Positions 1 to 64,000 of a stretch of 64,000 nt of DNA are shown in pieces. Source of the DNA: Nonomuraea sediminis (lineage in GTDB: Bacteria > Actinomycetota > Actinomycetes > Streptosporangiales > Streptosporangiaceae); NCBI RefSeq assembly GCF_018531495.1, contig NZ_JAHDTI010000003.1, positions 558,001 through 622,000 on the forward strand, read 5' to 3'. The notes beneath the pieces are model-generated. The model saw only the letters and a program-made list of their open reading frames with translations, searched no databases and was not told the origin of the DNA. Each line of letters begins with the position of its first letter. Position 1 is the stretch's first letter. The position numbers were made by a program, and so were the translations under genes.

Positions 1-517
1 CCAGACGGTCCTGCCGGGTCATGCGCAGCTTGACGCGGCGCTCGATCTCCTCCTCGGGGGTGCGCTCGTGAGCCAGCCTGATCACGGCCCTGGCGTAGGA
101 CGGCGACTGGAGCAGGCCGGGCATGAACTGGTTCTCGTAGGTGCGGATGACCGAGGCGGCGCCCTCCAGGCCGATGTAGACCTCGAACCAGCTGGGCAGC
201 AGGTCGCCGTACTTGTGCCACCAGCCGGGCGCGTTGGCCTGGCGCGCCAGCTCGAGCAGAGGTGCCCGCTCGGCGGGGTCGTGCACGCCGTACAGGGTGA
301 GCAGGTCGGCGACGTCACGCTCCTTGAAGCTGACCTGGCCGAGCTCCAGCCGCGAGATCTTGGCGTGGGAGGCCCGGATGGCGTACCCGGCGTCCTCCCG
401 CGAGATGCCCATCTCCGTGCGAAGCCGGCGCAACTGGGTGCCCAGCAGTATCCGCAGCACCGTTGGGCTGCCCTGCGAGTAGCCCAGGATGTTACTCTCG
501 GCACTCTCTGCTTTCAC
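1..517 (-). CDS. XRE-family HTH regulator with DUF5753-type C-terminus (3' end outside window)
   Basis: The 172 visible residues begin at a GTG (515-517) preceded by a GGGAG box at 6 nt. An N-terminal helix-turn-helix is visible (LGTQLRRLRTEMGISREDAG, then ASHAKISRLELGQVSF). It is followed by the start of the ligand-type domain typical of actinobacterial XRE/DUF5753 proteins (WWHKYGDLLPSWFEVYIGLE, then ENQFMPGLLQS). The reading frame runs off the left edge, so about 100 C-terminal residues are missing. It is divergent from the ATP-binding protein at 646. Streptomyces-type genomes often pair such regulators with small anti-sigma-like ATPases, so the two probably form one regulatory unit (inference). 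Target and ligand are unknown. Confidence 0.85.
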   Translation of the reverse strand, partial: MKAESAESNILGYSQGSPTVLRILLGTQLRRLRTEMGISREDAGYAIRASHAKISRLELGQVSFKERDVADLLTLYGVHDPAERAPLLELARQANAPGWWHKYGDLLPSWFEVYIGLEGAASVIRTYENQFMPGLLQSPSYARAVIRLAHERTPEEEIERRVKLRMTRQDRL

Positions 518-645
518 TGCGTGCTCCCAGATCACCTGCACGTGCAGATGCGATTTGCATCTGTAAACTCCGAAAAGTCTTGCATCCGTAAGCATGCCCC
601 GTAAAGATGGGCACTGGATCACCAGACCGCGCTTCGGGGGCCAGG

Positions 646-1116
646 ATGACGACTTTCGACGCACGGCCGCAAGCCGCCACCGGGTCCGCTCCTCCAGGAT
701 GGCTCTCCTCCATTCTGCTGGACGGACGACCGAGCTCATGCGATGCGGTCTTCCCCTTCCATGAGCTCAGCTCGTTCGAGCCCACGTGCGTGGCCACGGC
801 CAGGAGGTTCGTGGACACCACGCTCACCTCGTGGGGCGGAGACGGCGTCGTGTTCGACGCGCAGCTCGTGGTATCGGAGCTGGTCACCAACGCCATGCGG
901 CACGGAGGCGGGGCGGTCCAGCTGCGGCTGCTGTGTCACGGACCCGAGTACGCCTGCGTCGTCACCGACTTCAGCAAGGCCGCCCCCATCGCCAGCTCCC
1001 CCGACGTCTTCGCCGAATTCGGCCGCGGCCTGCGCCTCGTCGAGGCCCTGTCGAGAGCCTGGGGCTGGCTCACCCCCGCCGGCCCTCGCAAGCTCGTCTG
1101 GGCCATCCTCGTCTAG
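646..1116 (+). CDS. ATP-binding protein, HATPase_c / anti-sigma kinase (RsbW/SpoIIAB-like) family
   Basis: 156 residues from the ATG at 646, which has GGGGG about 5 nt upstream. An in-frame ATG at 607 would add 13 residues but has no good ribosome site. The N-box is clear (SELVTNAMRHGG) and a G2-like GRGLRLVEAL follows. The G1 motif, normally D-x-G-x-G, is degenerate (VVTDFSKA), so ATP binding may be weak. Proteins of this family bind sigma or anti-anti-sigma factors and can phosphorylate the latter; no partner is visible here apart from the divergent XRE regulator. It converges on the phosphoribosyltransferase, and the two stop codons overlap in a shared CTAG (1113-1116). Confidence 0.8.
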   Translation: MTTFDARPQAATGSAPPGWLSSILLDGRPSSCDAVFPFHELSSFEPTCVATARRFVDTTLTSWGGDGVVFDAQLVVSELVTNAMRHGGGAVQLRLLCHGPEYACVVTDFSKAAPIASSPDVFAEFGRGLRLVEALSRAWGWLTPAGPRKLVWAILV

Positions 1117-1742
1117 CCCTTGTTCAGCAGCGTCAAGACGTCCTCGTCCGTCAGCTGGTCGAAGCGGTCGTACCACTGACCCACCGCGCGGAAGTCCGGG
1201 GGCGTCGCCAGCACCACCACCTCGTCGGCCTCCGCCCGCAGGGCCCCGACGGTCTGTCTCGCCCCCACCGGTACGGCGAGCGTCAACCTCCCCGGCCGGG
1301 TCACCGCCACCGCCCGCAGCGCCGCCCTGGCCGTCCCTCCCGTGGCGAGCCCGTCGTCGACCACGATCACCTCGCGCCCGGTGAGCTCGGGCAGCTCCCT
1401 TCCGCCCCGGTACACCGCGACCCTGCGGGCCAGCTCCCGCCGTTCGTCCTCGACCACCCAGTCCACCGACTGCGGCGTCAGCCCCAGCCGTCGCAGCAGA
1501 TCGTGGTCGAACACCGGCTCCCCTCCCTCGGCGATCGCCCCCACGCCCAGCTCCGGGCTGGGCGGGTATCCGATCTTCCTGGTCACGAGCACGTCGAGCA
1601 GCCCGCCCACGCGGTGCAGGATCGGCACGGCCACGGCCACACCGCCCCTCGGGAGCGCCAGGATCACCGGGTCGCGCGCGAACAGCAGCCGCTCGGCGAG
1701 CAACGCGCCCGCCTCGGCCCGATCCGCGAACAGGTGCCCCAT
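1113..1742 (-). CDS. Phosphoribosyltransferase-family protein
   Basis: 209 residues. The PRPP-binding signature of type I phosphoribosyltransferases is intact (VIVVDDGLATGGTARAAL, about residues 124-141), and the N-terminus ALPRGGVAVAVPI matches the loop seen in ComF/DUF-type PRTases. Substrate cannot be told from sequence; related stand-alone actinobacterial proteins are annotated only as phosphoribosyltransferase. The start is the ATG at 1742. The region upstream (1743-1898) has a decayed piece of the GTACGGC element family rather than an obvious promoter. Confidence 0.85.
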   Translation of the reverse strand: MGHLFADRAEAGALLAERLLFARDPVILALPRGGVAVAVPILHRVGGLLDVLVTRKIGYPPSPELGVGAIAEGGEPVFDHDLLRRLGLTPQSVDWVVEDERRELARRVAVYRGGRELPELTGREVIVVDDGLATGGTARAALRAVAVTRPGRLTLAVPVGARQTVGALRAEADEVVVLATPPDFRAVGQWYDRFDQLTDEDVLTLLNKG

Positions 1743-1788
1743 ACACGGGTGCTACCCATTCCCCACCACTTCCCCCACCCTCGCGAGC

Positions 1789-1850
1789 GTGTACGGCGGG
1801 CGGACCCCGCCGGACGAACGTCTCGCCGACGCGGTGTCTGACGGGGTTCG
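1789..1850. repeat. Decayed fragment of the GTACGGC element family
   Basis: The stretch has GTGTACGGCGGGC followed by TCTCGCCGACGCGGTG and ACGGGGTTCGGG, all of which recur in the element copies near 21.4-21.7 kb and 28.7-29.5 kb. Only about 60 bp can be matched by eye. It sits between the phosphoribosyltransferase and rsgA; no gene or promoter is evident in 1743-1898. Confidence 0.45.
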
Positions 1851-1898
1851 GGTGGGAGGGGGGTTCCCGCGCGGCCGATGAGGGGCGCGCGGGTGGGG

Positions 1899-3008
1899 TT
1901 AGGGGCGGTTGCGGTTGGAGCGGCGCATTTCCTTGTGGATGATTTTCCAGCGGTTTTGCTGCTCCTTGCGGAGGCGGGCGTCCGTTCGGGTGGCCATCCA
2001 GGCCGCCTCTCGCTGGAGTTTGCGCCAGCTTTCGAGGCGTCTGTCTGGAAGGTCGCCTGATTCGACCGCCGCCAGGACGGCGCAGCCGGGCTCGCCGGTG
2101 TGGGCGCAGTCGGCGAAGCGGCAGGCCTGGGCGAGTTCCTCGATGTCGGAGAAGACGAGGTCCACGCCCTCCGTCATCTCGTAGAGGCCCACCCGCCGGA
2201 TGCCGGGCGTGTCGATGACCAGCCCGCCGTCCGGCAGCGGGATGAGCTCCCGGTGGACCGTCGTGTGGCGGCCGCGGCCGTCGCCGGCCCGTACCTGCTG
2301 GGTCTCCATGACCTCCGAGGAGCACAGGGCGTTGACGAGCGTGGACTTGCCCGCCCCCGAAGGGCCGAGGACGACCGCGGTGCGCGAGCCCGCCAGGTAG
2401 CCGCGCACGAGGTCCACCCCTTGGCCGAGGACCGAGGAGACCGCGTGCACGTCGACGCCGGGAGCGGCGACGCGGACGTCGTCGAGCAGGTCCTCGAGGC
2501 CCTGTTCGAACAGGTCGGACTTGGTGACGAGGACGACGGGCGTGCCGTCGGACTCCCAGGCCAGCGCGACAAGCCGCTCGATGCGCCCGAGGTCGGCGAA
2601 GTCGGTGGCGTGCATGGACGGCTCGGCGACGAAGACCAGGTCCACGTTGGCGGCCAGGACCTGGCCCTGGCCGTCGCCGGACAGGCCGCCCCTGGAGACG
2701 CGGCCGACGCCGCCGCGGACGAACGCGGACGTCCTGGGCAGCACGGCATCGAGCTCGTAGCGGCCCTCGGGCAGCGTCTTCAGCGCCACCCAGTCGCCCA
2801 CGCAGGGCAGCGCGACCGGGTCGTCGGCGGAGGCCCGCCGTACGCGGGCGCCGTATTTGACGTGGTGCTGCCCGTCGGAGGCGATCACCTCGGCGGCGCC
2901 GCGGTCGACGCGGGCCACGCGGGCGGGCACGGTGAGAGCGGGAAGCTCGGCGGAGCGGGATTCGGTCCAGCCGAGCAGCGAAAGATCGTAGGACAACTGA
3001 GGTAACAC
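1899..3008 (-). CDS. rsgA: Ribosome small subunit-dependent GTPase A
   Basis: 369 residues. RsgA is a late 30S-assembly GTPase of circularly permuted type, and the order seen here fits. An N-terminal OB region (about 25-95) comes first, then G4 (VTKSD, 161-165), the P-loop (GPSGAGKST, 215-223), G3 (DTPG) and a C-terminal zinc finger (CRFADCAHTGEPGC). The tail is rich in lysine and arginine. The start taken is a GTG at 3008, 20 nt after the stop of a 17-codon ORF. AAGG abuts the GTG, so initiation may rely on coupling to the short ORF, or use the TTG at 2996. Confidence 0.95.
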   Translation of the reverse strand: MLPQLSYDLSLLGWTESRSAELPALTVPARVARVDRGAAEVIASDGQHHVKYGARVRRASADDPVALPCVGDWVALKTLPEGRYELDAVLPRTSAFVRGGVGRVSRGGLSGDGQGQVLAANVDLVFVAEPSMHATDFADLGRIERLVALAWESDGTPVVLVTKSDLFEQGLEDLLDDVRVAAPGVDVHAVSSVLGQGVDLVRGYLAGSRTAVVLGPSGAGKSTLVNALCSSEVMETQQVRAGDGRGRHTTVHRELIPLPDGGLVIDTPGIRRVGLYEMTEGVDLVFSDIEELAQACRFADCAHTGEPGCAVLAAVESGDLPDRRLESWRKLQREAAWMATRTDARLRKEQQNRWKIIHKEMRRSNRNRP

Positions 3009-3028
3009 CCTTGGTTGAAGCCGGGTGT

Positions 3029-3082
3029 CTACACGGGCACCCGGGAGTTGATGGACGGCAGGCTGAACAGAATGACCCGCAT
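3029..3082 (-). CDS. Putative 17-aa leader ORF upstream of rsgA
   Basis: ATG-to-TAG ORF encoding MRVILFSLPSINSRVPV, ending 20 nt before rsgA. Its ribosome site is far better than that of rsgA: GGGAGGTGAGG ends 3 nt before the ATG. A TAGAGT -10 candidate lies at 3117-3122 (minus strand), abutting a perfect palindrome GTCCTG-GG-CAGGAC (3105-3118). I do not recognise the peptide. It could be a regulatory leader or only a coupling device for rsgA. Whether it is translated or conserved is not shown here. Confidence 0.45.
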   Translation of the reverse strand: MRVILFSLPSINSRVPV

Positions 3083-3154
3083 AGTCCTCACCTCCCTGGT
3101 AGATGTCCTGGGCAGGACTCTATCCCACCCCATCTGCAAGATCGCAATCTTATT

Positions 3155-3184
3155 TTGAACCCGCCGAGGGGTGCGGGCCGTACT
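3155..3184 (+). promoter_or_regulatory. ECF-type promoter of the sigma/anti-sigma operon
   Basis: TTGAACC at 3155-3161, 17 nt, then CGTACT at 3179-3184. The identical bipartite motif with the same spacing precedes the CHRD gene (4568-4597). The TGAACC/CGT pair resembles the published Mycobacterium SigL consensus. The start codon at 3211 would give a short leader of about 20 nt. Confidence 0.8.
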
Positions 3185-3210
3185 CCCTGCCGAGACCTAG
3201 GGAAAGGGGA

Positions 3211-3768
3211 ATGATGCGGCTGAGCACCCGTCCCCCCGAGGGAGCCGTTCCCATGCGCCTGCGCCACGAGGAAGCCGCGGTGTCCGCGCTGTACCGGCAG
3301 TACCACGGGCCGCTGCTGGCCTTCGTCGTGCGCCTGACGGCCGGCGACCGGCAACTGGCGGAGGACGTGGTGCAGGAGACCATGATCCGCGCCTGGCGCA
3401 GCACCGATCAGCTCGACCCCGGCGCCTCGTCACTGATGCCGTGGCTCGCTACTGTGGCCAGACGGATCGTGATCGATGAGCGCCGGCGCAGGGATGCCCG
3501 GCCGAAGGAGTCCGGCGACGGCCCGCTGGAGAGCGTGCCGATGCCGGACGAGATGGAGGGTCTCCTGCACCAGGTGGTCGTCTCAGAAGCGCTGAAGGCC
3601 CTCTCGCCCGCGCACAGGGAGATCCTCAACGAGACGATCCTGCGGGATCGGTCGGTGAACGAGGCGGCCGAGGTCCTGGGCATCCCCGTGGGCACGGTGA
3701 AGTCCCGGGTGTACTACGCGGTCCGCGCGCTGCGGATCGCCCTGGAGGAGAGAGGGGTGACGGCGTGA
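3211..3768 (+). CDS. ECF RNA polymerase sigma factor (SigL/SigK-like)
   Basis: 185 residues from ATG 3211, which has AAAGGGGA just upstream; longer in-frame extensions lack a ribosome site and would cross the promoter. Region 2 is visible (YRQYHGPLLAFVVRL, then AEDVVQETMIRAWR). Region 4 follows (LSPAHREILNETILRDRSVNEAAEVLGIP, read in parts, ending VGTVKSRVYYAVRALR). There is no extra C-terminal domain. It overlaps the anti-sigma gene by 4 nt (GTGA). The promoter in front matches the one before the CHRD gene, so it very probably activates itself and that target (inference). The trigger is not visible; SigL/SigK relatives respond to envelope or redox cues. Confidence 0.92.
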   Translation: MMRLSTRPPEGAVPMRLRHEEAAVSALYRQYHGPLLAFVVRLTAGDRQLAEDVVQETMIRAWRSTDQLDPGASSLMPWLATVARRIVIDERRRRDARPKESGDGPLESVPMPDEMEGLLHQVVVSEALKALSPAHREILNETILRDRSVNEAAEVLGIPVGTVKSRVYYAVRALRIALEERGVTA

Positions 3769-4478
3769 GCTCAGGAGTCGAGCACACCGATGTGGGCGCC
3801 TACGCCCTCGGGCTGCTGGAGGAGGACGACCGGCGGGCCTTCGAGGCGCACCTCTCGACCTGCGAGTCCTGCGCGGCCGAGCTGGCGGAGCTGTCGGGGG
3901 TGGCCGACGCCCTGACCGGCATGGGCCCGGTGCGGGAGGAGGATCCGCCGCCGGAGGAGGACGTCCTCGACCTGCTGCGCAGGCGCAGGGCCGAGGCCAG
4001 GCGCAGCCGCAGGGGCACGATGGTGATCGCGGCGGCCGCGGCCGTGACGCTCCTGGCGTGCGGCATCACGATAGGCAGCAGGCTCGGCGACACGTCCGTT
4101 CCCACGGCGATAGGCAGCGAGCACTCCGGCCATCTGGGTCCCGCCGAGCAGTTCTACGCCGAGGGCACTCCGGTGGAGGGCACGGGCGTGGACGGCGTGA
4201 CGGGCGGGCTGGTGCTGGAGTCCAAGGGCTGGGGCACGCACGCGGCGCTGCGGCTGGCTGGGGTGAAGGGGCCGCTGGAGTGCGAGCTGGTGGCGGTCTC
4301 CAAGTCCGGCCAGCGGAAGATCATGACCGGCTGGTCGGTTCCTCCTTCCGGGTACGGCGTGCCGGGGTCGCCCGATCCGCTCTACATGCACGGCGGAAGC
4401 CCGTGGCCGTTGCAGCAAATCGACCATTTCGAGGTCAATACCACGGCCGGTAAGACGCTACTTACCGTTAAAGCCTGA
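3765..4478 (+). CDS. Zinc-type anti-sigma factor (RslA-like), membrane-anchored
   Basis: 237 residues, GTG start coupled to the sigma gene. The N-terminal cytoplasmic part has the H-x3-C-x2-C zinc anti-sigma motif (HLSTCESC, about residues 30-37). One membrane helix follows at about 87-106, after a basic stretch RRRRAEARRSRRG. The extracytoplasmic domain of about 120 residues looks like the C-terminal half of RskA/RslA proteins. It is expected to hold the sigma factor inactive until the sensor half or the zinc cysteines are modified. A terminator hairpin follows at 4492. Confidence 0.88.
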   Translation: MSSGVEHTDVGAYALGLLEEDDRRAFEAHLSTCESCAAELAELSGVADALTGMGPVREEDPPPEEDVLDLLRRRRAEARRSRRGTMVIAAAAAVTLLACGITIGSRLGDTSVPTAIGSEHSGHLGPAEQFYAEGTPVEGTGVDGVTGGLVLESKGWGTHAALRLAGVKGPLECELVAVSKSGQRKIMTGWSVPPSGYGVPGSPDPLYMHGGSPWPLQQIDHFEVNTTAGKTLLTVKA

Positions 4479-4491
4479 AATTTCGGCATCT

Positions 4492-4525
4492 GAAGCCCTT
4501 CCGCCGCAGGTGGGAGGGCTTCTTC
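4492..4525 (+). terminator. Terminator after the sigma/anti-sigma operon
   Basis: GAAGCCCTTCC pairs with GGAGGGCTTC across a 10-nt loop (one bulge), followed by TTC. It separates the operon from the CHRD gene, which has its own copy of the ECF promoter. Confidence 0.7.
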
Positions 4526-4567
4526 ATGCCCGCACCCCACTTATGTGCATTTTTACGCATAAAACGC

Positions 4568-4597
4568 TTGAACCCCGCGGAACCTCGGTCCCGTACT
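4568..4597 (+). promoter_or_regulatory. ECF-type promoter of the CHRD gene
   Basis: TTGAACC at 4568-4574, 17 nt, CGTACT at 4592-4597. This is an exact match in both boxes and spacing to the promoter at 3155-3184. The gene starts 43 nt downstream of the -10 box. Confidence 0.8.
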
Positions 4598-4640
4598 GCC
4601 TGCCGTACCTGATCCGGAGATAACACCCAAGGGGTTAACA

Positions 4641-5909
4641 ATGTCGATTCCCAAGCTCGCCCTCGCCGTTCTGGCCACCGGACTGCTCGGCCCCGCCACC
4701 GCCGCTCAGGCGACCACGACCTCAGGTGACGACGTCTACCTGGCCGCGGGCCTGCGCGGCGCCAACGAGGTGGGCGTCAAGGGCGACCCTGACGGCCGCT
4801 CGACCGTGGTGATCAAGGTCAGCGGCAACCAGGTCACGTTCGCGATCCGCTGGAACAAGCTCGACCCGCCCACCGCCGGACACATCCACCTGGGCGCCAA
4901 GGGCAGCAACGGCGACGTGAAGTTGGAGTTCTTCACCAAGCCGCTGCCCAAGACCGTGCTCGGCGTGACCGGCACCGTCACCGCCACGCCCGACCTGGTC
5001 AAGGCGCTGACCGACGACCCGGGCGGCTTCTACGCCAACCTGCACGACGCCGCGCACCCCAAGGGCGCGCTCCGCGGCCAGTTCCACCGGCTGAGCAAGC
5101 CCGTCGACCTCAACGGCGTCCTGCACGGCAGCAACCAGGCCACGATCAACTCCCACGACGACGGCGCGCAGGAAGTGCAGGCCAACGACGGCAAGAAGCG
5201 CGGCGACAAGGACGGCAAGGCCACCTGGTGGCTGCGCCCGCTCAGCTCCTCGATCGCCTACACCGCCTTCTGGGACGGCCTGTCGCCGGTCACCAACGGC
5301 CACCTGCACAAGGGCGTGGCGGGCGTGAACGGGCCGGTGGCCGTCGACCTGTTCGACACGCTGCCCGCCAACGTGACCGGCGTCGCCGGCGAAGCGCCCG
5401 CGCCGAAGCAGCTCGTCAGGCGCATCGCCAAGAACCCCGGCAACTGGTACACCAACCTGCACACCACCGAGTTCGACGGCGGCGCGGTGCGCGGCCAGCT
5501 GTCCGGCAAACCGTTCACCCACCCGACCGCGGTGACGGCCGAGGTGCTGCGCGGCGCGCAGATCTACGCCTGCACCAACGGCGCCTTCGCCCAGTTCGGC
5601 GTCTCGGCCAAGCTGCGCCGCGGCATCGACCACTCCTTCGTGCGGCCGGTCGCGGGCCCGCCGCAGTGGATCGCTCCAGACGGCAGCGCCGTGCGGGGCA
5701 AGCTCGTCACCAAGACCCCCAACGGTGACCGGAACATCCCCGAGCTGGTCCTGGACGCCGCGCAGTCCGGCAAGCCCGCCGGTCTGCTCTCGCACGCCAC
5801 GCAGGTGCTGCGGCTCAACACGGTCGGCGGCCTCGCCCCCGCGGGCGCCTGCAAGGCCGGCGCCAAGGTGTCCGTGCCCTACCGGGCCGACTACCTGTTC
5901 CTGAGCTAG
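4641..5909 (+). CDS. Secreted protein with two CHRD domains and a C-terminal DUF3455-like domain
   Basis: 422 residues. A signal peptide covers about 1-24 (AVLATGLLGPATAAQA, then TTTS). The first CHRD domain is at about 30-152 (GHIHLGAKG, FYANLHDAAHPKGALRGQF). The second is at about 158-290 (GHLHKGVAG, WYTNLHTTEFDGGAVRGQL). Residues about 297-422 look like DUF3455 (GAQIYACTNGAFAQFG, PPQWIAPDGSAVRGK, LAPAGACKAGAKVSVPYRAD). CHRD domains occur in chordin and many secreted bacterial proteins; their bacterial function is unclear. No sorting signal or lipobox is present, so it is probably released. It has its own ECF promoter, so it is a direct candidate target of the sigma factor at 3211. A strong terminator follows. 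Confidence 0.88.
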   Translation: MSIPKLALAVLATGLLGPATAAQATTTSGDDVYLAAGLRGANEVGVKGDPDGRSTVVIKVSGNQVTFAIRWNKLDPPTAGHIHLGAKGSNGDVKLEFFTKPLPKTVLGVTGTVTATPDLVKALTDDPGGFYANLHDAAHPKGALRGQFHRLSKPVDLNGVLHGSNQATINSHDDGAQEVQANDGKKRGDKDGKATWWLRPLSSSIAYTAFWDGLSPVTNGHLHKGVAGVNGPVAVDLFDTLPANVTGVAGEAPAPKQLVRRIAKNPGNWYTNLHTTEFDGGAVRGQLSGKPFTHPTAVTAEVLRGAQIYACTNGAFAQFGVSAKLRRGIDHSFVRPVAGPPQWIAPDGSAVRGKLVTKTPNGDRNIPELVLDAAQSGKPAGLLSHATQVLRLNTVGGLAPAGACKAGAKVSVPYRADYLFLS

Positions 5910-5942
5910 GCCCGGGCGCCTCGGTCCCGCCCGCGCCTCCCC

Positions 5943-5985
5943 GACGCCCCGCCGCGCATCCCCCCGCGCGGCGGGGCGTCCTTTT
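5943..5985 (+). terminator. Strong terminator after the CHRD gene
   Basis: Perfect 15-bp stem (GACGCCCCGCCGCGC at 5943-5957 with its complement at 5966-5980), 8-nt loop, then CTTTTC. Confidence 0.9.
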
Positions 5986-6013
5986 CATCTCCTGTCCGGC
6001 AGGTCGGCAGCTC

Positions 6014-6086
6014 CTGTACGGCAGGCCGCCGCCACCCCCACCCGCCGCACTCCGGCCGGGCCCTGTCCAGGGAGACGCTTCTCCGG
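6014..6086. repeat. Partial copy of the GTACGGC element (R orientation)
   Basis: TGTACGGCAGGCCGCCGCC, then CCGCCGCACTCCGGCCGGGC and CTGTCCAGGGAGACGCTTCT closely match the first ~75 bp of the copy at 28481. It lies in the gene-free interval 5910-6540, which otherwise holds only two terminators and the tandem repeat. Confidence 0.7.
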
Positions 6087-6211
6087 TGATGCGGGGTTGC
6101 GCGCCGTTACGCCGCGAGGAACCCCACGTCCACGGCCCCGGTTCCCCGCCGCACAGGGCGCCGCCTTCGCCGACCCACACCCCGCCGACCCGGCGCCTGA
6201 AACCCCGGCGT

Positions 6212-6480
6212 GACCAGGCGACAAACCCCGAGCGTGGACCAGGCGACAACCCCGCGCGTTGACCCAGCGACCAACCTGGGCGTGGACGGCGACCGACCCC
6301 GGACGTGAACCCTGCGACCAACCCCGAACGCGGAGCCCTGTCGACAGGCCCCGGACGTGAACCCTGCGACCGATCCCGAACGTGAAACCCTGCGACCGAC
6401 CCGGGCGTGGACCAGGCGACCGACTTCGGGTGTGGATCAGGCAGCCGACCTCGGGTGTGGGCCGGGCGGTCGGGCCCGTG
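6212..6480. repeat. Degenerate 25-bp tandem repeat, 11 units
   Basis: Eleven successive units of 21-27 bp start at 6212, 6237, 6262, 6285, 6308, 6333, 6360, 6385, 6410, 6435 and 6460. The approximate consensus is GACCAGGCGACCGACC followed by CCGGGCGTG. The most constant parts are the GCGACC/GCGACA core and the closing GTG. Seven units are exactly 25 bp, so the array is not kept in a codon frame. It lies between the CHRD and glyA terminators and contains no gene. Confidence 0.85.
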
Positions 6481-6485
6481 ACGCG

Positions 6486-6520
6486 ACAACGGCGCCGGGG
6501 GTGTGCCCTGGCGCCGTTGT
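6486..6520 (-). terminator. Terminator downstream of glyA
   Basis: Perfect 11-bp stem ACAACGGCGCC/GGCGCCGTTGT with a 13-nt loop, 21 nt after the glyA stop. There is no T-tract, as is usual for this group. Confidence 0.8.
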
Positions 6521-6540
6521 GGCTTGCCGTACTTGGTGGG

Positions 6541-7794
6541 TCAGGACAGGCCGGGGGCGGGGAAGCGGGCCGTGAGCTCGCTGACCTCGCCGTGGACGCG
6601 GGTGATGACGTCCTCCGCGTCGCCCTTGGACAGGGCCGTGACGACCTCGTCCATCCAGGCGCCGATCTGGCGCATCTCCGCCTCCTTCATGCCGCGCGAG
6701 GTCACCGACGGCGTGCCGATGCGGATGCCCGAGGGGTCGAAGGGCCTGCGCGGGTCGAAGGGGACGGTGTTGTAGTTCGTCTCCAGGCCGGCCCGGTCGA
6801 GCGCCTTGGCGGCGGGCTTGCCGGGCACGCCCTTGGAGGTCAGGTCGATGAGGATCAGGTGGTTGTCGGTGCCGCCGGAGACCAGGTCGAACCCGCGGTT
6901 GGACAGCTCCTCCGCCAGCGCCTTGGCGTTGGCGACCACCTGGTGGGCGTAGGTGCTGAACTCAGGCTGGGCGGCCTCGTGCAGCGCGACCGCGATCGCG
7001 GCGGTGGTGTGGTTGTGCGGGCCGCCCTGCAGGCCAGGGAAGATCGCCTTGTTGAGCAGGGTTGCCTTCTCGTCGTCGTCGGCCATCAGCATGGCGCCGC
7101 GCGGGCCGCGCAGCGTCTTGTGCGTGGTGGTGGAGATGACGTCGGCGTACCCGACGGGCGACGGGTGGGCGCCGCCCGCGATCAGGCCGGCGATGTGCGC
7201 GATGTCGGCGGCCAGGATCGCGCCGACCTCGCGGGCGATCTCGGCGAAGGCCGGGAAGTCGATGATGCGCGGGATGGCGGTGCCACCGCAGAAGATCACC
7301 TTGGGCCGATGCTCCAGGGCCAGCTCGCGGACCTGGTCCATGTCGGCGCGGCCGGTCTCCTTGCGGACGTTGTAGGAGACGGGCTTGAACCACTTGCCCG
7401 ACACCGACACGGGCGAGCCGTGGGTGAGGTGGCCGCCGGAGGACAGGTTCATGCCCATGAACGTGTCACCGGGCTGCATGAAGGCCAGGTAGATGGCCAG
7501 GTTGGCGGGCGAGCCCGAGTACGGCTGCACGTTGGCGTGGTTGACGCCGAACAGGGACTTGGCCCGCTCGATGGCCAGGGTCTCGATCGGGTCGATGACC
7601 TGCTGGCCCTCGTAGTAGCGCTTGCCGGCGTAGCCCTCGGAGTACTTGTTGGTCAGTACCGTGCCGGTGGCCTCGAGCACCGCCTTGGAGACGTAGTTCT
7701 CCGAAGGGATCAGCTTGACCGTGTCGGCCTGCCGGCGTTCCTCGGCTCCGATGAGCTCGGCGATCTGCGGGTCTACGCTTTCGAGAGAAGACAT
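6541..7794 (-). CDS. glyA: Serine hydroxymethyltransferase
   Basis: 417 residues, the normal length for the family. The enzyme interconverts serine and glycine, loading one carbon on tetrahydrofolate with pyridoxal phosphate. The PLP lysine is Lys226 in STTTHKTLRGPRG. The other family blocks are present (KLIPSENYVS, NKYSEGYAGKRYYEG, FPGLQGGPHNH, RIGTPSVTSRG). The start is ATG 7794 with AAGGAG in front; a long upstream open frame is only a shadow. The 5' leader folds as a ZTP riboswitch (7815-7895), linking expression to one-carbon or purine status. Confidence 0.97.
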   Translation of the reverse strand: MSSLESVDPQIAELIGAEERRQADTVKLIPSENYVSKAVLEATGTVLTNKYSEGYAGKRYYEGQQVIDPIETLAIERAKSLFGVNHANVQPYSGSPANLAIYLAFMQPGDTFMGMNLSSGGHLTHGSPVSVSGKWFKPVSYNVRKETGRADMDQVRELALEHRPKVIFCGGTAIPRIIDFPAFAEIAREVGAILAADIAHIAGLIAGGAHPSPVGYADVISTTTHKTLRGPRGAMLMADDDEKATLLNKAIFPGLQGGPHNHTTAAIAVALHEAAQPEFSTYAHQVVANAKALAEELSNRGFDLVSGGTDNHLILIDLTSKGVPGKPAAKALDRAGLETNYNTVPFDPRRPFDPSGIRIGTPSVTSRGMKEAEMRQIGAWMDEVVTALSKGDAEDVITRVHGEVSELTARFPAPGLS

Positions 7795-7814
7795 TACGCT
7801 CCTTACCCCTCCGC

Positions 7815-7895
7815 GAAGACCCAGGCGCACGGCCTCCGCCCCTTCCGCTTCCCGGTGGTCCGTCCCACCATTGATGCGCCAGTCGCGACGTCTAG
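7815..7895 (-). promoter_or_regulatory. ZTP (pfl) riboswitch in the glyA leader
   Basis: Read on the minus strand, the leader has CGCGACTGGCGC, then GGTGGGACGGACCACCGGG, and later GCCGTGCGCCTGGGTC. These are the conserved pieces of the pfl/ZTP motif. The hairpin GGTGG (7865-7869)/CCACC (7854-7858) and the pseudoknot GGCGC (7876-7880)/GCGCC (7824-7828) both pair. ZTP riboswitches turn on folate and purine one-carbon genes when ZMP/ZTP rises, and glyA is a known target class. Confidence 0.85.
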
Positions 7896-7910
7896 ACCTT
7901 AGCGGAAGCC

Positions 7911-8855
7911 TCAGGGAGTGGTGCGACTCACTCCCGGCCACAGCCGGTCCACCTCGGCGTTGAGTATCGCTCCGATCAGCACTGCCAGCGCGGTGATGTA
8001 GAGCCACAGCAACAACGCGATCGGCGCGGCGAGCGAGCCGTAGATCGACACGGGCGACACCCAGGCGGCCAGCACCGCCCTGAGCACGGCCGCGCAGACG
8101 ATCCACAGGATCAGCGCCAGGATCGCGCCCGGCAGCTCCCGGTACCACTTCGTCCGCACCGGCACGCTGACGTGGTACAGCACGGTCAGGAACAGCACCG
8201 AGCCGCTGATCACGACAGGCCAGTAGAGGATGTCGACCAGCACCTGGTAGTTGGCCGGGATCGCCTGTTTGAGCAGCGTCGGCCCGATGACCAGCACCGG
8301 CATCACGATGATGCCGATCACCAGCCCCACCAGGTACAGGCCGAAGGACATCAGCCTGGTCCTGATGATGCCGCGCTCCTCCCCCAGCCCGTAGGCCACC
8401 GAGATGAGGTCCACGTAGACGTACAGCGCCCGCGAGCCCGACCACAGCGACAGCAGGAAGCCCAGCGAGATGATCGACACCTTGCTGGCGTTGTCGCTGA
8501 GGACGTCCGTGATGAGCGGCTTGACGACCTTGTTGACGGCTTCCTGGGTGAACAGGATGCCCGACTGGTGCAGCACCCACTGCTCGGTCTGCCGTACGGT
8601 GGCCTCGCCCAGCCAGGTGCCGAGCTTGGCCAGCACCCCGATCAGCCCCAGCACGAACGGCGGCAGCGACAGCAACGCGAAGAACGCCGCCTCGCCGGCC
8701 AGCCCCGTCACGCGGTAGTTGACCCCCGCGTTCGTGGTAGCGCGGACGATCGCCCACGACCGAGTGTCACGGACCCAGCTGAGCTGGGTTCGTGCCAGCG
8801 AGGCGAGCCTCTTGGAGGCTGCCTTCGGCCTGCTAGGCGCATCGGTGGACGTCAT
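7911..8855 (-). CDS. YihY/BrkB-family integral membrane protein
   Basis: 314 residues from ATG 8855. About six membrane helices are visible, including FFALLSLPPFVLGLIGVLA, VSIISLGFLLSLWSGSRALY, LYLVGLVIGIIVMPVLVIG and a C-terminal LLLWLYITALAVLIGAILN. The GLAGEAAFFALLSLPP block and the WSGSRALYVYVDLI block are characteristic of YihY/BrkB proteins. They were once called ribonuclease BN, but are now considered membrane proteins or transporters of uncertain role. It is followed 117 nt later by the glyA start, with the riboswitch between them. Confidence 0.88.
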   Translation of the reverse strand: MTSTDAPSRPKAASKRLASLARTQLSWVRDTRSWAIVRATTNAGVNYRVTGLAGEAAFFALLSLPPFVLGLIGVLAKLGTWLGEATVRQTEQWVLHQSGILFTQEAVNKVVKPLITDVLSDNASKVSIISLGFLLSLWSGSRALYVYVDLISVAYGLGEERGIIRTRLMSFGLYLVGLVIGIIVMPVLVIGPTLLKQAIPANYQVLVDILYWPVVISGSVLFLTVLYHVSVPVRTKWYRELPGAILALILWIVCAAVLRAVLAAWVSPVSIYGSLAAPIALLLWLYITALAVLIGAILNAEVDRLWPGVSRTTP

Positions 8856-8915
8856 GGCACCCAACGGTATTAGCAGTGACTCTTCGGGACAGCTTACGTC
8901 CCTAAGAGCCCTGCC

Positions 8916-9290
8916 CTAGTCGACGTCGACGATGCGTGCCCCCAGCGGGAGCAGTGACACCGGGATCATCTTGAGGTTGGCGATGCCCAGCGGGATGCCG
9001 ATGATCGAGATGAACAACGGGATCGAGGTGATGACGTGGCCGATCGCGAGCCAGATGCCCGCCACCACGCACCAGATGATGTTGCCGAGCGCCGAGAACA
9101 CGCCGGCGTCCTGGTCACGCACGACCGTTCGTCCGAACGGCCACAGCGCGTAGGCCGCGATCCTGAACGACGCGATGCCGAACGGGATCGTGATGATCAG
9201 AATGCAGCAAATGATCCCCGCGACGGCATAGCCGATGGCCAGCCACAGCCCTGCGAAGACCAGCCAGATCACGTTGAGGATTGTCCGCAT
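8916..9290 (-). CDS. YccF-domain small membrane protein
   Basis: 124 residues made of two tandem copies of a YccF (DUF307) unit. The first is LNVIWLVFAGLWLAIGYAVAG with PFGIASFRIAAYALWPFGR. The second is LGNIIWCVVAGIWLAIGHVI with PLGIANLKMIPVSLLPLG. Four hydrophobic helices are predicted. Function is unknown in all bacteria. It is on the same strand as YihY, with a 60-nt gap. Confidence 0.88.
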   Translation of the reverse strand: MRTILNVIWLVFAGLWLAIGYAVAGIICCILIITIPFGIASFRIAAYALWPFGRTVVRDQDAGVFSALGNIIWCVVAGIWLAIGHVITSIPLFISIIGIPLGIANLKMIPVSLLPLGARIVDVD

Positions 9291-9323
9291 GACTACAGCA
9301 TGTCACCGTTCGGCCTGCGGAAG

Positions 9324-10106
9324 TCATCCGGAATGCCCCTGATCCTTCCCTGGCGCCCGCCCCTTACCCGGCGGCCCGGCGAAGGCCTGCGCGATGGCCG
9401 CCCAGGCGCCCGCGGTCTCCCCCGTGACCTCGAGGGAGGTGTCGGCCAGGTGCACGCGCTGGGTCACCAGCAGGCAGAAGTCCAGCATCGGCCCGCGCAC
9501 CACGTTCCCCGCGTCCTGCGGCCCGGCGCTCCACACCTGCCCGTCAGGCATCACGAGCTCCACCCTGACCTGCTCCTGCGGCACAGGCAGGTTCCGTACG
9601 GCGAAGCCGTACGGCATGGCGCGGAAACCGATCGTCGCCACGTGCCTGAGCCGGGCCGTGGGCTCCCTGGTGACGCCGAGCGCGTCGGCCACGTCCTGGC
9701 CGTGCGCCCACGTCTCCATCAGGCGGGCGGTGGCGAAGGAGGCGGCCGACATGGGCGGGCCGTACCAGGGGATGCGCGTGCGGGCGTCCAGGCCGGCCAG
9801 GACGTCGGCGAGGCTCGCCCTGGCCGAGGTGAACCACGCGTGCAGGTCGGCGGCGGGCATCGACCGGTGCTCGGCCGCGATGTCGTCGGGCGAGGTGAGC
9901 CCGGCCGCGGCGAAGGCGTCGGGGTCGGTCACGGCGGTCCGCGCCGCGTCGTCGAACCACGCCAGATGGCTCACCTGGTCGCGGATCGCCCACCCCTCGG
10001 CCGGAGTGGGGGTCTCCCACTGTTCGGGGCGCAGCGGCCGCAGCAGGGTCTCCAGGGACGCGGTCTCCGCGCGCAGGTCGGCTACCAGTTCGGCCATCAG
10101 GTCCAC
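9324..10106 (-). CDS. TIGR03084-like metal-binding protein (DinB/maleylpyruvate isomerase fold)
   Basis: 260 residues from GTG 10106. The N-terminal four-helix DinB fold has the metal-ligand pattern WAIRDQVSHLAWFDDAAR, LMETWAHGQDVAD and, earlier, the WETPTPAEGW block. The C-terminal half matches the TIGR03084 group of actinobacterial proteins. Relatives include mycothiol-dependent maleylpyruvate isomerase, but the substrate is unknown. A TAAGGT box 6 nt before the GTG suggests a leaderless transcript, divergent from another leaderless gene at 10188. Confidence 0.8.
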   Translation of the reverse strand: MDLMAELVADLRAETASLETLLRPLRPEQWETPTPAEGWAIRDQVSHLAWFDDAARTAVTDPDAFAAAGLTSPDDIAAEHRSMPAADLHAWFTSARASLADVLAGLDARTRIPWYGPPMSAASFATARLMETWAHGQDVADALGVTREPTARLRHVATIGFRAMPYGFAVRNLPVPQEQVRVELVMPDGQVWSAGPQDAGNVVRGPMLDFCLLVTQRVHLADTSLEVTGETAGAWAAIAQAFAGPPGKGRAPGKDQGHSG

Positions 10107-10187
10107 GCCGACACCTTATGGTCGCCGAAGCCTATGGAACAATGATCTGCCGTCCGCGGATCCGGCAAAACGCGATATGTTGCGTTT

Positions 10188-10988
10188 ATGACTGACCCGG
10201 GCGAGCTGCGGGCCTCCGACGCAGAGCGAGAGGCCGTCGTCGAGGTATTACGCGAAGCCTCCGTGGAGGGGCGCCTGACGCTGAGCGAGCTGACCGAGAG
10301 GACCGAGGCCGCCTACAGCGCCAAGACCCACGCCGAGCTGGCCCTGATCACCCAGGACCTGCCGTCGGCGAACCGTCCGACGGCGGCCGCGGCCCCCAAA
10401 CCCCCCACCGGCGCCTTCCAGCAGCAGCTGCAGCGGGCCCGCAAGTGGTTCGTCGGCGTGCTCGGCGAGAACAAGCGGCGCGGCGCCTGGCGCATCGACG
10501 AGGAGATCGGCGCCACCGCCGTGCTCGGCGAGGTGGTGCTCGACCTGCGCGAGGCCGAGGTCCGCACGGACGTGGTGGACATCATGGCGATCGCGGTGCT
10601 GGGCAACGTGAAGATCATCGTGCCTGACGGCGTCTATGTGGACCTGGACGGCGTCGCGGTGCTCGGCGAGCGCAAGCTCGAGGTCGCCCAGGCGCCGCAG
10701 GGCATGAACGTGCCCGTCATCAGGATCCATGCCTACGCGATGCTGGGCGAGATCAAGATCATCGGCGACTCGCGGGCCCAGCCGCTGCGGCGCGCGATGA
10801 CGGCCTGGCGCGAGCAGTGGAACCAGCTCCACGGCGCCGACTGGCAGGCCATGCGCCGCGAGCTGCACGCGGGCTGGCGCGAGACGCGCAGGGGGATGCA
10901 CGAGGAGTGGCGCGACTCGCGCCGCCAGATGCAGCAGGACCTGCGCGATACCCGCCGCCAGCAACGCAGGGACCGCCGCGGCTACTGA
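10188..10988 (+). CDS. DUF1707 / LiaF-like domain protein
   Basis: 266 residues. The N-terminal DUF1707 domain (about 5-58) has the typical LRASDAEREAVVEVLREAS and GRLTLSELTERTEAAYSAKT. A middle region (about 95-205) looks like the LiaF C-terminal beta structure (ATAVLGEVVLDLREAEV, IAVLGNVKIIVPDGVYVDLDG, AYAMLGEIKIIG). The last 60 residues are an arginine-rich helix with repeated W-R-E/D-x-R patterns, likely to bind nucleic acid or acidic membrane. No transmembrane segment is seen. TATGTT lies 6 nt before the ATG, so the mRNA is probably leaderless. Confidence 0.82.
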   Translation: MTDPGELRASDAEREAVVEVLREASVEGRLTLSELTERTEAAYSAKTHAELALITQDLPSANRPTAAAAPKPPTGAFQQQLQRARKWFVGVLGENKRRGAWRIDEEIGATAVLGEVVLDLREAEVRTDVVDIMAIAVLGNVKIIVPDGVYVDLDGVAVLGERKLEVAQAPQGMNVPVIRIHAYAMLGEIKIIGDSRAQPLRRAMTAWREQWNQLHGADWQAMRRELHAGWRETRRGMHEEWRDSRRQMQQDLRDTRRQQRRDRRGY

Positions 10989-11011
10989 CGTCTGCCCCTC
11001 CCGCTGGTCGA

Positions 11012-11401
11012 TCACCGTTTCCCGATGACCTCGAGCAGCGGCAGCGGGTTGACGTAGTCGCGGAAGGACACGATGCGGCCGTCGCGGACCCGGATGACCT
11101 GGATGGGCCGCTGCGTGAACGGCGCGCCGGTGGCGGTGACGGTGCCGTGCGCCGTGTACTCGACGATCACCACCTCGGGGTCGGCGGTCTCGTGGAAGAC
11201 GACGTCGGTGTACTCGTGGAAGGTGATGATCCCTCCCTGCTCGCCCACGAAGGCGGCGATCTCGTCCCTGCCGCGCAGCACGCCGGGGACGCCCTCTGGG
11301 CGGTAGGGCCATTCGATCACCCCGTCGGGCGCCATCAGCTCCAGCAGCCTGCCTGGATCGCCGGGACGGGTGAAGTGCTGAGCTATCTCGAGTGCATTCA
11401 T
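11012..11401 (-). CDS. NTF2/SnoaL-like protein
   Basis: 129 residues from ATG 11401. It has the SnoaL cone-fold pattern: N-terminal helix MNALEIAQHFTRPGD, YRPEGVPGVLRGRDEIAAFV, paired strands VVFHETADPEVVIVEYTAHG, and VRDGRIVSFRDYVNPL near the end. Such proteins are small hydrolases, isomerases or polyketide cyclases; the ligand here is unknown. It is divergent from a TetR regulator. A palindromic operator covers its TACGTT -10 box (6 nt before the ATG) and start codon, so TetR control is likely. Confidence 0.82.
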   Translation of the reverse strand: MNALEIAQHFTRPGDPGRLLELMAPDGVIEWPYRPEGVPGVLRGRDEIAAFVGEQGGIITFHEYTDVVFHETADPEVVIVEYTAHGTVTATGAPFTQRPIQVIRVRDGRIVSFRDYVNPLPLLEVIGKR

Positions 11402-11451
11402 TGAACGAACGTACAATGAAATTCCGACCTCGGTCAACGCTCGTACAATGA
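11398..11451. promoter_or_regulatory. Two TetR-type operators in the divergent promoter region
   Basis: Site 1 (11398-11419) has arms TCATTGAACGA and ACGTACAATGA, matching at 9 of 11 inverted positions. Site 2 (11430-11451) shares the half-site CGTACAATGA but has a weaker other arm. Site 1 overlaps the NTF2 -10 box (11408-11413) and start codon. Site 2 overlaps the TetR -10 box TACAAT (11444-11449). Confidence 0.7.
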
Positions 11452-11455
11452 GCCG

Positions 11456-12007
11456 GTGAACGAGCCGCCCCGCCGTACCAGGGCACAGCAGCGCCGCGAC
11501 ACCGAGGCGCGCATCCTTGAGGTCGCCCGCCGGAGTTTCGCCGAGCACGGCTACGAGCGCACCACGATCAGGGCCGTCGCGGCGGCCGCCGGGGTGAACG
11601 CGGGCCTGGTCATGCACTACTTCGGCTCGAAGGACGAGCTGTTCGCGCGCGCGGCCAGGCTGGCGCCCGACGACCTGCGGGCGGGCGATCCCGCGCAGGC
11701 GCTGCTGGAGGCGCTGCGCAAGCGGCTGGACGGCGAGCCGGTGGCCTCGCTGGCCGTGCTGCGGTCCATGCTGACCCACGCCGAGGCCTCCGAGGGCTTC
11801 CGCGAGGCGGGGCGCAGGTGGCTCGACCAGATCGAGCAGGCCATCCCCGCCGAGGACGCGGCCCTGCGGGCGGCGCTGGTCAGCGCGATCATCACGGGCG
11901 TGGTCGTGGACCGCTACCTGCTGCGGCTGAGCGCGCTGGCCGACGCGCCCGCCGAAGACGTCATCGAACTGCTACGGCCCTGCTTCGAGAGTCTGGCCGG
12001 ATCGTGA
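11456..12007 (+). CDS. TetR-family transcriptional regulator
   Basis: 183 residues, GTG start 6 nt after TACAAT (leaderless type). The helix-turn-helix is classic (ILEVARRSFAEHGYERTTIR, then VAAAAGVNAGLVMHYFGSKD). The C-terminal ligand domain resembles the TetR_C_33-type regulators with ALRAALVSAIITGVVVDRYLL. It probably represses itself and the divergent NTF2-like gene through the operators between them. The 3' end overlaps the chelatase gene by 47 nt in convergent orientation. Confidence 0.9.
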   Translation: MNEPPRRTRAQQRRDTEARILEVARRSFAEHGYERTTIRAVAAAAGVNAGLVMHYFGSKDELFARAARLAPDDLRAGDPAQALLEALRKRLDGEPVASLAVLRSMLTHAEASEGFREAGRRWLDQIEQAIPAEDAALRAALVSAIITGVVVDRYLLRLSALADAPAEDVIELLRPCFESLAGS

Positions 12008-12788
12008 GAGCCGCCTCGTACCGCTCGAGCAGCACCCGGACCAGCTCCGGCGCCACGCCCAGGACCTCCGCCGTCGCGTCGGCGCCGGCGCTGTCGCGCA
12101 CCTTGTCGGCGAAGTAACCGGGCGCCAGCAGGTACGGCGCCACGGCCACGCGGGGCGCCCCCGCCTCACGAAGCGCGGTCACGGCCTGCACGGGCGTCGG
12201 CTCCGCCGCCGAGGCGTACGCGGCCCGCACGCCCCACCACCCGCGCTCCGCCCAGGCGCCGGCCATGTCGGCGATCACCGCGTTGGCCTGCGGGTCGCTC
12301 GAGCCCGCCGAGACCAGGACGACGGCCGTGTCCGGGTCGCCGGGCTCGACGCCCGCCTCGGCCAGGCGGCGCTCCAGGGCGGAGAGCATCAGCGGGTGCG
12401 GGCCGAGCGTGGTGCCGTAGTGGACGCGCAGCCCGGGCTTGGCGGCCTTCAGCTCGTTGAGCGCCGCGGGGAGGTCCACCTTGCTGTGGTAGGCCTCGGT
12501 GAGCAGCAGCGGCAGCACCACTGCCTCGTCCAGCCCGCGCATGGCCTGGGCCAGCGTCGGCCGGGTGTGGTCGAGGTAGGCGACCCGCACGGGGACGGTC
12601 GTGGCCCGCCGTACCTGGTCGAGCAGGGCCTCGACCGTCGCGGCCGCGCGCGGGTCGCGCGAGCCGTGTGCCACCGCGACCAGCGGCACCGGGTTTTCGG
12701 GCGGCGCGGGTGAATGCCCACCCGCGCCGCCCCGGAAGGGGCCCGTCCCGCCTGCCAACAGGTCGGGGCCTAGAGGTGAATGCCGCAT
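11961..12788 (-). CDS. Sirohydrochlorin chelatase (CbiX/SirB family)
   Basis: 275 residues if started at ATG 12788, which overlaps the end of cysH by 19 nt and has GGGAAAG upstream; homologues begin near VPLVAVAHGS, i.e. GTG 12689. The chelatase signature is clear: PLVAVAHGSRDPRAAATVEAL with the metal-site His, LLLTEAYHSKVDLPA, and a second domain repeat ending VAPYLLAPGYFADKVRD. In this operon it most likely inserts iron into sirohydrochlorin to make siroheme for the sulfite reductase at 13635 (inference from context). Cobalt use cannot be excluded. Confidence 0.87.
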   Translation of the reverse strand: MRHSPLGPDLLAGGTGPFRGGAGGHSPAPPENPVPLVAVAHGSRDPRAAATVEALLDQVRRATTVPVRVAYLDHTRPTLAQAMRGLDEAVVLPLLLTEAYHSKVDLPAALNELKAAKPGLRVHYGTTLGPHPLMLSALERRLAEAGVEPGDPDTAVVLVSAGSSDPQANAVIADMAGAWAERGWWGVRAAYASAAEPTPVQAVTALREAGAPRVAVAPYLLAPGYFADKVRDSAGADATAEVLGVAPELVRVLLERYEAALTIRPDSRSRAVAVR

Positions 12789-13498
12789 TCGATCTTTCCC
12801 AGCCCGGCCCAGCGGCCGCTGCGCGGGTCCTCGCCCTCGGCGACCTGGCGGGTGCAGGGGGCGCAGCCGATCGACGGGTAGTTGTCGTAGTGCAGCGGGT
12901 TGATCAGCACGCCGTTGTCGGCGATGTAGTTGTCGACGTCGTCCTGCGTCCAGGAGGCGATCGGGTTGACCTTCACCATCTGGCGCTTGGCGTCCCACTC
13001 GACGACCTTGGTGCCTGCCCGGCTGCGCGACTCGTCGCGGCGGATGCCGGAGAACCACGCCAGATAAGGCTCCAGGGCGCGGTTCAAAGGCTCCACTTTC
13101 CGCAAATAGCAGCACAAATCGGGATTGCGTCCGAACAGCCGGGGACCCAGGTCGCGGTCCTGTTCTTGGACGGTCCGCGACGGCGTCACGTTGATCACGT
13201 TGACGTCGTAGACCTGCTGGACGGCGTCACGGGTGCCGATCGTCTCGACGAAGTGGTAGCCCGTGTCGATGAACAGCACGTCCACGCCCGGCTTGACGCG
13301 GCTGACCAGGTCGATGAGCAGGGCGTCGCTCATCGAGGAGGTCAGGCACAGCCGGTCGCCGAAGGTGGCCGCGGCCCAGCGGATGATCTCGCGGGCCGGC
13401 GCGTCCTCCAGGAAGATCGCCGCGGAATCGACGATGCCCTGCAGGTCGAGCGTGCCGCGCTGTTCTCGCAAACCGTTCTCTATCTCAACGAGCGTCAT
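12770..13498 (-). CDS. cysH: Adenylyl-sulfate (APS) reductase
   Basis: 242 residues from ATG 13498. It reduces activated sulfate to sulfite. The P-loop-like SSMSDALLIDL, the substrate loop and the catalytic ECGIHL tail (Cys238) are present. The Cys-Cys pair (129-130, NPDLCCYLRK) and CAPC (212-215) are the [4Fe-4S] ligands that mark APS-using enzymes rather than PAPS-only ones. Its start overlaps the zinc-ribbon gene by 4 nt (ATGA), and it is followed by the chelatase. Electrons for later sulfite reduction come from the ferredoxin-type reductase upstream in the same operon. Confidence 0.94.
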   Translation of the reverse strand: MTLVEIENGLREQRGTLDLQGIVDSAAIFLEDAPAREIIRWAAATFGDRLCLTSSMSDALLIDLVSRVKPGVDVLFIDTGYHFVETIGTRDAVQQVYDVNVINVTPSRTVQEQDRDLGPRLFGRNPDLCCYLRKVEPLNRALEPYLAWFSGIRRDESRSRAGTKVVEWDAKRQMVKVNPIASWTQDDVDNYIADNGVLINPLHYDNYPSIGCAPCTRQVAEGEDPRSGRWAGLGKIECGIHL

Positions 13499-13638
13499 AT
13501 TTTGACTCCGATCCCCAGAAACTTGAGCTTGAAGGCGCGGGCGCACGAGCGGCAGTACCAGCCGCCGTCGCCCTCGTAGGGCTCCAGGTCCTCATCACCG
13601 CAGTAGGGGCAGTGGAACGGGACGGCTCGCGTGCTCAT
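13495..13638 (-). CDS. 47-aa zinc-ribbon protein of the sulfite reduction operon
   Basis: 47 residues with two CxxC knuckles: FHCPYCGDEDLEPYEGDGGW then YCRSCARAFKLKFLGI. It is nested between sulfite reductase and cysH, sharing ATGA overlaps with both, so the three are translationally coupled. A small zinc-ribbon gene in this position is common in actinobacteria, but I know of no demonstrated function. The C-terminal FKLKFLGIGV tail is hydrophobic. Candidate roles are metal delivery, a redox partner or a regulator of the complex (all inference). Confidence 0.8.
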   Translation of the reverse strand: MSTRAVPFHCPYCGDEDLEPYEGDGGWYCRSCARAFKLKFLGIGVKI

Positions 13639-15308
13639 CGCAGATCCGCCTCGTCCGCTCGCTGCACCCAATCGGCGAAGGACTCGCCCTCCTTCTTCTG
13701 GGAGTCGAAGTTCCTGACGACCCGCTCGACGTAGTCGGGCAGGGCCTTGGCTGTGGTCTTGAGGCCGCGCACCTTGCGGCCGAAGTTGGCGTTCACGCCG
13801 AGCGAGCCGCCCAGGTGGATCTGGAAGCCCTCGACCTGCTCGCCGTTCTCGTCGACGACGAGTTGGCCCTTCAGCCCGATGTCGGCGACCTGGATGCGGG
13901 CGCAGGAGTTCGGGCAGCCGTTGACGTTGATGGTCAGCGGCTCCTTGAAGTCCGGCAGGCGGGCCTCGAGCTCGTCGATCAGGTGGGAGGCGGCGGCCTT
14001 GGTCTCGACGATGGCCAGCTTGCAGAACTCGATCCCGGTGCACGCCATCGTCTGGCGGCGGAACGTGGACGGGTTGACCTGCAGGTCGTTGGCCTCCAGC
14101 TCGGCCACCAGGCTGTCGACCCGCTCAGGCGCCACGTCGAGGATGACCAGCTTCTGCTCGACCGTGGTGCGGACCCGGTCGGAGCCGTGCCGCTCGGCGA
14201 TGTCGGCGATCACGTGCAGCTTGTCGCCGCTGAGGCGGCCGACCTTGGGCGCGAAGCCGACGTAGAAGTTGCCGTCCTTCTGCGGGAAGACGCCGACGTG
14301 GTCGCGGCGGTTGGCGCGGGGCAGCTCGGGCTCGGGGCCGTCGGGCAGCGCCTCCTTGACGTACTCGGTCTCGAGCACCTCGCGGAACTTCTCGGCGCCC
14401 CAGTCGTTGACCAGGAACTTGATCCGGGCCCGGTGGCGGAGCCTGCGGTAGCCGTAATCACGAAATATCCCGATTACGCCGCCGTAGACGTCTCCGACCT
14501 GGTCGGGACGGACGAAGACCCCCAGGCGCTTGCCGAACATCGGGTTCGTCGACAGGCCGCCGCCGACCCACAGGTCGAAGCCCTTCTCCCCCTGCTCGTT
14601 GACCACGCCGACGAAGGCCACGTCGTTGATCTCGTGGACGGTGCAGTGCGCGGGGCAGCCGCTGATGGCCGACTTGAACTTGCGCGGCAGGTTGGAGTAC
14701 GCCGGGTCGCCGATGAAGCGCTCGTGCACCTCGCGGATCTGCTCGGTGGCGTCGATCACCTCGTCGGAGTCGATCCCGGCCAGCGGGCAGCCGAGGATGA
14801 CGCGGGGCGTGTCACCGCAGGCCTCGGTGGTCGACAGGCCGACCGCCTCCAGGCGGGCCCAGATGTCGGGCACCGACTCGATCTCCACCCAGTGCAGCTG
14901 GATGTTCTGCCGGTCGGTGACGTCGGCGGTGCCCCTGCCGTACTCGTTGCAGATGTCGGCGACGACCCGCAGCTGCTCCAGGCTGAGCTGGCCGCCGTCG
15001 ATGCGGATGCGCAGCATGAAGTAGCGGTCGTCGAGCTCCTCCGGCTCCAGGATCGCCGTCTTGCCGCCGTCGATGCCGGGCTTGCGCTGGGTGTAGAGGC
15101 CGTACCAGCGCATCCGGCCGCGCAGGTCGGCGGGGTCGATGGAGTCGAAGCCCCGCTTGGAGTAGATGTCGATGATCCGCTGGCGGACGTTGAGCCCGTC
15201 GTCGTTCTTCTTGTTCTCTTCGTTCTTGTTCAGCGGCTCCCGGTAACCGAGAGCCCACTGACCTTCACCGCGCGGGCGCTTGTGGTGCCGGCTGGCAGGG
15301 GTGCTCAT
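13635..15308 (-). CDS. sir: Ferredoxin-dependent sulfite (or nitrite) reductase
   Basis: 557 residues, NirA/Sir family. The [4Fe-4S]-siroheme ligands are intact (ACTGIEFCKLAI and NGCPNSCARIQ in the last third). Siroheme-binding arginines and the paired ferredoxin-like repeats are recognisable (DRQNIQLHWVEIESVPDIW, SAISGCPAHCTVHEINDVAF). The WYGLYTQRKPG and ACGDTPR blocks carry the Tyr and Cys of actinobacterial NirA/SirA proteins. Context with cysH and a sirohydrochlorin chelatase favours sulfite reduction. The ATG start has AAGGA 7 nt upstream, and the leader peptide lies 108 nt further up. Confidence 0.93.
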   Translation of the reverse strand: MSTPASRHHKRPRGEGQWALGYREPLNKNEENKKNDDGLNVRQRIIDIYSKRGFDSIDPADLRGRMRWYGLYTQRKPGIDGGKTAILEPEELDDRYFMLRIRIDGGQLSLEQLRVVADICNEYGRGTADVTDRQNIQLHWVEIESVPDIWARLEAVGLSTTEACGDTPRVILGCPLAGIDSDEVIDATEQIREVHERFIGDPAYSNLPRKFKSAISGCPAHCTVHEINDVAFVGVVNEQGEKGFDLWVGGGLSTNPMFGKRLGVFVRPDQVGDVYGGVIGIFRDYGYRRLRHRARIKFLVNDWGAEKFREVLETEYVKEALPDGPEPELPRANRRDHVGVFPQKDGNFYVGFAPKVGRLSGDKLHVIADIAERHGSDRVRTTVEQKLVILDVAPERVDSLVAELEANDLQVNPSTFRRQTMACTGIEFCKLAIVETKAAASHLIDELEARLPDFKEPLTINVNGCPNSCARIQVADIGLKGQLVVDENGEQVEGFQIHLGGSLGVNANFGRKVRGLKTTAKALPDYVERVVRNFDSQKKEGESFADWVQRADEADLR

Positions 15309-15416
15309 TGCGCGTCCTTCTGACTCATGGGGCGCGCGCAGGATTCCTCCTGCCTCGTCATCGAGTGCAGGGGTGCGGAGGAGGTTGCGACGCGCTCAGC
15401 TGGAAAGATGAGGTGG

Positions 15417-15500
15417 TTAGCGGGCGTCGCAACAGATGGCACTGCGGACACGCTGAAGGTCGACGTGGCGTCGACCGACGAGCATGGGGTCCGCTGGCAT
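15417..15500 (-). CDS. Sulfur-operon leader peptide (27 aa)
   Basis: The ORF ends in RRHVDLQRVRSAICCDAR, the pattern (R-H-V/I-D-L-x-R-V-x-S-A-x-C) of the short leader peptides found upstream of sulfur genes in Streptomyces and relatives. The ATG at 15500 sits 6 nt after a TATCTT box, so translation is probably leaderless. A second Met (15485) would give 22 residues. Two adjacent cysteines near the end suggest that ribosome stalling during cysteine shortage controls sir expression (inference). The stop is 108 nt before the sir start. Confidence 0.75.
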   Translation of the reverse strand: MPADPMLVGRRHVDLQRVRSAICCDAR

Positions 15501-15506
15501 GTATCG

Positions 15507-15535
15507 AAGATACCCTGGCGTCCCCGGATGTCCAA
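15507..15535 (-). promoter_or_regulatory. Promoter of the sir-cysH operon
   Basis: TTGGAC (15530-15535), 17-nt spacer, TATCTT (15507-15512), then 6 nt to the leader-peptide ATG. Confidence 0.7.
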
Positions 15536-15559
15536 GAAGGGGTCCAGCCAGTGGACACC

Positions 15560-15685
15560 CTAGCCCTGGCGGGGCCAGTCGAGCGCCGACTCCTGGGCCT
15601 CTTCCTCCTGCTGGTGCTGGCAGTCGCACCACGAGCCGCCGCGGCAGTCCTCGTGCCGGCTGTCCTTGCAGCTCTGGCAGATCAC
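15560..15685 (-). CDS. Putative 41-aa Cys-rich protein
   Basis: GTG-started ORF with CQSCKDSRHEDCRGG and WCDCQHQQ, ending in LDWPRQG. Six cysteines and three histidines in the first 24 residues suggest a zinc knuckle. I recall the H-x-DCRGG-x-WCDCQH pattern from small actinobacterial proteins but cannot check it. It lies between the ankyrin gene (divergent) and the sir leader, on the same strand as sir. The ribosome site is weak (GGCGGAG 13 nt upstream). It could be a stand-alone gene or the first gene of the sulfur region. Confidence 0.55.
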   Translation of the reverse strand: MICQSCKDSRHEDCRGGSWCDCQHQQEEEAQESALDWPRQG

Positions 15686-15725
15686 GATCCCATTATTGCT
15701 CCGCCGTCCCGGCTAGGCTCGGCAC

Positions 15726-17078
15726 ATGCACGAGGATGACCTCTACCGGGCCGCGCTTGGCGGCGACCTGGCGGCCGTGAGCGATCTGCTCGCCCGCGGC
15801 GCCGACCCCAACCAGGCCACCTCCGACGGCCTGCCGCTGAGCGCGGCCGCCGCCAGGGACCATGTGGCCGTCGCCGGGGCGTTGCTGGCCGCGGGCGCCG
15901 AGGTGAACGGCCGGGAGAGCGGCGGCTGGACCGCCCTGCAGTGGGCCGCCGCCAACGGCTGCGCCGACACCGCCCGCGTCCTGATCGAGGCGGGCGCGGA
16001 CCTCGACGAGACCAACGATGACGGCGACACCCCGCTGACGCTGGCCGCCAGGCGCGGCGCCCTCGGCGTGGTCCAGGCGCTGCTCGACGCGGGCGCCGAC
16101 GCCGGGAAGTACGACGGCGACGGCGACACCCCCTTGGAGAACGCGCTCGACTGGGTGGGCGTCCACCTGGAGAACGCGCTGCTCGAGACCATCGCGAACG
16201 AGGGCTGGGACTACGTGGTGACCCGCCAGTTCGCCAAGGACGGCACCGAGCTGGTGACCGTGACCGGGCTGGCCCCCGACGACGCCACCCGCGAGGAGGT
16301 CCAGGCCCAGCGCGGCCATGCCGCCATCGCCACCCTGCTGGAGGAGGCGACGGGCGCGACCACCCCGGTGGAGGAGCTGACGGCCAGGGCCCTGGCCCAC
16401 CGCGACGTCGACGAGGACGCCGAGACCTGGTGGATCGTGGCCGACGTGCTCGGCAGGCGGGGCGACGAGGACACCTACGAGGCGCTGACCCGGCTGTGCG
16501 TGAGCCAGGACGCCCGCGAGCGCGAGTTCGGCGTGGACGCCATCGCCCAGTTCGGCGTCACCAAGGACGCCAAGCCGTACCTGGAGCGGACGCTGCCGCT
16601 GCTGCAGCGCATGGTCACCACCGAGGCCAGCCCGCAGGTGCTCAGGTCCGTGCTGTCCGCGCTCGGCCACCAGGGCGATCCACGCGCCTTCCCCCAGGTC
16701 ATGGACGTCATCACGCGCGAGGGCCACACCCGCACGATGACCGACGCGATCGCGCTGGCCGACGTGCTGCCGCCCGGCAACGCCGAGGGACTGGCGCTGC
16801 TGATCACCCTGACCACCGACGACTCCGACGAGGTGCGCGACTGGGCCACCGCGGGATTGGCCGGCCTCGAGGTCGACACCCCCGAGGTACGGCAGGCGCT
16901 GGTGGACCGGCTCGACGACCCGGACATGCACACGGTGGCCGAGGCCACCCGCGGCCTGGCGGAACGCGGCGACTCCCGGGCCGAGCAGGGGGTCAAGCGG
17001 GTGCTGGCGGAGAGCGACGACGAGTACGCCAGGGAGCTGGTCACCGAGGCGGCCGCCAAGCTCTCCGGAGGTTCCTGA
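15726..17078 (+). CDS. Ankyrin-repeat plus HEAT-like repeat protein
   Basis: 450 residues. Four ankyrin repeats fill about residues 3-130 (GDLAAVSDLLARGADPNQAT, GGWTALQWAAANGCADTARV, GDTPLTLAARRGALGVVQAL). After a linker of about 80 residues, about 220-445 is a HEAT-like helical repeat region (LGRRGDEDTYEALTRLCVS, SALGHQGDPRAFPQVMDVI, VRQALVDRLDDPDMHTVAEA). No signal peptide or membrane segment is present, so it is a cytoplasmic scaffold. TAGGCT lies 6 nt before the ATG (leaderless). Partner and role are unknown. Confidence 0.85.
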   Translation: MHEDDLYRAALGGDLAAVSDLLARGADPNQATSDGLPLSAAAARDHVAVAGALLAAGAEVNGRESGGWTALQWAAANGCADTARVLIEAGADLDETNDDGDTPLTLAARRGALGVVQALLDAGADAGKYDGDGDTPLENALDWVGVHLENALLETIANEGWDYVVTRQFAKDGTELVTVTGLAPDDATREEVQAQRGHAAIATLLEEATGATTPVEELTARALAHRDVDEDAETWWIVADVLGRRGDEDTYEALTRLCVSQDAREREFGVDAIAQFGVTKDAKPYLERTLPLLQRMVTTEASPQVLRSVLSALGHQGDPRAFPQVMDVITREGHTRTMTDAIALADVLPPGNAEGLALLITLTTDDSDEVRDWATAGLAGLEVDTPEVRQALVDRLDDPDMHTVAEATRGLAERGDSRAEQGVKRVLAESDDEYARELVTEAAAKLSGGS

Positions 17079-17090
17079 CCGTCCCCGATG

Positions 17091-17981
17091 TCAGGGGCCC
17101 GACAGGGCGGGGGCCGTGCGCAGCACGTCGCGGGCGAGGGAGAGGTCGCCCTCGAGCTCGACCGCGATGGTGTCTTGGCTGCCGCGGCCGCCCAGCAGGA
17201 AGCAGAAGTCGACGACGTCGACGGTGATGCGCGCCTCGGGCGTGCCGGCGGCGGTGTCGGACACCCCGAGGGGAACGTGCCAGTCGCCGCCGCCCGGTCC
17301 GGTGAGTGTGACCTGGATCGTGCGGCCCGTGCCGTCCAGGCCTGACAGCAGCATCGTCCAGGCCAGCAGGCGGGTGCACAGGTCCGCGGTCGGGTGGATG
17401 TGCTCGGGGATCGGGTGCGGCAGCCGGAGGCGGGCGGTCCTGGCGGCGTCGTCGGTGTGTATCCACGTCTCCAGCGTCCTGGCCAGCAGCTGGTCGCCGA
17501 GCGGTGTCTCGATGCCGTCCACGGCCGCGGGCATGGCGGGGTCGAGCTCGCTGACGTGCCGGCACAGCGCGTCGGCCTGCGCCCGCCAGTCGCGGCGGGT
17601 CTGCTCGGGGCTGCGGTTGCGCTCGTGCGCCTGCACGTCGGCCGTACGGCCGGCCGCGTCGGCGGCGCGCAGCTCGGGACCCAGCACGGGGGCGCCGACC
17701 GAGGCGGCGAGCAGGCCGTCCTTGGCGGCGAGATGGGCCACGAGCTCCTGCAGCGTCCAGCCCTCCACGATCACCCGGGACCAGTCCTCGTCGACGGCGG
17801 AGGCGAGCAGCGCGTCCATGGCGGCCACGCGGGCGGCGTACGGCTGCGCCCAGGCCGCGGTGGCGGCGGCGGGCCTGCGCCGCGCCCTGGCCCCGGCCAG
17901 CAGCTGCGGGCGCAGCGACCGCTCCGGCACGGCCGGCTCCTCCATCAGCGCGTCCAGGTAGAGACGCTCGACGGGCTCCAT
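17091..17981 (-). CDS. Maleylpyruvate-isomerase-like (DinB fold) protein coupled to an ECF sigma factor
   Basis: 296 residues. The start codon overlaps the sigma stop (GTGATG, 17979-17984). About 40 unusual N-terminal residues (MEPVERLYLDALMEEPAVPE, then basic) precede a DinB/MDMPI four-helix domain whose metal ligands are visible (GWTLQELVAHLAAKDGLL and TLETWIHTDDAARTARL). The C-terminal domain has VDVVDFCFLLGGRGSQD, as in TIGR03083-like proteins. Coupling to a sigma gene lacking any zinc-finger anti-sigma suggests that this protein regulates the sigma factor, perhaps sensing thiols or metal (inference). An enzymatic role remains possible. Confidence 0.78.
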   Translation of the reverse strand: MEPVERLYLDALMEEPAVPERSLRPQLLAGARARRRPAAATAAWAQPYAARVAAMDALLASAVDEDWSRVIVEGWTLQELVAHLAAKDGLLAASVGAPVLGPELRAADAAGRTADVQAHERNRSPEQTRRDWRAQADALCRHVSELDPAMPAAVDGIETPLGDQLLARTLETWIHTDDAARTARLRLPHPIPEHIHPTADLCTRLLAWTMLLSGLDGTGRTIQVTLTGPGGGDWHVPLGVSDTAAGTPEARITVDVVDFCFLLGGRGSQDTIAVELEGDLSLARDVLRTAPALSGP

Positions 17982-18538
17982 CACACCTCTTCCTCCGACA
18001 GCGCGTCCGCCAGGCGCCGCAGCGCCAGCCGGATGCGCGATTTGGCGGTGCCCTCGGGCACGCCCAGCTCCTCGCCCACCTGCCGGTAGGTCCTGCCCCC
18101 GAAATAAGCCAGCTCGACCGCCTGGCGCAGGCTGTCGGGTAATTCCGTCACCGCCTGCCGTACCCGCTTGGCCTCGTCGGCGGCCAGCACGTTGTCCTCC
18201 AGCCTGGCGGGCTCGGGCTCGAACAGGCGGGGGCCGAGCGCCGACACGCGGCGCCGCTCCTCGGCCCGGACGTGGTCGACCGCGCGCCGGTGCGCGATCG
18301 TGGCCAGCCAGGCGCGCAGCGTGCCGCGTTCCGGGTCGTAGGCCAGGGGCCGCTCCCAGAAGACCAGGAACACCTCCTGGGTGATGTCCTCGGCGATCAC
18401 CCGGTCCCTGGTGACGCGCAGGGCCAAGCCGAAGATCAGCGAGGAGAGCCGATCGTAGACCTCCCCGAGGGCGGACTCGTCACCGCCGACCACCCGCTGG
18501 TGCAGCAGGCGGTCGTCGTACGGTGCCTCCACTGGCAC
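17981..18538 (-). CDS. ECF RNA polymerase sigma factor (second)
   Basis: About 185 residues from the GTG cluster at 18532-18541, which follows GGGAG; an ATG at 18589 would add 17 residues without a ribosome site. Region 2 is clear (YDRLSSLIFGLALRVTRD, AEDITQEVFLVFWERP, LATIAHRRAVDHVRAEERRR). Region 4 is also clear (LPDSLRQAVELAYFGGRTYR, VGEELGVPEGTAKSRIRLAL). It resembles SigK-type ECF factors. The only downstream partner is the DinB-fold protein at 17091. No sequence matching its own promoter was identified. Confidence 0.9.
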   Translation of the reverse strand: MPVEAPYDDRLLHQRVVGGDESALGEVYDRLSSLIFGLALRVTRDRVIAEDITQEVFLVFWERPLAYDPERGTLRAWLATIAHRRAVDHVRAEERRRVSALGPRLFEPEPARLEDNVLAADEAKRVRQAVTELPDSLRQAVELAYFGGRTYRQVGEELGVPEGTAKSRIRLALRRLADALSEEEV

Positions 18539-18747
18539 CACGCTCCCGTGATCCGGACCAAGGCGGCAGGTGCGCCGCGACCCGAGCATGTCACTATTCG
18601 CTGGAAAAGTTGAGGCGGATGACGAACGTCACGGCATTTCACGAAATCGTCCAAGCGCCACGCCCGTGAGGGTGCGGGCCGGGTCCGTGAAAGGCTCGCG
18701 CGATATCTTCGTGACTGCAGCACAAGCCGATGAAGGGACCAGCCGCC

Positions 18748-19173
18748 ATGGCCACCACCCGTACCGCCACCACGCAGTGGAAGGGCGCCCTGCTCGACGG
18801 GTCGGGCACCGTCTCGCTCGACACCTCGGGCGTCGGCACCTTCGAGGTCTCCTGGGCTTCCAGGGCCGAGGCCGCCAACGGCAAGACCTCCCCTGAGGAG
18901 CTGATCGCCGCCGCGCACTCCTCCTGCTTCTCGATGGCCCTGTCGCACGGCCTGGCCGGCGCGGGCACGCCGCCCGAGTCGCTGCAGACCAGCGCGGACG
19001 TGACCTTCCAGCCGGGCGAGGGCATCACGGGCATCGCGCTCAGCGTGAAGGGTCACGTGCCCGGCATCACGGCCGAGCAGTTCCAGCAGGCCGCCGAGAC
19101 CGCGAAGGCCAACTGCCCGGTCAGCAAGGCCCTGACGGGCACGACGATCACGCTGACGGCCGAACTGCTCTAG
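18748..19173 (+). CDS. OsmC-family peroxiredoxin
   Basis: 141 residues from ATG 18748, preceded by AAGGGA. OsmC proteins reduce organic hydroperoxides with two active cysteines: Cys60 in SSCFSMALSH and Cys123 in ANCPVSKALTG. The N-terminal beta region (WKGALLDGSGTVSLDTSGVG) and the helix TSPEELIAAAHSSC are typical. It is divergent from the second ECF sigma factor and followed 33 nt later by glgX. The electron donor is probably a lipoyl or mycothiol system (inference). Confidence 0.92.
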   Translation: MATTRTATTQWKGALLDGSGTVSLDTSGVGTFEVSWASRAEAANGKTSPEELIAAAHSSCFSMALSHGLAGAGTPPESLQTSADVTFQPGEGITGIALSVKGHVPGITAEQFQQAAETAKANCPVSKALTGTTITLTAELL

Positions 19174-19206
19174 CAGGAACGCGATCGCGTGCGACAATTG
19201 GGTCAC

Positions 19207-21327
<2,121 letters not shown>

Positions 21328-21370
21328 CCACCCACACTCCACCGCCCACGTACGGCTAAATCCGGCGGCC

Positions 21371-21668
21371 GTGTACGGCGGGCAAGGTGGTCGCCGGGGC
21401 GAGGGGCGGCGGGGTCCGGCACGAGCATCCGCCAAAACCTTCCAGGCGCCGCGTCGGCGAGACGGCGCACGGCGGACTCCGGCGCCCACGTACGGCGGGA
21501 TCTGGCACCCGCGTACGGCGGGCACGGTGATCGCCGGGACGAGGTGTGCGACGGGGTCCGGCACGAGCACCCGCCGAAACCTTCCAGGCGCCGCGTCGGC
21601 GAGACAGTGCACGGCGAAGTCCGGCGCCCACGTACGGCGGAGACCGGCGGCCGTGTACGGCGGGCGTG
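21371..21668. repeat. Tandem GTACGGC-element units (140-bp period)
   Basis: A 140-bp unit beginning GTGTACGGCGGGC (21371) repeats at 21511 (GCGTACGGCGGGC) and begins a third time near 21653. Each unit has TCGCCGGG, GGGTCCGGCACGAGCA, CCAGGCGCCGCGTCGGCGAG and two GTACGGC blocks spaced 23-24 nt. The interval 21328-21956 has no credible gene. Confidence 0.85.
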
Positions 21669-21893
21669 GCGGGCACCGCGCTCGCGGGCGGGGCGGGTGC
21701 CGCGTTCGCGGGCGGGGGCGAGCGCCTCATTCGTGGGTGGGCAGGTCGGAGGGCGTGCCTGGGTCCGGAAGGCCGTGCGTGTCGGGTTGGAGGGGAGGCG
21801 TAGCGGCGGGCTGCTTGCGTCGCTGGAGGAGCGTCTCCCTGGACAGGGAGCGGCCGAAGTGCGGTGGGTGGCGGTTGGGTGGCTTGCCGTACA
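21585..21893. repeat. Long GTACGGC element, L copy
   Basis: This ~309-bp stretch is, by eye, roughly 90% identical to the reverse complement of 28481-28784. Shared blocks include GGCGAAGTCCGGCGCCCA, GAGCGCCTCATTCGTGGGTG (R copy reads CTCGTTCG), GGCCGTGCGTGTCGGGTTGG, CGTCGCTGGAGGAGCGTCTC and GCGGTTGGGTGGCTTGCCGT. Confidence 0.9.
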
Positions 21894-21956
21894 GGCGAAG
21901 GGTGTGACCGGCGGAGGACTCTCGCGGCGAGGAAGTCGAGCACCCGGGAGAGGCCG

Positions 21957-22730
21957 TCAGGACACCGGGATGGGGAGGAAGGTGGAGACGGCGGTGGCCA
22001 GCGCGGGGGTGTGGCTGAGGTAGAGGTCGTGGCCGGCGCCGGGGATCGTGACGAGGCGGGTGTGCGGCCGGCGGGCGATCATTTCGGGCGCGTGGCGGGC
22101 GACGGCGCTGTCGCCGCCGACCACGAGGAGGGCCGGTTGGGGGCTGGAGGTCCAGTCGTCCCACCAGGACCCGGCGATGCCGCGTTTGGTGGCGCGGATG
22201 TCCTCGGCGTTCCACAGGAAGCCCCAGCCGCGCTCGTCCTCGAAGGCGCTCTCCGTGAAGTGGCCGGGCACGTCCGTGCCGACCAGCCGCCTGATCGCCT
22301 GCTCGAGCTGGGTGAAGCTGGCGAAGCGGTCGGGGAGCTCGTCGAGCCAGGGGTCGGTGGAGGTGCCCGCCTCGGCGGGGAAGTCGATGGCCACGAACGA
22401 CTCCACCAGCTCGGGGCGGCGGGCCGCGAGCTGGTAGGCGTTGAGCGCCCCGAGTGAGTGGCCGACGATCGTGACCGGCGCGAGGTCGAGCGCCTCGATG
22501 AAGGCGGCGGTGTCGGCGAGGTAGCCCTCGCGCGAGTAGTCGCCCGGCTTGTCCGACAGGCCGTGGCCGCGCTGGTCGAGCCCGATGACGCGGCGGCCGA
22601 GGTGCTCGGCGAGCGGCATGAAGGAGCGGCCGCGGCCGAAGGCGCCGTGCAGGGCGAGGATGGGACGGCCCGGGCCGCCGGAGTCGACGTAGGACAGGCG
22701 GACACCGTGTGGCGTGGTCACGAAGCTCAT
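21957..22730 (-). CDS. Alpha/beta hydrolase
   Basis: 257 residues. It has the alpha/beta-hydrolase layout: oxyanion region ALHGAFGRGRSF, DQRGHGLSDKP, nucleophile elbow VGHSLGALNAYQLA, acid LLVVGGDSAVA and base GAGHDLYLSHTP. The length suits a cofactor-free esterase or lipase-like enzyme; the substrate is unknown. TAGAGT lies 7 nt before the ATG, so the mRNA is probably leaderless. The divergent pgeF start is 67 nt away, with two palindromes in between that may serve both genes. Confidence 0.9.
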   Translation of the reverse strand: MSFVTTPHGVRLSYVDSGGPGRPILALHGAFGRGRSFMPLAEHLGRRVIGLDQRGHGLSDKPGDYSREGYLADTAAFIEALDLAPVTIVGHSLGALNAYQLAARRPELVESFVAIDFPAEAGTSTDPWLDELPDRFASFTQLEQAIRRLVGTDVPGHFTESAFEDERGWGFLWNAEDIRATKRGIAGSWWDDWTSSPQPALLVVGGDSAVARHAPEMIARRPHTRLVTIPGAGHDLYLSHTPALATAVSTFLPIPVS

Positions 22731-22748
22731 AGCCGTGACTCTAAACGA

Positions 22749-22784
22749 GACTCTCGAATCGAGTCAACTCTTTTCGAGACTCGA
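22749..22784. promoter_or_regulatory. Two palindromes between hydrolase and pgeF
   Basis: GACTC-N7-GAGTC spans 22749-22765 and TCGAG-A-CTCGA spans 22774-22784, the latter abutting the pgeF -10 box TAGGAT (22785-22790). They are probably operators for a regulator not encoded next to them. Confidence 0.5.
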
Positions 22785-22797
22785 TAGGATCAGAGGC

Positions 22798-23505
22798 ATG
22801 CAGCTCGCGAGGGGGATCCAGGTCGCCGTCACCGACCGTCACGGCGGTGTCAGCAGCCCGCCGTACGGCTCGCGCAACCTCGGCGGGCTGGTCGGCGACG
22901 ACCCGGAGGCCGTGCGGGCCAACCGCGAGAGCGTGGCGCGGGAGCTGGGCGTGCGGGCGGTCGTGTTCATGCGCCAGGTGCACAGTGCGGACGTCGCCTA
23001 CGTGAGCGAGCCGTTCGGGACCGACGCACCGCCGATGGACGGCGTGTTCACCGGCGAGCCGAGGCTGGCGCTGGCGTCACTGGGCGCCGACTGCCCGGCG
23101 GTGCTGGTGGGCGACCCGGAGGCCAGGCTCGTGGGCGCCGCGCACTCGGGGCGGCCCGGCACCGAGGCGGGCATCGCCACCGCCCTGGTCGAGGCCATGG
23201 CCGCCAAGGGCGCGGATCCGGCGCGGATGGTCGCGCTGGTCGGGCCGGGGGCGTGCGGCCGCTGCTACGAGGTGCCCGCCGACCTGCGCGAGCGGGTGGC
23301 CGCCGCGGTGCCCGAGACGTTCTCCACCACCTCGTGGGACACTCCGGCGCTCGATCTGCGCGCCGGCATCGAGGCCCAGCTGCGGGCGGCGGGCGTCGTG
23401 GACGTGCGGCACGACGCCCGGTGCACGATCGAGTCGGCGGAGCTCTACTCACACCGGCGCGAGCAGCCAGGCGGCCGCTTCGCCGGGCTCATCTGGCTGA
23501 CCTAG
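22798..23505 (+). CDS. pgeF: Laccase-domain purine nucleoside phosphorylase (YfiH/PgeF family)
   Basis: 235 residues from ATG 22798, 7 nt after TAGGAT (leaderless type). The family metal ligands are visible: MRQVHSADVAYV, ADCPAVLVGD and AAHSGRPGTEAG. The start GIQVAVTDRHGGVSSPPYGS and the GPGACGRCYEV block are diagnostic. Older annotation calls these polyphenol oxidases; biochemical work on the family shows adenosine/purine nucleoside activities. In many actinobacteria this gene sits in the ftsZ region, so its position here is unusual, unless this is a second copy (inference). Confidence 0.88.
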   Translation: MQLARGIQVAVTDRHGGVSSPPYGSRNLGGLVGDDPEAVRANRESVARELGVRAVVFMRQVHSADVAYVSEPFGTDAPPMDGVFTGEPRLALASLGADCPAVLVGDPEARLVGAAHSGRPGTEAGIATALVEAMAAKGADPARMVALVGPGACGRCYEVPADLRERVAAAVPETFSTTSWDTPALDLRAGIEAQLRAAGVVDVRHDARCTIESAELYSHRREQPGGRFAGLIWLT

Positions 23506-23843
23506 CCGCTGCGGCGGCCCAGCGCGAACACCACGTTCACCAGCACGATCCCCAGCCAGATGATCAGGAAGATTCGTTCTGATCCACCCGTGACGGCGAT
23601 CGCGATCGTGGCGCCCGTGCCGAGCGCCATCGAGACGATCGCCAGCGCCAGCCGCTGGCCTTCGGCCGCTTTCCGCTGCTTGGCCAGCGCCTTGGGGTTG
23701 GCCGCGGCCAGGCGTTCGTCGACCCGCCGGTCGACCTCCTTGCCCATCTTGTCCAAGAAGGACTCGACGACGGCGTCCTCGTAGTCGGGCCCGAGGTCGC
23801 GCCGTGCCTGGACGGCGGCCCTTAACTCATCACCGGTGCTCAT
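23502..23843 (-). CDS. Small membrane protein of unknown function
   Basis: 113 residues. The N-terminal half is charged and helical (YEDAVVESFLDKMGKEVDRR, then VDERLAAANPKALAKQRKAA). The C-terminal half has two membrane helices (LALAIVSMALGTGATIAIAV and IFLIIWLGIVLVNVVFAL). Similar proteins are widespread in actinobacteria and uncharacterised. TAGCCT lies 6 nt before the ATG. The stop overlaps the pgeF stop in a CTAG (23502-23505). Confidence 0.78.
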   Translation of the reverse strand: MSTGDELRAAVQARRDLGPDYEDAVVESFLDKMGKEVDRRVDERLAAANPKALAKQRKAAEGQRLALAIVSMALGTGATIAIAVTGGSERIFLIIWLGIVLVNVVFALGRRSG

Positions 23844-23852
23844 GCCATGAGG

Positions 23853-24977
23853 CTACCTGGCGAGGATGTCGTCGAGGTTGTAGGAGACGGGGCGCTCGAG
23901 CTGCTCGTAGGTGCACGACTCGGGCGTGCGGTCGGGACGCCAGCGGCGCCACTGCGCGGTGTGGCGGAACCGGTCGCCCTCCATCTGGTCGTAGGCCACC
24001 TCGATCACCAGCTCGGGCCGCAGCGGCGTGAACGACAGGTCCTTCTTGGCGTTCCACCGCGAGACCGCGCCCGGCACCCGCTGCCCGCCGCGCGCGGGAC
24101 CGGCGGCGGGCTGGCCGATGTTGGCGACGGCCTGCTCGGCCCAGTGGCCCCACGGGTGTTCGCTCAGGTCGGCGATGTAGGGGCGCAGCTCCTCCATCAG
24201 CTCGGCCCTGCGCGCCATCGGGAAGGAGGCGGCCACTCCGACGTGGTGCAGCCTGCCGTCGGGCCCGTACAGGCCGAGCAGGATCGAGCCGATGATCGGC
24301 CCGGTCTTGTGCTCGCGGAACCCGGCGATCACCACGTCGGCGGTGCGCTCGTGCTTGACCTTGAACATCGTGCGCTTGTCGGGCACGTAGGGCTGGTCGC
24401 CCGGTTTGACGATGATCCCGTCGAGCCCGGCGCCCTCGAACATCTCGAACCACTCCTCGGCCTGGGAGTCGTTCTTCGTCACGGGCGTGAGCCTGATCGA
24501 CCCGCCCTTCTCCTCCGGGAAGATCCCCTCCAGGCGCTCCCGCCGCTCGGCGAAGGGGGCCTCCATGAACGACTCCTGGCCCAGCGCCAGCAGGTCGAAG
24601 GCGACGAAGGAGGCCGGGGTCTGCTCGGCGAGCATGTTCACCCGTGAGGCCGCCGGATGGATGCGCTGCTGCAGCGCGTCGAAGTCGAGGTGGCTGCCGC
24701 GCGGGAGCACGATCTCCCCGTCGACCACGCACTTGTCGGGCAGCTCCGCCTTGACCGCTGCCACCAGCTCAGGGAAGTAGCGCGTGAACGGCCGCTCGTT
24801 GCGGCTGCCGAGGAACACCTCGTCGCCGTCGCGGAAGATGATGCAGCGGAAGCCGTCCCACTTCGGCTCGTAGAACAGCGTGCCGTCCTGCTTGGGCATG
24901 GCCTTGACGGCCTTGGCCAGCATGGGCGGAACGGGCGGCAGCACCGGCAGGTCGAGCCGGAGTTCCTCGTCATCCAT
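23853..24977 (-). CDS. ATP-dependent DNA ligase (LigC-like)
   Basis: 374 residues. The nucleotidyltransferase domain has the adenylated lysine in EPKWDGFR (Lys39), then VVDGEIVLP, FVAFDLLALG, LDGIIVKPGDQPYV and FKVKHERTADVVIAGFREHK. An OB-fold domain makes up the rest (IIGSILLGLYGPDGRLHHVG, LVIEVAYDQMEGDRFRHTAQ). There is no polymerase or nuclease domain, so it is the stand-alone LigC type. These ligases can seal ends in non-homologous end joining or excision repair. A PolDom protein is encoded 13.6 kb away (38578). It overlaps the RibD-like gene by 8 nt. No Ku gene is in the window. Confidence 0.92.
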   Translation of the reverse strand: MDDEELRLDLPVLPPVPPMLAKAVKAMPKQDGTLFYEPKWDGFRCIIFRDGDEVFLGSRNERPFTRYFPELVAAVKAELPDKCVVDGEIVLPRGSHLDFDALQQRIHPAASRVNMLAEQTPASFVAFDLLALGQESFMEAPFAERRERLEGIFPEEKGGSIRLTPVTKNDSQAEEWFEMFEGAGLDGIIVKPGDQPYVPDKRTMFKVKHERTADVVIAGFREHKTGPIIGSILLGLYGPDGRLHHVGVAASFPMARRAELMEELRPYIADLSEHPWGHWAEQAVANIGQPAAGPARGGQRVPGAVSRWNAKKDLSFTPLRPELVIEVAYDQMEGDRFRHTAQWRRWRPDRTPESCTYEQLERPVSYNLDDILAR

Positions 24978-25695
24978 CGGCCAGCTCCCTCGTGTACGCG
25001 CAGAAGAGGACGCCCTCCTCCTCCAGAACCTGACGCAGGCCCAGCTTCACCTGCGCGGACTCGCCGTTCAGTATCCGTGCCGCGCCGCCGCCCACCAGCA
25101 TCGGGCTGATCGTCAGGCACAGCTCGTCGACCAGGTCGGCCGCCGCCAGCTGCCCGTTGAGCCGCGGCCCGCCTTCGCACAGCACCCTGGTCAGCCCCCG
25201 GTCGTGCAGCTCCCGTACGGCGAGCGTCATGTCCACCCGCTCGCCGCCCGCCACGATCACGTCGGCCAGCCGGGCGGCGTCCTTGCGCCGGTCGGCGGGC
25301 GCGGCCTCGCAGGTGATGACGATGGTCCGGGCGCTGGCCTCGGTGAACAGCGGGCTGCCCAGGTCGAGGTCGAGCCGCCGGGTGACGACCGCGATCGGTG
25401 GGGCCGCCGGCCGGTCCGCGCGCAGCACCTTCCACGACTCGCGCGGCTTGGCGGGGCCGTATCCCTCGGTGCGGACGGTCGCGGCGCCGGCCATGATCAC
25501 GTCGGACAGCCCGCGGAGCACTCCGAAGATGCGCCGGTCGCCCTTGCTGGACAGCCCCCCGGACAGGCCCTTCACCCAGGCGGCGCCGTCGGCGCTCTCC
25601 ACCATGTTGACCCGCAGCCAGGGCCGCCCCGCCGGGTAGGCGTAGGCAAGCTCGATGTCCGGGTTGTCCTGTATGTCGGGATGGATGCGGCGCAC
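24970..25695 (-). CDS. Pyrimidine reductase-family protein (RibD C-terminal domain)
   Basis: 241 residues from GTG 25695, with AAGG 7 nt upstream. It has the RibD_C/dihydrofolate-reductase-like fold: WLRVNMVESADGAAWVKG, GDRRIFGVLRGLSDVIMAGA and LCEGGPRLNGQLAAADLVDE. The deaminase half of RibD is absent. Such proteins reduce the ribosylamino-pyrimidine in riboflavin synthesis or act on unknown substrates. Coupling to a DNA ligase rather than riboflavin genes argues against a core riboflavin role (inference). Confidence 0.85.
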   Translation of the reverse strand: MRRIHPDIQDNPDIELAYAYPAGRPWLRVNMVESADGAAWVKGLSGGLSSKGDRRIFGVLRGLSDVIMAGAATVRTEGYGPAKPRESWKVLRADRPAAPPIAVVTRRLDLDLGSPLFTEASARTIVITCEAAPADRRKDAARLADVIVAGGERVDMTLAVRELHDRGLTRVLCEGGPRLNGQLAAADLVDELCLTISPMLVGGGAARILNGESAQVKLGLRQVLEEEGVLFCAYTRELADG

Positions 25696-25827
25696 CCCTC
25701 TACCTTGGCACACGGCTCTGACACTCAGCGCTTGAAGGCGGATATAGCGCTTTGGAACATCCCGATGACTTACGTGGCGACATGTGCATAACGTGGCGGC
25801 AGGGATCAGGGACTACGAGGAGGCCCA

Positions 25828-26232
25828 GTGGGTCTGGTCACTGCCGTGACGTGGTCGTTCACCGCGCTGGTCGGGATCTACCTGCTCTATCTGTGGTTGT
25901 CGGGCGGCGGGCTGCGACAACAGGCGACCAAAGTGACCCGGTTCCCGGTGGTCCTGATCTTCTCCCATCCCACGCTGGCCGTGACCGGGCTGGTGTGCTG
26001 GGTGGCGTTCCTGCTGACCGGTAGCAAGGTGCTGGCCTGGGTGTCGTTCGGGGTGCTCGCCTCGGCGGCGCTGCTCGGGTTCACCATGTTCACCCGGTGG
26101 CTGGGCGGCGGGCGCCACGCCAGGGGGGCCGAGCGGCGTTTTCCCGTGCTGGCCGTACTGCTGCACGGTCTTGCCGGGGTGGCCACCTTCGTGCTGGTGC
26201 TGCTGACGGCGAGCGTGGCCAGGAGCCTGTGA
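25828..26232 (+). CDS. Four-helix membrane protein of unknown function
   Basis: 134 residues, GTG start behind a strong AGGAGG at 6 nt. Hydrophobic segments are about 5-25, 41-63, 69-88 and 107-130. A charged loop (GGGRHARGAERRF) lies between the third and fourth. It has no recognised domain. The preceding gap (25696-25827) holds two AGCGCTT direct repeats and no other feature. Confidence 0.75.
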   Translation: MGLVTAVTWSFTALVGIYLLYLWLSGGGLRQQATKVTRFPVVLIFSHPTLAVTGLVCWVAFLLTGSKVLAWVSFGVLASAALLGFTMFTRWLGGGRHARGAERRFPVLAVLLHGLAGVATFVLVLLTASVARSL

Positions 26233-26250
26233 GCTGCGACCGGGGTAGTT

Positions 26251-26266
26251 GAGAAATCGATTACTC
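26251..26266. promoter_or_regulatory. LacI-type operator 1 (GH43-like gene)
   Basis: GAGAAATCGATTACTC is a near-perfect palindrome with central AATCGATT. It lies 90 nt before the start codon and resembles operator 2. Confidence 0.55.
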
Positions 26267-26300
26267 GTACTTTGCGGATAAACCTTGACGATCCGCGGGA

Positions 26301-26326
26301 GTTGCGAGAAAACGATTTCCAGCAAC
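26301..26326. promoter_or_regulatory. LacI-type operator 2 (GH43-like gene)
   Basis: This is a 26-bp interrupted palindrome: GTTGC, 2 nt, GAAA-n-CG-n-TTTC, 2 nt, GCAAC. The CG-centred GAAA/TTTC core is typical of LacI-family sugar repressors. A TTGACG box (26285-26290) is just upstream, so binding would block the promoter. Confidence 0.65.
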
Positions 26327-26355
26327 CTGTCCGCCTCGAGAATGCGATCCGCGCC

Positions 26356-28362
26356 ATGAAGAGGTTGTTCAGCATCAGCGCGCTCTGCGCGCTCCTGGTC
26401 TCGTCCCTGATCTGCTTACCCGCCGCGGCCGCGCCGTGGCCGGCCCAGGAACCCGACCTCGCCTGGCCCACCGCCGGCACCTTCGACCACGTGTGGAACC
26501 CGGGCAGAGGCACCTACAACGGAAGGGAGGGGCAGCTCTACATCAACGACCACACCCTCATCTACGACGGCCAGAAATGGCACCTGTTCGGCATCACCGG
26601 CGTGGCGGATCCGCCGGACCCCGACGGTGAGGACCAGCTCGCCCACGCCACCGCGCCGGCCCTGGCCGGGCCGTGGCACAAGGAGCCTGACGTGCTCACC
26701 AACCCGGACGCCTATGGCGAGAGCCACGTCTGGGCCCCGCACGTGGTCAAGAACGGCGGCACCTACTACATGTTCTACGCCGCCGGCAGCGCCGACACCG
26801 CGAAGATCAAGTACGCCACGTCCACGGACCTCATGAACTGGCACCGCGAGGGGATCGCCTTCATCGACGGCGCGGAGGCCAGGGACCCGATGGTCACGTG
26901 GATCGACGGCCAGTGGGTGATGTACTACACCTCGACCACGACGGGCAGCGTCGGCAACTACGCGGTCGCCTACCGGACCAGCCCCGACCTGAGGTCCTGG
27001 AGTCCCCGGCACATCGCCTACAGCGATCCCGTGGTCGGCTGGGTGTTCGAGCTCACCGAGTCGCCGTTCGTGGTCCAGCGGGACGGCTGGTGGTACCTGT
27101 TCATCGGCCCGCGCGGCGGCTACGCCGGCACCGACGTCTACCGCAGCCGCACCCCCTACAGCTTCTCGATCAACGACTACGCGGGCCACATCGCCGCGCA
27201 CGCCGCCGAGGTCGTCCAGGCCGGCGCCTCCTGGTGGGTCACCGGGGCGGGCTGGTACCAGCAGGGAGTGTGGCTGGCCCCGCTGACGTGGGCGGCCGAC
27301 CCGCCGCTGTGGCAGAGCGCGCAGAACCCGGCCGTCGCGGCGAACGCCGACGGCAGGCTCGAGGTCTTCGCCATGGAGCCGGGCAGCAACAACCTGTTCC
27401 ACCGCTGGCAGACCGCGCCGAGCGGGTCGTGGAGCGGATGGGAGAGGTTCGGAGACTCGGCGGGAGCCGTACCGACCGTCGGGCGTAACGCCGACGGCAG
27501 CCTGGAGGTCTTCGCGCTCAGCCCCGGCGGGACGGGCATCTACCACCGCCGGCAGACCGGCCCGAACGGCGGGTGGAGCGACTGGGCGCCCTTCGGCGGT
27601 CCCGCGGGCGCGGCGCCGGTGGTCGGGCAGAACGCGGACGGGCGGCTCGAAGTCTTCGCGCTCGGCCCCGCGGGCAGCGGCCTGTTCCACCGCTGGCAGA
27701 CCGCGCCCAGCGGCGGGTGGAGCGACTGGGCCTCCTTCGGCGGTCCCGCGGGCGGCCCGCCCACCGTCGGACGCAACGCCGACGGCCGGCTCGAGGTCTT
27801 CAGCCTGGACCCCGGCGGCACCGGGCTGCACCACCGCTGGCAGCTGACGCCCAGCGGCGGATGGAGCGACTGGGCGCCCTTCGGCGGTCCCGCCGCCGCG
27901 GCTCCCACGGTCGGCCAGAACGCGGACGGACGGCTGGAGGTCTTCGCCCTGGCTCCCGGCGGGGCGGCGCTCAATCACCGCTGGCAGCTGACGCCCAGCG
28001 GCGGGTGGAGCGACTGGGCCTCCTTCGGCGGCCCCGCGGGCGGCCCGCCCACCGTCGGACGCAACGTCGACGGACGGCTCGAGCTCTTCGCCCTGGCTCC
28101 CGGCGGTACCTCCATCGCCAACCGGCACCAGCTCGCGCCCAGCGGCGGGTGGAGCGACTGGGACGGCGCCTTCGGCCCCACGGCCGCGGGCTGCTCACCC
28201 ACGGTCGCGAGCAACGCCGACGGCCGCCTGGAAATCCTCGCCCTCGGACCGGAGGGACGCGGCGTCTTCGACCGCTACCAGACGGCGCCGAACAACGGCT
28301 GGAGCCCTTGGACCTCCTTCGGCCAGTGGTCCGCCGGCCTCCCCTGCGCCGCCCCCTACTGA
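26356..28362 (+). CDS. Secreted GH43-like enzyme with C-terminal seven-repeat PLL-type lectin propeller
   Basis: 668 residues from ATG 26356. Signal peptide about 1-26 (ALCALLVSSLICLPAAAA). Residues about 40-320 look like a GH43/GH32 five-bladed propeller, with candidate acids in DHTLIYDGQKWHLFG, EARDPMVTWIDGQWVMYYT and WVFELTESPFVVQ. From about 325 there are seven repeats of ~48 residues built on NADGRLEVFALGPGG and SGGWSDWAPFGGPAG, as in the PLL/DUF346 tectonin-like lectins. It is probably an exported glycosidase that binds a glycan through the second propeller (inference). Two LacI-type operators precede it and a terminator follows. Confidence 0.87.
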   Translation: MKRLFSISALCALLVSSLICLPAAAAPWPAQEPDLAWPTAGTFDHVWNPGRGTYNGREGQLYINDHTLIYDGQKWHLFGITGVADPPDPDGEDQLAHATAPALAGPWHKEPDVLTNPDAYGESHVWAPHVVKNGGTYYMFYAAGSADTAKIKYATSTDLMNWHREGIAFIDGAEARDPMVTWIDGQWVMYYTSTTTGSVGNYAVAYRTSPDLRSWSPRHIAYSDPVVGWVFELTESPFVVQRDGWWYLFIGPRGGYAGTDVYRSRTPYSFSINDYAGHIAAHAAEVVQAGASWWVTGAGWYQQGVWLAPLTWAADPPLWQSAQNPAVAANADGRLEVFAMEPGSNNLFHRWQTAPSGSWSGWERFGDSAGAVPTVGRNADGSLEVFALSPGGTGIYHRRQTGPNGGWSDWAPFGGPAGAAPVVGQNADGRLEVFALGPAGSGLFHRWQTAPSGGWSDWASFGGPAGGPPTVGRNADGRLEVFSLDPGGTGLHHRWQLTPSGGWSDWAPFGGPAAAAPTVGQNADGRLEVFALAPGGAALNHRWQLTPSGGWSDWASFGGPAGGPPTVGRNVDGRLELFALAPGGTSIANRHQLAPSGGWSDWDGAFGPTAAGCSPTVASNADGRLEILALGPEGRGVFDRYQTAPNNGWSPWTSFGQWSAGLPCAAPY

Positions 28363-28372
28363 CCCCACCCTC

Positions 28373-28408
28373 GGCGGGCCGCCCTCTCCCGCGGCCCGCC
28401 CTTCCCTT
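28373..28408 (+). terminator. Terminator after the GH43-like gene
   Basis: Perfect 10-bp stem GGCGGGCCGC/GCGGCCCGCC with an 8-nt loop, followed by CTTCCCTT. Confidence 0.85.
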
Positions 28409-28480
28409 GCCCTCCAGCGCACCGCTTCCCGTTCTCTCCTTGTACGGCAACCCACCCGACTCTTGTACGGCAAGACTCTT

Positions 28481-28784
28481 GTACGGCAAGCCACCCAACC
28501 GCCACCCACCGCACTTCGGCCGCCCCCTGTCCAGGGAGACGCTCCTCCAGCGACGCATGGCCGGCCACCGTTACGACTCCACTCCAACCCGACACGCACG
28601 GCCCTCCGAACCCGGGCACGCCCTCCGACCTGCCACCCACGAACGAGGCGCTCGCCCCACTCGCGAACGCGGCACCCGCCCAGCCCGCGAGCGTGGTGCC
28701 CGCCCCGCCGTACACGGCCGCCGAACTCCGCCGTACCTGGGCGCCGGACTTCGCCGTACACCGCCTCGCCGACCCGGCGCCTGA
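28481..28784. repeat. Long GTACGGC element, R copy
   Basis: Roughly 90% identical by eye to the reverse complement of 21585-21893. It starts GTACGGCAAGCCACCC and passes CCCCTGTCCAGGGAGACGCT and GCACGGCCCTCCGAACCC. It ends in the 23-nt units with CCGCCGTACACGG and CCGCCGTACCTGG, then CTCGCCGACCCGGCGCCTG. Two short CTTGTACGGCAA fragments lie just before it. Confidence 0.9.
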
Positions 28785-28865
28785 GGACGCCCCGGCGAGC
28801 GCCCGTTCTGGCGCGTAGCCGGAGGCCTCTCACCCGTCGACCACCCTGCCCCGCCGCACGCGAGC

Positions 28866-29505
28866 GCCGGATCCCGCCATACGCGGCCGCCGGTCTCCGC
28901 CGTACCCGGGCACCAAAACCCGCCCTACGTAGACGCCGGACTCCGCCGTACACGGGCGCCGGACTCCGCCGTACGCCCTCTCGCCGCACCGGCGCCTGGG
29001 AACGCCCCGGCGGGCGGCCCGTCCTAGCGCGCAGCCGAAGGACCCTCACCCGTCGGCCACCCTGCCCCGCCGCACGCGGCCGCCGGATCCCGCCGTACGC
29101 GGCTGCCAGTCTCCGCCGTACCCGGGCGCCAAAGCCCGCCGTACGTAGACGCCGGACTCCGCCGTACATGGGCGCCGGACTCCGCCGTACACCGTCTCGC
29201 CGCCCCGGCGCCTGGGGACGCCCCGGCCGGGTCGTGCCGGACGCCCGCATACCTCCTCGCCCCGGCGACCACCCTGCCCGCCGTACATGGACGCCGGTCT
29301 CCGCCGTACCCGGGCGCCAAAGCCCGCCGTACGTAGACACCGGTCTCCGCCGTACATGGGCGCCGGACTCCGCCGTACGCCGTCTCGTCGACCCGGCGCC
29401 TGGGAACTCCCCGGCGGGGTCGTGCCGGACCCCCGCATACCTCCTCGCCCCGGCGACCACCCTGGCCGGCATACGTGGGCGCCGGTCACTGCTGTACACG
29501 TCCTC
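28866..29505. repeat. Tandem cassettes of 23-nt GTACGGC units
   Basis: Three cassettes each hold about five consecutive 23-nt units with the form GCC(GG)ACTCCGCCGTAC plus two variable bases and a GGGC-like end. They are followed by CTCGCCGNCCCGGCGCCTGG and a ~90-nt unique-looking stretch. Unit runs are near 28866-28980, 29082-29195 and 29275-29385, with remnants to 29505. A 168-bp segment at 29109-29276 is repeated at 29297-29464. All frames are open here because of composition; I see no gene in 28409-29578. Confidence 0.85.
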
Positions 29506-29578
29506 GCCGAGTCGGTGGCTGGGAGGGCTGGGTGGGGGCTGCTCGCGTGGGGGTGATCGGGCCTGGTTTGGGCGGAGG

Positions 29579-30037
29579 TTAGGTGTCGGCGAGGACGAGC
29601 ATGATGTGTTCGTTCTCGCCGTGGCGGATCATGCCGGTGCGGCAGAAGCCGCAGCGTTCCAGGAGGCGGACCGAACCCGTGTTGCCCTCGTAGGGGTCGG
29701 CGTAGAGGGGGCGGGCCTTTTCCACTTGGAGGAAGAGCTGGAGGGCCTTGGTGCCGATGCCCCGGCCCCAGTATTCGCGGCCGAACCAGTAGCCGACGAA
29801 GCGCTTGTCCTCCTCCCACCAGGCCACGAGGTTGCCGGCCGTCTCGCCGTCGACCGTGACCGTCTGGACGAAGACCTCGGGGTCGCCGAGGATCCTCTCG
29901 GCCCAGTGGGTCATGAAACGGTCGCGCTCACGGGGTGCGAACAGCGACCTGCTGGTGGCCTCAGGGTCGTTCTCCTGCTGGTAGAACACCTCGAGATCGT
30001 CCTGCTCGACGTCTCTCAGCCGCACTTCTTCTCCCAT
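29579..30037 (-). CDS. GNAT-family N-acetyltransferase
   Basis: 152 residues, RimJ/RimL-like. The N-terminus VRLRDVEQDDLEVFYQQEND and the acetyl-CoA loop YWGRGIGTKALQLFLQ are clear, followed by NTGSVRLLERCGFCRTGMI near the end. This subgroup acetylates protein N-termini or small amines; the substrate is unknown. It is divergent from the aldehyde dehydrogenase, and its start is 88 nt away. The region downstream is the repeat block. Confidence 0.9.
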   Translation of the reverse strand: MGEEVRLRDVEQDDLEVFYQQENDPEATSRSLFAPRERDRFMTHWAERILGDPEVFVQTVTVDGETAGNLVAWWEEDKRFVGYWFGREYWGRGIGTKALQLFLQVEKARPLYADPYEGNTGSVRLLERCGFCRTGMIRHGENEHIMLVLADT

Positions 30038-30106
30038 GGCATCCGAGTGTGCCAGGAGTCGCCGACACTTTGACCGACCGGGGTTCGCCTATCGGCGGGA
30101 GGCAAG

Positions 30107-30120
30107 CAAGCATATGCTTG
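30107..30120. promoter_or_regulatory. Operator palindrome over the aldehyde dehydrogenase -10 box
   Basis: CAAGCATATGCTTG is a perfect 14-bp palindrome. It contains TATGCT (30113-30118), which lies 7 nt before the GTG at 30126. A bound repressor would cover the promoter. Confidence 0.65.
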
Positions 30121-30125
30121 GGCGC

Positions 30126-31559
30126 GTGACTGAGTATCGCAACCTCATCGGCGGCAGGCTCACGGCGGCGCGCGACGGCAGGACCCTGGAAACGGTGAAC
30201 CCGGCCACCGGCGAGCCGTGGGCGACGATCCCGAGGAGCGGGCCCGAGGACGCCGAGGACGCCGTCGCGAAAGCGGGCGAGGCGTTCCCCAAGTGGGCGG
30301 CGATGCCCGCGCTCGGCAGGGCGTACTTCCTGCGCAAGGTGGCCGAGATCTTCGCCGAGCACGCCGAGGAGCTGGCCAGGCTGGAGACCCGCGACAACGG
30401 CAGGATCCTGCGCGACACGCTCAAGCGGGACCTGCCCGGCATGACGCACCTGTGGCAGCTGGCCGCCGGCCAGTGCCTGGAGGCCGTCAAGGGCGAGACG
30501 GTGATCCTGGGCCCCGACGCGCTGGGGATCACCCGGCGCGAGCCGTACGGCGTGGCCCTGTGCATCATCCCGTGGAACTCCCCCATCTCGACGTTCTCCG
30601 CCAAGGCGGCGTTCGCGCTGGCGGCGGGCAACACGGTGATCGTCAAGCCGGCCGAGCAGGCGTCCGCGTCGGTGCTGCGGCTGGGCGAGCTGCTGGCCGG
30701 GGTCTTCCCGCCCGGCGTGCTCAACATCGTCAGCGGCCTGGGCGAGGAGGTCGGCGAGGCGCTGGTACGGCACCGCGGCGTGCACAAGATCAGCCTGACG
30801 GGGTCGACGGAGACGGGCCTGGCCATCACGCGAGCCGCCGGGATCAAGCCGCTGACGTTCGAGCTGGGCGGCAAATCCCCGAATATCGTCTTCCCCGACG
30901 CCGACCTGGACGCCGCCGCCCAGGGCGTGACGGTCAACTCGATCTACACGGGCAACGCGGGCCAGGTCTGCGCGGCAGGCTCCCGCATCCTCATCCACCG
31001 CCAGATCTGGGATGAGATGCTCGGAAGAATCCAGGATATTTCGGCAAAAATCCGGATCGGTGATCCCGGCGACCTCGAGACCGAGATGGGCCCCATCGTC
31101 TCCAAGGGCCAGTACGACAGGGTGACGGGATACCTGGAGCTGGCCGAGAAGGAGGGCGCCGAGAAGGTCTTCGGCGGCGGCACGGGCGCCGAGGTAATGC
31201 CCGGGATGCCGGGCGGCTACTGGGTCTCCCCCACCCTCTACACCACCACCGACAACGCCCTGCGGGTCTGCCAGGAGGAGATCTTCGGCCCCGTCGCCGT
31301 CGCCATCCCGTTCGACACCGACGACGAGGCCCTGCGGATCTCCAACGACTCCGCCTATGGCCTGGCCGCCGGACTGTGGACCAGGGACCTGTCCAGAGCC
31401 CACCGCTTCGTGCGGGACCTGCAGAGCGGCACCGTCTGGGTGAACACCTTCCGCCAGATGCCCCCTGGCCTGCCCTTCGGCGGCGTCAAGGACAGCGGCT
31501 ACGGCCACGACGCCGTCCTCCAGTACACCAGGGAGAAAGCGGCGATCATCCAGACTTAG
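30126..31559 (+). CDS. Aldehyde dehydrogenase (NAD(P)-dependent)
   Basis: 477 residues from GTG 30126; an ATG at 30114 lies inside the operator and is less likely. The ALDH family motifs are intact: PWNSPISTFSAKAAFALAAG, NTVIVKPAEQASASV, the general base in FELGGKSPNIVFPDADLD, and the catalytic Cys in NAGQVCAAGSRILI. EEIFGPVAVAIPF and the C-terminal FGGVKDSGYGHDAVLQYTRE follow. Length is normal. The substrate is not evident. It is followed 18 nt later by the TPR gene, which has its own TANNNT box. Confidence 0.94.
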   Translation: MTEYRNLIGGRLTAARDGRTLETVNPATGEPWATIPRSGPEDAEDAVAKAGEAFPKWAAMPALGRAYFLRKVAEIFAEHAEELARLETRDNGRILRDTLKRDLPGMTHLWQLAAGQCLEAVKGETVILGPDALGITRREPYGVALCIIPWNSPISTFSAKAAFALAAGNTVIVKPAEQASASVLRLGELLAGVFPPGVLNIVSGLGEEVGEALVRHRGVHKISLTGSTETGLAITRAAGIKPLTFELGGKSPNIVFPDADLDAAAQGVTVNSIYTGNAGQVCAAGSRILIHRQIWDEMLGRIQDISAKIRIGDPGDLETEMGPIVSKGQYDRVTGYLELAEKEGAEKVFGGGTGAEVMPGMPGGYWVSPTLYTTTDNALRVCQEEIFGPVAVAIPFDTDDEALRISNDSAYGLAAGLWTRDLSRAHRFVRDLQSGTVWVNTFRQMPPGLPFGGVKDSGYGHDAVLQYTREKAAIIQT

Positions 31560-31577
31560 TCCGATAGATTCCCCTCT

Positions 31578-32438
31578 ATGAGCGAGGAGATCACGGAGGC
31601 CGCGGCCCAGTCCCACGCCTCCGTGCTGCGCAGCCGCGCCGAATCCTACGTCGCGCTGGGCAGGTACGAGGCGGCCGTCGCCGACCTGACCGAGGCGATC
31701 AGCCTGGTCCCCGACAACGCCCGCTCGTGGCGGCTGCGCGGCGAGAGCCACCGGCTGATCGGCCGCTACGAGGCCGCGCTCACCGACTTCGACGAGGCGA
31801 TCAGGCTGGAGCCCGACAGCTCCTACGCCCTCGGCTCCCGCGGGCAGACCCTGGCCTCGCTCGGCCGCGTGGAGGAGGCCATGGCCGACTACGACCACGC
31901 GCTGCTGCTCGCGCCCGAGTCGCCGTGGATCCTGGAGGCCCGCGCCAACGCCCTGGCAGACCTGGGCCGCTTCGAGGACGCGCTGGACGAGCACGCCAAG
32001 ATCATCGCGATCAACGAGACGCTGGCCTACTCCTGGCTGGCCAGGGGCGACCTCTACCAGCGCATGCACCTGTACGCCGAGGCGATCGACGACTACAGCA
32101 GGGCGCTGGAGGCCGACCCCGAGTACGCCAGGGCCTTCGCCCGCAGGGGCGACGCGCTGCGCATGATGGAGCGCTACCCGGAGGCGCTGGCCGACCTGAC
32201 CCGCGCGCTGGAGCTCGACCCGGACAACGAGCGGGCGCTGGCCGTGCGCGGCGCGGTCCGCAGCGAGCTGGGTGACAACGACAGCGCGCTGAAGGACCTC
32301 GACCGCGCGATCGAGCTGGCCCCCGACTACGTCTGGGCCTACCGCGTGCGCGGCGAGATCCTCCAGGAGCTCGAGCGCCACGAGGCCGCCGTCGCCGACT
32401 TCACCCGGGCCCTGGACCTGGAGTTCGGCGAGTCCTAG
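31578..32438 (+). CDS. TPR-repeat protein
   Basis: 286 residues composed almost entirely of about eight 34-residue tetratricopeptide repeats (GRYEAAVADLTEAISLVPDN, GRYEAALTDFDEAIRLEPDS, YPEALADLTRALELDPDN and similar). No signal peptide or enzymatic domain is seen. It should act as a protein-binding scaffold in the cytoplasm. TAGATT is 7 nt before the ATG (leaderless type). A hairpin follows the stop. Confidence 0.92.
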   Translation: MSEEITEAAAQSHASVLRSRAESYVALGRYEAAVADLTEAISLVPDNARSWRLRGESHRLIGRYEAALTDFDEAIRLEPDSSYALGSRGQTLASLGRVEEAMADYDHALLLAPESPWILEARANALADLGRFEDALDEHAKIIAINETLAYSWLARGDLYQRMHLYAEAIDDYSRALEADPEYARAFARRGDALRMMERYPEALADLTRALELDPDNERALAVRGAVRSELGDNDSALKDLDRAIELAPDYVWAYRVRGEILQELERHEAAVADFTRALDLEFGES

Positions 32439-32452
32439 CAGGTACGGCGTGC

Positions 32453-32478
32453 CTCCCCCGATCCGTGGACCGGGGGAA
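32453..32478 (+). terminator. Hairpin between the TPR and GNAT genes
   Basis: CCTCCCCCG and CGGGGGAAG flank a short loop. It lies between convergent genes and probably terminates the TPR transcript, possibly both. Confidence 0.5.
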
Positions 32479-32484
32479 GCCGGA

Positions 32485-33054
32485 TCACCGGCCCGGCCGC
32501 CACATGGGCCAGAACAGCGTCCCGTCGGGCAGGGCGAACGGCTCGCGGACCTGGTAGCCGTGCCGTGCGTACAGGTCGCGGCTGCCCGGGCTGCTGGCCT
32601 CCAGGTAGGCGGCCGTCCCGCCGAGCGCCGCGTGGTGGTGGTCGAGCAGCCTGCTGCCGATGCCCCGGCCGTGCCGGTCCGGGTGGACCGCCAGGAACGC
32701 CAGGTGGTGGTGCGGTTCGGCCGGGTGGTTGGCCTCGAACAGCTTGTCCAGCAGGCGGAAGCGCTCGAGGCAGTCGCCGGCGGCGGCCGCCAGCCTGGCG
32801 TCGTGGTCGGGCGGCTCGGGCAGGGGCCCGGTCATGGGGAACCAGACCGCGGCGGCGGGGCCGTCGTCGACGATGTCGACCTGGCCGTGCTCGATCGCGT
32901 GCTCGACGAGGATGCGGAAGTCGGCGGCGAGGATCCGGTGGCGGCGCTCGGGCTCGGGCACGAGGTAGGCGGTCGCCCGCAGCGGCAGGAACGCGGTGGC
33001 GATCAGGTCCGCCACCGCCTGCGCGTCGCCGGGCTCCGCCGGCCTGATCATCAT
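32485..33054 (-). CDS. GNAT-family N-acetyltransferase
   Basis: 189 residues. IRPAEPGDAQAVADLIATAF begins the fold and HHHLAFLAVHPDRHGRGIGS carries the acetyl-CoA loop, followed by LYARHGYQVREPFALPDGT. The start overlaps the permease stop by 4 nt (ATGA), so the two are coupled. A transporter-plus-acetyltransferase pair suggests uptake and acetylation of an amine or amino acid (inference). Confidence 0.88.
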   Translation of the reverse strand: MMIRPAEPGDAQAVADLIATAFLPLRATAYLVPEPERRHRILAADFRILVEHAIEHGQVDIVDDGPAAAVWFPMTGPLPEPPDHDARLAAAAGDCLERFRLLDKLFEANHPAEPHHHLAFLAVHPDRHGRGIGSRLLDHHHAALGGTAAYLEASSPGSRDLYARHGYQVREPFALPDGTLFWPMWRPGR

Positions 33055-34505
33055 CGGGCGGCCGCCTTGGCGCCCATCCCGACCAGGGTGTACACGCTCG
33101 GCTGGCCGTAGCGCAGGAACAGCGCCCAGCCGACGCCGAGCACCGCGACGACCGCGTAGACCAGCGGCAGGATCCAGGTGAGCGGGTCGCCCTTGGGCAC
33201 GCCGAGCAGCGCGTCGAAGTTCGTCACGCCCAGCCAGACCATCACGGCCAGCGCGATCGCGGCGGGGACGGGGGCGACGAAGCGGCGCAGCGCGCTCTCG
33301 CCGCTCGGCTGCCTGGCGAAGAACGCGATGATCGCCAGGGACGTGACGAAGATCAGCAGCAGGACGCCGAAGCCGCCGAAGGCGCCGCCGTAGAAGAACA
33401 GCTGGACCAGCGGGTCGAGCCCGAAGACGGCGTAGACGGCGATCACGATCAGCCCGATGAGGCTCTGCGTGACCGAGCCCACCACCGGCGCGCCCGAGCG
33501 CACCCCGGTGCGGCCGAAGAAGGCGGGCAGCACGCGCTCGCGGCCGAGCGCGAAGAAGTAGCGGGCGGTGGTGTTGTGGAAGGAGATCATCGCGGCGAAC
33601 ACGCTGGTGACGAACAGGACGCGGGCGATGTCCACCACGACGCCGCCGAGGTGCGCGGCCGCGAGGTTGAAGATCGTTTCGGCCTGCTCCTTCCTGGCGA
33701 TGTCCACGATCTTCGAGGGGCCGGTGGCGACCGTCATGGCCCACGACGACAGGGCGTACAGTCCGGCGATGATGGCGACGGCCGAGTACGTGGCGGTCGG
33801 GACGGTCCTGCGCGGATCGCGGCTCTCCTCCGAGAACACCACCGACGACTCGAACCCGACGAACCCCAGCGTGGCGATGACCAGCAGCGCGCCCACCCCG
33901 GGCACGAACAGCTCGCCGGGCGACAGCGTGGCCACCGACATGCCCTCGGGACCCGGGTTCGCGATGTCGGCGAGGTCGAAGAGCAGGATGACCGCGACCT
34001 CGGCGGTCAGCAGGATGGCCAGCAGCCGGCCGTTGACGTCGACCCGCATCATGCCCAGGACGCCGACCAGCACCCAGGCGACCAGCGAGACCGTCCACCA
34101 CGGCGGCGAGATGCCCGCCCACCGCTCGATGAGCGGCACCGCGGCGGTGCCGAGCGCGCCGTACAGGCCGACCTGCAGGGCGTTGTAGGCCACCAGCGCC
34201 ACCCAGGCGCCCGCGATGCCCGCGGGCCTGCCGATGCCGCGGCTGATGTAGGTGTAGAAGGCGCCGGCGTTGGCCATGTGGCGGGCCATCGCCACGTAGC
34301 CGACCGCGAACACGGCCAGCACGACGCCCACCACGAGGAAGGCGATCGGCAGTCCTGTGATGCCCGTGACGGCGTATCCGGTGGTGATCACTCCGGCGAC
34401 GACGGTGAGCGGCGCGGCGGCCGAGAGCACGAAGTACACCACGGAGGGGGCGCCGAGCCGGTCCGCCGCTAGCGCGCCGGCGATCGGGTCCTGCTGGGGT
34501 TGCAT
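33051..34505 (-). CDS. APC-superfamily amino acid/amine permease
   Basis: 484 residues from ATG 34505, preceded by AGGAAAG. Twelve membrane helices are expected. APC features include LSAAAPLTVVAGVITTGYAV in helix 1, the GAFYTYISRGIGRPAG loop, GFVGFESSVVFSEESRDPRR in helix 6, and SFHNTTARYFFALGRE after helix 8. The substrate is probably an amino acid or polyamine; specificity cannot be read. It is followed by the coupled acetyltransferase and preceded, 30 nt upstream, by the GPP34 gene on the same strand. Confidence 0.92.
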   Translation of the reverse strand: MQPQQDPIAGALAADRLGAPSVVYFVLSAAAPLTVVAGVITTGYAVTGITGLPIAFLVVGVVLAVFAVGYVAMARHMANAGAFYTYISRGIGRPAGIAGAWVALVAYNALQVGLYGALGTAAVPLIERWAGISPPWWTVSLVAWVLVGVLGMMRVDVNGRLLAILLTAEVAVILLFDLADIANPGPEGMSVATLSPGELFVPGVGALLVIATLGFVGFESSVVFSEESRDPRRTVPTATYSAVAIIAGLYALSSWAMTVATGPSKIVDIARKEQAETIFNLAAAHLGGVVVDIARVLFVTSVFAAMISFHNTTARYFFALGRERVLPAFFGRTGVRSGAPVVGSVTQSLIGLIVIAVYAVFGLDPLVQLFFYGGAFGGFGVLLLIFVTSLAIIAFFARQPSGESALRRFVAPVPAAIALAVMVWLGVTNFDALLGVPKGDPLTWILPLVYAVVAVLGVGWALFLRYGQPSVYTLVGMGAKAAAR

Positions 34506-34535
34506 CGCTTTCCTTTCTGGGGGGTTCATGCGGGG

Positions 34536-35168
34536 TCAGGTGCGATACGTCAGTACGGCGTCGCCGACGGCGGCGCCCAGATGCTTGGCCAGGTCGCTGA
34601 GGGGGGGCGGCATCGCGGCCAGGACCGTGGTCAGGTAGCGGTGTGCGGTACGCCGTTCCGCGGGGTCGTCGACCACGATGTCCGTCATGCCGCAGGCGTC
34701 GACAAGCGCGATCAGGGCCATGTCGGAGGGCGTCATCGGCTGGCCGCGGACGAGCGCCATCCTGAGTCTCGTCGCCGGCCAAACGGCCCGACCGAAATCC
34801 TCCGAAAAATAGCGACTTTGGCGACTTTTGAGTAGCTTTGGCGCTTCCTTTCGCAAAAATCCGGCATTAAGGAGCCGACCGGAAACATCGTCAACGGAGC
34901 GTTGCGCGAGATACGCCAGCCACGTCCGCACGTCGGTGTGCTGCGGTGAGGCCAACATGTCGGTGATCACCCGGTCGGACACGGACTCCCCCACCTGCCG
35001 CCGATCGACGGGATTCAGGTGGGCGCCGCGCACGGCGACCCTGTTGTCCATGACCAATTCCCCGATCAGGGCACCCGCCAGACCCAGCGCGACGCCGTGC
35101 CCGTGCAGGCGCGGCCTCCCCGAGCCCGTCGTATCCCACGCGACCAGGAAGAATTCATCGGCCAGCAC
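34536..35168 (-). CDS. GPP34 (GOLPH3/VPS74-like) family protein
   Basis: 210 residues, GTG start with GGGAG 6 nt upstream. It has the GPP34 pattern: LADEFFLVAWDTTGSGRPRL, GVALGLAGALIGELVMDNRV, a basic C-terminal half, and MALIALVDACGMTDIVVDD. Eukaryotic GOLPH3 binds phosphoinositides; bacterial members are common in Streptomyces and relatives and largely uncharacterised. It is probably peripheral to the membrane. The upstream 170 nt (35169-35337) is comparatively AT-rich and serves as a divergent promoter region. Confidence 0.87.
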   Translation of the reverse strand: MLADEFFLVAWDTTGSGRPRLHGHGVALGLAGALIGELVMDNRVAVRGAHLNPVDRRQVGESVSDRVITDMLASPQHTDVRTWLAYLAQRSVDDVSGRLLNAGFLRKEAPKLLKSRQSRYFSEDFGRAVWPATRLRMALVRGQPMTPSDMALIALVDACGMTDIVVDDPAERRTAHRYLTTVLAAMPPPLSDLAKHLGAAVGDAVLTYRT

Positions 35169-35337
35169 CCGATTCTCCCTTGAATAGGCCTGTCGAAAAA
35201 GCCCCCGAATCGGCCAGCCAAATATCAGCGACCGCTTTAATTGGATATTTCCCGGCTGAACCTACTATGAAATCACCGGCCCCACGACGACGGCCCCACC
35301 CCTGGAGATAACCCGAATATCGTTCTAGGGTCTCTTC

Positions 35338-37359
35338 ATGGGTATCGGGTTGTCCTGGGAGCACAGGACGCTGTCCGAATCCGTGCGCGGGCGGGCGGCG
35401 CGCGGCGAGGTGGACATCTTCGGACTGCACGTGCCGGAGAAGTACGACGGTGAGGGACACGGCCTGCTTGAGCTTTGCGTGGCGCTGGAGGTGCTGGGCG
35501 AGCGCCGCGTGTCAGGTCCCCACCTGCCGGCGGTCATCGCCTCCGCCGCGGTCACCTGGCCGTCCGGCGAGCCGCTCCCACAGGACGTCGTGCGGGGCCT
35601 GGCCGGTGGCGCGCTCACCGCGGCCGTCGCGCTCGGCCCCGTCGCGCTCGGGAGCCACGAGGCCGACCTGTTCCTGGTGCCCGTGGACGGCGGGTGGGCC
35701 CTGCTCGACAAGGGCGACGTCGAGGCGGAACCCGTCGAGGGCGTCGATCTGGACCGGGCGCTGTGCTCGGTGCGGGTCAGGACCGTGCCGGACGAGCGGG
35801 TGCTGGGGCCGGTGCCGGTGCGCGAACTGGCCGCCGTCCTGCTGGGAGCCGAGGCGTGCGGGCTGGCCGCCTGGGCTGTCGAGACCGCGACGGACTACGC
35901 CAAGGTGCGCGAGCAGTTCGGCCGCCCGATCGGCCAGTTCCAGGGCGTCAAGCACCGCCTCGCCACCGCGCTGGTGCGCCTGGAGCAGGCCCGCGCCGCG
36001 GTGTGGGACGCGGCCCGCGCACTCGACGCCCACGAGAGCGCCATCGAGGGCGCCATCGAGCCCGCGGACGAGGTACGGCTGGCCGCGGCGGTGGCCGCGG
36101 TGCTCGGTCCCGACGCGGCCGTGGGGTGCGCGCAGGACGCGATCCAGGTGCTCGGCGGGATCGGCTACACCTTCGAGCACGAGGCCCACCGCTACTACCG
36201 GCGGGCGCTGAGCGACCGGATGCTGGCGGGCGACCCCGGCGCGTGGGCCGCCGAGGTGACGCGGCTGGCGCTGGCCGGCGTGCGCAGGGATATGGAGCCC
36301 GACCTGCCGGCCGAGGCCGCGGGCATCAGGGACGAGATCCGCGCGCACGCCGCGGCGCTGGCCGCCGAGGAGCCGCCGGCCAGGCTGGGCCGCTTCGCCA
36401 GGGAGGGCTGGCTCATGCCGTATCTGCCCGAGCCGTGGGGCCGGGCGGCCTCGCCGCTCGAGCAGTACGTGATCCACCAGGAGTTCCGCGAGCTCAAGCG
36501 CCCCAACCTGGGCATCGCCGCCTGGGCGGTCCCCTCGATCGTCAAGTACGGCACGCCGGAGCAGCAGGAGCGCTTCCTGCCCAGGACGTTCACCGGCGAG
36601 ATCGTGTGGTGCCAGCTGTTCAGCGAACCAGGCGCGGGCTCGGACCTGGCCGGGCTGGCGACCAAGGCGACCAGGGTGGAGGGCGGCTGGTCGATCAGCG
36701 GTCAGAAGATCTGGACGTCGCTGGCCCAGTACGCGCACTGGGGCATCTGCCTGGCCAGGACCAGCCCCGACAGGCCCAAGCACGAGGGCATCACCTACTT
36801 CCTGGTGGACATGAAGGGGCCGGGCGTGACCGTCAGGCCGCTGAAGGAGATCAACGGGGAGGAGATCTTCAACGAGGTCTTCCTCGACGACGTGTTCGTC
36901 CCCGACGACCTCGTGGTGGGCGAGGTGGACCGAGGCTGGAAGGTGGCCCGCGACACGCTCTCCCACGAGCGGGTGGCGCTCGGCGACTCGTGGGGACCCG
37001 GGTCCCAGCACACCGACATGATCGGACTGATCCAGAAAATTCAGGACATCAGCCCTGCGCAGCGCGAGCAGGCAGGACGCTACTGGGCCGAGGGGCAGGC
37101 CATCTCCGCGCTGGGGCTGCGCGTCACGCTGTCACAGCTGGCGGGCGCCGATCCCGGACCGGCGGCCAGCGTCCGCAAGCTGCTCGGCATGCGCCACGCC
37201 CAGGCGATCTCGGAGTTCTGCTGGTCGCTCGCGCCCGCGGACAAGTACTGGAACCGGATGATCCTCACCACCCGCGCCTTCACCATCGGCGGGGGCACCA
37301 GCGAGGTCCAGCTCAACATCATCGCCGAGCGGGCGCTCGGCCTGCCGCGTGACCCGTGA
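35338..37359 (+). CDS. Fused two-domain acyl-CoA dehydrogenase (FadE34-like layout)
   Basis: 673 residues, TAGGGT 6 nt before the ATG. Two acyl-CoA dehydrogenase modules are joined. The first (about 1-315) is divergent and keeps only middle and C-terminal parts (TDYAKVREQFGRPIGQFQGV, DAIQVLGGIGYTFEHEAHRY). The second (about 320-673) is fuller (LFSEPGAGSDLAGLATKATR, GGWSISGQKIWTSLAQYAHW, FTIGGGTSEVQLNIIAERAL). Mycobacterial FadE34/ChsE3, about 710 residues, has this architecture and acts on steroid side-chain CoA esters. Neither half is paired with other steroid genes here, so the substrate is open. Confidence 0.9.
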   Translation: MGIGLSWEHRTLSESVRGRAARGEVDIFGLHVPEKYDGEGHGLLELCVALEVLGERRVSGPHLPAVIASAAVTWPSGEPLPQDVVRGLAGGALTAAVALGPVALGSHEADLFLVPVDGGWALLDKGDVEAEPVEGVDLDRALCSVRVRTVPDERVLGPVPVRELAAVLLGAEACGLAAWAVETATDYAKVREQFGRPIGQFQGVKHRLATALVRLEQARAAVWDAARALDAHESAIEGAIEPADEVRLAAAVAAVLGPDAAVGCAQDAIQVLGGIGYTFEHEAHRYYRRALSDRMLAGDPGAWAAEVTRLALAGVRRDMEPDLPAEAAGIRDEIRAHAAALAAEEPPARLGRFAREGWLMPYLPEPWGRAASPLEQYVIHQEFRELKRPNLGIAAWAVPSIVKYGTPEQQERFLPRTFTGEIVWCQLFSEPGAGSDLAGLATKATRVEGGWSISGQKIWTSLAQYAHWGICLARTSPDRPKHEGITYFLVDMKGPGVTVRPLKEINGEEIFNEVFLDDVFVPDDLVVGEVDRGWKVARDTLSHERVALGDSWGPGSQHTDMIGLIQKIQDISPAQREQAGRYWAEGQAISALGLRVTLSQLAGADPGPAASVRKLLGMRHAQAISEFCWSLAPADKYWNRMILTTRAFTIGGGTSEVQLNIIAERALGLPRDP

Positions 37360-38025
37360 TCAGCCCTTGAGGTGGACCGGGGCGGCCAGGTGCGCGTAGA
37401 CGATGGTGTTCTCCCGGTAGCTGTGCGCCGCCGGGTCGAAGCTGCCGCCGCAGGTGATCACCCGCAGGCCGGGGTAGGACAGCTTGCCGTACACCTTCCT
37501 GGTGGGGAAGGCGGTCTTGGCGGTGTGCTCGACCTTGTCGACCACGAAGACGGCGACTGAGCGGTCGGCACGCAGCACCTGGATCTGGGCGCCGCGCTTG
37601 ACGTTGTGCAGGTACTCGAAGACGGCGGGCCCGCTCTTGGTGTCCAGGTGCCCGGTGATCACGGCGGCGCCGCGCTGGCCGGGCACGGGGCCGTAGCGGT
37701 ACCAGCCGGCCAGGTTCGAGGGTGAGAACGGCGGGTTCTGGATGGCGCCGTTCGCGTCCAGGCCCAGCTCCATGAGCGGCGCGGCCACCCCGATCGACGG
37801 GATGTAGACGGCGTAGGGCTGGGCGGCGGTCATGGGCGCGGACACGTGGGCCAGGCGCAGGTTCTTGGGCAGGTTCAGCGTGGGGGCCGCCCGCTGGGTC
37901 ATGGGCGGCGGCTCGGGCGGCTCATCACCGCCGCCGCCGATGATGCCGGTGACGCCCATGAGGATGAGCGAGACCCCGGCCAGCGACACCGCGCCGGCCC
38001 CGGCCAGGATCAGTTTCTGGCCCAA
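37360..38025 (-). CDS. Class F sortase
   Basis: 221 residues starting at a TTG (38025) directly after the stop of the substrate gene, with AGGAAAG upstream. An N-terminal membrane anchor covers about 5-31. The catalytic residues are His126 (VITGHLDTK), Cys192 (RVITCGGSFD) and Arg204 (YRENTIVYAH). The VYIPSIGVAAPLMELGLD start is typical of actinobacterial sortases of class E/F, and the short TCGGSFD loop fits class F. It is expected to join the neighbouring surface protein to the wall or another acceptor. Its stop abuts that of the acyl-CoA dehydrogenase. Confidence 0.9.
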   Translation of the reverse strand: MGQKLILAGAGAVSLAGVSLILMGVTGIIGGGGDEPPEPPPMTQRAAPTLNLPKNLRLAHVSAPMTAAQPYAVYIPSIGVAAPLMELGLDANGAIQNPPFSPSNLAGWYRYGPVPGQRGAAVITGHLDTKSGPAVFEYLHNVKRGAQIQVLRADRSVAVFVVDKVEHTAKTAFPTRKVYGKLSYPGLRVITCGGSFDPAAHSYRENTIVYAHLAAPVHLKG

Positions 38026-38475
38026 CTACGCTTTCCTGCGCCGCATGGCGAAGCCGGTCAGCCCGGCGCCGGCCAGCAGTGCCGTGCCGCCCACGGTGAA
38101 CGGCCAGACGGTCCTGCCTTCCGCCAGCCAGCCGCCGCCGGTCTCCGGGTGGCCCTGCGGCACCTGGTGCTCGTCCTCGTCGACCGGCTTCCACGGGTGG
38201 TCTTCCGGCTTGTGCCCCTGCGGCGGGCCCTCGGGGCCCTGCGACCAGGAGTCCTGCGGCGCGGGCGTGCCGCCGGGGGTGCTGTCCAGCGGGTTGGGCA
38301 GCTTCAGGTCCGGCAGCGGCAGCCCCCGGTTGTCCTGGGTGTCGCACGGCAGCAGCGGCAGCAGGCAGGAGTCGTCGGCCGCCTGTGCGCTGGCCGTGCC
38401 GATGCCGATGCTCAGCCCGCCCACCACGAAGGCCGTCAATGCTCCTGCGGCTGCCAGTCGTCGCGCTCTTGCCAT
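38026..38475 (-). CDS. Putative sortase substrate with HPETG-type sorting signal
   Basis: 149 residues. Signal peptide about 1-30 (LTAFVVGGLSIGIGTASAQA). A Pro/Gly/Asp-rich low-complexity stretch follows, with two cysteines (37, 44) in SCLLPLLPCD. At 109-113 there is HPETG, then a hydrophobic segment (124-144) and RRRKA: the layout of a cell-wall sorting signal, but with His in place of Leu. The sortase gene begins at the next base. It was probably chosen by that sortase (inference). Alternatively it stays membrane-anchored. It has no other known domain. Confidence 0.75.
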   Translation of the reverse strand: MARARRLAAAGALTAFVVGGLSIGIGTASAQAADDSCLLPLLPCDTQDNRGLPLPDLKLPNPLDSTPGGTPAPQDSWSQGPEGPPQGHKPEDHPWKPVDEDEHQVPQGHPETGGGWLAEGRTVWPFTVGGTALLAGAGLTGFAMRRRKA

Positions 38476-38577
38476 AGCCAGGCTCCCGAATCGGTTTGTC
38501 GCGCCCGAGGTAGGAAGAGAGCCTTGCGAACTATTGGACCGAGCGTCAAGTAATGTGACCAAAGCGAAACCAGTTGA

Positions 38578-39573
38578 CTACTCCCTGGCTTTGGAGGGTT
38601 GGACCCGCTTCGGCTCGCCCGGCATCTTCGGATAGTTCGGGGGGTAGGGCATGTCGCCGCGATCGTCCTTCTCGTACCACTCCAGCAGGGTGTCCAGCGA
38701 GTAGGCGTGGTCGTCGATCGCGGCGTGCACGTCGCCCAGTCGCGCGAAGCGGGCGGGCACGGTGCGGATGTCGAAGTCGCGCGGGTCGGCGTCCTCCAGC
38801 TCCTCCCACGTCAGCGGCGTCGAGACGGGCGCCTCCGGCTTGGCGCGGATGGAGTAGGCGCTGACCACGGTGCGGTCGCGGGCGTTCTGGTTGTAGTCGA
38901 TGAACACCCGCTCGCCCCGCTCCTCCTTCCACCACGCCGTGGTGACCAGCTCGGGGTCCTTGGCCTCGATGGCCCGCGCCAGCGCGATGCCCGCGTGCCG
39001 TACCTCGACGAAGTCCCAGCGCGGCTCGATCCGCACCGCGATGTGCACGCCGCGGTTGCCGGAGGTCTTGACGAAGCCCTCCAGGCCCGCGTCGGAAAGC
39101 ACCTCCCTGGCCAGGAACGCGGTCCTGCGCGCGTTGCCGAAGGGCGTGTCCGGGTGCGGGTCGATGTCGATGCGCAGTTCGTCGGGGTGCTCCACGTCGG
39201 CGGCGCGCACCTGCCACGGGTGGAAGTCGATGGTGCCCAGGTTGGCGCAGTAGGCGATCGCGGCCACCTCGGTCACGCGCAGCGAGTCGGCCTTGCGCCC
39301 GCTCGGGAACGTGACGGTCACCGTCTGCAGCCACTCGGGATGCTTGGGCGGCATCCGCTTCTGGTAGATCGCCTCGGTCTGCACGCCGTCGGGGTGGCGC
39401 TTGAGGTTGGTCGGCCGGTCCTTCAGCGCCCGCAGCGCCCCGTCCCCGACGGCCACGTAGTACTCGACCAGGTCACGCTTGGTGGCGCCGATCCCAGGAA
39501 AGTACACCTTGTCGGGGTTGGTGACCTTGACGGTCCTCTCCCCCACTTCCAGCTCTATGTACGGCGATGCCAT
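38578..39573 (-). CDS. LigD-type polymerase/primase domain protein (NHEJ)
   Basis: 331 residues, stand-alone PolDom of the archaeo-eukaryotic primase superfamily. The catalytic acids Asp136 and Asp138 lie in ELRIDIDPHPDTPF. A third conserved block is RGERVFIDYNQNARDRTVVS, and KTSGNRGVHIAVRIEP is the nucleotide-binding part. In NHEJ such polymerases fill and extend broken ends with Ku and a ligase. The ligase and nuclease domains are absent; a LigC-like ligase is at 23853. TAGGTT lies 7 nt before the ATG, and a run of five G is also present. Confidence 0.92.
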   Translation of the reverse strand: MASPYIELEVGERTVKVTNPDKVYFPGIGATKRDLVEYYVAVGDGALRALKDRPTNLKRHPDGVQTEAIYQKRMPPKHPEWLQTVTVTFPSGRKADSLRVTEVAAIAYCANLGTIDFHPWQVRAADVEHPDELRIDIDPHPDTPFGNARRTAFLAREVLSDAGLEGFVKTSGNRGVHIAVRIEPRWDFVEVRHAGIALARAIEAKDPELVTTAWWKEERGERVFIDYNQNARDRTVVSAYSIRAKPEAPVSTPLTWEELEDADPRDFDIRTVPARFARLGDVHAAIDDHAYSLDTLLEWYEKDDRGDMPYPPNYPKMPGEPKRVQPSKARE

Positions 39574-39971
39574 GCCCCCGAACCTACCCCGCCCCCAAGA
39601 TCATCCTCTTGTACGGCAGGCAAGCCCGCTCCGGCGCCGGGTCGGCCGGGTGTGGGGCGGCGAACAAGATAACCGCATCGGGGCGGGTCCGGGCGGAGCT
39701 CCTGGTGGCGGGACCAGGGCTCGACGCGCCGGACCACAAGACCATGCGCCCCTGCGCCGTTCCGGGCGCTGGCGCGTCGCCCGGCCGGCCTGTGTGACCG
39801 CCGGCGGCGCCAGCACGGGCGTGGGCTGTGCCGCTCGGGCGATCCGGCGATGATCTCACCCCTTTGCAGGGAGCTATGGCGCCCCCATGCCTACAAAGAC
39901 GCAAAATCACCCCAGAATGGATGCTTCCCCCTGCGGAGATCTCTTTTTGCCGGATCTCGTAGGCTGGAGGC
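39574..39971. other. Gene-free interval before msrB
   Basis: 398 bp without a credible ORF. TTGTACGGCAGGC (39609-39621) and CTCCGGCGCCGGGTCGG just after it look like a short relic of the GTACGGC element. The last 120 bp are less GC-rich and end in a TAGGCT box (39960-39965) 6 nt before the msrB ATG. Confidence 0.5.
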
Positions 39972-40373
39972 ATGGACAAGGTGGTCAAGAGCGAGGCTGA
40001 GTGGCGGGTCCAGCTCTCTCCCGAGGAGTTCCACGTGCTCAGGGAGGCGGGCACCGAGCGGCCCTTCACCGGTGAGTACACCGACACCAAGGACGAGGGT
40101 GTCTACGTCTGCCGAGCCTGCGGGGCCGAACTCTTCCGCTCCGAGGGGAAGTTCGAGTCGCACTGCGGTTGGCCGAGCTTCTTCGAGCCGTCGGAGTCGG
40201 ACGCCGTGACGCTGATCGAGGACCGCAGCCACGGCATGGTCCGCACCGAGGTGCGTTGTGCCCGCTGCGACTCGCACCTGGGTCACGTCTTCCACGGCGA
40301 GGGCTACCCCACGCCCACCGACGACCGCTACTGCATCAACTCGATCTCCCTGCGGATGAACCGGGCCGACTGA
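39972..40373 (+). CDS. msrB: Peptide-methionine (R)-S-oxide reductase
   Basis: 133 residues. It repairs oxidised methionine in proteins. The zinc site is Cys47/Cys50 (VCRAC) and Cys96/Cys99 (RCARC). The catalytic cysteine is Cys121 in [24 protein letters not shown] and [17 protein letters not shown] are family blocks. TAGGCT lies 6 nt before the ATG, so the transcript is probably leaderless. It converges on the hypothetical gene at 40382. Confidence 0.96.
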
Positions 40374-40381
40374 GCCCGGGT

Positions 40382-40978
40382 TCACTGCGGGTCGGGGTCG
40401 GTGAGGCGGCAGTTCGTGTCCGACGGGCCGATGATGTTGGCCAGGACCGGGTTGCCGTTGTCGCCGTATTCGGCCTGGACGAACACGACGGGCTCCTCGA
40501 CGCCCTCCTGGCGCAGGTACTCCAGGCCGCGCTCGCACAGCGTGATGGCCTCGGCCGAGTTGTGCGCCGACTCCGGCAGGTCGGTGTAGAGGCGCAGGTA
40601 GCCGCCGACGGTCCTGATCTCCTTGAGCCGCTTGGCGGCCTTGTCGTCCCAGTGGGTGCGGAAGTACTCGGCGGCCTGCTGGTCGGTGTCCTTGGACGGC
40701 CCGTCGGCCCGCTTCTCCGACTCGGCTTCGGCCTGGAGGTCGCTGGACGACTGCTCGGCGGGCTGCTGCACCTGCGAGGCGGCCTGCGCCTGGGGCACGC
40801 TCCGCGACGCGGCCGGCGCCGGGCCTGACACCAGCCCGGTTCCGCGGGGCTCGGCGTGCCGCGTGCCCAGGGTCACCAGAGCCGCCGCGGCCAGCGCGAA
40901 CACCGAGGCCAGGACCCAGCCCCAGGGTCGCCGTGACTTCTTGCGGCGCCGCCCCCGCCGCCTCGGGCCCTTCGCCAC
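40382..40978 (-). CDS. Hypothetical protein with basic N-terminus and one membrane anchor
   Basis: 198 residues from GTG 40978. A strongly basic start (KGPRRRGRRRKKSRRPWGW) precedes a single hydrophobic helix (VLASVFALAAAALVTLGT). A Gln/Ala/Ser-rich linker follows, then a small extracytoplasmic domain (AAEYFRTHWDDKAAKRLKEI, LRLYTDLPESAHNSAEAITL, PVVFVQAEYGDNGNPVLANI). Two cysteines in the domain may form a disulfide. The family is not recognised. It is divergent from the ABC exporter operon. Confidence 0.7.
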   Translation of the reverse strand: MAKGPRRRGRRRKKSRRPWGWVLASVFALAAAALVTLGTRHAEPRGTGLVSGPAPAASRSVPQAQAASQVQQPAEQSSSDLQAEAESEKRADGPSKDTDQQAAEYFRTHWDDKAAKRLKEIRTVGGYLRLYTDLPESAHNSAEAITLCERGLEYLRQEGVEEPVVFVQAEYGDNGNPVLANIIGPSDTNCRLTDPDPQ

Positions 40979-41047
40979 CGCGCCCCCTGGAACGTGCCAC
41001 GCCGATTTCCCCCGATTGTGACAAACAGGAAAGATCAAATCCGATGG

Positions 41048-42029
<982 letters not shown>

Positions 42030-42037
<8 letters not shown>

Positions 42038-43184
42038 CGTGCGCGCGATGCTGCTGATCCTGGCCAAGGACCTGCGCCAGCGCGTCAGGGACAGGTCGCT
42101 GTTCATGCTGGCGCTGGTGGTGCCTTTCGGGCTGGCGGCGATCTTCAGCCTGGTCTTCCACGGCCTGGACGAGCGCCATCCGGCCAGGATCGCCCTGGCC
42201 GACCAGGACCGCGGGCCCGTCGCGGCGAGCTTCTCCCGGCAGGCGCTGCGGCCGCTGGAGCGCGGCGGCGCGATCACGCTGGTGACCGCGGGGGACCCGG
42301 GGCAGGCGCGGGCGCTGGTCGAGCGCGGCGAGGTGGACGCCGCCTACGTGCTGCCGCCCGGGCTGAGCCAGGCCGTGCTGAGCGCCAGGCCCGCCTCGAT
42401 CCAGGTGATCGGCGACGTGGACGCGCAGATCGGCTCGTACGTGGCCCGCTCGGTCGCCGGGACGTTCGCCGCCCAGGTCCGCTACGTGCAGGTGGCGCTG
42501 GCGGCCAAGGGGTCGGGTGACCCTCAGTCCGCGCTGGCCACGCCCGACCCCCTGACCGTGCGTGACGTCCCCGCGGGCAGGCGGCAGCTGACGGCGGCCG
42601 AGAGCCTCAGCGCGGGGATGGCGGTGTTCTTCCTGTTCTTCACCGTGCAGTTCGGCTTCAGCGGCATCCTGGACGAGCGGCGCGACGGCACCCTGGCCCG
42701 GCTGCTGGCCGCGCCCGTCCCCCGCTACACGATCGTGTTCGGCAAGCTGCTGAGCGGCTTCGTGCTGGGTGTGGCGTCGATGGCGGTGCTGATGACCGCC
42801 TCGGCGCTGCTGCTCGGGGCGCACTGGGGCGACCCGGTGGGCGTCGGCCTGCTGATCGTCTCCGGGGTCCTGGCGGCGACGGGGGTGATGGCCACGGTCG
42901 CCACCGCCGCCACCTCGGCCGAGCAGGCGGGCAACATCGAGGCCGTGGTGGCCGTGCTCCTTGGCGTGCTCGGCGGGGTGTTCCTGCCCACGCCGCAGCT
43001 GAGCGACGTCATGGCCGGGTTGAGCCTGATCACTCCGCACCGCTGGTTCCTGCAGGGGCTGGCCGACCTGAGCGGTGGCGGCGGGCTAGGCGTGGTGGCC
43101 GTTCCCGTGCTGGTGCTGACCGGCATCGGGGTGGTCACCATCGGGCTGGCGCTGCTGCGGGTGGGGAGGTGGACCCGGGCATGA
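42030..43184 (+). CDS. ABC-2 type permease (first)
   Basis: 384 residues. An N-terminal helix (SLFMLALVVPFGLAAIFSLV) is followed by a large extracytoplasmic domain (about 45-190). A cluster of five helices comes next, including FFLFFTVQFGFSGILDERRD, FGKLLSGFVLGVASMAVLMT and LLGVLGGVFLPTPQLSDVMA. This is the ABC2_membrane_3 layout. The GTG start overlaps the ATPase gene and the stop overlaps the second permease (ATGA), so the three form one translationally coupled exporter. Confidence 0.92.
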
Positions 43185-44254
43185 TCGCGATCGTGCGGAT
43201 CAACCTGGTCAGGCTGGTGCGTGACCGGTCGAACATCTTCTTCGTGGTCGTCTTCCCGATCGTGCTGATCCTGGTGCTCGGGATCGCGTTCGGCTCCGGC
43301 GGCAAGCCGCGGCTCGGCGTGAGCGGCGACGGGTTCCTCATCGGGGCGCTGGAGTCGGCGCGGGGCTTCGAGGTGCGGCGCTACGACGACGCCGGCGACC
43401 TGCGCTCCGACGTCGAGCGGGGCAGGCTGACCGGCGGGCTGGTGATCTCCGGCGGCGGGCTGGAGTACGTCTCCCGGCGGGAGCCGCAGGGGCAGCAGCT
43501 CGGCGTGGCCGTCAGGGCGGTCGTGTCGGAGGCCGCGATCCCGCTGCGGGCGGCCGAGTACGCCGGCGTCACCCCCGACAGGGCGCGGAGCATCTCCGTG
43601 CCCGGCCTGAGGATCGAGGAGTCCACCACGGGCACCGCGCGGATCCCCGTGGCGGTGACGGGGTTCGACGTGGCCGCGAGCGAGCAGCTGCTGCTGTTCG
43701 TGTTCCTGACCTCGCTGACCGGGGCGTCGGAGCTGATCGAGACCAGGCGGCTGGGCATCTCGCGGCGCATGTACGCCGCGCCGCTGTCGAGCGGCCGGAT
43801 CCTGCTGGGCGAGGGCGCCGGGCGGGTCGCGGTGGCGCTGGCGCAGGGGCTGGTCATCATGGCCGGCTCCGCGCTGCTGTTCGGCGTCCACTGGGGCGAC
43901 CCGCTCGGCGCCGCCGCCCTGCTGCTGGCGTTCTCGCTGGTGGGCGGGGGCGCCGCGATGCTGCTCGGCTCCGTGTTACGTTCCGGGCAGCAGGCCACCG
44001 CGCTGGGGCTGCTGCTCAGCCTCGGGCTCGCCGCGCTGGGCGGCGCGATGCTGCCGCTCGACCTGTTCTCCGAGCCCATGCGCCGGCTGGCGCACGTGAC
44101 GCCGCACGCCTGGGCGCTGGACGGCTTCGCCGAGCTGCTGCGGCACGGCGGCACCGTGGCCGACGTGCTGCCTCAGCTCGGGGTGCTGCTCGCGTTCGCG
44201 GCGGTGCTGTTCGGGCTGGGATCGTGGCGGCTGGCCGCCGCGCTCACCCGCTAG
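43181..44254 (+). CDS. ABC-2 type permease (second)
   Basis: 357 residues from ATG 43181, coupled by ATGA. It has the same architecture as the first permease: IFFVVVFPIVLILVLGIAFG, an external domain, then LLLFVFLTSLTGASELIETR, GRVAVALAQGLVIMAGSALL and LLSLGLAALGGAMLPLDLFS. The two permeases probably form a heterodimer. The 3' end overlaps the DinB gene by 11 nt (convergent). Confidence 0.92.
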   Translation: MIAIVRINLVRLVRDRSNIFFVVVFPIVLILVLGIAFGSGGKPRLGVSGDGFLIGALESARGFEVRRYDDAGDLRSDVERGRLTGGLVISGGGLEYVSRREPQGQQLGVAVRAVVSEAAIPLRAAEYAGVTPDRARSISVPGLRIEESTTGTARIPVAVTGFDVAASEQLLLFVFLTSLTGASELIETRRLGISRRMYAAPLSSGRILLGEGAGRVAVALAQGLVIMAGSALLFGVHWGDPLGAAALLLAFSLVGGGAAMLLGSVLRSGQQATALGLLLSLGLAALGGAMLPLDLFSEPMRRLAHVTPHAWALDGFAELLRHGGTVADVLPQLGVLLAFAAVLFGLGSWRLAAALTR

Positions 44255-44819
44255 CGGCCTGGCGGGCCGACTCCTCCAGGCGCGCGTGGTAGGCCTTCCA
44301 CCACATCTCGTCGACCTCGGGCATGTTGTCCTTGCCCGCGATGAGCCCGGTGGCGCCGTCGATGAGCTCCCTGACGATGTCCGCGTGCCCGGCGTGCCGT
44401 TCGGTCTCGCCGATCATGTGGACCAGGATGCGGTGCAGTGTCACCTGCCGGCGCTCTTCCGGCCACCACGGCACCTGGCCGATCGCGTCCAGCTCCAGCG
44501 CCTCGACAGTGGCGTCGGAATGCACCCACACCCGGTGGTAGAGGCCGACGATGTCCTCGCGGGACTCGCTCGCGGTGGCCCACATGTCCGCGTTCGGCTC
44601 GGCGTCCTCGTCGAACCAGGGCAGCTTCTCAGGGAACGGCCGGCCGAACGTGTCACCCAGGTAGCCCGCCTCGACGCTGGCCACGTGCTTGACCAGGCCG
44701 AGCAGGTTCGTCCCCGTCGGGGTGAGCGGGCGCCGGACGTCGTACTCGCCCAGGCCGTCCAGCTTCCACACCAGGGCCTCGCGGCCCTCCTTCAGATAAC
44801 GATGCAGGTCCTTCTTCAT
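44244..44819 (-). CDS. DinB-family (DUF664) protein
   Basis: 191 residues from ATG 44819. It has the four-helix DinB fold with the metal-ligand pattern NLLGLVKHVASVEAGYLGDT and ILVHMIGETERHAGHADIVR, plus the WWPEERRQVTLHR block. The DUF664 subgroup is common in actinobacteria and may act with mycothiol or another thiol cofactor; no activity is assigned. It lies just downstream of hemQ on the same strand, separated by 46 nt. Confidence 0.87.
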   Translation of the reverse strand: MKKDLHRYLKEGREALVWKLDGLGEYDVRRPLTPTGTNLLGLVKHVASVEAGYLGDTFGRPFPEKLPWFDEDAEPNADMWATASESREDIVGLYHRVWVHSDATVEALELDAIGQVPWWPEERRQVTLHRILVHMIGETERHAGHADIVRELIDGATGLIAGKDNMPEVDEMWWKAYHARLEESARQAASG

Positions 44820-44865
44820 CGTGACATCCTGCGGCCCGTACGGCGTGCCGGACAACCCGATTCCG

Positions 44866-45567
44866 TCACGGCAGGGAGGCGACCAGCTCCTGGACCGGCT
44901 TGCGGCGGCCGGTGTAGAAGGGGATCTCGACCCGGGTGTGGCGGCGGGCCTCGGCGCCGCGCAGGTGGCGCATCAGGTCGACGATGCGGTGCAGCTCGTC
45001 GGCCTCGAAGGCGAGCATCCACTCGTAGTCGTTGAGCGAGAAGCAGGCCACCGTGTTGGCCCGCACGTCGGGGTAGTCGCGGGCCATCTTGCCGTGCTCG
45101 GCCAGCATGGCGCGGCGCTCGGAGTCCTCGAGCAGGTACCACTCCAGCGACCGCACGAACGGGTACACGCTGACGTAGTTGCGCGGCTCCTCCTCGGCCA
45201 GGAAGGCCGGAATGTGCGACTTGTTGAACTCGGCCGGGCGGTGCAGCGCCATCGCCGACCACACCGGCTCGCTGTGGCGGCCGAGCCCGGTGCGGCGGAA
45301 GCGGGCGTAGACGTCCTGCAGGTCGTCGGAGGAGGGCGCGTGCCACCAGAACATGTAGTCGGCGTCGGCGCGGAAGCCGCCCACGTCGTACAGGCCCCTG
45401 GTCACCACGTCCTTGCCCGCGGCCTGCTCGAGCAGTTCCTCGACCTCGTCGGCCAGGCCCTCGCGGTTGCCGGGGCACGGCTCGGCGACCTTGAACACCG
45501 ACCACATCGTGTAGCGGATCACCTGGTTCAGGTCGCGGGCCTTGGGCCGCGCAGCGTTCTCGGTCAT
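44866..45567 (-). CDS. hemQ: Coproheme decarboxylase (HemQ/ChdC)
   Basis: 233 residues. It carries out the last step of the coproporphyrin-dependent heme pathway, decarboxylating coproheme to heme b with peroxide. The actinobacterial signature [20 protein letters not shown] (catalytic Tyr region) is present. A proximal His is likely in [13 protein letters not shown], and [20 protein letters not shown] follows. The start overlaps hemY by 4 nt (ATGA). Confidence 0.93.
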
Positions 45568-46943
45568 GTGTCCAATCCTCCCAGAATCCCGGCGGCAGCC
45601 GTACGAGCAGTGGAAATGCAGGCGGGGATGCCCAGGCCGTCGTAGGCCGCGCCGCAGACGGCCAGCCCCGTCTGGACCGCGACGGCGGCGCGGACCCGCG
45701 CGATGCGGTCGAGGTGGCCCACGTTGTACTGAGGGAGGCCGCCTCCCCAGCGGGTGACGCGCGTGTCGACGGGCAGGCCGCGCACCCCCATCACCTCGCC
45801 CAGCTCGGCCATCGCCAGCGAGACGAGCTCGCCGTCCTCGCGCTGCAGCAGCGCCTCCTCGCCGAGCCTGCCGATCGAGCAGCGCACGATGATCAGGTCG
45901 TTGGCCAGGTGCGGCCACTTGACGGAGCTGAACGTGGCGGCCTTGATCGGCCGGCCCTCGACGGGCGGGACGAGGTAGCCGCTGCCCGTCGGCGGTTCGG
46001 GGAATGCGTCGACCGGGTAGGCGAGCGTGACGATGGCCATGCTGGCGTACTCGATCCTGGCCAGCTCGGCGGCGGCCTTGGGCACCTCGGTCTGCAGCAG
46101 CCGCGCGGCGGCGGGGGCCGGCACGGCGACCACGACGGCGTCGGCCTCGATCACCTCGGGCCGCGGCACGGGTCCCGTCACCAGGCGCCAGCCGTCCTGG
46201 GTGCGGCGCAGCTCGCGGACGGTCACGCCGGTCCTGATGTCGGCGCCCGAGGCCGTGGCGACCGCCTCGGGGAGGCTGCCGAGCCCGTTCCTGAGCGAGG
46301 TGAACACCGGGCCCGCCTGCTTGGGCGCGTCCTGGCTGATCTGCCTTGCGGCGTTGAGGAGCGAGCGTTCCGAGCGGGCGGCCTCGGCGATCGCGGGCAT
46401 CGTGGCCTCGAGCGAGAGCATGTCGGCCCGGCCCGCGTACACGCCGCCGAGCAGCGGCTCGACCATCCTGTCGAGGACCTCGCCGCCGACCCTGGCCCTG
46501 ATGTAGGCGGCCACGGACACGTCGCTGCGCACCAGCGTGGCGGGCAGGATCTGGTCCAGCGGCACCCTCAGCAGCCCGCCGGGCGAGATGATCCCGCTCC
46601 TGGCCAGCTCGGTCACGTCCGAGGGGACGCCCATGACCTGCCCCTTGGGCATCGGCCGCAGCGCGCCCCTGCTGTAGATGGAGGCGTTGGTGGTGCCGGG
46701 GTTCACCAGGTCGTCGCCGAGCCCGACCGCCTTGGCCAGGTCCTTGCCCTCGGGCCTGCGCGCCAGCATGGCCTCCGCGCCGGCGTCCACCCGGACCCCT
46801 GCCACCTCGGTCGCCAGCAGTTTCCCCCCGATGCGTGGGCTGCCCTCCAGGACCGTGACCCTGACACCGCCCTGGCTCAGAAACCAGGCTGCGGCCAGGC
46901 CGGAAATCCCGCCACCCACGACGACCACGTGCTTGCCGTTCAC
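45564..46943 (-). CDS. hemY: Coproporphyrinogen III oxidase (HemY/CgoX type)
   Basis: 459 residues from GTG 46943, with AGGAGA close upstream. The N-terminal FAD motif is [40 protein letters not shown] is the second FAD contact, and the C-terminus [20 protein letters not shown] closes the fold. In actinobacteria this enzyme oxidises coproporphyrinogen III. It is coupled to hemQ. The ferrochelatase that acts between them is not in the window. Confidence 0.94.
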
Positions 46944-46954
46944 GTCTCCTGACG

Positions 46955-47032
46955 CTACCGCCTGCCGGTAGTGCCCCGACGCGTGACCCTAACGTGACGG
47001 TTCCTCCACAACCGCGCGTGATCGGGAACCGT
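46955..47032. promoter_or_regulatory. Inverted repeats in the hemY / DUF4349 divergent region
   Basis: CTACCG-N5-CGGTAG spans 46955-46971, and ACGGTTCC (46997-47004) is exactly inverted at 47025-47032. On the minus strand GGAACC followed 17 nt later by CGTCGG could be an ECF-type promoter for hemY. None of these is proven. Confidence 0.4.
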
Positions 47033-47041
47033 CCTTAAGGC

Positions 47042-47992
47042 ATGAGGAGAATCAGGTACGGCACAGCGATGTCGCTGGCGCTGGGCGTCGCGCTCCTTTC
47101 CGGATGCGGCGGCGGGGGTGGGGTCACGCAATCCTCGTCGGGCGTGGCCCCCCAGTACAAGGCGGAGGCAGCGCCCACGCCCGCGGCTGCGGACCAGAAG
47201 GCCGCCGAGGGCGGTACGGGCAAGTCCCTCACCTCGGGCGTCACCGTCACGCAACAGGACAGGCAGGTCATCTATCTGGGCGGGCTGACCGTGCGCGCCA
47301 AGGACGTGCCCACGGCCGCTGACAGGGCCAAGCAGATCGTCACCGCCGCGGGCGGCTACCTGTCCAAGGAGGACTCGAACGCCGCCTCGGACGCGCAGGC
47401 CAGCGCCACGCTGGAGTTCAAGGTCCCGCCGGCGCGCTATCCCGATGTGCTCGCCTCGCTGGGCAAGGAGCTGGGCAAGCGGCTGTCGGTCAACCAGGGC
47501 ACCCAGGACGTCACCATGCAGGTGGCCGACGTCGACAGCCGGCTGAAGACGGCCCAGCGGTCGCTCGACTCGCTGCGCACGCTGCTGACCAAGGCCAAGA
47601 CGATCGGGCAGGTGCTGGAGGTCGAGCGGGAGATCTCCACCCGTGAGGCCGATCTGGAGTCGCTGCAGGCCCAGCAGAAGGAGCTGGCCAGGCAGGTCTC
47701 CATGGCCACCCTTACCCTCAACCTGATCGGCCCGGCCGCCGTCGTGCACGAGCCGTCCGACGAGCCGGCCGGGTTCCTCGGCGGCCTCAAGACGGGCTGG
47801 GACGCGCTGGTCTCCTTCGTCAAGATCGCCCTGACGGTCCTGGGCGTCCTGCTCCCCTGGCTGATCATCGCCCTGCCGGTGGCCCTCGTCGTCGTCTACC
47901 TGGTGCGCCGTACCCGCCCCCGCACCGCACCTCCCACCGAAACCCCCGGCACCCCGCCACCGCCCGCCGAAGCCCCCCAGCCGACCGGCTGA
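47042..47992 (+). CDS. DUF4349 lipoprotein
   Basis: 316 residues. Lipobox LSGC gives Cys22 after a short signal. The DUF4349 domain (about 75-230) has VIYLGGLTVRAKDVPTAADR, LEFKVPPARYPDVLASLGKE, and a long coiled-coil (ADVDSRLKTAQRSLDSLRTL and DLESLQAQQKELARQVSM). A C-terminal membrane helix (LLPWLIIALPVALVVVYLV) and a Pro-rich cytoplasmic tail follow. It is therefore held to the membrane at both ends. Function is unknown. It is inserted between hemE and hemY, on the opposite strand. Confidence 0.88.
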   Translation: MRRIRYGTAMSLALGVALLSGCGGGGGVTQSSSGVAPQYKAEAAPTPAAADQKAAEGGTGKSLTSGVTVTQQDRQVIYLGGLTVRAKDVPTAADRAKQIVTAAGGYLSKEDSNAASDAQASATLEFKVPPARYPDVLASLGKELGKRLSVNQGTQDVTMQVADVDSRLKTAQRSLDSLRTLLTKAKTIGQVLEVEREISTREADLESLQAQQKELARQVSMATLTLNLIGPAAVVHEPSDEPAGFLGGLKTGWDALVSFVKIALTVLGVLLPWLIIALPVALVVVYLVRRTRPRTAPPTETPGTPPPPAEAPQPTG

Positions 47993-48078
47993 CCCTCACC
48001 CGGGCCGGCTGGACGGGCCCCACGGGTGTCGGAAGGTGGCAACCCACGGGTCCCTTGGGCGCCGGGGCGGCGAGGAGA

Positions 48079-48115
48079 GGTACGGCGGAAAGCGGCGCCC
48101 TCGTACGGCGGGCCA
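48079..48115. repeat. Two-unit GTACGGC array
   Basis: GTACGGCGGAAAGCGGCGCC then GTACGGCGGGCC start 23 nt apart, the same unit length as the arrays near 29 kb. A third GTACGGCGGGC is at 48209. The interval 47993-48257 has no gene. Confidence 0.65.
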
Positions 48116-48257
48116 GAGGGACCGCGGTGCCCGGAGAACGAAGCGCCGTGGCGGCGAGCAAGAGTCCCCGACTCGCCGCGAGCGCCGGGCACGGGCCCTC
48201 AGCCGGAGTACGGCGGGCGGCCGGTGGCGGCGGCTCGCCGTACGACAGAAGCTTGAC

Positions 48258-49274
48258 TCAGCCCTCGTGGACCAGGTCGGTCAGACGCTTGAGCTGGTCG
48301 GGGTCGGTGTTCGGCAGCACGCCGTGCCCGAGGTTGAACACGTGCCCCTCGGCCTGCCGCCCGCGGCGCAGGATGTCGCGGGCGCGCGGCTCGACGACCT
48401 CCCACGGGGCGAGCAGGATGGCCGGGTCGAGGTTGCCCTGCAGCGCCTTGCCGGGCCCCACCCGGCGGGCGGCCTCGTCGAGCGGCACCCGCCAGTCGAC
48501 GCCGACCACGTCGGCCCCGGCCTCGCCGAGCACGCCGAGCAGTTCGCCCGTGCCGACGCCGAAGTGGATGCGCGGCACGCTCCGCACGCCCTCGAAGATG
48601 CGGCGTGTGTAGGGCAGGACGAACTCCCTGTAGTCGTCGGGGGCCACCGCGCCGACCCAGGAGTCGAACAGCTGGATGGCCGACGCCCCGGCCCTGATCT
48701 GGATGAGCAGGTGCTCGAGCACGATCTCCGTCAGGCGCTCCATCAGCGCGTGCCACAGGCGCGGCTCGCCGTACATCATCGCCTTGGTGCGGTCGTGGTT
48801 CCTGGACGGGCCGCCCTCGATCAGGTAGGAGCCCAGCGTGAACGGCGCGCCGGCGAAGCCGATCAGCGGGGTGTCGCCGAGCTCCTTGACCAGTGACTGG
48901 ATGGACTCGGTGACGTAGGGCTCGTCGTCGGGCTCGAGCGGGCGCAGCGCGTCCAGGCCCTTGAGGTCGCGGATCGGGTCGGCGACCACCGGGCCGATGC
49001 CCGGGTGGATGTCGAGGTCGACGCCGATGGCCTTGAGCGGCGTCACGATGTCGCTGAAGAAGATGGCCGCGTCGATGCCGTAGCGGCGCACCGGCTGCAG
49101 GGTGATCTCGACGATCAGGTCGGGCGTCGCGCAGGCCTGCAGCATCGGCACGCCCTCGCGCAGCTTCAGGTATTCGGGCAGCGAGCGCCCCGCCTGGCGC
49201 ATGAACCACACGGGCGTGTGCGGGACGGGCTGGCGGCGGCAGGCGCGCAGGAAGGCGGAATCGGCGAGGGTCAC
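48258..49274 (-). CDS. hemE: Uroporphyrinogen decarboxylase
   Basis: 338 residues from GTG 49274 (the family start [16 protein letters not shown]). It removes four carboxylates from uroporphyrinogen III to give coproporphyrinogen III, the substrate of hemY. The signatures are [20 protein letters not shown] (near the N-terminus) and [20 protein letters not shown]. The catalytic Asp region [20 protein letters not shown] and a C-terminal [16 protein letters not shown] are present. Confidence 0.96.
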
Positions 49275-49590
49275 AGTCCAAGGGTGCCACGCCCGTGGCG
49301 CGGTCGCCCAATCCGCCCGCAGTGTCGGAAAAGTAGGCATTGGATAGCCAAAATCATGATCAGATAGCCGGATGCATGTTTATCGGTCAGCCAGGCGTCG
49401 ACTCCGCGGGCGGGTCGGCCACACCCCATGGCTGTCCAGAAAGCCGGTCTCGACTGGACCAAATGTTGGCCAAGCCACCGCGCGGCACCGATTCAGCGAC
49501 CACTTTCGGGACACGCCGAGCGCGTTGCGCGGAATTGTCAGCGCGGCATGCCAACGTCGGAGCCACGACCCGAAGAAAGGCCCCGGTGCG
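49275..49590. other. Gene-free interval between hemE and the small zinc protein
   Basis: 316 bp with no credible ORF. A less GC-rich patch (about 49336-49390, including GGATAGCCAAAATCATGATC) probably holds the hemE promoter. GCCACG-CC-CGTGGC is a small palindrome just upstream of hemE. Confidence 0.45.
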
Positions 49591-49794
49591 ATGACCGCGT
49601 TGTGGAGTTCCCCAGAGCGCCGCAGTGATCACTGCGCTACCTGTGCTGGCGAGCGGCTGTTCGAGCAGCCGCCGTGCCTGGACGGGCACGAGGCCTGCCC
49701 GGAATGGGCGTGCCTGGAGTGCGGCTCGGCGATCCTCGCCGGGTTCGCCGAGGTCCGCCCGCTGGCCCGCCACCAGGTGACGGCGGCGGCTTGA
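49591..49794 (+). CDS. 67-aa zinc-ribbon-like small protein
   Basis: 67 residues from ATG 49591, with GAAAGG about 10 nt upstream. Three cysteine pairs are visible: CATCAG, CLDGHEAC and CLECG. Together with His they could bind one or two zincs. It is a compact globular-looking protein that precedes the DUF3000-RNase D pair on the same strand. Similar small proteins occur in actinobacteria; no function is known to me. Confidence 0.7.
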   Translation: MTALWSSPERRSDHCATCAGERLFEQPPCLDGHEACPEWACLECGSAILAGFAEVRPLARHQVTAAA

Positions 49795-49854
49795 CCACGA
49801 TAAATGAGTACCCCCGTGGTCCCCTTCCGCTCCTCAGCGACCTACGCTTCCGCT

Positions 49855-50451
49855 ATGACCCTCGGTGACCAGCCGCCGGCTCCCGCGGAGTTCCTGCGGG
49901 CGGCCGAGAGCATGCGGACGGCCGAGGCCAGGCCGGAGATCGAGCTGGAGGACCTGCCCGCGCCGCAGCGCCTGGCGCCGTTCTCCGCGGCTATCGGCGC
50001 CTCCGTCTACCGCGACGACGACGAGCTCGCCGTCGGGCGGCTGATCCTGCTCTACGACCCCGACGGGCAGCGCGGCTGGGACGGCCCCTTCCGGCTGGTG
50101 GCCTACGTGCGGGCCGACATGGAGCCGGAGATCACCTCCGACCCGCTGCTCGGGCCCGTGGCGTGGAGCTGGCTCACCGAGGCGCTCGAGGCCCACCACG
50201 CCGACTACTCCGCCGCGGGCGGTACCGTGACTAGAGCGGTGTCCGAGGGGTTCGGCAACAAGGCGGAAGACCCGGTCACCACCGAGCTCGAGCTGCGGGC
50301 TTCCTGGTCCCCCGCCGAGGAGGATCTCTCCGGCCATGTGGCCGCCTGGTGCGACCTCATGTGCCTGGCTGCCGGGATTCCGCCGCTCCCTCCCGACGTG
50401 GCGACCCTGCCCCGCCGGCGCGATGATCCGGAGAGTGACCGAACGACGTGA
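49855..50451 (+). CDS. DUF3000 protein
   Basis: 198 residues from ATG 49855, which is 6 nt after TACGCT (leaderless type). The DUF3000 pattern is present: FLRAAESMRTAEARPEIELE, RLAPFSAAIGASVYRDDDEL, VGRLILLYDPDGQRGWDGPF and VAAWCDLMCLAAGIPPLPPD. It is found immediately upstream of RNase D across actinobacteria. Function is unknown, but the conserved pairing suggests an RNA-related role (inference). Confidence 0.9.
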   Translation: MTLGDQPPAPAEFLRAAESMRTAEARPEIELEDLPAPQRLAPFSAAIGASVYRDDDELAVGRLILLYDPDGQRGWDGPFRLVAYVRADMEPEITSDPLLGPVAWSWLTEALEAHHADYSAAGGTVTRAVSEGFGNKAEDPVTTELELRASWSPAEEDLSGHVAAWCDLMCLAAGIPPLPPDVATLPRRRDDPESDRTT

Positions 50452-50482
50452 GGGCACCAAACGTCATGAGAGCGGTGATCTC

Positions 50483-51709
50483 ATGACAGAAGAGCGCACC
50501 ATAGTCCCGCTGCTGGAGCCGCGCGAGGGCATCCCACCCGTGATCGCGGACGCGGAAGGCCTGGCCGAGACCGTGGCGGCCTTCGCCGCGGGCAGCGGGC
50601 CCGTGGCCGTCGACGCCGAGCGCGCCTCCGGCTACCGCTACGGCAACCGCGCCTACCTGGTGCAGTTGCGCCGTGCGGGGGCGGGCACCGCGCTCATCGA
50701 CCCGATCGCCTGCCCCGACCTGTCCGCGCTCAACGAGGCGGTGGCCGACGCGGAGATCGTGCTGCACGCCGCGTCGCAGGATCTGCCGTGCCTGGCCGAG
50801 GTGGGCTTCAGGCCGCACGACATGTTCGACACCGAGCTGGCCGGCCGGCTGCTCGGCTACGAGCGGGTCGGCCTGGGCACCATGGTGGAGACCGTGCTCG
50901 GGCTGCGGCTGGAGAAGGGCCACTCGGCCGCCGACTGGTCCACGCGCCCACTGCCGGAAGACTGGCTGCGCTATGCCGCGCTCGACGTGGAGGTGCTGGT
51001 CGAGCTGCGCGACGTGCTGCAGGAGGAGCTGACGGAGAGCGGGAAGCTGGGCTGGGCCGGCGAGGAGTTCTCCGCGGTGCTCAACATGCCCTCGCCCGCG
51101 CCGCGCTCCGACCCGTGGCGGCGCACCTCGGGCATCCACAAGGTGCGCAACGTGCGGGCGCTGGCGATCGTGCGCGAGCTGTGGACGATGCGCGACAGGA
51201 TCGCCCGCGAGAGCGACCTGGCGCCCGGGCGGGTGCTGCCCGACGCGGCCATCGTGGCCGCCGCGCTGGACGTGCCGCGCACCAAGAAGGCGCTCACCGA
51301 GATCAGCGCCTTCACCGGGCGCAGCGCGCGCCGCTACATGGGCGACTGGCTGGCCGCGGTCACCAGGGCCCGCTCGCTGCCCGACGGCCAGCTGCCGCAG
51401 CCGAGCACTCCCGGTGACGGGCCGCCGCCGGCCAACCGCTGGGCCGACCGCGACCCGGCCGCCGCCAAGCGCCTGCAGGCGGCCAAGTCGGTGGTCGCCG
51501 CGCTGGCCGACGAGCACCGCATGCCCACCGAGAACCTCCTGCAGCCGGACGCGATCCGCCGCCTGACCTGGGAGCCGCCGGAGGAGATCACCGAGGAGTC
51601 GGTGGCCGACCGCCTGCGCAAGCTCGGCGCGCGCGAGTGGCAGCTCTCCCTGACGGTGCACCCCATCGTCAAGGCCCTCTCCCGCCTCCAGCTCAAGGGC
51701 GACATCTAG
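50483..51709 (+). CDS. rnd: Ribonuclease D
   Basis: 408 residues from ATG 50483. It is a 3'-5' exonuclease of the DEDDy class: Asp44 and Glu46 in VAVDAERASGYRYG, then LHAASQDLPCLAE, and Tyr/Asp in RYAALDVEVLVELRDVL. HRDC domains follow (ALAIVRELWTMRDRIARESD). It matures tRNA and other small RNAs. It follows DUF3000 by 31 nt and is probably cotranscribed. Confidence 0.94.
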   Translation: MTEERTIVPLLEPREGIPPVIADAEGLAETVAAFAAGSGPVAVDAERASGYRYGNRAYLVQLRRAGAGTALIDPIACPDLSALNEAVADAEIVLHAASQDLPCLAEVGFRPHDMFDTELAGRLLGYERVGLGTMVETVLGLRLEKGHSAADWSTRPLPEDWLRYAALDVEVLVELRDVLQEELTESGKLGWAGEEFSAVLNMPSPAPRSDPWRRTSGIHKVRNVRALAIVRELWTMRDRIARESDLAPGRVLPDAAIVAAALDVPRTKKALTEISAFTGRSARRYMGDWLAAVTRARSLPDGQLPQPSTPGDGPPPANRWADRDPAAAKRLQAAKSVVAALADEHRMPTENLLQPDAIRRLTWEPPEEITEESVADRLRKLGAREWQLSLTVHPIVKALSRLQLKGDI

Positions 51710-51711
51710 TC

Positions 51712-51757
51712 CCACGGCAAGCCGCCCCACCGGCCGCCCAACGCACTCCGGGCCGCG
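51712..51757. repeat. Decayed fragment of the GTACGGC element
   Basis: CCACGGCAAGCCGCCCCACC and GCACTCCGGGCC match the start of the R-type copies (28481, 6014) with several changes. Confidence 0.5.
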
Positions 51758-51764
51758 CCGCCTG

Positions 51765-51986
51765 GCCCGAGGAGGTCTTCTTCCAGGTCAGCGAGTCGCA
51801 GGTGGGCCGCGGCATCCGCACGGCCCTTGGCCGCCGGCCTGCTGCGCCGCATGGCCGAGGCGGGCGAGGCCCCGGCGACGATCGAGCCCGCCGCGCCCTC
51901 GGCGCTCACGCGCCTCGCCGTGGACCCCTTCGTACGGCACGCCGCCCCCGAGCCCACCCGCTTCGCCCACCAGCCACGCACTTGAC
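51765..51986 (+). pseudogene. Possible remnant of a C-terminal coding region
   Basis: One frame reads WPEEVFFQVSESQVGRGIRT, then coding-like sequence continues in another frame (LLRRMAEAGEAPATIEPAAP, LTRLAVDPFVRHAAPEPTRF) to a stop near 51986. This could be the frameshifted 3' end of a deleted gene. No family was recognised and there is no start. The promoter of the MocA operon overlaps its end. Confidence 0.3.
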
Positions 51987-52028
51987 GGTGGCGGGGTCGC
52001 GGTCATACCTTTCGGGAAAGCGCTTTCC
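51982..52028 (+). promoter_or_regulatory. Promoter and LacI-type operator of the MocA operon
   Basis: TTGACG (51982-51987), 18 nt, TACCTT (52006-52011). Directly after it is a perfect 14-bp palindrome GGAAAGCGCTTTCC (52015-52028), the classic CG-centred LacI/GalR-family form. AAAGGAAT provides the ribosome site. Confidence 0.78.
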
Positions 52029-52042
52029 TCGAAAGGAATCCC

Positions 52043-53188
52043 ATGAGCGTGCGCACCATCGGCGTCGTGATGAACGGCGTCACCGGGCGGATGGGCTACC
52101 GCCAGCACCTCGTCAGGTCCGTCCTGGCCATCAACGAGCAGGGCGGCGTCGCCCTCTCCGACGGCGGCCGGGTCCTGCTGCGCCCGGTGCTGGTGGGCAG
52201 GAGCCTGGACAGGGTGGCCCGGATCGCGGCGGCGCACGACATCCCCGAGTTCACCGACGACCTCGACGCGGCGCTGGCGAGCGAGGACAACCTGATCTAC
52301 TTCGACGCCCAGGTCACCTCCGCCCGGGTGAAGTCCGTGCTGAAGGCGATCGAGGCGGGCAAGCACGTCTACGCGGAGAAGCCGACCGCCGAGACGGTGC
52401 AGGAGGCCGTGGCCCTGGCCGAGGCCGCCACAGCCAGGGGCGTGAAGAACGGCGTGGTGCAGGACAAGCTGTTCCTGCCTGGCCTGCTGAAGCTCAAGCG
52501 CCTGATCGACGGCGGTTTCTTCGGCCGGATCCTGTCGGTGCGCGGCGAGTTCGGCTACTGGGTGTTCGAGGGCGACTGGCAGCAGGCCCAGCGCCCGTCG
52601 TGGAACTACCGGGCCGAGGACGGCGGCGGCATCGTGCTGGACATGTTCCCGCACTGGCACTACGTGATGGAGAACCTGTTCGGCCGGGTCGAGTCCGTCT
52701 ACGCCAAGGCCGTCACGCACGTCCCCACCCGGGTGGACGAGCAGGGCCGGCCGTACGAGGCGACCGCGGACGACGCGGCGTACGCGGTCTTCGAGCTGGC
52801 GGGCGGGATCGTGGCGCAGATCAACTCCTCCTGGACCGTCAGGGTGAACAGGGACGAGCTGGTGGAGTTCCAGGTGGACGGCACGGAGGGCAGCGCCGTG
52901 GCCGGGCTGCGCAACTGCCGCATCCAGCACCGCGCCGCCACCCCCAAGCCCGTGTGGAACCCCGACCTGCCCGCCACGGCCCGCTTCCGCGAGGGCTGGC
53001 AGGAGGTGCCGGACAACGAGGAGTTCGACAACGGCTTCAAGATCCAGTGGGAGCGGTTCGTCCGCCACGTGATCGAGGACGCGCCCTTCCCCAACGACTT
53101 CGCCTCGGGCGCGCGCGGCGTGCAGCTGGCCGAGCTGGGCCTGCGCTCGTCCGCCGAGGGCCGCAGGATCGAGGTGCCCCAGCTGTGA
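52043..53188 (+). CDS. Gfo/Idh/MocA-family oxidoreductase
   Basis: 381 residues. The Rossmann start is slightly unusual (IGVVMNGVTGRMGYRQHL). The family catalytic block AGKHVYAEKPTAETVQEAVA with the conserved Lys-Pro is present. The C-terminal domain has FGYWVFEGDWQQAQRPSWNY and GGIVLDMFPHWHYVMENLFG. The enzyme probably oxidises a sugar or cyclitol with NAD(P). The stop overlaps the next gene (GTGA). It is first in a three-gene operon controlled by a LacI-type operator. Confidence 0.92.
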   Translation: MSVRTIGVVMNGVTGRMGYRQHLVRSVLAINEQGGVALSDGGRVLLRPVLVGRSLDRVARIAAAHDIPEFTDDLDAALASEDNLIYFDAQVTSARVKSVLKAIEAGKHVYAEKPTAETVQEAVALAEAATARGVKNGVVQDKLFLPGLLKLKRLIDGGFFGRILSVRGEFGYWVFEGDWQQAQRPSWNYRAEDGGGIVLDMFPHWHYVMENLFGRVESVYAKAVTHVPTRVDEQGRPYEATADDAAYAVFELAGGIVAQINSSWTVRVNRDELVEFQVDGTEGSAVAGLRNCRIQHRAATPKPVWNPDLPATARFREGWQEVPDNEEFDNGFKIQWERFVRHVIEDAPFPNDFASGARGVQLAELGLRSSAEGRRIEVPQL

Positions 53189-54315
53189 GGATCGATCTGC
53201 CCGGCGGGCCGTACACGCTGCGCGAACCGGTCACCTGGACGCCTCCAGGGAAGCCGGCGCGCAGCCGCGTCGTCTACGCCGCCGCGCACGTGGTCGCCGA
53301 CCCGCTCGGCGACAACACGCCCGGCTCCCCCGCCGCCGTCGACTGGGACGCCACGCTGCGCTTCCGCCGCCACCTGTGGTCCTACGGCCTGCGCGTGGCG
53401 GACGCGATGGACACCGCGCAGCGCAACATGGGCCTGGACTGGGCCGCCACCCGCACGCTGATCGAGCGCAGCGCCCGCGAGGCGCGCGCCTTCGGCGACC
53501 CGGCCACGCTCGTCAGCTGCGGCGCGGGCACCGACCACGCACCCGACGCGAGGAGCCTGCACACGATCGCCGCCGCCTACGCCGAGCAGATCGAGACGGT
53601 CCAGGCCGCCGGCGCCGGGGTCATCGTCATGGCCTCCCGCCAGCTGGCCGCCGCGGCCGCAGGGCCGAAGGACTACCACCAGGTGTACGGCAAGCTGTTC
53701 GGCCTGGCGGACCGGCCGGTGATCCTGCACTGGCTGGGCGAGATGTTCGATCCGCAGCTGGCGGGCTACTGGGGTTCGCGCGACGTGGCCGTGGCCACCG
53801 AGGCGTTCCTCGAGCTGGTGCACGCGCACGCCGCGATGGTGGACGGGGTGAAGGTCTCGCTGCTCGACGCGGAGCACGAGGTGCGGCTGCGCGCCGCGCT
53901 GCCCGACGGGGTCAGGCTCTACACCGGCGACGACTTCAACTACCCGTCGCTGATCAAGTCGGGATCCCACGCGCTGCTCGGCATCTTCGACGCGATCGCC
54001 CCGGCCGCCGCGGCGGCGCTGCAGGCGCTCGACGCCGGGAACATCGCGCTGTACGACGAGATCCTCGCCCCCACCGAGGCACTGTCACGCAAGATCTTCG
54101 AAGCTCCGACCTACCACTACAAGACCGGAATCGTCTTCCTGGCCTGGCTCAACGGCCACCAGGACGCCTTCGCGATGGTCAACGGGGCGCAGTCGGCCCG
54201 CTCGATCACGCACCTGGCCGAGGTCTTCCGCCTGGCCGACCAGGCGGGCCTGCTGTCGGACCAGGAGCTGGCCGTGCACCGGATGAGGTCCCTGCTGGCG
54301 GTGAACGGCCTGTGA
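53185..54315 (+). CDS. DUF993 protein (dihydrodipicolinate synthase-like TIM barrel)
   Basis: 376 residues from a GTG overlapping the MocA stop. The DUF993 pattern includes VDWDATLRFRRHLWSYGLRV, DAMDTAQRNMGLDWAATRTL, GAGVIVMASRQLAAAA and VILHWLGEMFDPQLAGYWGS. VDGVKVSLLDAEHEVRLRAA carries a likely Schiff-base lysine. These proteins are annotated as dihydrodipicolinate synthase-like and may be retro-aldolases; the substrate is unknown. The end overlaps the next gene by GTGA. Confidence 0.88.
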   Translation: MRIDLPGGPYTLREPVTWTPPGKPARSRVVYAAAHVVADPLGDNTPGSPAAVDWDATLRFRRHLWSYGLRVADAMDTAQRNMGLDWAATRTLIERSAREARAFGDPATLVSCGAGTDHAPDARSLHTIAAAYAEQIETVQAAGAGVIVMASRQLAAAAAGPKDYHQVYGKLFGLADRPVILHWLGEMFDPQLAGYWGSRDVAVATEAFLELVHAHAAMVDGVKVSLLDAEHEVRLRAALPDGVRLYTGDDFNYPSLIKSGSHALLGIFDAIAPAAAAALQALDAGNIALYDEILAPTEALSRKIFEAPTYHYKTGIVFLAWLNGHQDAFAMVNGAQSARSITHLAEVFRLADQAGLLSDQELAVHRMRSLLAVNGL

Positions 54316-55169
54316 ACCGGCTGTCGCTGAACCAGCGGACCACCAAGCGGTGGACCGTGGCCGAGGCCGTCGACGGGTGCGTGCGGCACGGGCTGGAGGC
54401 GATCGGGCTGTGGCGGGAGGAGGTCGCCGAGCAGGGGCCGGCCGAGAGCGCCAAGCTGGTGCGGGCGGCCGGGCTGCGGGTGTCGTCGCTGTGCAGGGGC
54501 GGCTTCCTCACCTCGGGTGGCGTGGCGGCGCTCGACGACAACCGGCGGGCCGTGGACGAGGCCGCCGAGCTGGGGGCGGCGTGCCTGGTCATGGTGGTGG
54601 GCGGCCTGCCGGGGGTGGCCCCCGGCGAGCCGTTGGGGGCGGGTTCCGGCTCGCCGGGGTTCTCGCGGGACCTGGCGGGCGCCCGCGAACGGGTGGCTGA
54701 GGCGCTGGCCGTACTCGCGCCCTATGCCGGGGAGCGCGGGGTGCGGTTGGCGCTTGAGCCGCTGCATCCGATGTACTGCGCCGACCGGGCGGTGATCTCG
54801 ACGCTGGCGCAGGCCGTGGACCTGTGCCTGCCGTACCCGGTGGAGCAGGTCGGGGTCGTGGTGGACACCTTCCATGTGTGGTGGGATCCCGAGCTATCGC
54901 AGCAGATCGCCCGGGCGGGAGCCAGGATCGCCTCGTACCAGGTGTGCGACTACCTGCATCCGCTGCCCGCCGACGTGCTGCTCGGCAGGGGCATGATGGG
55001 CGACGGGGTGATCGGCTTCCGGCCGATCACCCGCGCGGTCCTCGAGGCCGGCTACCGGGGCGACATCGAGGTCGAGATCTTCAACGCCGACGTCTGGGCC
55101 GCCGACCCCGACGAGGTCGTCGCCACGATGAAGCGCCGTTACACGGAGGTGGTGATCGGCGCCGGGTGA
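54312..55169 (+). CDS. Sugar phosphate isomerase/epimerase (AP-endonuclease 2-like TIM barrel)
   Basis: 285 residues from a GTG coupled to DUF993. The fold is the xylose-isomerase-like barrel: LSLNQRTTKRWTVAEAVDGC, LALEPLHPMYCADRAVISTL, VGVVVDTFHVWWDPELSQQI (metal Asp and His) and YRGDIEVEIFNADVWAADPD. It is probably an isomerase of the same sugar-derived pathway. The 3' end overlaps the MHS transporter gene by 31 nt (convergent). Confidence 0.9.
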   Translation: MNRLSLNQRTTKRWTVAEAVDGCVRHGLEAIGLWREEVAEQGPAESAKLVRAAGLRVSSLCRGGFLTSGGVAALDDNRRAVDEAAELGAACLVMVVGGLPGVAPGEPLGAGSGSPGFSRDLAGARERVAEALAVLAPYAGERGVRLALEPLHPMYCADRAVISTLAQAVDLCLPYPVEQVGVVVDTFHVWWDPELSQQIARAGARIASYQVCDYLHPLPADVLLGRGMMGDGVIGFRPITRAVLEAGYRGDIEVEIFNADVWAADPDEVVATMKRRYTEVVIGAG

Positions 55170-56410
55170 GGCCTGAGCCGGGCCGTGCAGAAGACGCCGA
55201 TCAGCGAGAGCGCCATCAGCAGCCCGGCCACCGGCCAGAAGGCTCCGCCCGCCCAGGCCGCGAGCGCGGCCGCGGCGATCGGCGAGAGCCCGCCGAAGAT
55301 CATGGTGCAGACCTGGTACGACAGCGAGATGCCCGTGTAGCGGACGCGGGCGGGGAAGCCGTCGGCGAGCACGGTCGCGATCGGCCCGTACAGCGCCGAC
55401 ATGGCGAAGCGCATGGCCAGCATCGCCAGGTAGATCAGTGCCACGCTGCCCGAGCCGAGCACCAGGAACTGCGGGACCGACAGCGCCACCACGCCGAGCA
55501 GGCCGGCGATGACCATGCGGCGCGCGCCGACCCTGTCGGCGTAGAACGACAGCACCGGCGTGACGAGCAGTTCCAGGAAGGCCGCCAGCGACAGCCCGTT
55601 GAGCAGCATGGACTCCGACAGGTGGTGCTCGCCGGTGCCGTAGGACAGCAGGAACGTGGTGCACACGTAGTAGCCGCCGGTCGCGGTGGCCAGCGCGAAC
55701 ACCCCGAGCAGCACGGTGCGCCAGGAGTCCTGCAGCACCTCCCGCACGGGCAGCCGGTCCTCCGCCGAGCGCTCGGCGCGGACCTGCCTCATCGCCGGGG
55801 ACTCCTCCAGCTTGAGCCGGATGACCAGCCCGACCGCGACCAGCACGGCCGACAGCAGGAACGGCACCCGCCAGCCCCAGGTGGTGAAGCCGTCCATCGC
55901 GCTCATCACGCTGAAGGCTCCGGTCGACAGCAGCGCGCCGACCGAGGAGCCGAGCTGGGCGAAGGAGCCGAAGAAGGCGCGCCGGCCCTCGGGCGCGTTC
56001 TCCACGGCGACGAGCACGGCGCCGCCCCACTCGCCGCCCAGCGCGATGCCCTGCACGAGCCGCAACGCCACCAGGAGCAGCGGCGCCCAGAACCCGATCT
56101 GGGCGTAGGTGGGCAGCAGCCCGATGGCGGACGAGGCCAGGCCCATCATCAGCAGCGTGGTGACGAGCGTGTTCTTGCGGCCGATCCGGTCGCCGATGTG
56201 GCCGAAGACGATCGCGCCGATCGGCCGCAGCAGGAAGCCGACCGCGAACGTCCCGAGCGAGGCGATGGTCTTGACGGGTCCCGGCAGGTCGGAGGGGAAG
56301 AAGACCTCGTTGAAGACGATGGACGCCGCGGTGGCGAAGGCGTAGAAGTCGTACCACTCGATGGATGTGCCGACGAGCGCGGCCAGCGCCGCTCTGCTCC
56401 TGTTGTTCAT
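55139..56410 (-). CDS. MHS-type MFS transporter
   Basis: 423 residues, twelve helices. The metabolite:H+ symporter (MHS) motifs are plain: GTSIEWYDFYAFATAASIVF, FLLRPIGAIVFGHIGDRIGR, RLVQGIALGGEWGGAVLVAV and APEGRRAFFGSFAQLGSSVG. Members import organic acids, betaines or shikimate by proton symport. AGGAGA precedes the ATG, inside the end of the amidohydrolase gene, and the pair is probably one operon. Confidence 0.93.
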   Translation of the reverse strand: MNNRSRAALAALVGTSIEWYDFYAFATAASIVFNEVFFPSDLPGPVKTIASLGTFAVGFLLRPIGAIVFGHIGDRIGRKNTLVTTLLMMGLASSAIGLLPTYAQIGFWAPLLLVALRLVQGIALGGEWGGAVLVAVENAPEGRRAFFGSFAQLGSSVGALLSTGAFSVMSAMDGFTTWGWRVPFLLSAVLVAVGLVIRLKLEESPAMRQVRAERSAEDRLPVREVLQDSWRTVLLGVFALATATGGYYVCTTFLLSYGTGEHHLSESMLLNGLSLAAFLELLVTPVLSFYADRVGARRMVIAGLLGVVALSVPQFLVLGSGSVALIYLAMLAMRFAMSALYGPIATVLADGFPARVRYTGISLSYQVCTMIFGGLSPIAAAALAAWAGGAFWPVAGLLMALSLIGVFCTARLRPHPAPITTSV

Positions 56411-56422
56411 GGGGGGTTTCTC

Positions 56423-57991
56423 CTAAACGGGCCACACCTTGCGGCCGCCGATCCAGGTCTGGGTGTTGCCGACCGTGACGTCCGTCGCCGGGTCGCCGGC
56501 GAGCACGATGAAGTCCGCGAGCTTGCCCGCTTCGAGGGTCCCGACCTGCCGCTCGCGGTGCAGGGCCTGGGCGCCCGCGACCGTGTGCGCCCGCAGCCCG
56601 TCCGGTACGGCCAGCCGCAACTCCTCCGGGCCCAGCACGGTGCCGAGCACGGTGGTCCGGTGGGCCGCCGCGGCGACGGCCTCCAGCGGGTCGGGTTCGG
56701 CGACGGGGGCGTCGGAGCTGAAGGCCACCGGCACGCCCTTGTCCCGGCAGATCCCTGCGGGGTTGTAGCGGTGCCCGAGCTCGCCGACGGCGGCCAGGGT
56801 GCCGTCGCCGGTCCTGAGGTGGTGCTGCGGCTGCATGACGGGGACGACGCCGAGCGACGCCATCCGCGAGATCTGCTCGTCGGTGGGCAGGCCGCAGTGC
56901 TCGATGCGGTGCCTGCGATCCGGCCCTCCGGCAGCGGCCACGGCGTCCAGCACCATGCCGATCGCGTACGGCGACTGGGCGTGCGTGGCGGTCTGCAGGC
57001 CGAGCCGGTGCGCGCGGCCGACCAGTTCGGTGTACTCCTCCACGGAGTGGTAGAGCTGACCGTGGTGGCAGCAGTCGGCGGCGTACCCGTCGGGGAAGTA
57101 GGCGGTCCAGCCGCCCAGCGTCCCGTCGGCGTAGAACTTCACCCCGGCGATGCGCAGCCGGTCGTCGCCCAGGGTCCCGGCCAGCCCGAGTTCGGCGGCG
57201 GTGTCCAGCAGGGCGGAGGTCAGGTAGGCCGACACGCGCAGCCGCAGCGCACCCGCGTCCCTGGCCCGCAGGTAGGTCTCCAGCTCCCGCCTGGACACCT
57301 GGGCGTCGCCGACCGTGGTGACCCCGGCGGCCAGGAATCTGGCCTCGGCCCGCCGTACGTGCTCGATCATGACGTCGGCGGGCTCGTCGAGGTGGAAGTT
57401 CGGGCCGTGGTTGCCGATCTTGACGCCGTCGGGGCCGGTGAGCAGGTCGCAGGCGGCGTCCCAGAGCTCGCCGTTGGGCTCGCCGCCGGCGAAGCGGCCG
57501 ATCCTGCCGCCCTCGGGATCCGGGGTTCCCGCGGTGATGCCGTACTTGCGCAGCGCGTAGGTGTTGACGACGCCGCCGTGGCCGGAGGCGTTCATCAGGT
57601 AGACCTCGCGGTCGGTGGCCACCCTGTCCAGGTCGTGCGCGGTGGGGTGGCGGCGCTCGGCCAGGCGGCGGTGCTCGTAGCCGAAGCCGCGCACCGGGCC
57701 GCTCTCCTTGCTCAGCAGCGCGACGAGCGTGTCGATGTCGGGCGCCACCTCGGGGCGGCAGTCCACCCAGGCCAGCGCCTGCCCGTACATGACGGGGTGA
57801 CAGTGCGCGTCGACGAACCCCGGGTGGACCACGCCGCCGTCGAGCGCCAGCTCCTCGTCCACCCGCTCGAGCACGGCCCGGCACTCCTCGACCGTGCCCA
57901 CGTGCTCGATCCGATCGCCCCGCACGGCCATCGCCTGCGCGTACCCGCCGGGCGTGACCACCTCGGCCCCGGCGACCAGCATCGTCCTCAT
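56423..57991 (-). CDS. Amidohydrolase (Amidohydrolase_3 / YtcJ-like)
   Basis: 522 residues from ATG 57991, with GGGGAGG 7 nt upstream. Metal ligands: HxH in PGFVDAHCHPVMYGQ, later histidines in LQTATHAQSPYAIGMV and HRIEHCGLPTDEQISR, and the terminal Asp in VPVAFSSDAPVAEPDPLEAV. A small composite beta domain closes both ends (LADFIVLAGDPATDVTVGNT). It probably hydrolyses an N-acyl or amide substrate brought in by the MHS transporter (inference). Confidence 0.9.
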   Translation of the reverse strand: MRTMLVAGAEVVTPGGYAQAMAVRGDRIEHVGTVEECRAVLERVDEELALDGGVVHPGFVDAHCHPVMYGQALAWVDCRPEVAPDIDTLVALLSKESGPVRGFGYEHRRLAERRHPTAHDLDRVATDREVYLMNASGHGGVVNTYALRKYGITAGTPDPEGGRIGRFAGGEPNGELWDAACDLLTGPDGVKIGNHGPNFHLDEPADVMIEHVRRAEARFLAAGVTTVGDAQVSRRELETYLRARDAGALRLRVSAYLTSALLDTAAELGLAGTLGDDRLRIAGVKFYADGTLGGWTAYFPDGYAADCCHHGQLYHSVEEYTELVGRAHRLGLQTATHAQSPYAIGMVLDAVAAAGGPDRRHRIEHCGLPTDEQISRMASLGVVPVMQPQHHLRTGDGTLAAVGELGHRYNPAGICRDKGVPVAFSSDAPVAEPDPLEAVAAAAHRTTVLGTVLGPEELRLAVPDGLRAHTVAGAQALHRERQVGTLEAGKLADFIVLAGDPATDVTVGNTQTWIGGRKVWPV

Positions 57992-58019
57992 CCGCATGCC
58001 TCCCCTTTCGATTGACGAG

Positions 58020-58049
58020 AGCATGCGAAACGAAGGAGTCGTTTGTCAA
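58020..58049 (-). promoter_or_regulatory. Promoter with internal operator for the amidohydrolase-MHS operon
   Basis: On the minus strand TTGACA (58044-58049), 18 nt, CATGCT (58020-58025). The spacer carries the palindrome AAACGA-N5-TCGTTT (58028-58044). A regulator bound there would block RNA polymerase. The tandem AsnC regulator encoded next door (58073) is the obvious candidate. Confidence 0.75.
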
Positions 58050-58072
58050 TATGCAGTTTGGCGAACGAATCG

Positions 58073-58951
58073 TCAGTAACGCTCCTTGACGACCTCCGCG
58101 TGCACCCACGACGTCAGCTCACGCACCTCCTTGAGCCCACGCACCTCCTCCAGTACGGCGAGCACGTCGGCCAGCGACTCCCCCGCCACCGTGCCGACCA
58201 GGTCGGCCCGCCCCATGCAGGCGGCCAGATACGACACCCGGTCCCATCCGGACAACCGCTCGACCAGCGGCCCGGCGTCGCCCTCGATCCGTACCGCGAA
58301 CCCGCACAGCTGACCCATCCCCAGCACCTCGGGCCGCACCAGCGCGACCACCCTGGCCACGCCCGCGTCGAGCAGCCGCAGCGTCCGCGCCCTGGCGGCG
58401 CCGGGCGACAGGCCCACCCGCGCGCCCAGCTCGGCGAAGGCGATGCGCCCGTCGGCCTGCAGCTCGGTCAGTATCCGCTGGTCCAGCGCGTCCAAGTGCA
58501 GGTCGGCGGGCGGATCGGACAGCGTGGTCGAGTCCTTGAGCACCCGCGTGTAGACGAGCGTGTCGACGCCGCGCACGCCGGGCAGCCCGCGCAGCCGGTC
58601 GATCGAGGCGGACAGGGCCGCGAAGTCGCGCGCGCGCACCTCGCTCACGAGCGCGTACCCACCGACCGTAAGCGTGACGAACGGAGCGTCGGCCAGTTCG
58701 GCGATCGCCAGCGCGACGGGCCTGGCGGGCCCGTCGACGCTGATCGAGGCGTGCGCGACCGCGGTCAGCCCCTTGACCGACGGGTGCACGATCGCCACGA
58801 TCCGCACCGCCCCCGAGCTCAGCAGCCGCTGCGCCCTGGTCCGGGTGGCGGGGCGTGACAGGCCCACGCGCTGGGCGATGGTCTCGTAGGTGAGCCGTCC
58901 GTCCGCCTGCAGGTGGCGGACGATCTCGAGGTCGGTGCGATCCAGGTCCAC
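58073..58951 (-). CDS. Lrp/AsnC regulator with two tandem AsnC modules
   Basis: 292 residues from GTG 58951, which is 7 nt after TAGTCT (leaderless type). Most Lrp proteins are about 150 residues with one HTH and one RAM domain. Here the whole unit is doubled: HTH LEIVRHLQADGRLTYETIAQ then VGLSRPATRTRAQRLLSSGA, and a second HTH QRILTELQADGRIAFAELGA then VGLSPGAARARTLRLLDAGV. Both have C-terminal ligand-type domains. It is divergent from the thiamine-diphosphate enzyme with only 40 nt between, and adjacent to the amidohydrolase operon, so it may control both. Confidence 0.9.
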   Translation of the reverse strand: MDLDRTDLEIVRHLQADGRLTYETIAQRVGLSRPATRTRAQRLLSSGAVRIVAIVHPSVKGLTAVAHASISVDGPARPVALAIAELADAPFVTLTVGGYALVSEVRARDFAALSASIDRLRGLPGVRGVDTLVYTRVLKDSTTLSDPPADLHLDALDQRILTELQADGRIAFAELGARVGLSPGAARARTLRLLDAGVARVVALVRPEVLGMGQLCGFAVRIEGDAGPLVERLSGWDRVSYLAACMGRADLVGTVAGESLADVLAVLEEVRGLKEVRELTSWVHAEVVKERY

Positions 58952-58991
58952 ATGGACAAGACTACGGGCGAAACGTAAGCTCGGCCGTACT

Positions 58992-60584
58992 ATGGCGACC
59001 GAATCATCACTGAACGGCGCCGCCGCCGTCGTCCGCGCACTGCGCGACAACGGGGTGGGCATGGTCTTCGGCATCCCCGGCACACACAATCTCGAGATCT
59101 ACCGGCACCTGGCGGCCTCGGGCATCCGCCACGTGGCGCCGCGGCACGAGCAGGGCGGCGGCTACGCGGCCGACGCCTACGCGCGCGTCAGCGGCCGCCC
59201 CGGCGTCTGCGTCACGACGAGCGGTCCCGGGCTGACCAACATCGCCACGGCCGCGGCCACCGCCTACGCCGACTCGGTCCCGCTCCTGGTGATCTCGCCT
59301 GCGGCGCCGCTCGGGCAGGAGCGGGCCGACGTGGGCTGGCTGCACGAGGTCAAGGACCAGCGGGCCGCCATGGACGCGCTCTACGACCGCAGCGTCCGCG
59401 CGGGCTCGCCCGCCCAGGCGGCCGCGGTGGTGCACGAGACGTTCGCCCGCTGGCGGGTCGAGCGCCCCCGGCCCGTGCACCTGGAGCTGCCGCTCGACGT
59501 GCTGGAGGCGCCCTGGGACGGCCACGCTCCCGGGCCGCTGACCCCGGCCGCGCTGCGCGCCCCCGACGAGGTGCTCGCCGCCGCGGTCTCGGCCCTGCGC
59601 GGCGCCGCCGCCCCGCTGATCGTGCTGGGCGGCGGCGCCCGCGACGCCTCCGCCCAGGCCGTACGGCTGGCGGAGCTGCTCGGGGCGCCGGTGGCCACCA
59701 GCGTGAGCGGCAAGGGCGTCGTCCCCGAGAGCCATCCCCTGTCGGCGGGGGCGAGCGTGTCCCTGGCCCCGGTGCAGGAGGCCGTCGAGGCCGCCGACGT
59801 GCTGCTGGTGGTGGGCAGCGAGCTGGCGAGCTCCGACCTGTGGGAGGCGCGACTGAGCCCGCGCGGGACTGTGATCCGGGTGGATGTGGACCTGCGGCAG
59901 TTGCACAAGAACGTGCCCGCGGACATCGCGGTGCACGGCGAGGCGCGCACGGTGCTGGCCGCGCTCTGCGACGCCCTGGCGGACCGGCGCGCCGGCGAGG
60001 ACGGGCGGGAGCGGGCGGCCCGGCTGCGGGAGGCGGCCGCCGGGGCGGCCATGGAGATGGGGTCCGGGTGGCGTGCCGTACAGGACGTGCTAAGGGGGTG
60101 CCTGCCGGGTGACACGATCGTAGCGGGCGACAGCGCGCAGGTGTCCTACTTCGGGACCGTGCCGTTCTGGCCGATGGAGGGGCCGCGGCGGTTCGTCTAC
60201 CCGACCGGCTACGCCACCCTCGGCTACGCCATCCCGGCGGCGATCGGGGCCAAGCTGGCCGCCCCCGACACGACCGTGATCGCGCTGGCCGGCGACGGCG
60301 GGACGCTCTTCAGCATCCAGGAGCTGGCCGTGGCCGCCGAGCTGGGCATGCCGCTGCCCGTCGTGGTGATGAACAACCACGGCTACGCCGAGATCCGCGA
60401 GGAGATGCGGGCCAGGGACATCCCGGAGACGGCGGTGGACATCCGCGGCGTGGACTTCCCCGGGCTCGGCCGTGCCTTCGGCGGGCACGGCGAGCGCCTC
60501 GACGGGCTGGACGACCTGCCTGCCGCCGTCGAGCGGGCGCTGAAGGCGAGCGGGCCCACGGTCATCGAGATAGCCGTTCCGTAG
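58992..60584 (+). CDS. Thiamine diphosphate-dependent enzyme (acetolactate synthase/benzoylformate decarboxylase-like)
   Basis: 530 residues. The N-terminal domain has the catalytic Glu53 in APRHEQGGGYAADAYARVSG, and GVCVTTSGPGLTNIATAAAT. The C-terminal ThDP/Mg2+ motif is VIALAGDGGTLFSIQELAVA, then MPLPVVVMNNHGYAEIREEM. No FAD-specific feature is certain. Such enzymes carboligate or decarboxylate 2-oxo acids. It lies opposite the AsnC regulator, not near branched-chain amino acid genes, so a catabolic role is likely (inference). The 3' end overlaps the next gene by 23 nt. Confidence 0.9.
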   Translation: MATESSLNGAAAVVRALRDNGVGMVFGIPGTHNLEIYRHLAASGIRHVAPRHEQGGGYAADAYARVSGRPGVCVTTSGPGLTNIATAAATAYADSVPLLVISPAAPLGQERADVGWLHEVKDQRAAMDALYDRSVRAGSPAQAAAVVHETFARWRVERPRPVHLELPLDVLEAPWDGHAPGPLTPAALRAPDEVLAAAVSALRGAAAPLIVLGGGARDASAQAVRLAELLGAPVATSVSGKGVVPESHPLSAGASVSLAPVQEAVEAADVLLVVGSELASSDLWEARLSPRGTVIRVDVDLRQLHKNVPADIAVHGEARTVLAALCDALADRRAGEDGRERAARLREAAAGAAMEMGSGWRAVQDVLRGCLPGDTIVAGDSAQVSYFGTVPFWPMEGPRRFVYPTGYATLGYAIPAAIGAKLAAPDTTVIALAGDGGTLFSIQELAVAAELGMPLPVVVMNNHGYAEIREEMRARDIPETAVDIRGVDFPGLGRAFGGHGERLDGLDDLPAAVERALKASGPTVIEIAVP

Positions 60585-63126
60585 AGACCGTTCCCGCCGC
60601 GCCGTTGACCGTGATCTCGGCGCCGGTGGCGATGCGGTGCGTGGCGTCACGGACGCCGACGACCGCGGGGATGCCGTACTCCCTGGCCACCACGGCGCCG
60701 TGGGACATCGCGCCGCCCATCTCCATGACCAGGCCGCCCGCGGTGAGGAACAGCGGGGTCCAGCCCGGGTCCGTCGAAGGGCAGACCAGGATCTCGCCCG
60801 GCTCCAGGTGGGCGCCGACCGGGTCGAGGACGACCCTGGCGGGGGCGGTGACCGTGCCCGCCGAGGCGGGGGTGCCGGTCAGCGCGCCCTCCTCGGCAGG
60901 TGTGGACAGGGCTTCCGGCTCGACGCCGTCGGACAGCATGACGCGCGGCACGTGCCTGCGGCGGGACTCCAGCTCGTAGGCCTGCCTCCGCTCGGCCACC
61001 AGGGCGCGCAGCTCGTCCGGCCGCGGCTCCGCCACGGCGGCTCTGGCCTCGGCCAGGGTCAGGTAGAAGACGTCGTCCGGGTCGTCGAACGGCAGGTGCG
61101 CGCCCACGGCCTGGAGGCTGCTCCGTATCGCGGCGAAGGCCTTGACCGCGTAGAACTTGGGCAACTCGCGCAGGCCCGCGTAGGCGCGGGTGCGGCGCAG
61201 GGCGGCGCGGATGACCGCGCGGCGCAGCGGGCCCTTGCCGCGGGCGGCGAGCCCGGCGACGGCGGCCCGCGCCTCGGCGGCGCCCTTGGCGAACAGGGCG
61301 GCCGGGGCCAGGGCGGGATCGTCGAGGCGCAGGTAGTTGGCCAGGACGCCGAGGATGTGCGCGGGCCGCTCCGACCAGCGCGGGACGCCGAGGTCGATCT
61401 CCGCCACCCCGCGATGGCCGTACTCGCGCATGAAGGCCTCGACGCCCTGCTGGGCCCTGGGCGGCAGTGAGCCGGATTCGTAAAGGCGGGCCAGCTCGGC
61501 CACCGGCTTGGCGAACGGCTCAGGCTCGATGCGCGTGGCCAGGTCCCACAGGGCCAGGTCCATCTCGGTGGTCGGGTTGTTCGGCAGGCTGCGCAGCACC
61601 GACTGCAGTTCCTCCGCCGAGGCGCCCGAGAGCCTGCCCGCCAGCCCGAACAGGCCGTAGCCGGTGATCACGATCGGCATCACGGAGGCGATGAGGGGAA
61701 ACGTCCTGCTCAGCACCCGTTCGGCGTGATCGAGGCGGAACGCCGGGCTCGCGGTGTCCGGCACCTGGAGCCACCTGTCGAGCACGCCGTCGAGGCTCTT
61801 GGCGTAGGCCAGGGCCGCGCGCGGCCTGGTGAGCGCCAGGAACACCCTGCTGGGCGCGTGCAGCCGCCGGGCGAAGCGCGAGGCCGCCCGCGCGAACGGC
61901 CGCCGCGAGGGCTGGGTCACCGACAGCCGCGGATCCTCCATGAGCCGCTCGAAGACGACCCCGGCGCGCGCCTCGCCCAGCTTGAGCATCCGCGGCAGCA
62001 GGAACCTGCCCACCCGGCTGCGCAGGGCCGGCGACACGTCCATCCACAGCCGCTGTCCCGCCACCCGCAGCGCCGTGGCGCGGGCGAACCCGAACGCGCC
62101 CGCCGCCCCGTCGGCGATCACGCGGATGGCGTCCAGCCCCATCGGGGTGATCGGGCCCATCACCCCCTGCGCCACGTTGACGGACAGGTAGACGCGCAGC
62201 CCGTCGGCCGTCTTCTCGGGCAGCGGGTACAGCGTGGTGATCGGCCGGGCCTGCGTCAGCCAGAGCGCTCCCCCGGCGTCGACGGCCCATTCGGTGTCCT
62301 GCGGCGCGCCGTAGTGGTCCTCGACGCGCGCGCCCAGCGCGGCCAGCGCGCGCACCTCGTCGTCGGTCAGCGACAGGTCCTCGCCCGCCGTCTCGACCCG
62401 TACGGTCCCGCCGCCCGGAACGGAGCGGATGGCCAGCCGCTTGTCGCCCGGCTGCCGCAGCAGGATCTCGCCGGTGGCCGTGTCGACCACGAACCTGTCG
62501 GGGTTGACCGCGCCCGACACCACGGCCTCGCCCAGACCCGGCGCGGCGTCGACGACGGCCTCGCGGCGGCGGCCCGTCACCGGGTTCGCCGTGAACATCA
62601 CCCCGGCGACGCGGGCGTCCACCATCTCCTGGATCACCACCGCCAGCCGTACCGTGGCGTGGTCGATGCCGTTGGACTCGCGGTAGGCGACGGCGCGGTC
62701 GGTCCAGAGCGAGGCCCAGCAGCGGCGGACGGCCTCGAGCACCGCGTCCGCGCCGACCACGTTGAGGAAGGTGTCCTGCTGCCCGGCGAAGCTGGCGTAC
62801 GGCAGGTCCTCCGCGGTGGCCGACGAGCGCACCGCCACCGGGACGTCCTGGCAGAGCTCGCGGACCGCCGCCGCGACGTCGTCCGGGATGCCGGTCTCGA
62901 GCAGCCGCTCACGCGCGATCCCGGCGAGAGCGTCCCCGCCGTGTGCCGCGATGACCTCGTCGAGGCCCGCCGCCTCGGCCGCCCGCCCGTAGGCCTCGGT
63001 GGTCAGCACCCAGCCGGGCGGGACGGGCAGGCCCGCCCTGATGAGCTCGCCCAGGTTGGCGCCCTTGCCGCCGACCTCGGCCAGCATGCCCGCATCGATC
63101 TCCGAGAACTCCAGCGCGGTCTTCAT
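60562..63126 (-). CDS. PEP synthase-family phosphotransferase, rifampin phosphotransferase-like
   Basis: 854 residues. An N-terminal ATP-binding domain (EVGGKGANLGELIRAGLPVP, AVRSSATAEDLPYASFAGQQ, AGVMFTANPVTGRRREAVVD) is followed by a long helical middle domain (about 320-720). The C-terminal swivelling domain has the phospho-accepting His809 (GGAMSHGAVVAREYGIPAVV). This is the three-domain order of rifampin phosphotransferase (about 865 residues), and it lacks the PEP-binding barrel of true PEP synthase. The drug or metabolite substrate is unproven. GGGGAG lies 8 nt before the ATG. Confidence 0.85.
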   Translation of the reverse strand: MKTALEFSEIDAGMLAEVGGKGANLGELIRAGLPVPPGWVLTTEAYGRAAEAAGLDEVIAAHGGDALAGIARERLLETGIPDDVAAAVRELCQDVPVAVRSSATAEDLPYASFAGQQDTFLNVVGADAVLEAVRRCWASLWTDRAVAYRESNGIDHATVRLAVVIQEMVDARVAGVMFTANPVTGRRREAVVDAAPGLGEAVVSGAVNPDRFVVDTATGEILLRQPGDKRLAIRSVPGGGTVRVETAGEDLSLTDDEVRALAALGARVEDHYGAPQDTEWAVDAGGALWLTQARPITTLYPLPEKTADGLRVYLSVNVAQGVMGPITPMGLDAIRVIADGAAGAFGFARATALRVAGQRLWMDVSPALRSRVGRFLLPRMLKLGEARAGVVFERLMEDPRLSVTQPSRRPFARAASRFARRLHAPSRVFLALTRPRAALAYAKSLDGVLDRWLQVPDTASPAFRLDHAERVLSRTFPLIASVMPIVITGYGLFGLAGRLSGASAEELQSVLRSLPNNPTTEMDLALWDLATRIEPEPFAKPVAELARLYESGSLPPRAQQGVEAFMREYGHRGVAEIDLGVPRWSERPAHILGVLANYLRLDDPALAPAALFAKGAAEARAAVAGLAARGKGPLRRAVIRAALRRTRAYAGLRELPKFYAVKAFAAIRSSLQAVGAHLPFDDPDDVFYLTLAEARAAVAEPRPDELRALVAERRQAYELESRRRHVPRVMLSDGVEPEALSTPAEEGALTGTPASAGTVTAPARVVLDPVGAHLEPGEILVCPSTDPGWTPLFLTAGGLVMEMGGAMSHGAVVAREYGIPAVVGVRDATHRIATGAEITVNGAAGTVSTERLSR

Positions 63127-63147
63127 CGCCCGTACTCCCCGCGTTCG

Positions 63148-63173
63148 CCTGAGGTTCAGCGTCTCACCTCAGG
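63148..63173. terminator. Inverted repeat between phosphodiesterase and phosphotransferase genes
   Basis: CCTGAGGT and ACCTCAGG flank a 10-nt loop, 10 nt beyond the phosphodiesterase stop. It may end that transcript or act as an operator for the phosphotransferase gene. Confidence 0.45.
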
Positions 63174-63182
63174 CCAGAGAAT

Positions 63183-64000
63183 TCAACGACTGATGAAAAG
63201 CGGGGTCCCGTCGAGGTCCCAGCCGGGATCGGTGGCGATGCCGAGCTGCGCCAGCGCCGTCGGCCCCACGTCGACCAGGCGCGGCCCGTCCAGGCGGATC
63301 CCGCCGAGGTCCTCCTCAAGCCTGGCCGCGATCACGAAGACGCCCCGCTCCTCGGCGGAGTCGCCACCGTGCCCACCCCCGTCCACATGGCCGTGGTCGG
63401 TGGTGACGATGACCGTCCAGCGCTCCTCCTGGTACGGCGGGCGGTTCCTGACGGCCTCGATGAAGCGGGCCAGGTAGGCGTCCTGCGCCGACAAGGCGTC
63501 GGCGTAGTCCTGGCACAGCGGGCCGAGGTCGTGGGCCACCTCGTCGGTGGCGCCCAGGTAGACGAACATCAGGTCGGGGTCGGACTCGGCCAGATGGCTC
63601 TCGGCGGCGGCGGCCAGCTGCTTGTCGGCCGTCATGAACGAGATCGCGTAGCCGTCGAGCACGAACCTGGAGTCGACGGCCAGGCCGAACGCGCCGTGCT
63701 CGTCGAGGGCCGCCCATGAGAAGAACGCCGAGGTGTTCAGCTGCGGCTTGGCCTGCTTGGCCCGCGTCAAGAAGTCCGGATATTTCGTGAAGCGGGCACC
63801 TCCGAACCCGTTGTCCACCACGCCATGCCGATCCGGCCACACCCCCGTCAGGATCGACGCCCATCCCGGCCCGGAATCCGTCCGCGAGTCGATCTCCCTC
63901 TCGCGGTCACCGAACGCCGCCTCCCTCTCGCGGCCGGACGCCGCGCCCGCAGAACCGCCCGCACCTCCTGCCGCCACTGATCCGCCACGGCCCGCGGCCC
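63183..64000 (-). CDS. Alkaline phosphatase-fold phosphodiesterase (5' end outside window)
   Basis: At least 265 residues; the frame is open to the right edge and the first metal-binding block is missing. Visible motifs of type I phosphodiesterases/nucleotide pyrophosphatases: DSGPGWASILTGVWPDRHGV, VYLGATDEVAHDLGP (Asp and His metal ligands) and VTTDHGHVDGGGHGG (Asp-His, then His). The C-terminus VDVGPTALAQLGIATDPGWD is typical. It hydrolyses a phosphodiester or phosphonate of unknown type. The start of the visible protein (GREREAAFGDREREIDSRT) is oddly charged. Confidence 0.82.
   Translation of the reverse strand, partial: AAGRGGSVAAGGAGGSAGAASGREREAAFGDREREIDSRTDSGPGWASILTGVWPDRHGVVDNGFGGARFTKYPDFLTRAKQAKPQLNTSAFFSWAALDEHGAFGLAVDSRFVLDGYAISFMTADKQLAAAAESHLAESDPDLMFVYLGATDEVAHDLGPLCQDYADALSAQDAYLARFIEAVRNRPPYQEERWTVIVTTDHGHVDGGGHGGDSAEERGVFVIAARLEEDLGGIRLDGPRLVDVGPTALAQLGIATDPGWDLDGTPLFISR

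Follow-up and report, generated by a model that had tools for sequence, protein, structure and literature searches.

A 23-nt tandem array in Nonomuraea sediminis probably belongs to a dispersed, MITE-like family of foldback elements

Introduction

The window analysed here, a 64,000-nt stretch of the Nonomuraea sediminis genome, contains arrays of short tandem units between 28.7 and 29.4 kb, and the question they raise is whether such arrays stand on their own or form part of something larger. A first-pass annotation had described noncoding 23-nt units in cassettes of about five, some 100 nt apart, and likened them to iterons. The 23-nt arrays themselves are real: reading of the sequence and a motif count bear out both the position and the grouping of the units. 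Cassettes of about 3, 6, 6 and 5 boxes, as counted by reading, occupy positions 28702-28759, 28852-28974, 29068-29190 and 29279-29378, with spacings of ∼90-95 nt, and the window holds 28 occurrences of ACTCCGCCGTAC when up to two mismatches are allowed, whereas 100 shuffled versions average 8.9 ± 3.1 (largest 16). The same unit was also said to recur, in either orientation, at 21.34-21.68 and 48.08-48.12 kb, and minus-strand copies are indeed present at both places. The arrays prove to be internal parts of larger elements, in which the unit is half of a ∼53-nt core. Judged from the sequence comparisons below, there is a probability of roughly 70% that they belong to a non-autonomous, MITE-like foldback family of small gene-free mobile elements.

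Results

A dispersed core behind the arrays

Matches elsewhere in the same genome are ∼50-60 nt long rather than 23 nt. Alignment of 36 own-genome copies defines a core of ∼53 nt with the architecture CGCCGTAC-n(1-4)-GGCGCCG-nnn-TCCGCCGTAC-nnCnTCyCGCCG-nnn-CGGCGCC. Most core copies carry two CGCCGTAC boxes 22-23 nt apart, and the 23-nt unit therefore corresponds to the core's left half. The core model (R1), which derives from copies in this genome and may overlook those that have diverged, gives at least 151 matches in the 12.09-Mb genome; the 150 matches listed fall into 101 clusters. Neighboring cores less than 500 nt apart are arranged head-to-tail 45 times against 2. The wider count proposed by the first-pass annotation thus reveals a family that is dispersed in its own genome and also found in relatives.

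Extra 23-nt units upstream of the core are rare. Among 149 core copies examined, 137 have none, 8 have one, 1 has two and only 3 have three or four, and these three all lie at 28.9-29.4 kb in the window. Since long arrays are confined to one locus among 149 copies, the array expanded locally, within an element that is itself dispersed, and the idea of a 23-nt iteron scattered through the genome is not supported. The same confinement would suit slippage at this locus alone, unconnected with any dispersed family. It had been proposed that units present nowhere else in the genome and absent from close relatives would indicate a slippage product of this kind; instead, at least 150 dispersed cores and at least 150 dispersed ends were found, and relatives, including other genera, carry related cores. 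As a full account, local slippage is refuted by these cores, by the ends and by the family-wide R1 matches, and the chance that it explains the locus is negligible.

An alternative is that the arrays are protein-binding sites, iteron-like or chromosome-organising, with CGCCGTAC read at 23-nt spacing. Few parts of the core are as well conserved as the CGCCGTAC boxes, both within and across genera, as such a reading would predict. The scarcity of copies with three or more extra units (3/149) speaks against it, as does the uneven spread of core clusters, which ranges from 3.5 to 39.6 per Mb among contigs with copies (lowest in C11 and C23, at 3.5 and 3.9; highest in C38, C8 and C18, at 29-40), the extremes resting on small numbers. 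Together with the evidence from relatives given below, this leaves a binding array, as the first-pass annotation proposed it, with a very small share of the probability.

Foldback elements and their ends

Upstream of many single core copies, a further ∼110-140 nt is shared, starting with TGTACGGCRRGCC; this start lies at the expected distance in 45 of the 149 core copies. Two types of end can be distinguished, type A marked by CGGCGAGTCG and type B by TCCAGGGAGACG. A sequence model of the ∼110-nt end (R2) finds at least 152 matches in the own genome, of which 150 are listed, all at E <= 4.8e-19. No listed core lies just downstream of 117 of these 150 ends. When the best-scoring 36 of 115 isolated ends were read, several ran on into an inverted A or B end, and in 13 of the 36 the first base lies no more than 12 nt from a stop codon.

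In the own-genome stretches around copies, 44 intervals of 139-777 nt carry a TIR-type motif at both sides. Three of these are mostly coding, and 11 (139-142 nt) span only the distance between an end and the box of the core itself, which falls short of a complete element. Twenty non-coding intervals of 289-772 nt have outward GTACGGCRRGCC-type ends at both sides. Both ends could be typed in nine intervals (A-A 5, A-B 1, B-A 1, B-B 2). The CGCCGTAC-box core is present in many element copies, tandem arrays in some. Two features expected of MITEs are present: terminal inverted repeats in the 20 long intervals (W3 and W4 in the window show one end only), and short, gene-free, intergenic sequences in many copies, with at least 150 cores and at least 150 ends.

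The outer boundary of the elements is fuzzy: beyond TGTACGGC lie bases rich in pyrimidines as well as short tandem copies. At five loci (L307, L126, L127, L169 and L097), the outermost end sequence is present in short tandem copies of ∼16-25 nt, by eye, just outside TGTACGGC; a comparable run with a 16-nt unit lies in the window at 28458-28490.

Element copies in the window

The arrays belong to copy W3 (28476..29534, plus strand), which begins with a type B end (R2, 28477-28579), followed by a 24-nt array (28633-28706) and then the 23-nt cassettes. Along with the expanded 23-nt units it holds four strong plus-strand cores (28725-28796, 28940-29011, 29156-29227 and 29344-29415; R1 73.6-83.3 bits) and four weaker ones on the same strand (28871-28939, 29087-29145, 29275-29333 and 29463-29534). 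A canonical far end was not recognised in W3. Copy W2 (21343..21893, minus strand) also bears arrays and is inverted relative to W3; it has strong cores at 21430-21501 and 21572-21643, a weak one at 21326-21384, and TIR-like ends at 21372 and 21893, the former of which may be an internal box.

Copy W1 (6016..6532, plus strand) is a complete element of 517 nt with a type B left end, a core at 6143-6212 and the right end GGCTTGCCGTAC, and it lies in the convergent gap 5909/6541 between called genes. It holds a different, 25-nt tandem array (6202-6468), so internal arrays of other units also occur in this family. Copy W4 (48043..48247, minus strand) combines a type A end (48141-48247) with a core (48043-48114) in the convergent gap 47992/48258; a second end was not seen.

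The first-pass annotation had listed four relics, which fared differently. The site at 6.01 kb is the full element W1 (R2 58.1 bits, R1 48.2 bits). The one at 1.79 kb is a marginal core relic (1790..1853, plus strand; R1 20.9 bits, E 0.023). Those at 39.61 and 51.71 kb have no match at E <= 1 to R1 or R2; by eye alone they are short degenerate pieces of the element end, namely TTGTACGGCAGGC at 39609..39621 and a piece of a type A end at 51717..51740, both on the plus strand.

Placement between genes

Genomic placement was assessed with genes called by our own codon-usage caller. The 149 core copies (100 of the 101 clusters) lie in convergent (84), tandem (49) and divergent (11) gaps, with 4 inside called genes and 1 at a contig edge. 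The 97 gaps that hold core copies are mostly convergent (convergent 51, tandem 39, divergent 7), whereas the remaining 167 gaps in these stretches that measure 60 nt or more split into 23, 67 and 77, respectively (Fisher 3.6e-11 and 4.8e-12). The 41 non-coding paired-end intervals are distributed likewise (25 convergent, 14 tandem, 1 divergent, 1 edge), as are the 20 long intervals (11, 8 and 1 divergent). Thus, the element family is non-coding, as had been claimed for the arrays, and mostly intergenic, and the check for placement between genes reveals a preference for convergent gaps. The strand bias that was also to be checked is absent from tandem gaps, where 24 core copies run along transcription and 25 against it.

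Folding

The convergent enrichment could also mean that the elements are kept by selection as 3'-end hairpins, terminating transcription from both sides or stabilising mRNA where genes converge. Folding of three chosen elements gave z scores of -19.4 and -2.3 with RNA parameters and -9.95 with DNA parameters, so the folds are very stable in two of the three. Inverted ends would fold in this way. The idealised core folds no better than shuffled versions on one strand (z -0.21) and weakly on the other (z -1.67), and the idealised type A end gives z -1.72.

Several results weigh against selection for a hairpin. In 20 elements, the two arms are no more alike within one element (0.801) than between elements (0.796, p 0.29), which does not support a hairpin kept by co-varying arms. 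A structured RNA was rejected: RNAalifold on 37 own-genome copies returned a covariation term of only -0.33, though 5 of the 16 consensus pairs show at least one two-sided change, and Rfam yielded no match at E <= 0.5 in four element-bearing loci. At 6.0 kb, an ordinary hairpin with a T-run, identified by eye, already precedes the element, and the congeners of one relative have no core at sites where that relative does (see below). Selection for 3'-end hairpins is therefore improbable, though it is the best placed of the rival accounts; the ends look to be kept by sequence recognition and not by pairing.

Across the whole window, Rfam at gathering thresholds returns a ZMP/ZTP riboswitch alone. 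This aptamer (RF01750, 7812-7896, minus strand, 46.7 bits, above the gathering score) lies just upstream of the minus-strand gene 6541-7794.

Distribution in relatives and turnover

Wide scans across genomes used stricter filters, and the per-genome match numbers they give are lower bounds. At E <= 0.01, R1 matches 29 of 200 family genomes, in 10 of 68 genera, including 6 of 11 genomes of the same genus. In a class sample, 5 of 394 genomes match at E <= 0.001; four of these belong to the family, and the fifth, from outside, matches weakly (38.1 bits). An exact pattern scan of named genomes retrieved 12 stretches, from three species of Nonomuraea, Sphaerisporangium melleum and a Microtetraspora. 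For R2, 17 of 200 genomes of the family give matches, among them 9 of the 11 from the same genus, and every one of these matches is clearly weaker than those in the own genome (best 50.7 bits, in G100).

Genome G031, assembled as one contig and belonging to another genus, contains 108 R1 matches at E <= 0.1 spread along the chromosome. Among 30 of these matches and 28 loci from six further genomes, the core architecture is the same with some variation. Only the core was seen in G031, which is not among the 17 genomes matched by R2. A local expansion is thus also seen outside the window's genus: at one G031 locus (L265, 2600-3700), four cores lie head-to-tail at 179-nt spacing, with a long array built of short units after them.

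Turnover was compared in one 16-kb stretch of G031. When the orthologous stretches of 10 congeners were searched, none of its three R1 sites had a counterpart at E <= 0.02. Seven of these ten have at least 17-24 R1 matches elsewhere, G148 has one and G129 none; the tenth, G598, fell outside that scan. One convergent gap measures 304 nt in G031 against 0-144 nt in the ten congeners. Gap-by-gap orthology is imperfect, since the two genes that precede the third site are missing from two of the ten. That the three sites are not common to congeners argues against a chromosome-organising array, as does an apparent lack of strict strand polarity among 98 of the 108 matches, read by eye from tenths of the G031 chromosome. 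The counts look uneven in this reading, but a replichore polarity was considered and set aside.

The convergent preference, the lack of orientation bias in tandem gaps, the paired inverted ends and the empty orthologous stretches together point to a mobile repeat more than to an iteron array.

An inverted block between two copies

Copies W2 and W3 share inverted stretches with high complementarity (78 nt at 99%, 80 nt at 91%, 75 nt at 88% and 55 nt at 91%), and the genes between them (21957..28362) include a block, 22798-26232, that is reversed relative to relatives. The gene at 19207-21327 matches Pfam CBM48 and alpha-amylase domains, and we take it to be glgX-like. In all nine relatives fetched, it is convergent with the counterpart of the gene at 25828-26232, across gaps of -4 to 135 nt, an arrangement absent from the window. 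The whole block lies reversed between glgX and an aldehyde dehydrogenase gene in three of the nine; in the other six, parts of the block are missing, moved or beyond the fetched stretch. The stretches from these nine relatives contain no strong core match (best R1 25.7 bits, inside a called gene).

W2 and W3 occupy the two breakpoint intervals of the reversed block and enclose two further genes, 21957-22730 and 26356-28362. The simplest account appears to be that these inverted copies underwent homologous recombination and so flipped the block between them. The second of these genes, which adjoins the array, is glycoside hydrolase-like, with an FG-GAP-like match and internal tandem repeats of 144/288 bp.

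Target sites and mobilising enzyme

Target-site duplications are frequent, though not universal, in MITEs. The 41 intervals show no excess of flanking direct repeats (p 0.22), nor do the 20 long intervals with 10- or 24-nt flanks (p 0.93 or 0.68). A genome-wide search for a transposase with matching ends, conducted with PF01797 alone, found none; no autonomous partner with matching ends was noticed in the own-genome stretches around copies, and the ten proteins encoded at 19.2-31.6 kb, around W2 and W3, match no Pfam transposase family. PF01797 has four matches genome-wide, two strong (149.8 and 142.4 bits), presumably IS200-like, and two 64-aa fragments at contig ends.

These searches bear on another reading, in which the elements are repeats of REP/BIME type and a RAYT (Y1) transposase moves them. 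In its favor are the many copies, the hairpins and a placement between genes, convergent ones in particular, and the likeness extends to published REP, BIME and REPIN systems with RAYT, which are described, in the parts of the sources available, as high-copy short intergenic palindromes (PMC2817692, PMC3733652, PMC3116915). However, none of the four PF01797 matches is flanked by, or within 10 kb of, any listed core or end copy, and the GTAG tag is absent from the core consensus. The alternative tag, CGTC, precedes CGCCG-nnn-CGGCG in many, but not all, core copies. REPs in BIMEs alternate, according to the portion of the source available (PMC2817692), whereas the close cores here run head-to-tail. 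A RAYT-driven origin ranks marginally below even the binding array and is hardly to be expected.

Two carriers were considered and rejected. For a phage, the exact pattern is absent from viral_contigs, a comparison that diverged copies would escape; for a plasmid, blastn of one element returned nothing from the plasmid collection, with little sensitivity to diverged copies.

Discussion

The MITE-like reading suggests the following course of events. A transposase supplied in trans would recognise the ends, perhaps also the CGCCGTAC boxes, and move the element; a putative protein, for example such a transposase, may bind CGCCGTAC. Element copies would survive in 3'-3' gaps, where harm is least. 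Slippage or unequal recombination could then expand internal units, such as the 23-mer, and any hairpin effect on transcript ends would be a side effect. A bolder version, which we consider unlikely though worth stating, is that the family follows an undescribed dispersal route, with interchangeable A and B ends, neither target-site duplication nor a matching IS, landing at gene 3' ends and an enzyme binding at CGCCGTAC, the tandem end copies being a trace of the reaction.

The first-pass annotation knew of no described element of this form, but a precedent exists. As far as the available part of the source goes, BrickBuilt of Porphyromonas gingivalis is a 23-nt minisatellite inside a MITE: a spacerless tandem unit within an intergenic non-autonomous element that has a leader, a tail and small inverted-repeat ends (PMC4596501). 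The likeness is one of build. BrickBuilt has 19 copies in an unrelated host, against at least 150 here. By the same partial source, its TIR-bearing leaders and tails always accompany the 23-nt repeat, whereas here three or more extra units are the exception (3/149 cores); its ends are similar to those of known ISs, and target-site duplications occur at three of the four copies that have both ends (PMC4596501), neither of which was found in the family described here.

BOX elements of Streptococcus pneumoniae offer a second parallel, again in build. The accessible portion of the source describes modular ends, a repeatable middle module and over-representation between convergent genes, and states that BOX are thought to be non-autonomous mobile elements (PMC3049150). 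Unlike BOX, the present family has GC-rich ends of ∼110 nt in two interchangeable types, and no IS with similar ends was found. Because target-site duplications and a mobiliser were not found and the ends are interchangeable, the family is best placed as a variant beside BrickBuilt and BOX. A search by title and opening of the abstract, with most subscription journals outside its coverage, found no literature on this family, and the available part of a review of prokaryotic MITEs (PMC10969869) contains none of the terms actinobacteria, Streptomyces, Mycobacterium or actinomycet.

If the MITE-like reading is true, a large, GC-rich actinomycete genome would carry a repeat family of the same general kind as BOX or REP, and this repeat family would be tied to a chromosomal inversion. 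One core, kept across several genera of one family, could then be used to seek the missing mobilising enzyme. It would also show that a conspicuous array of tandem units can be the one easily noticed part of a dispersed mobile element.
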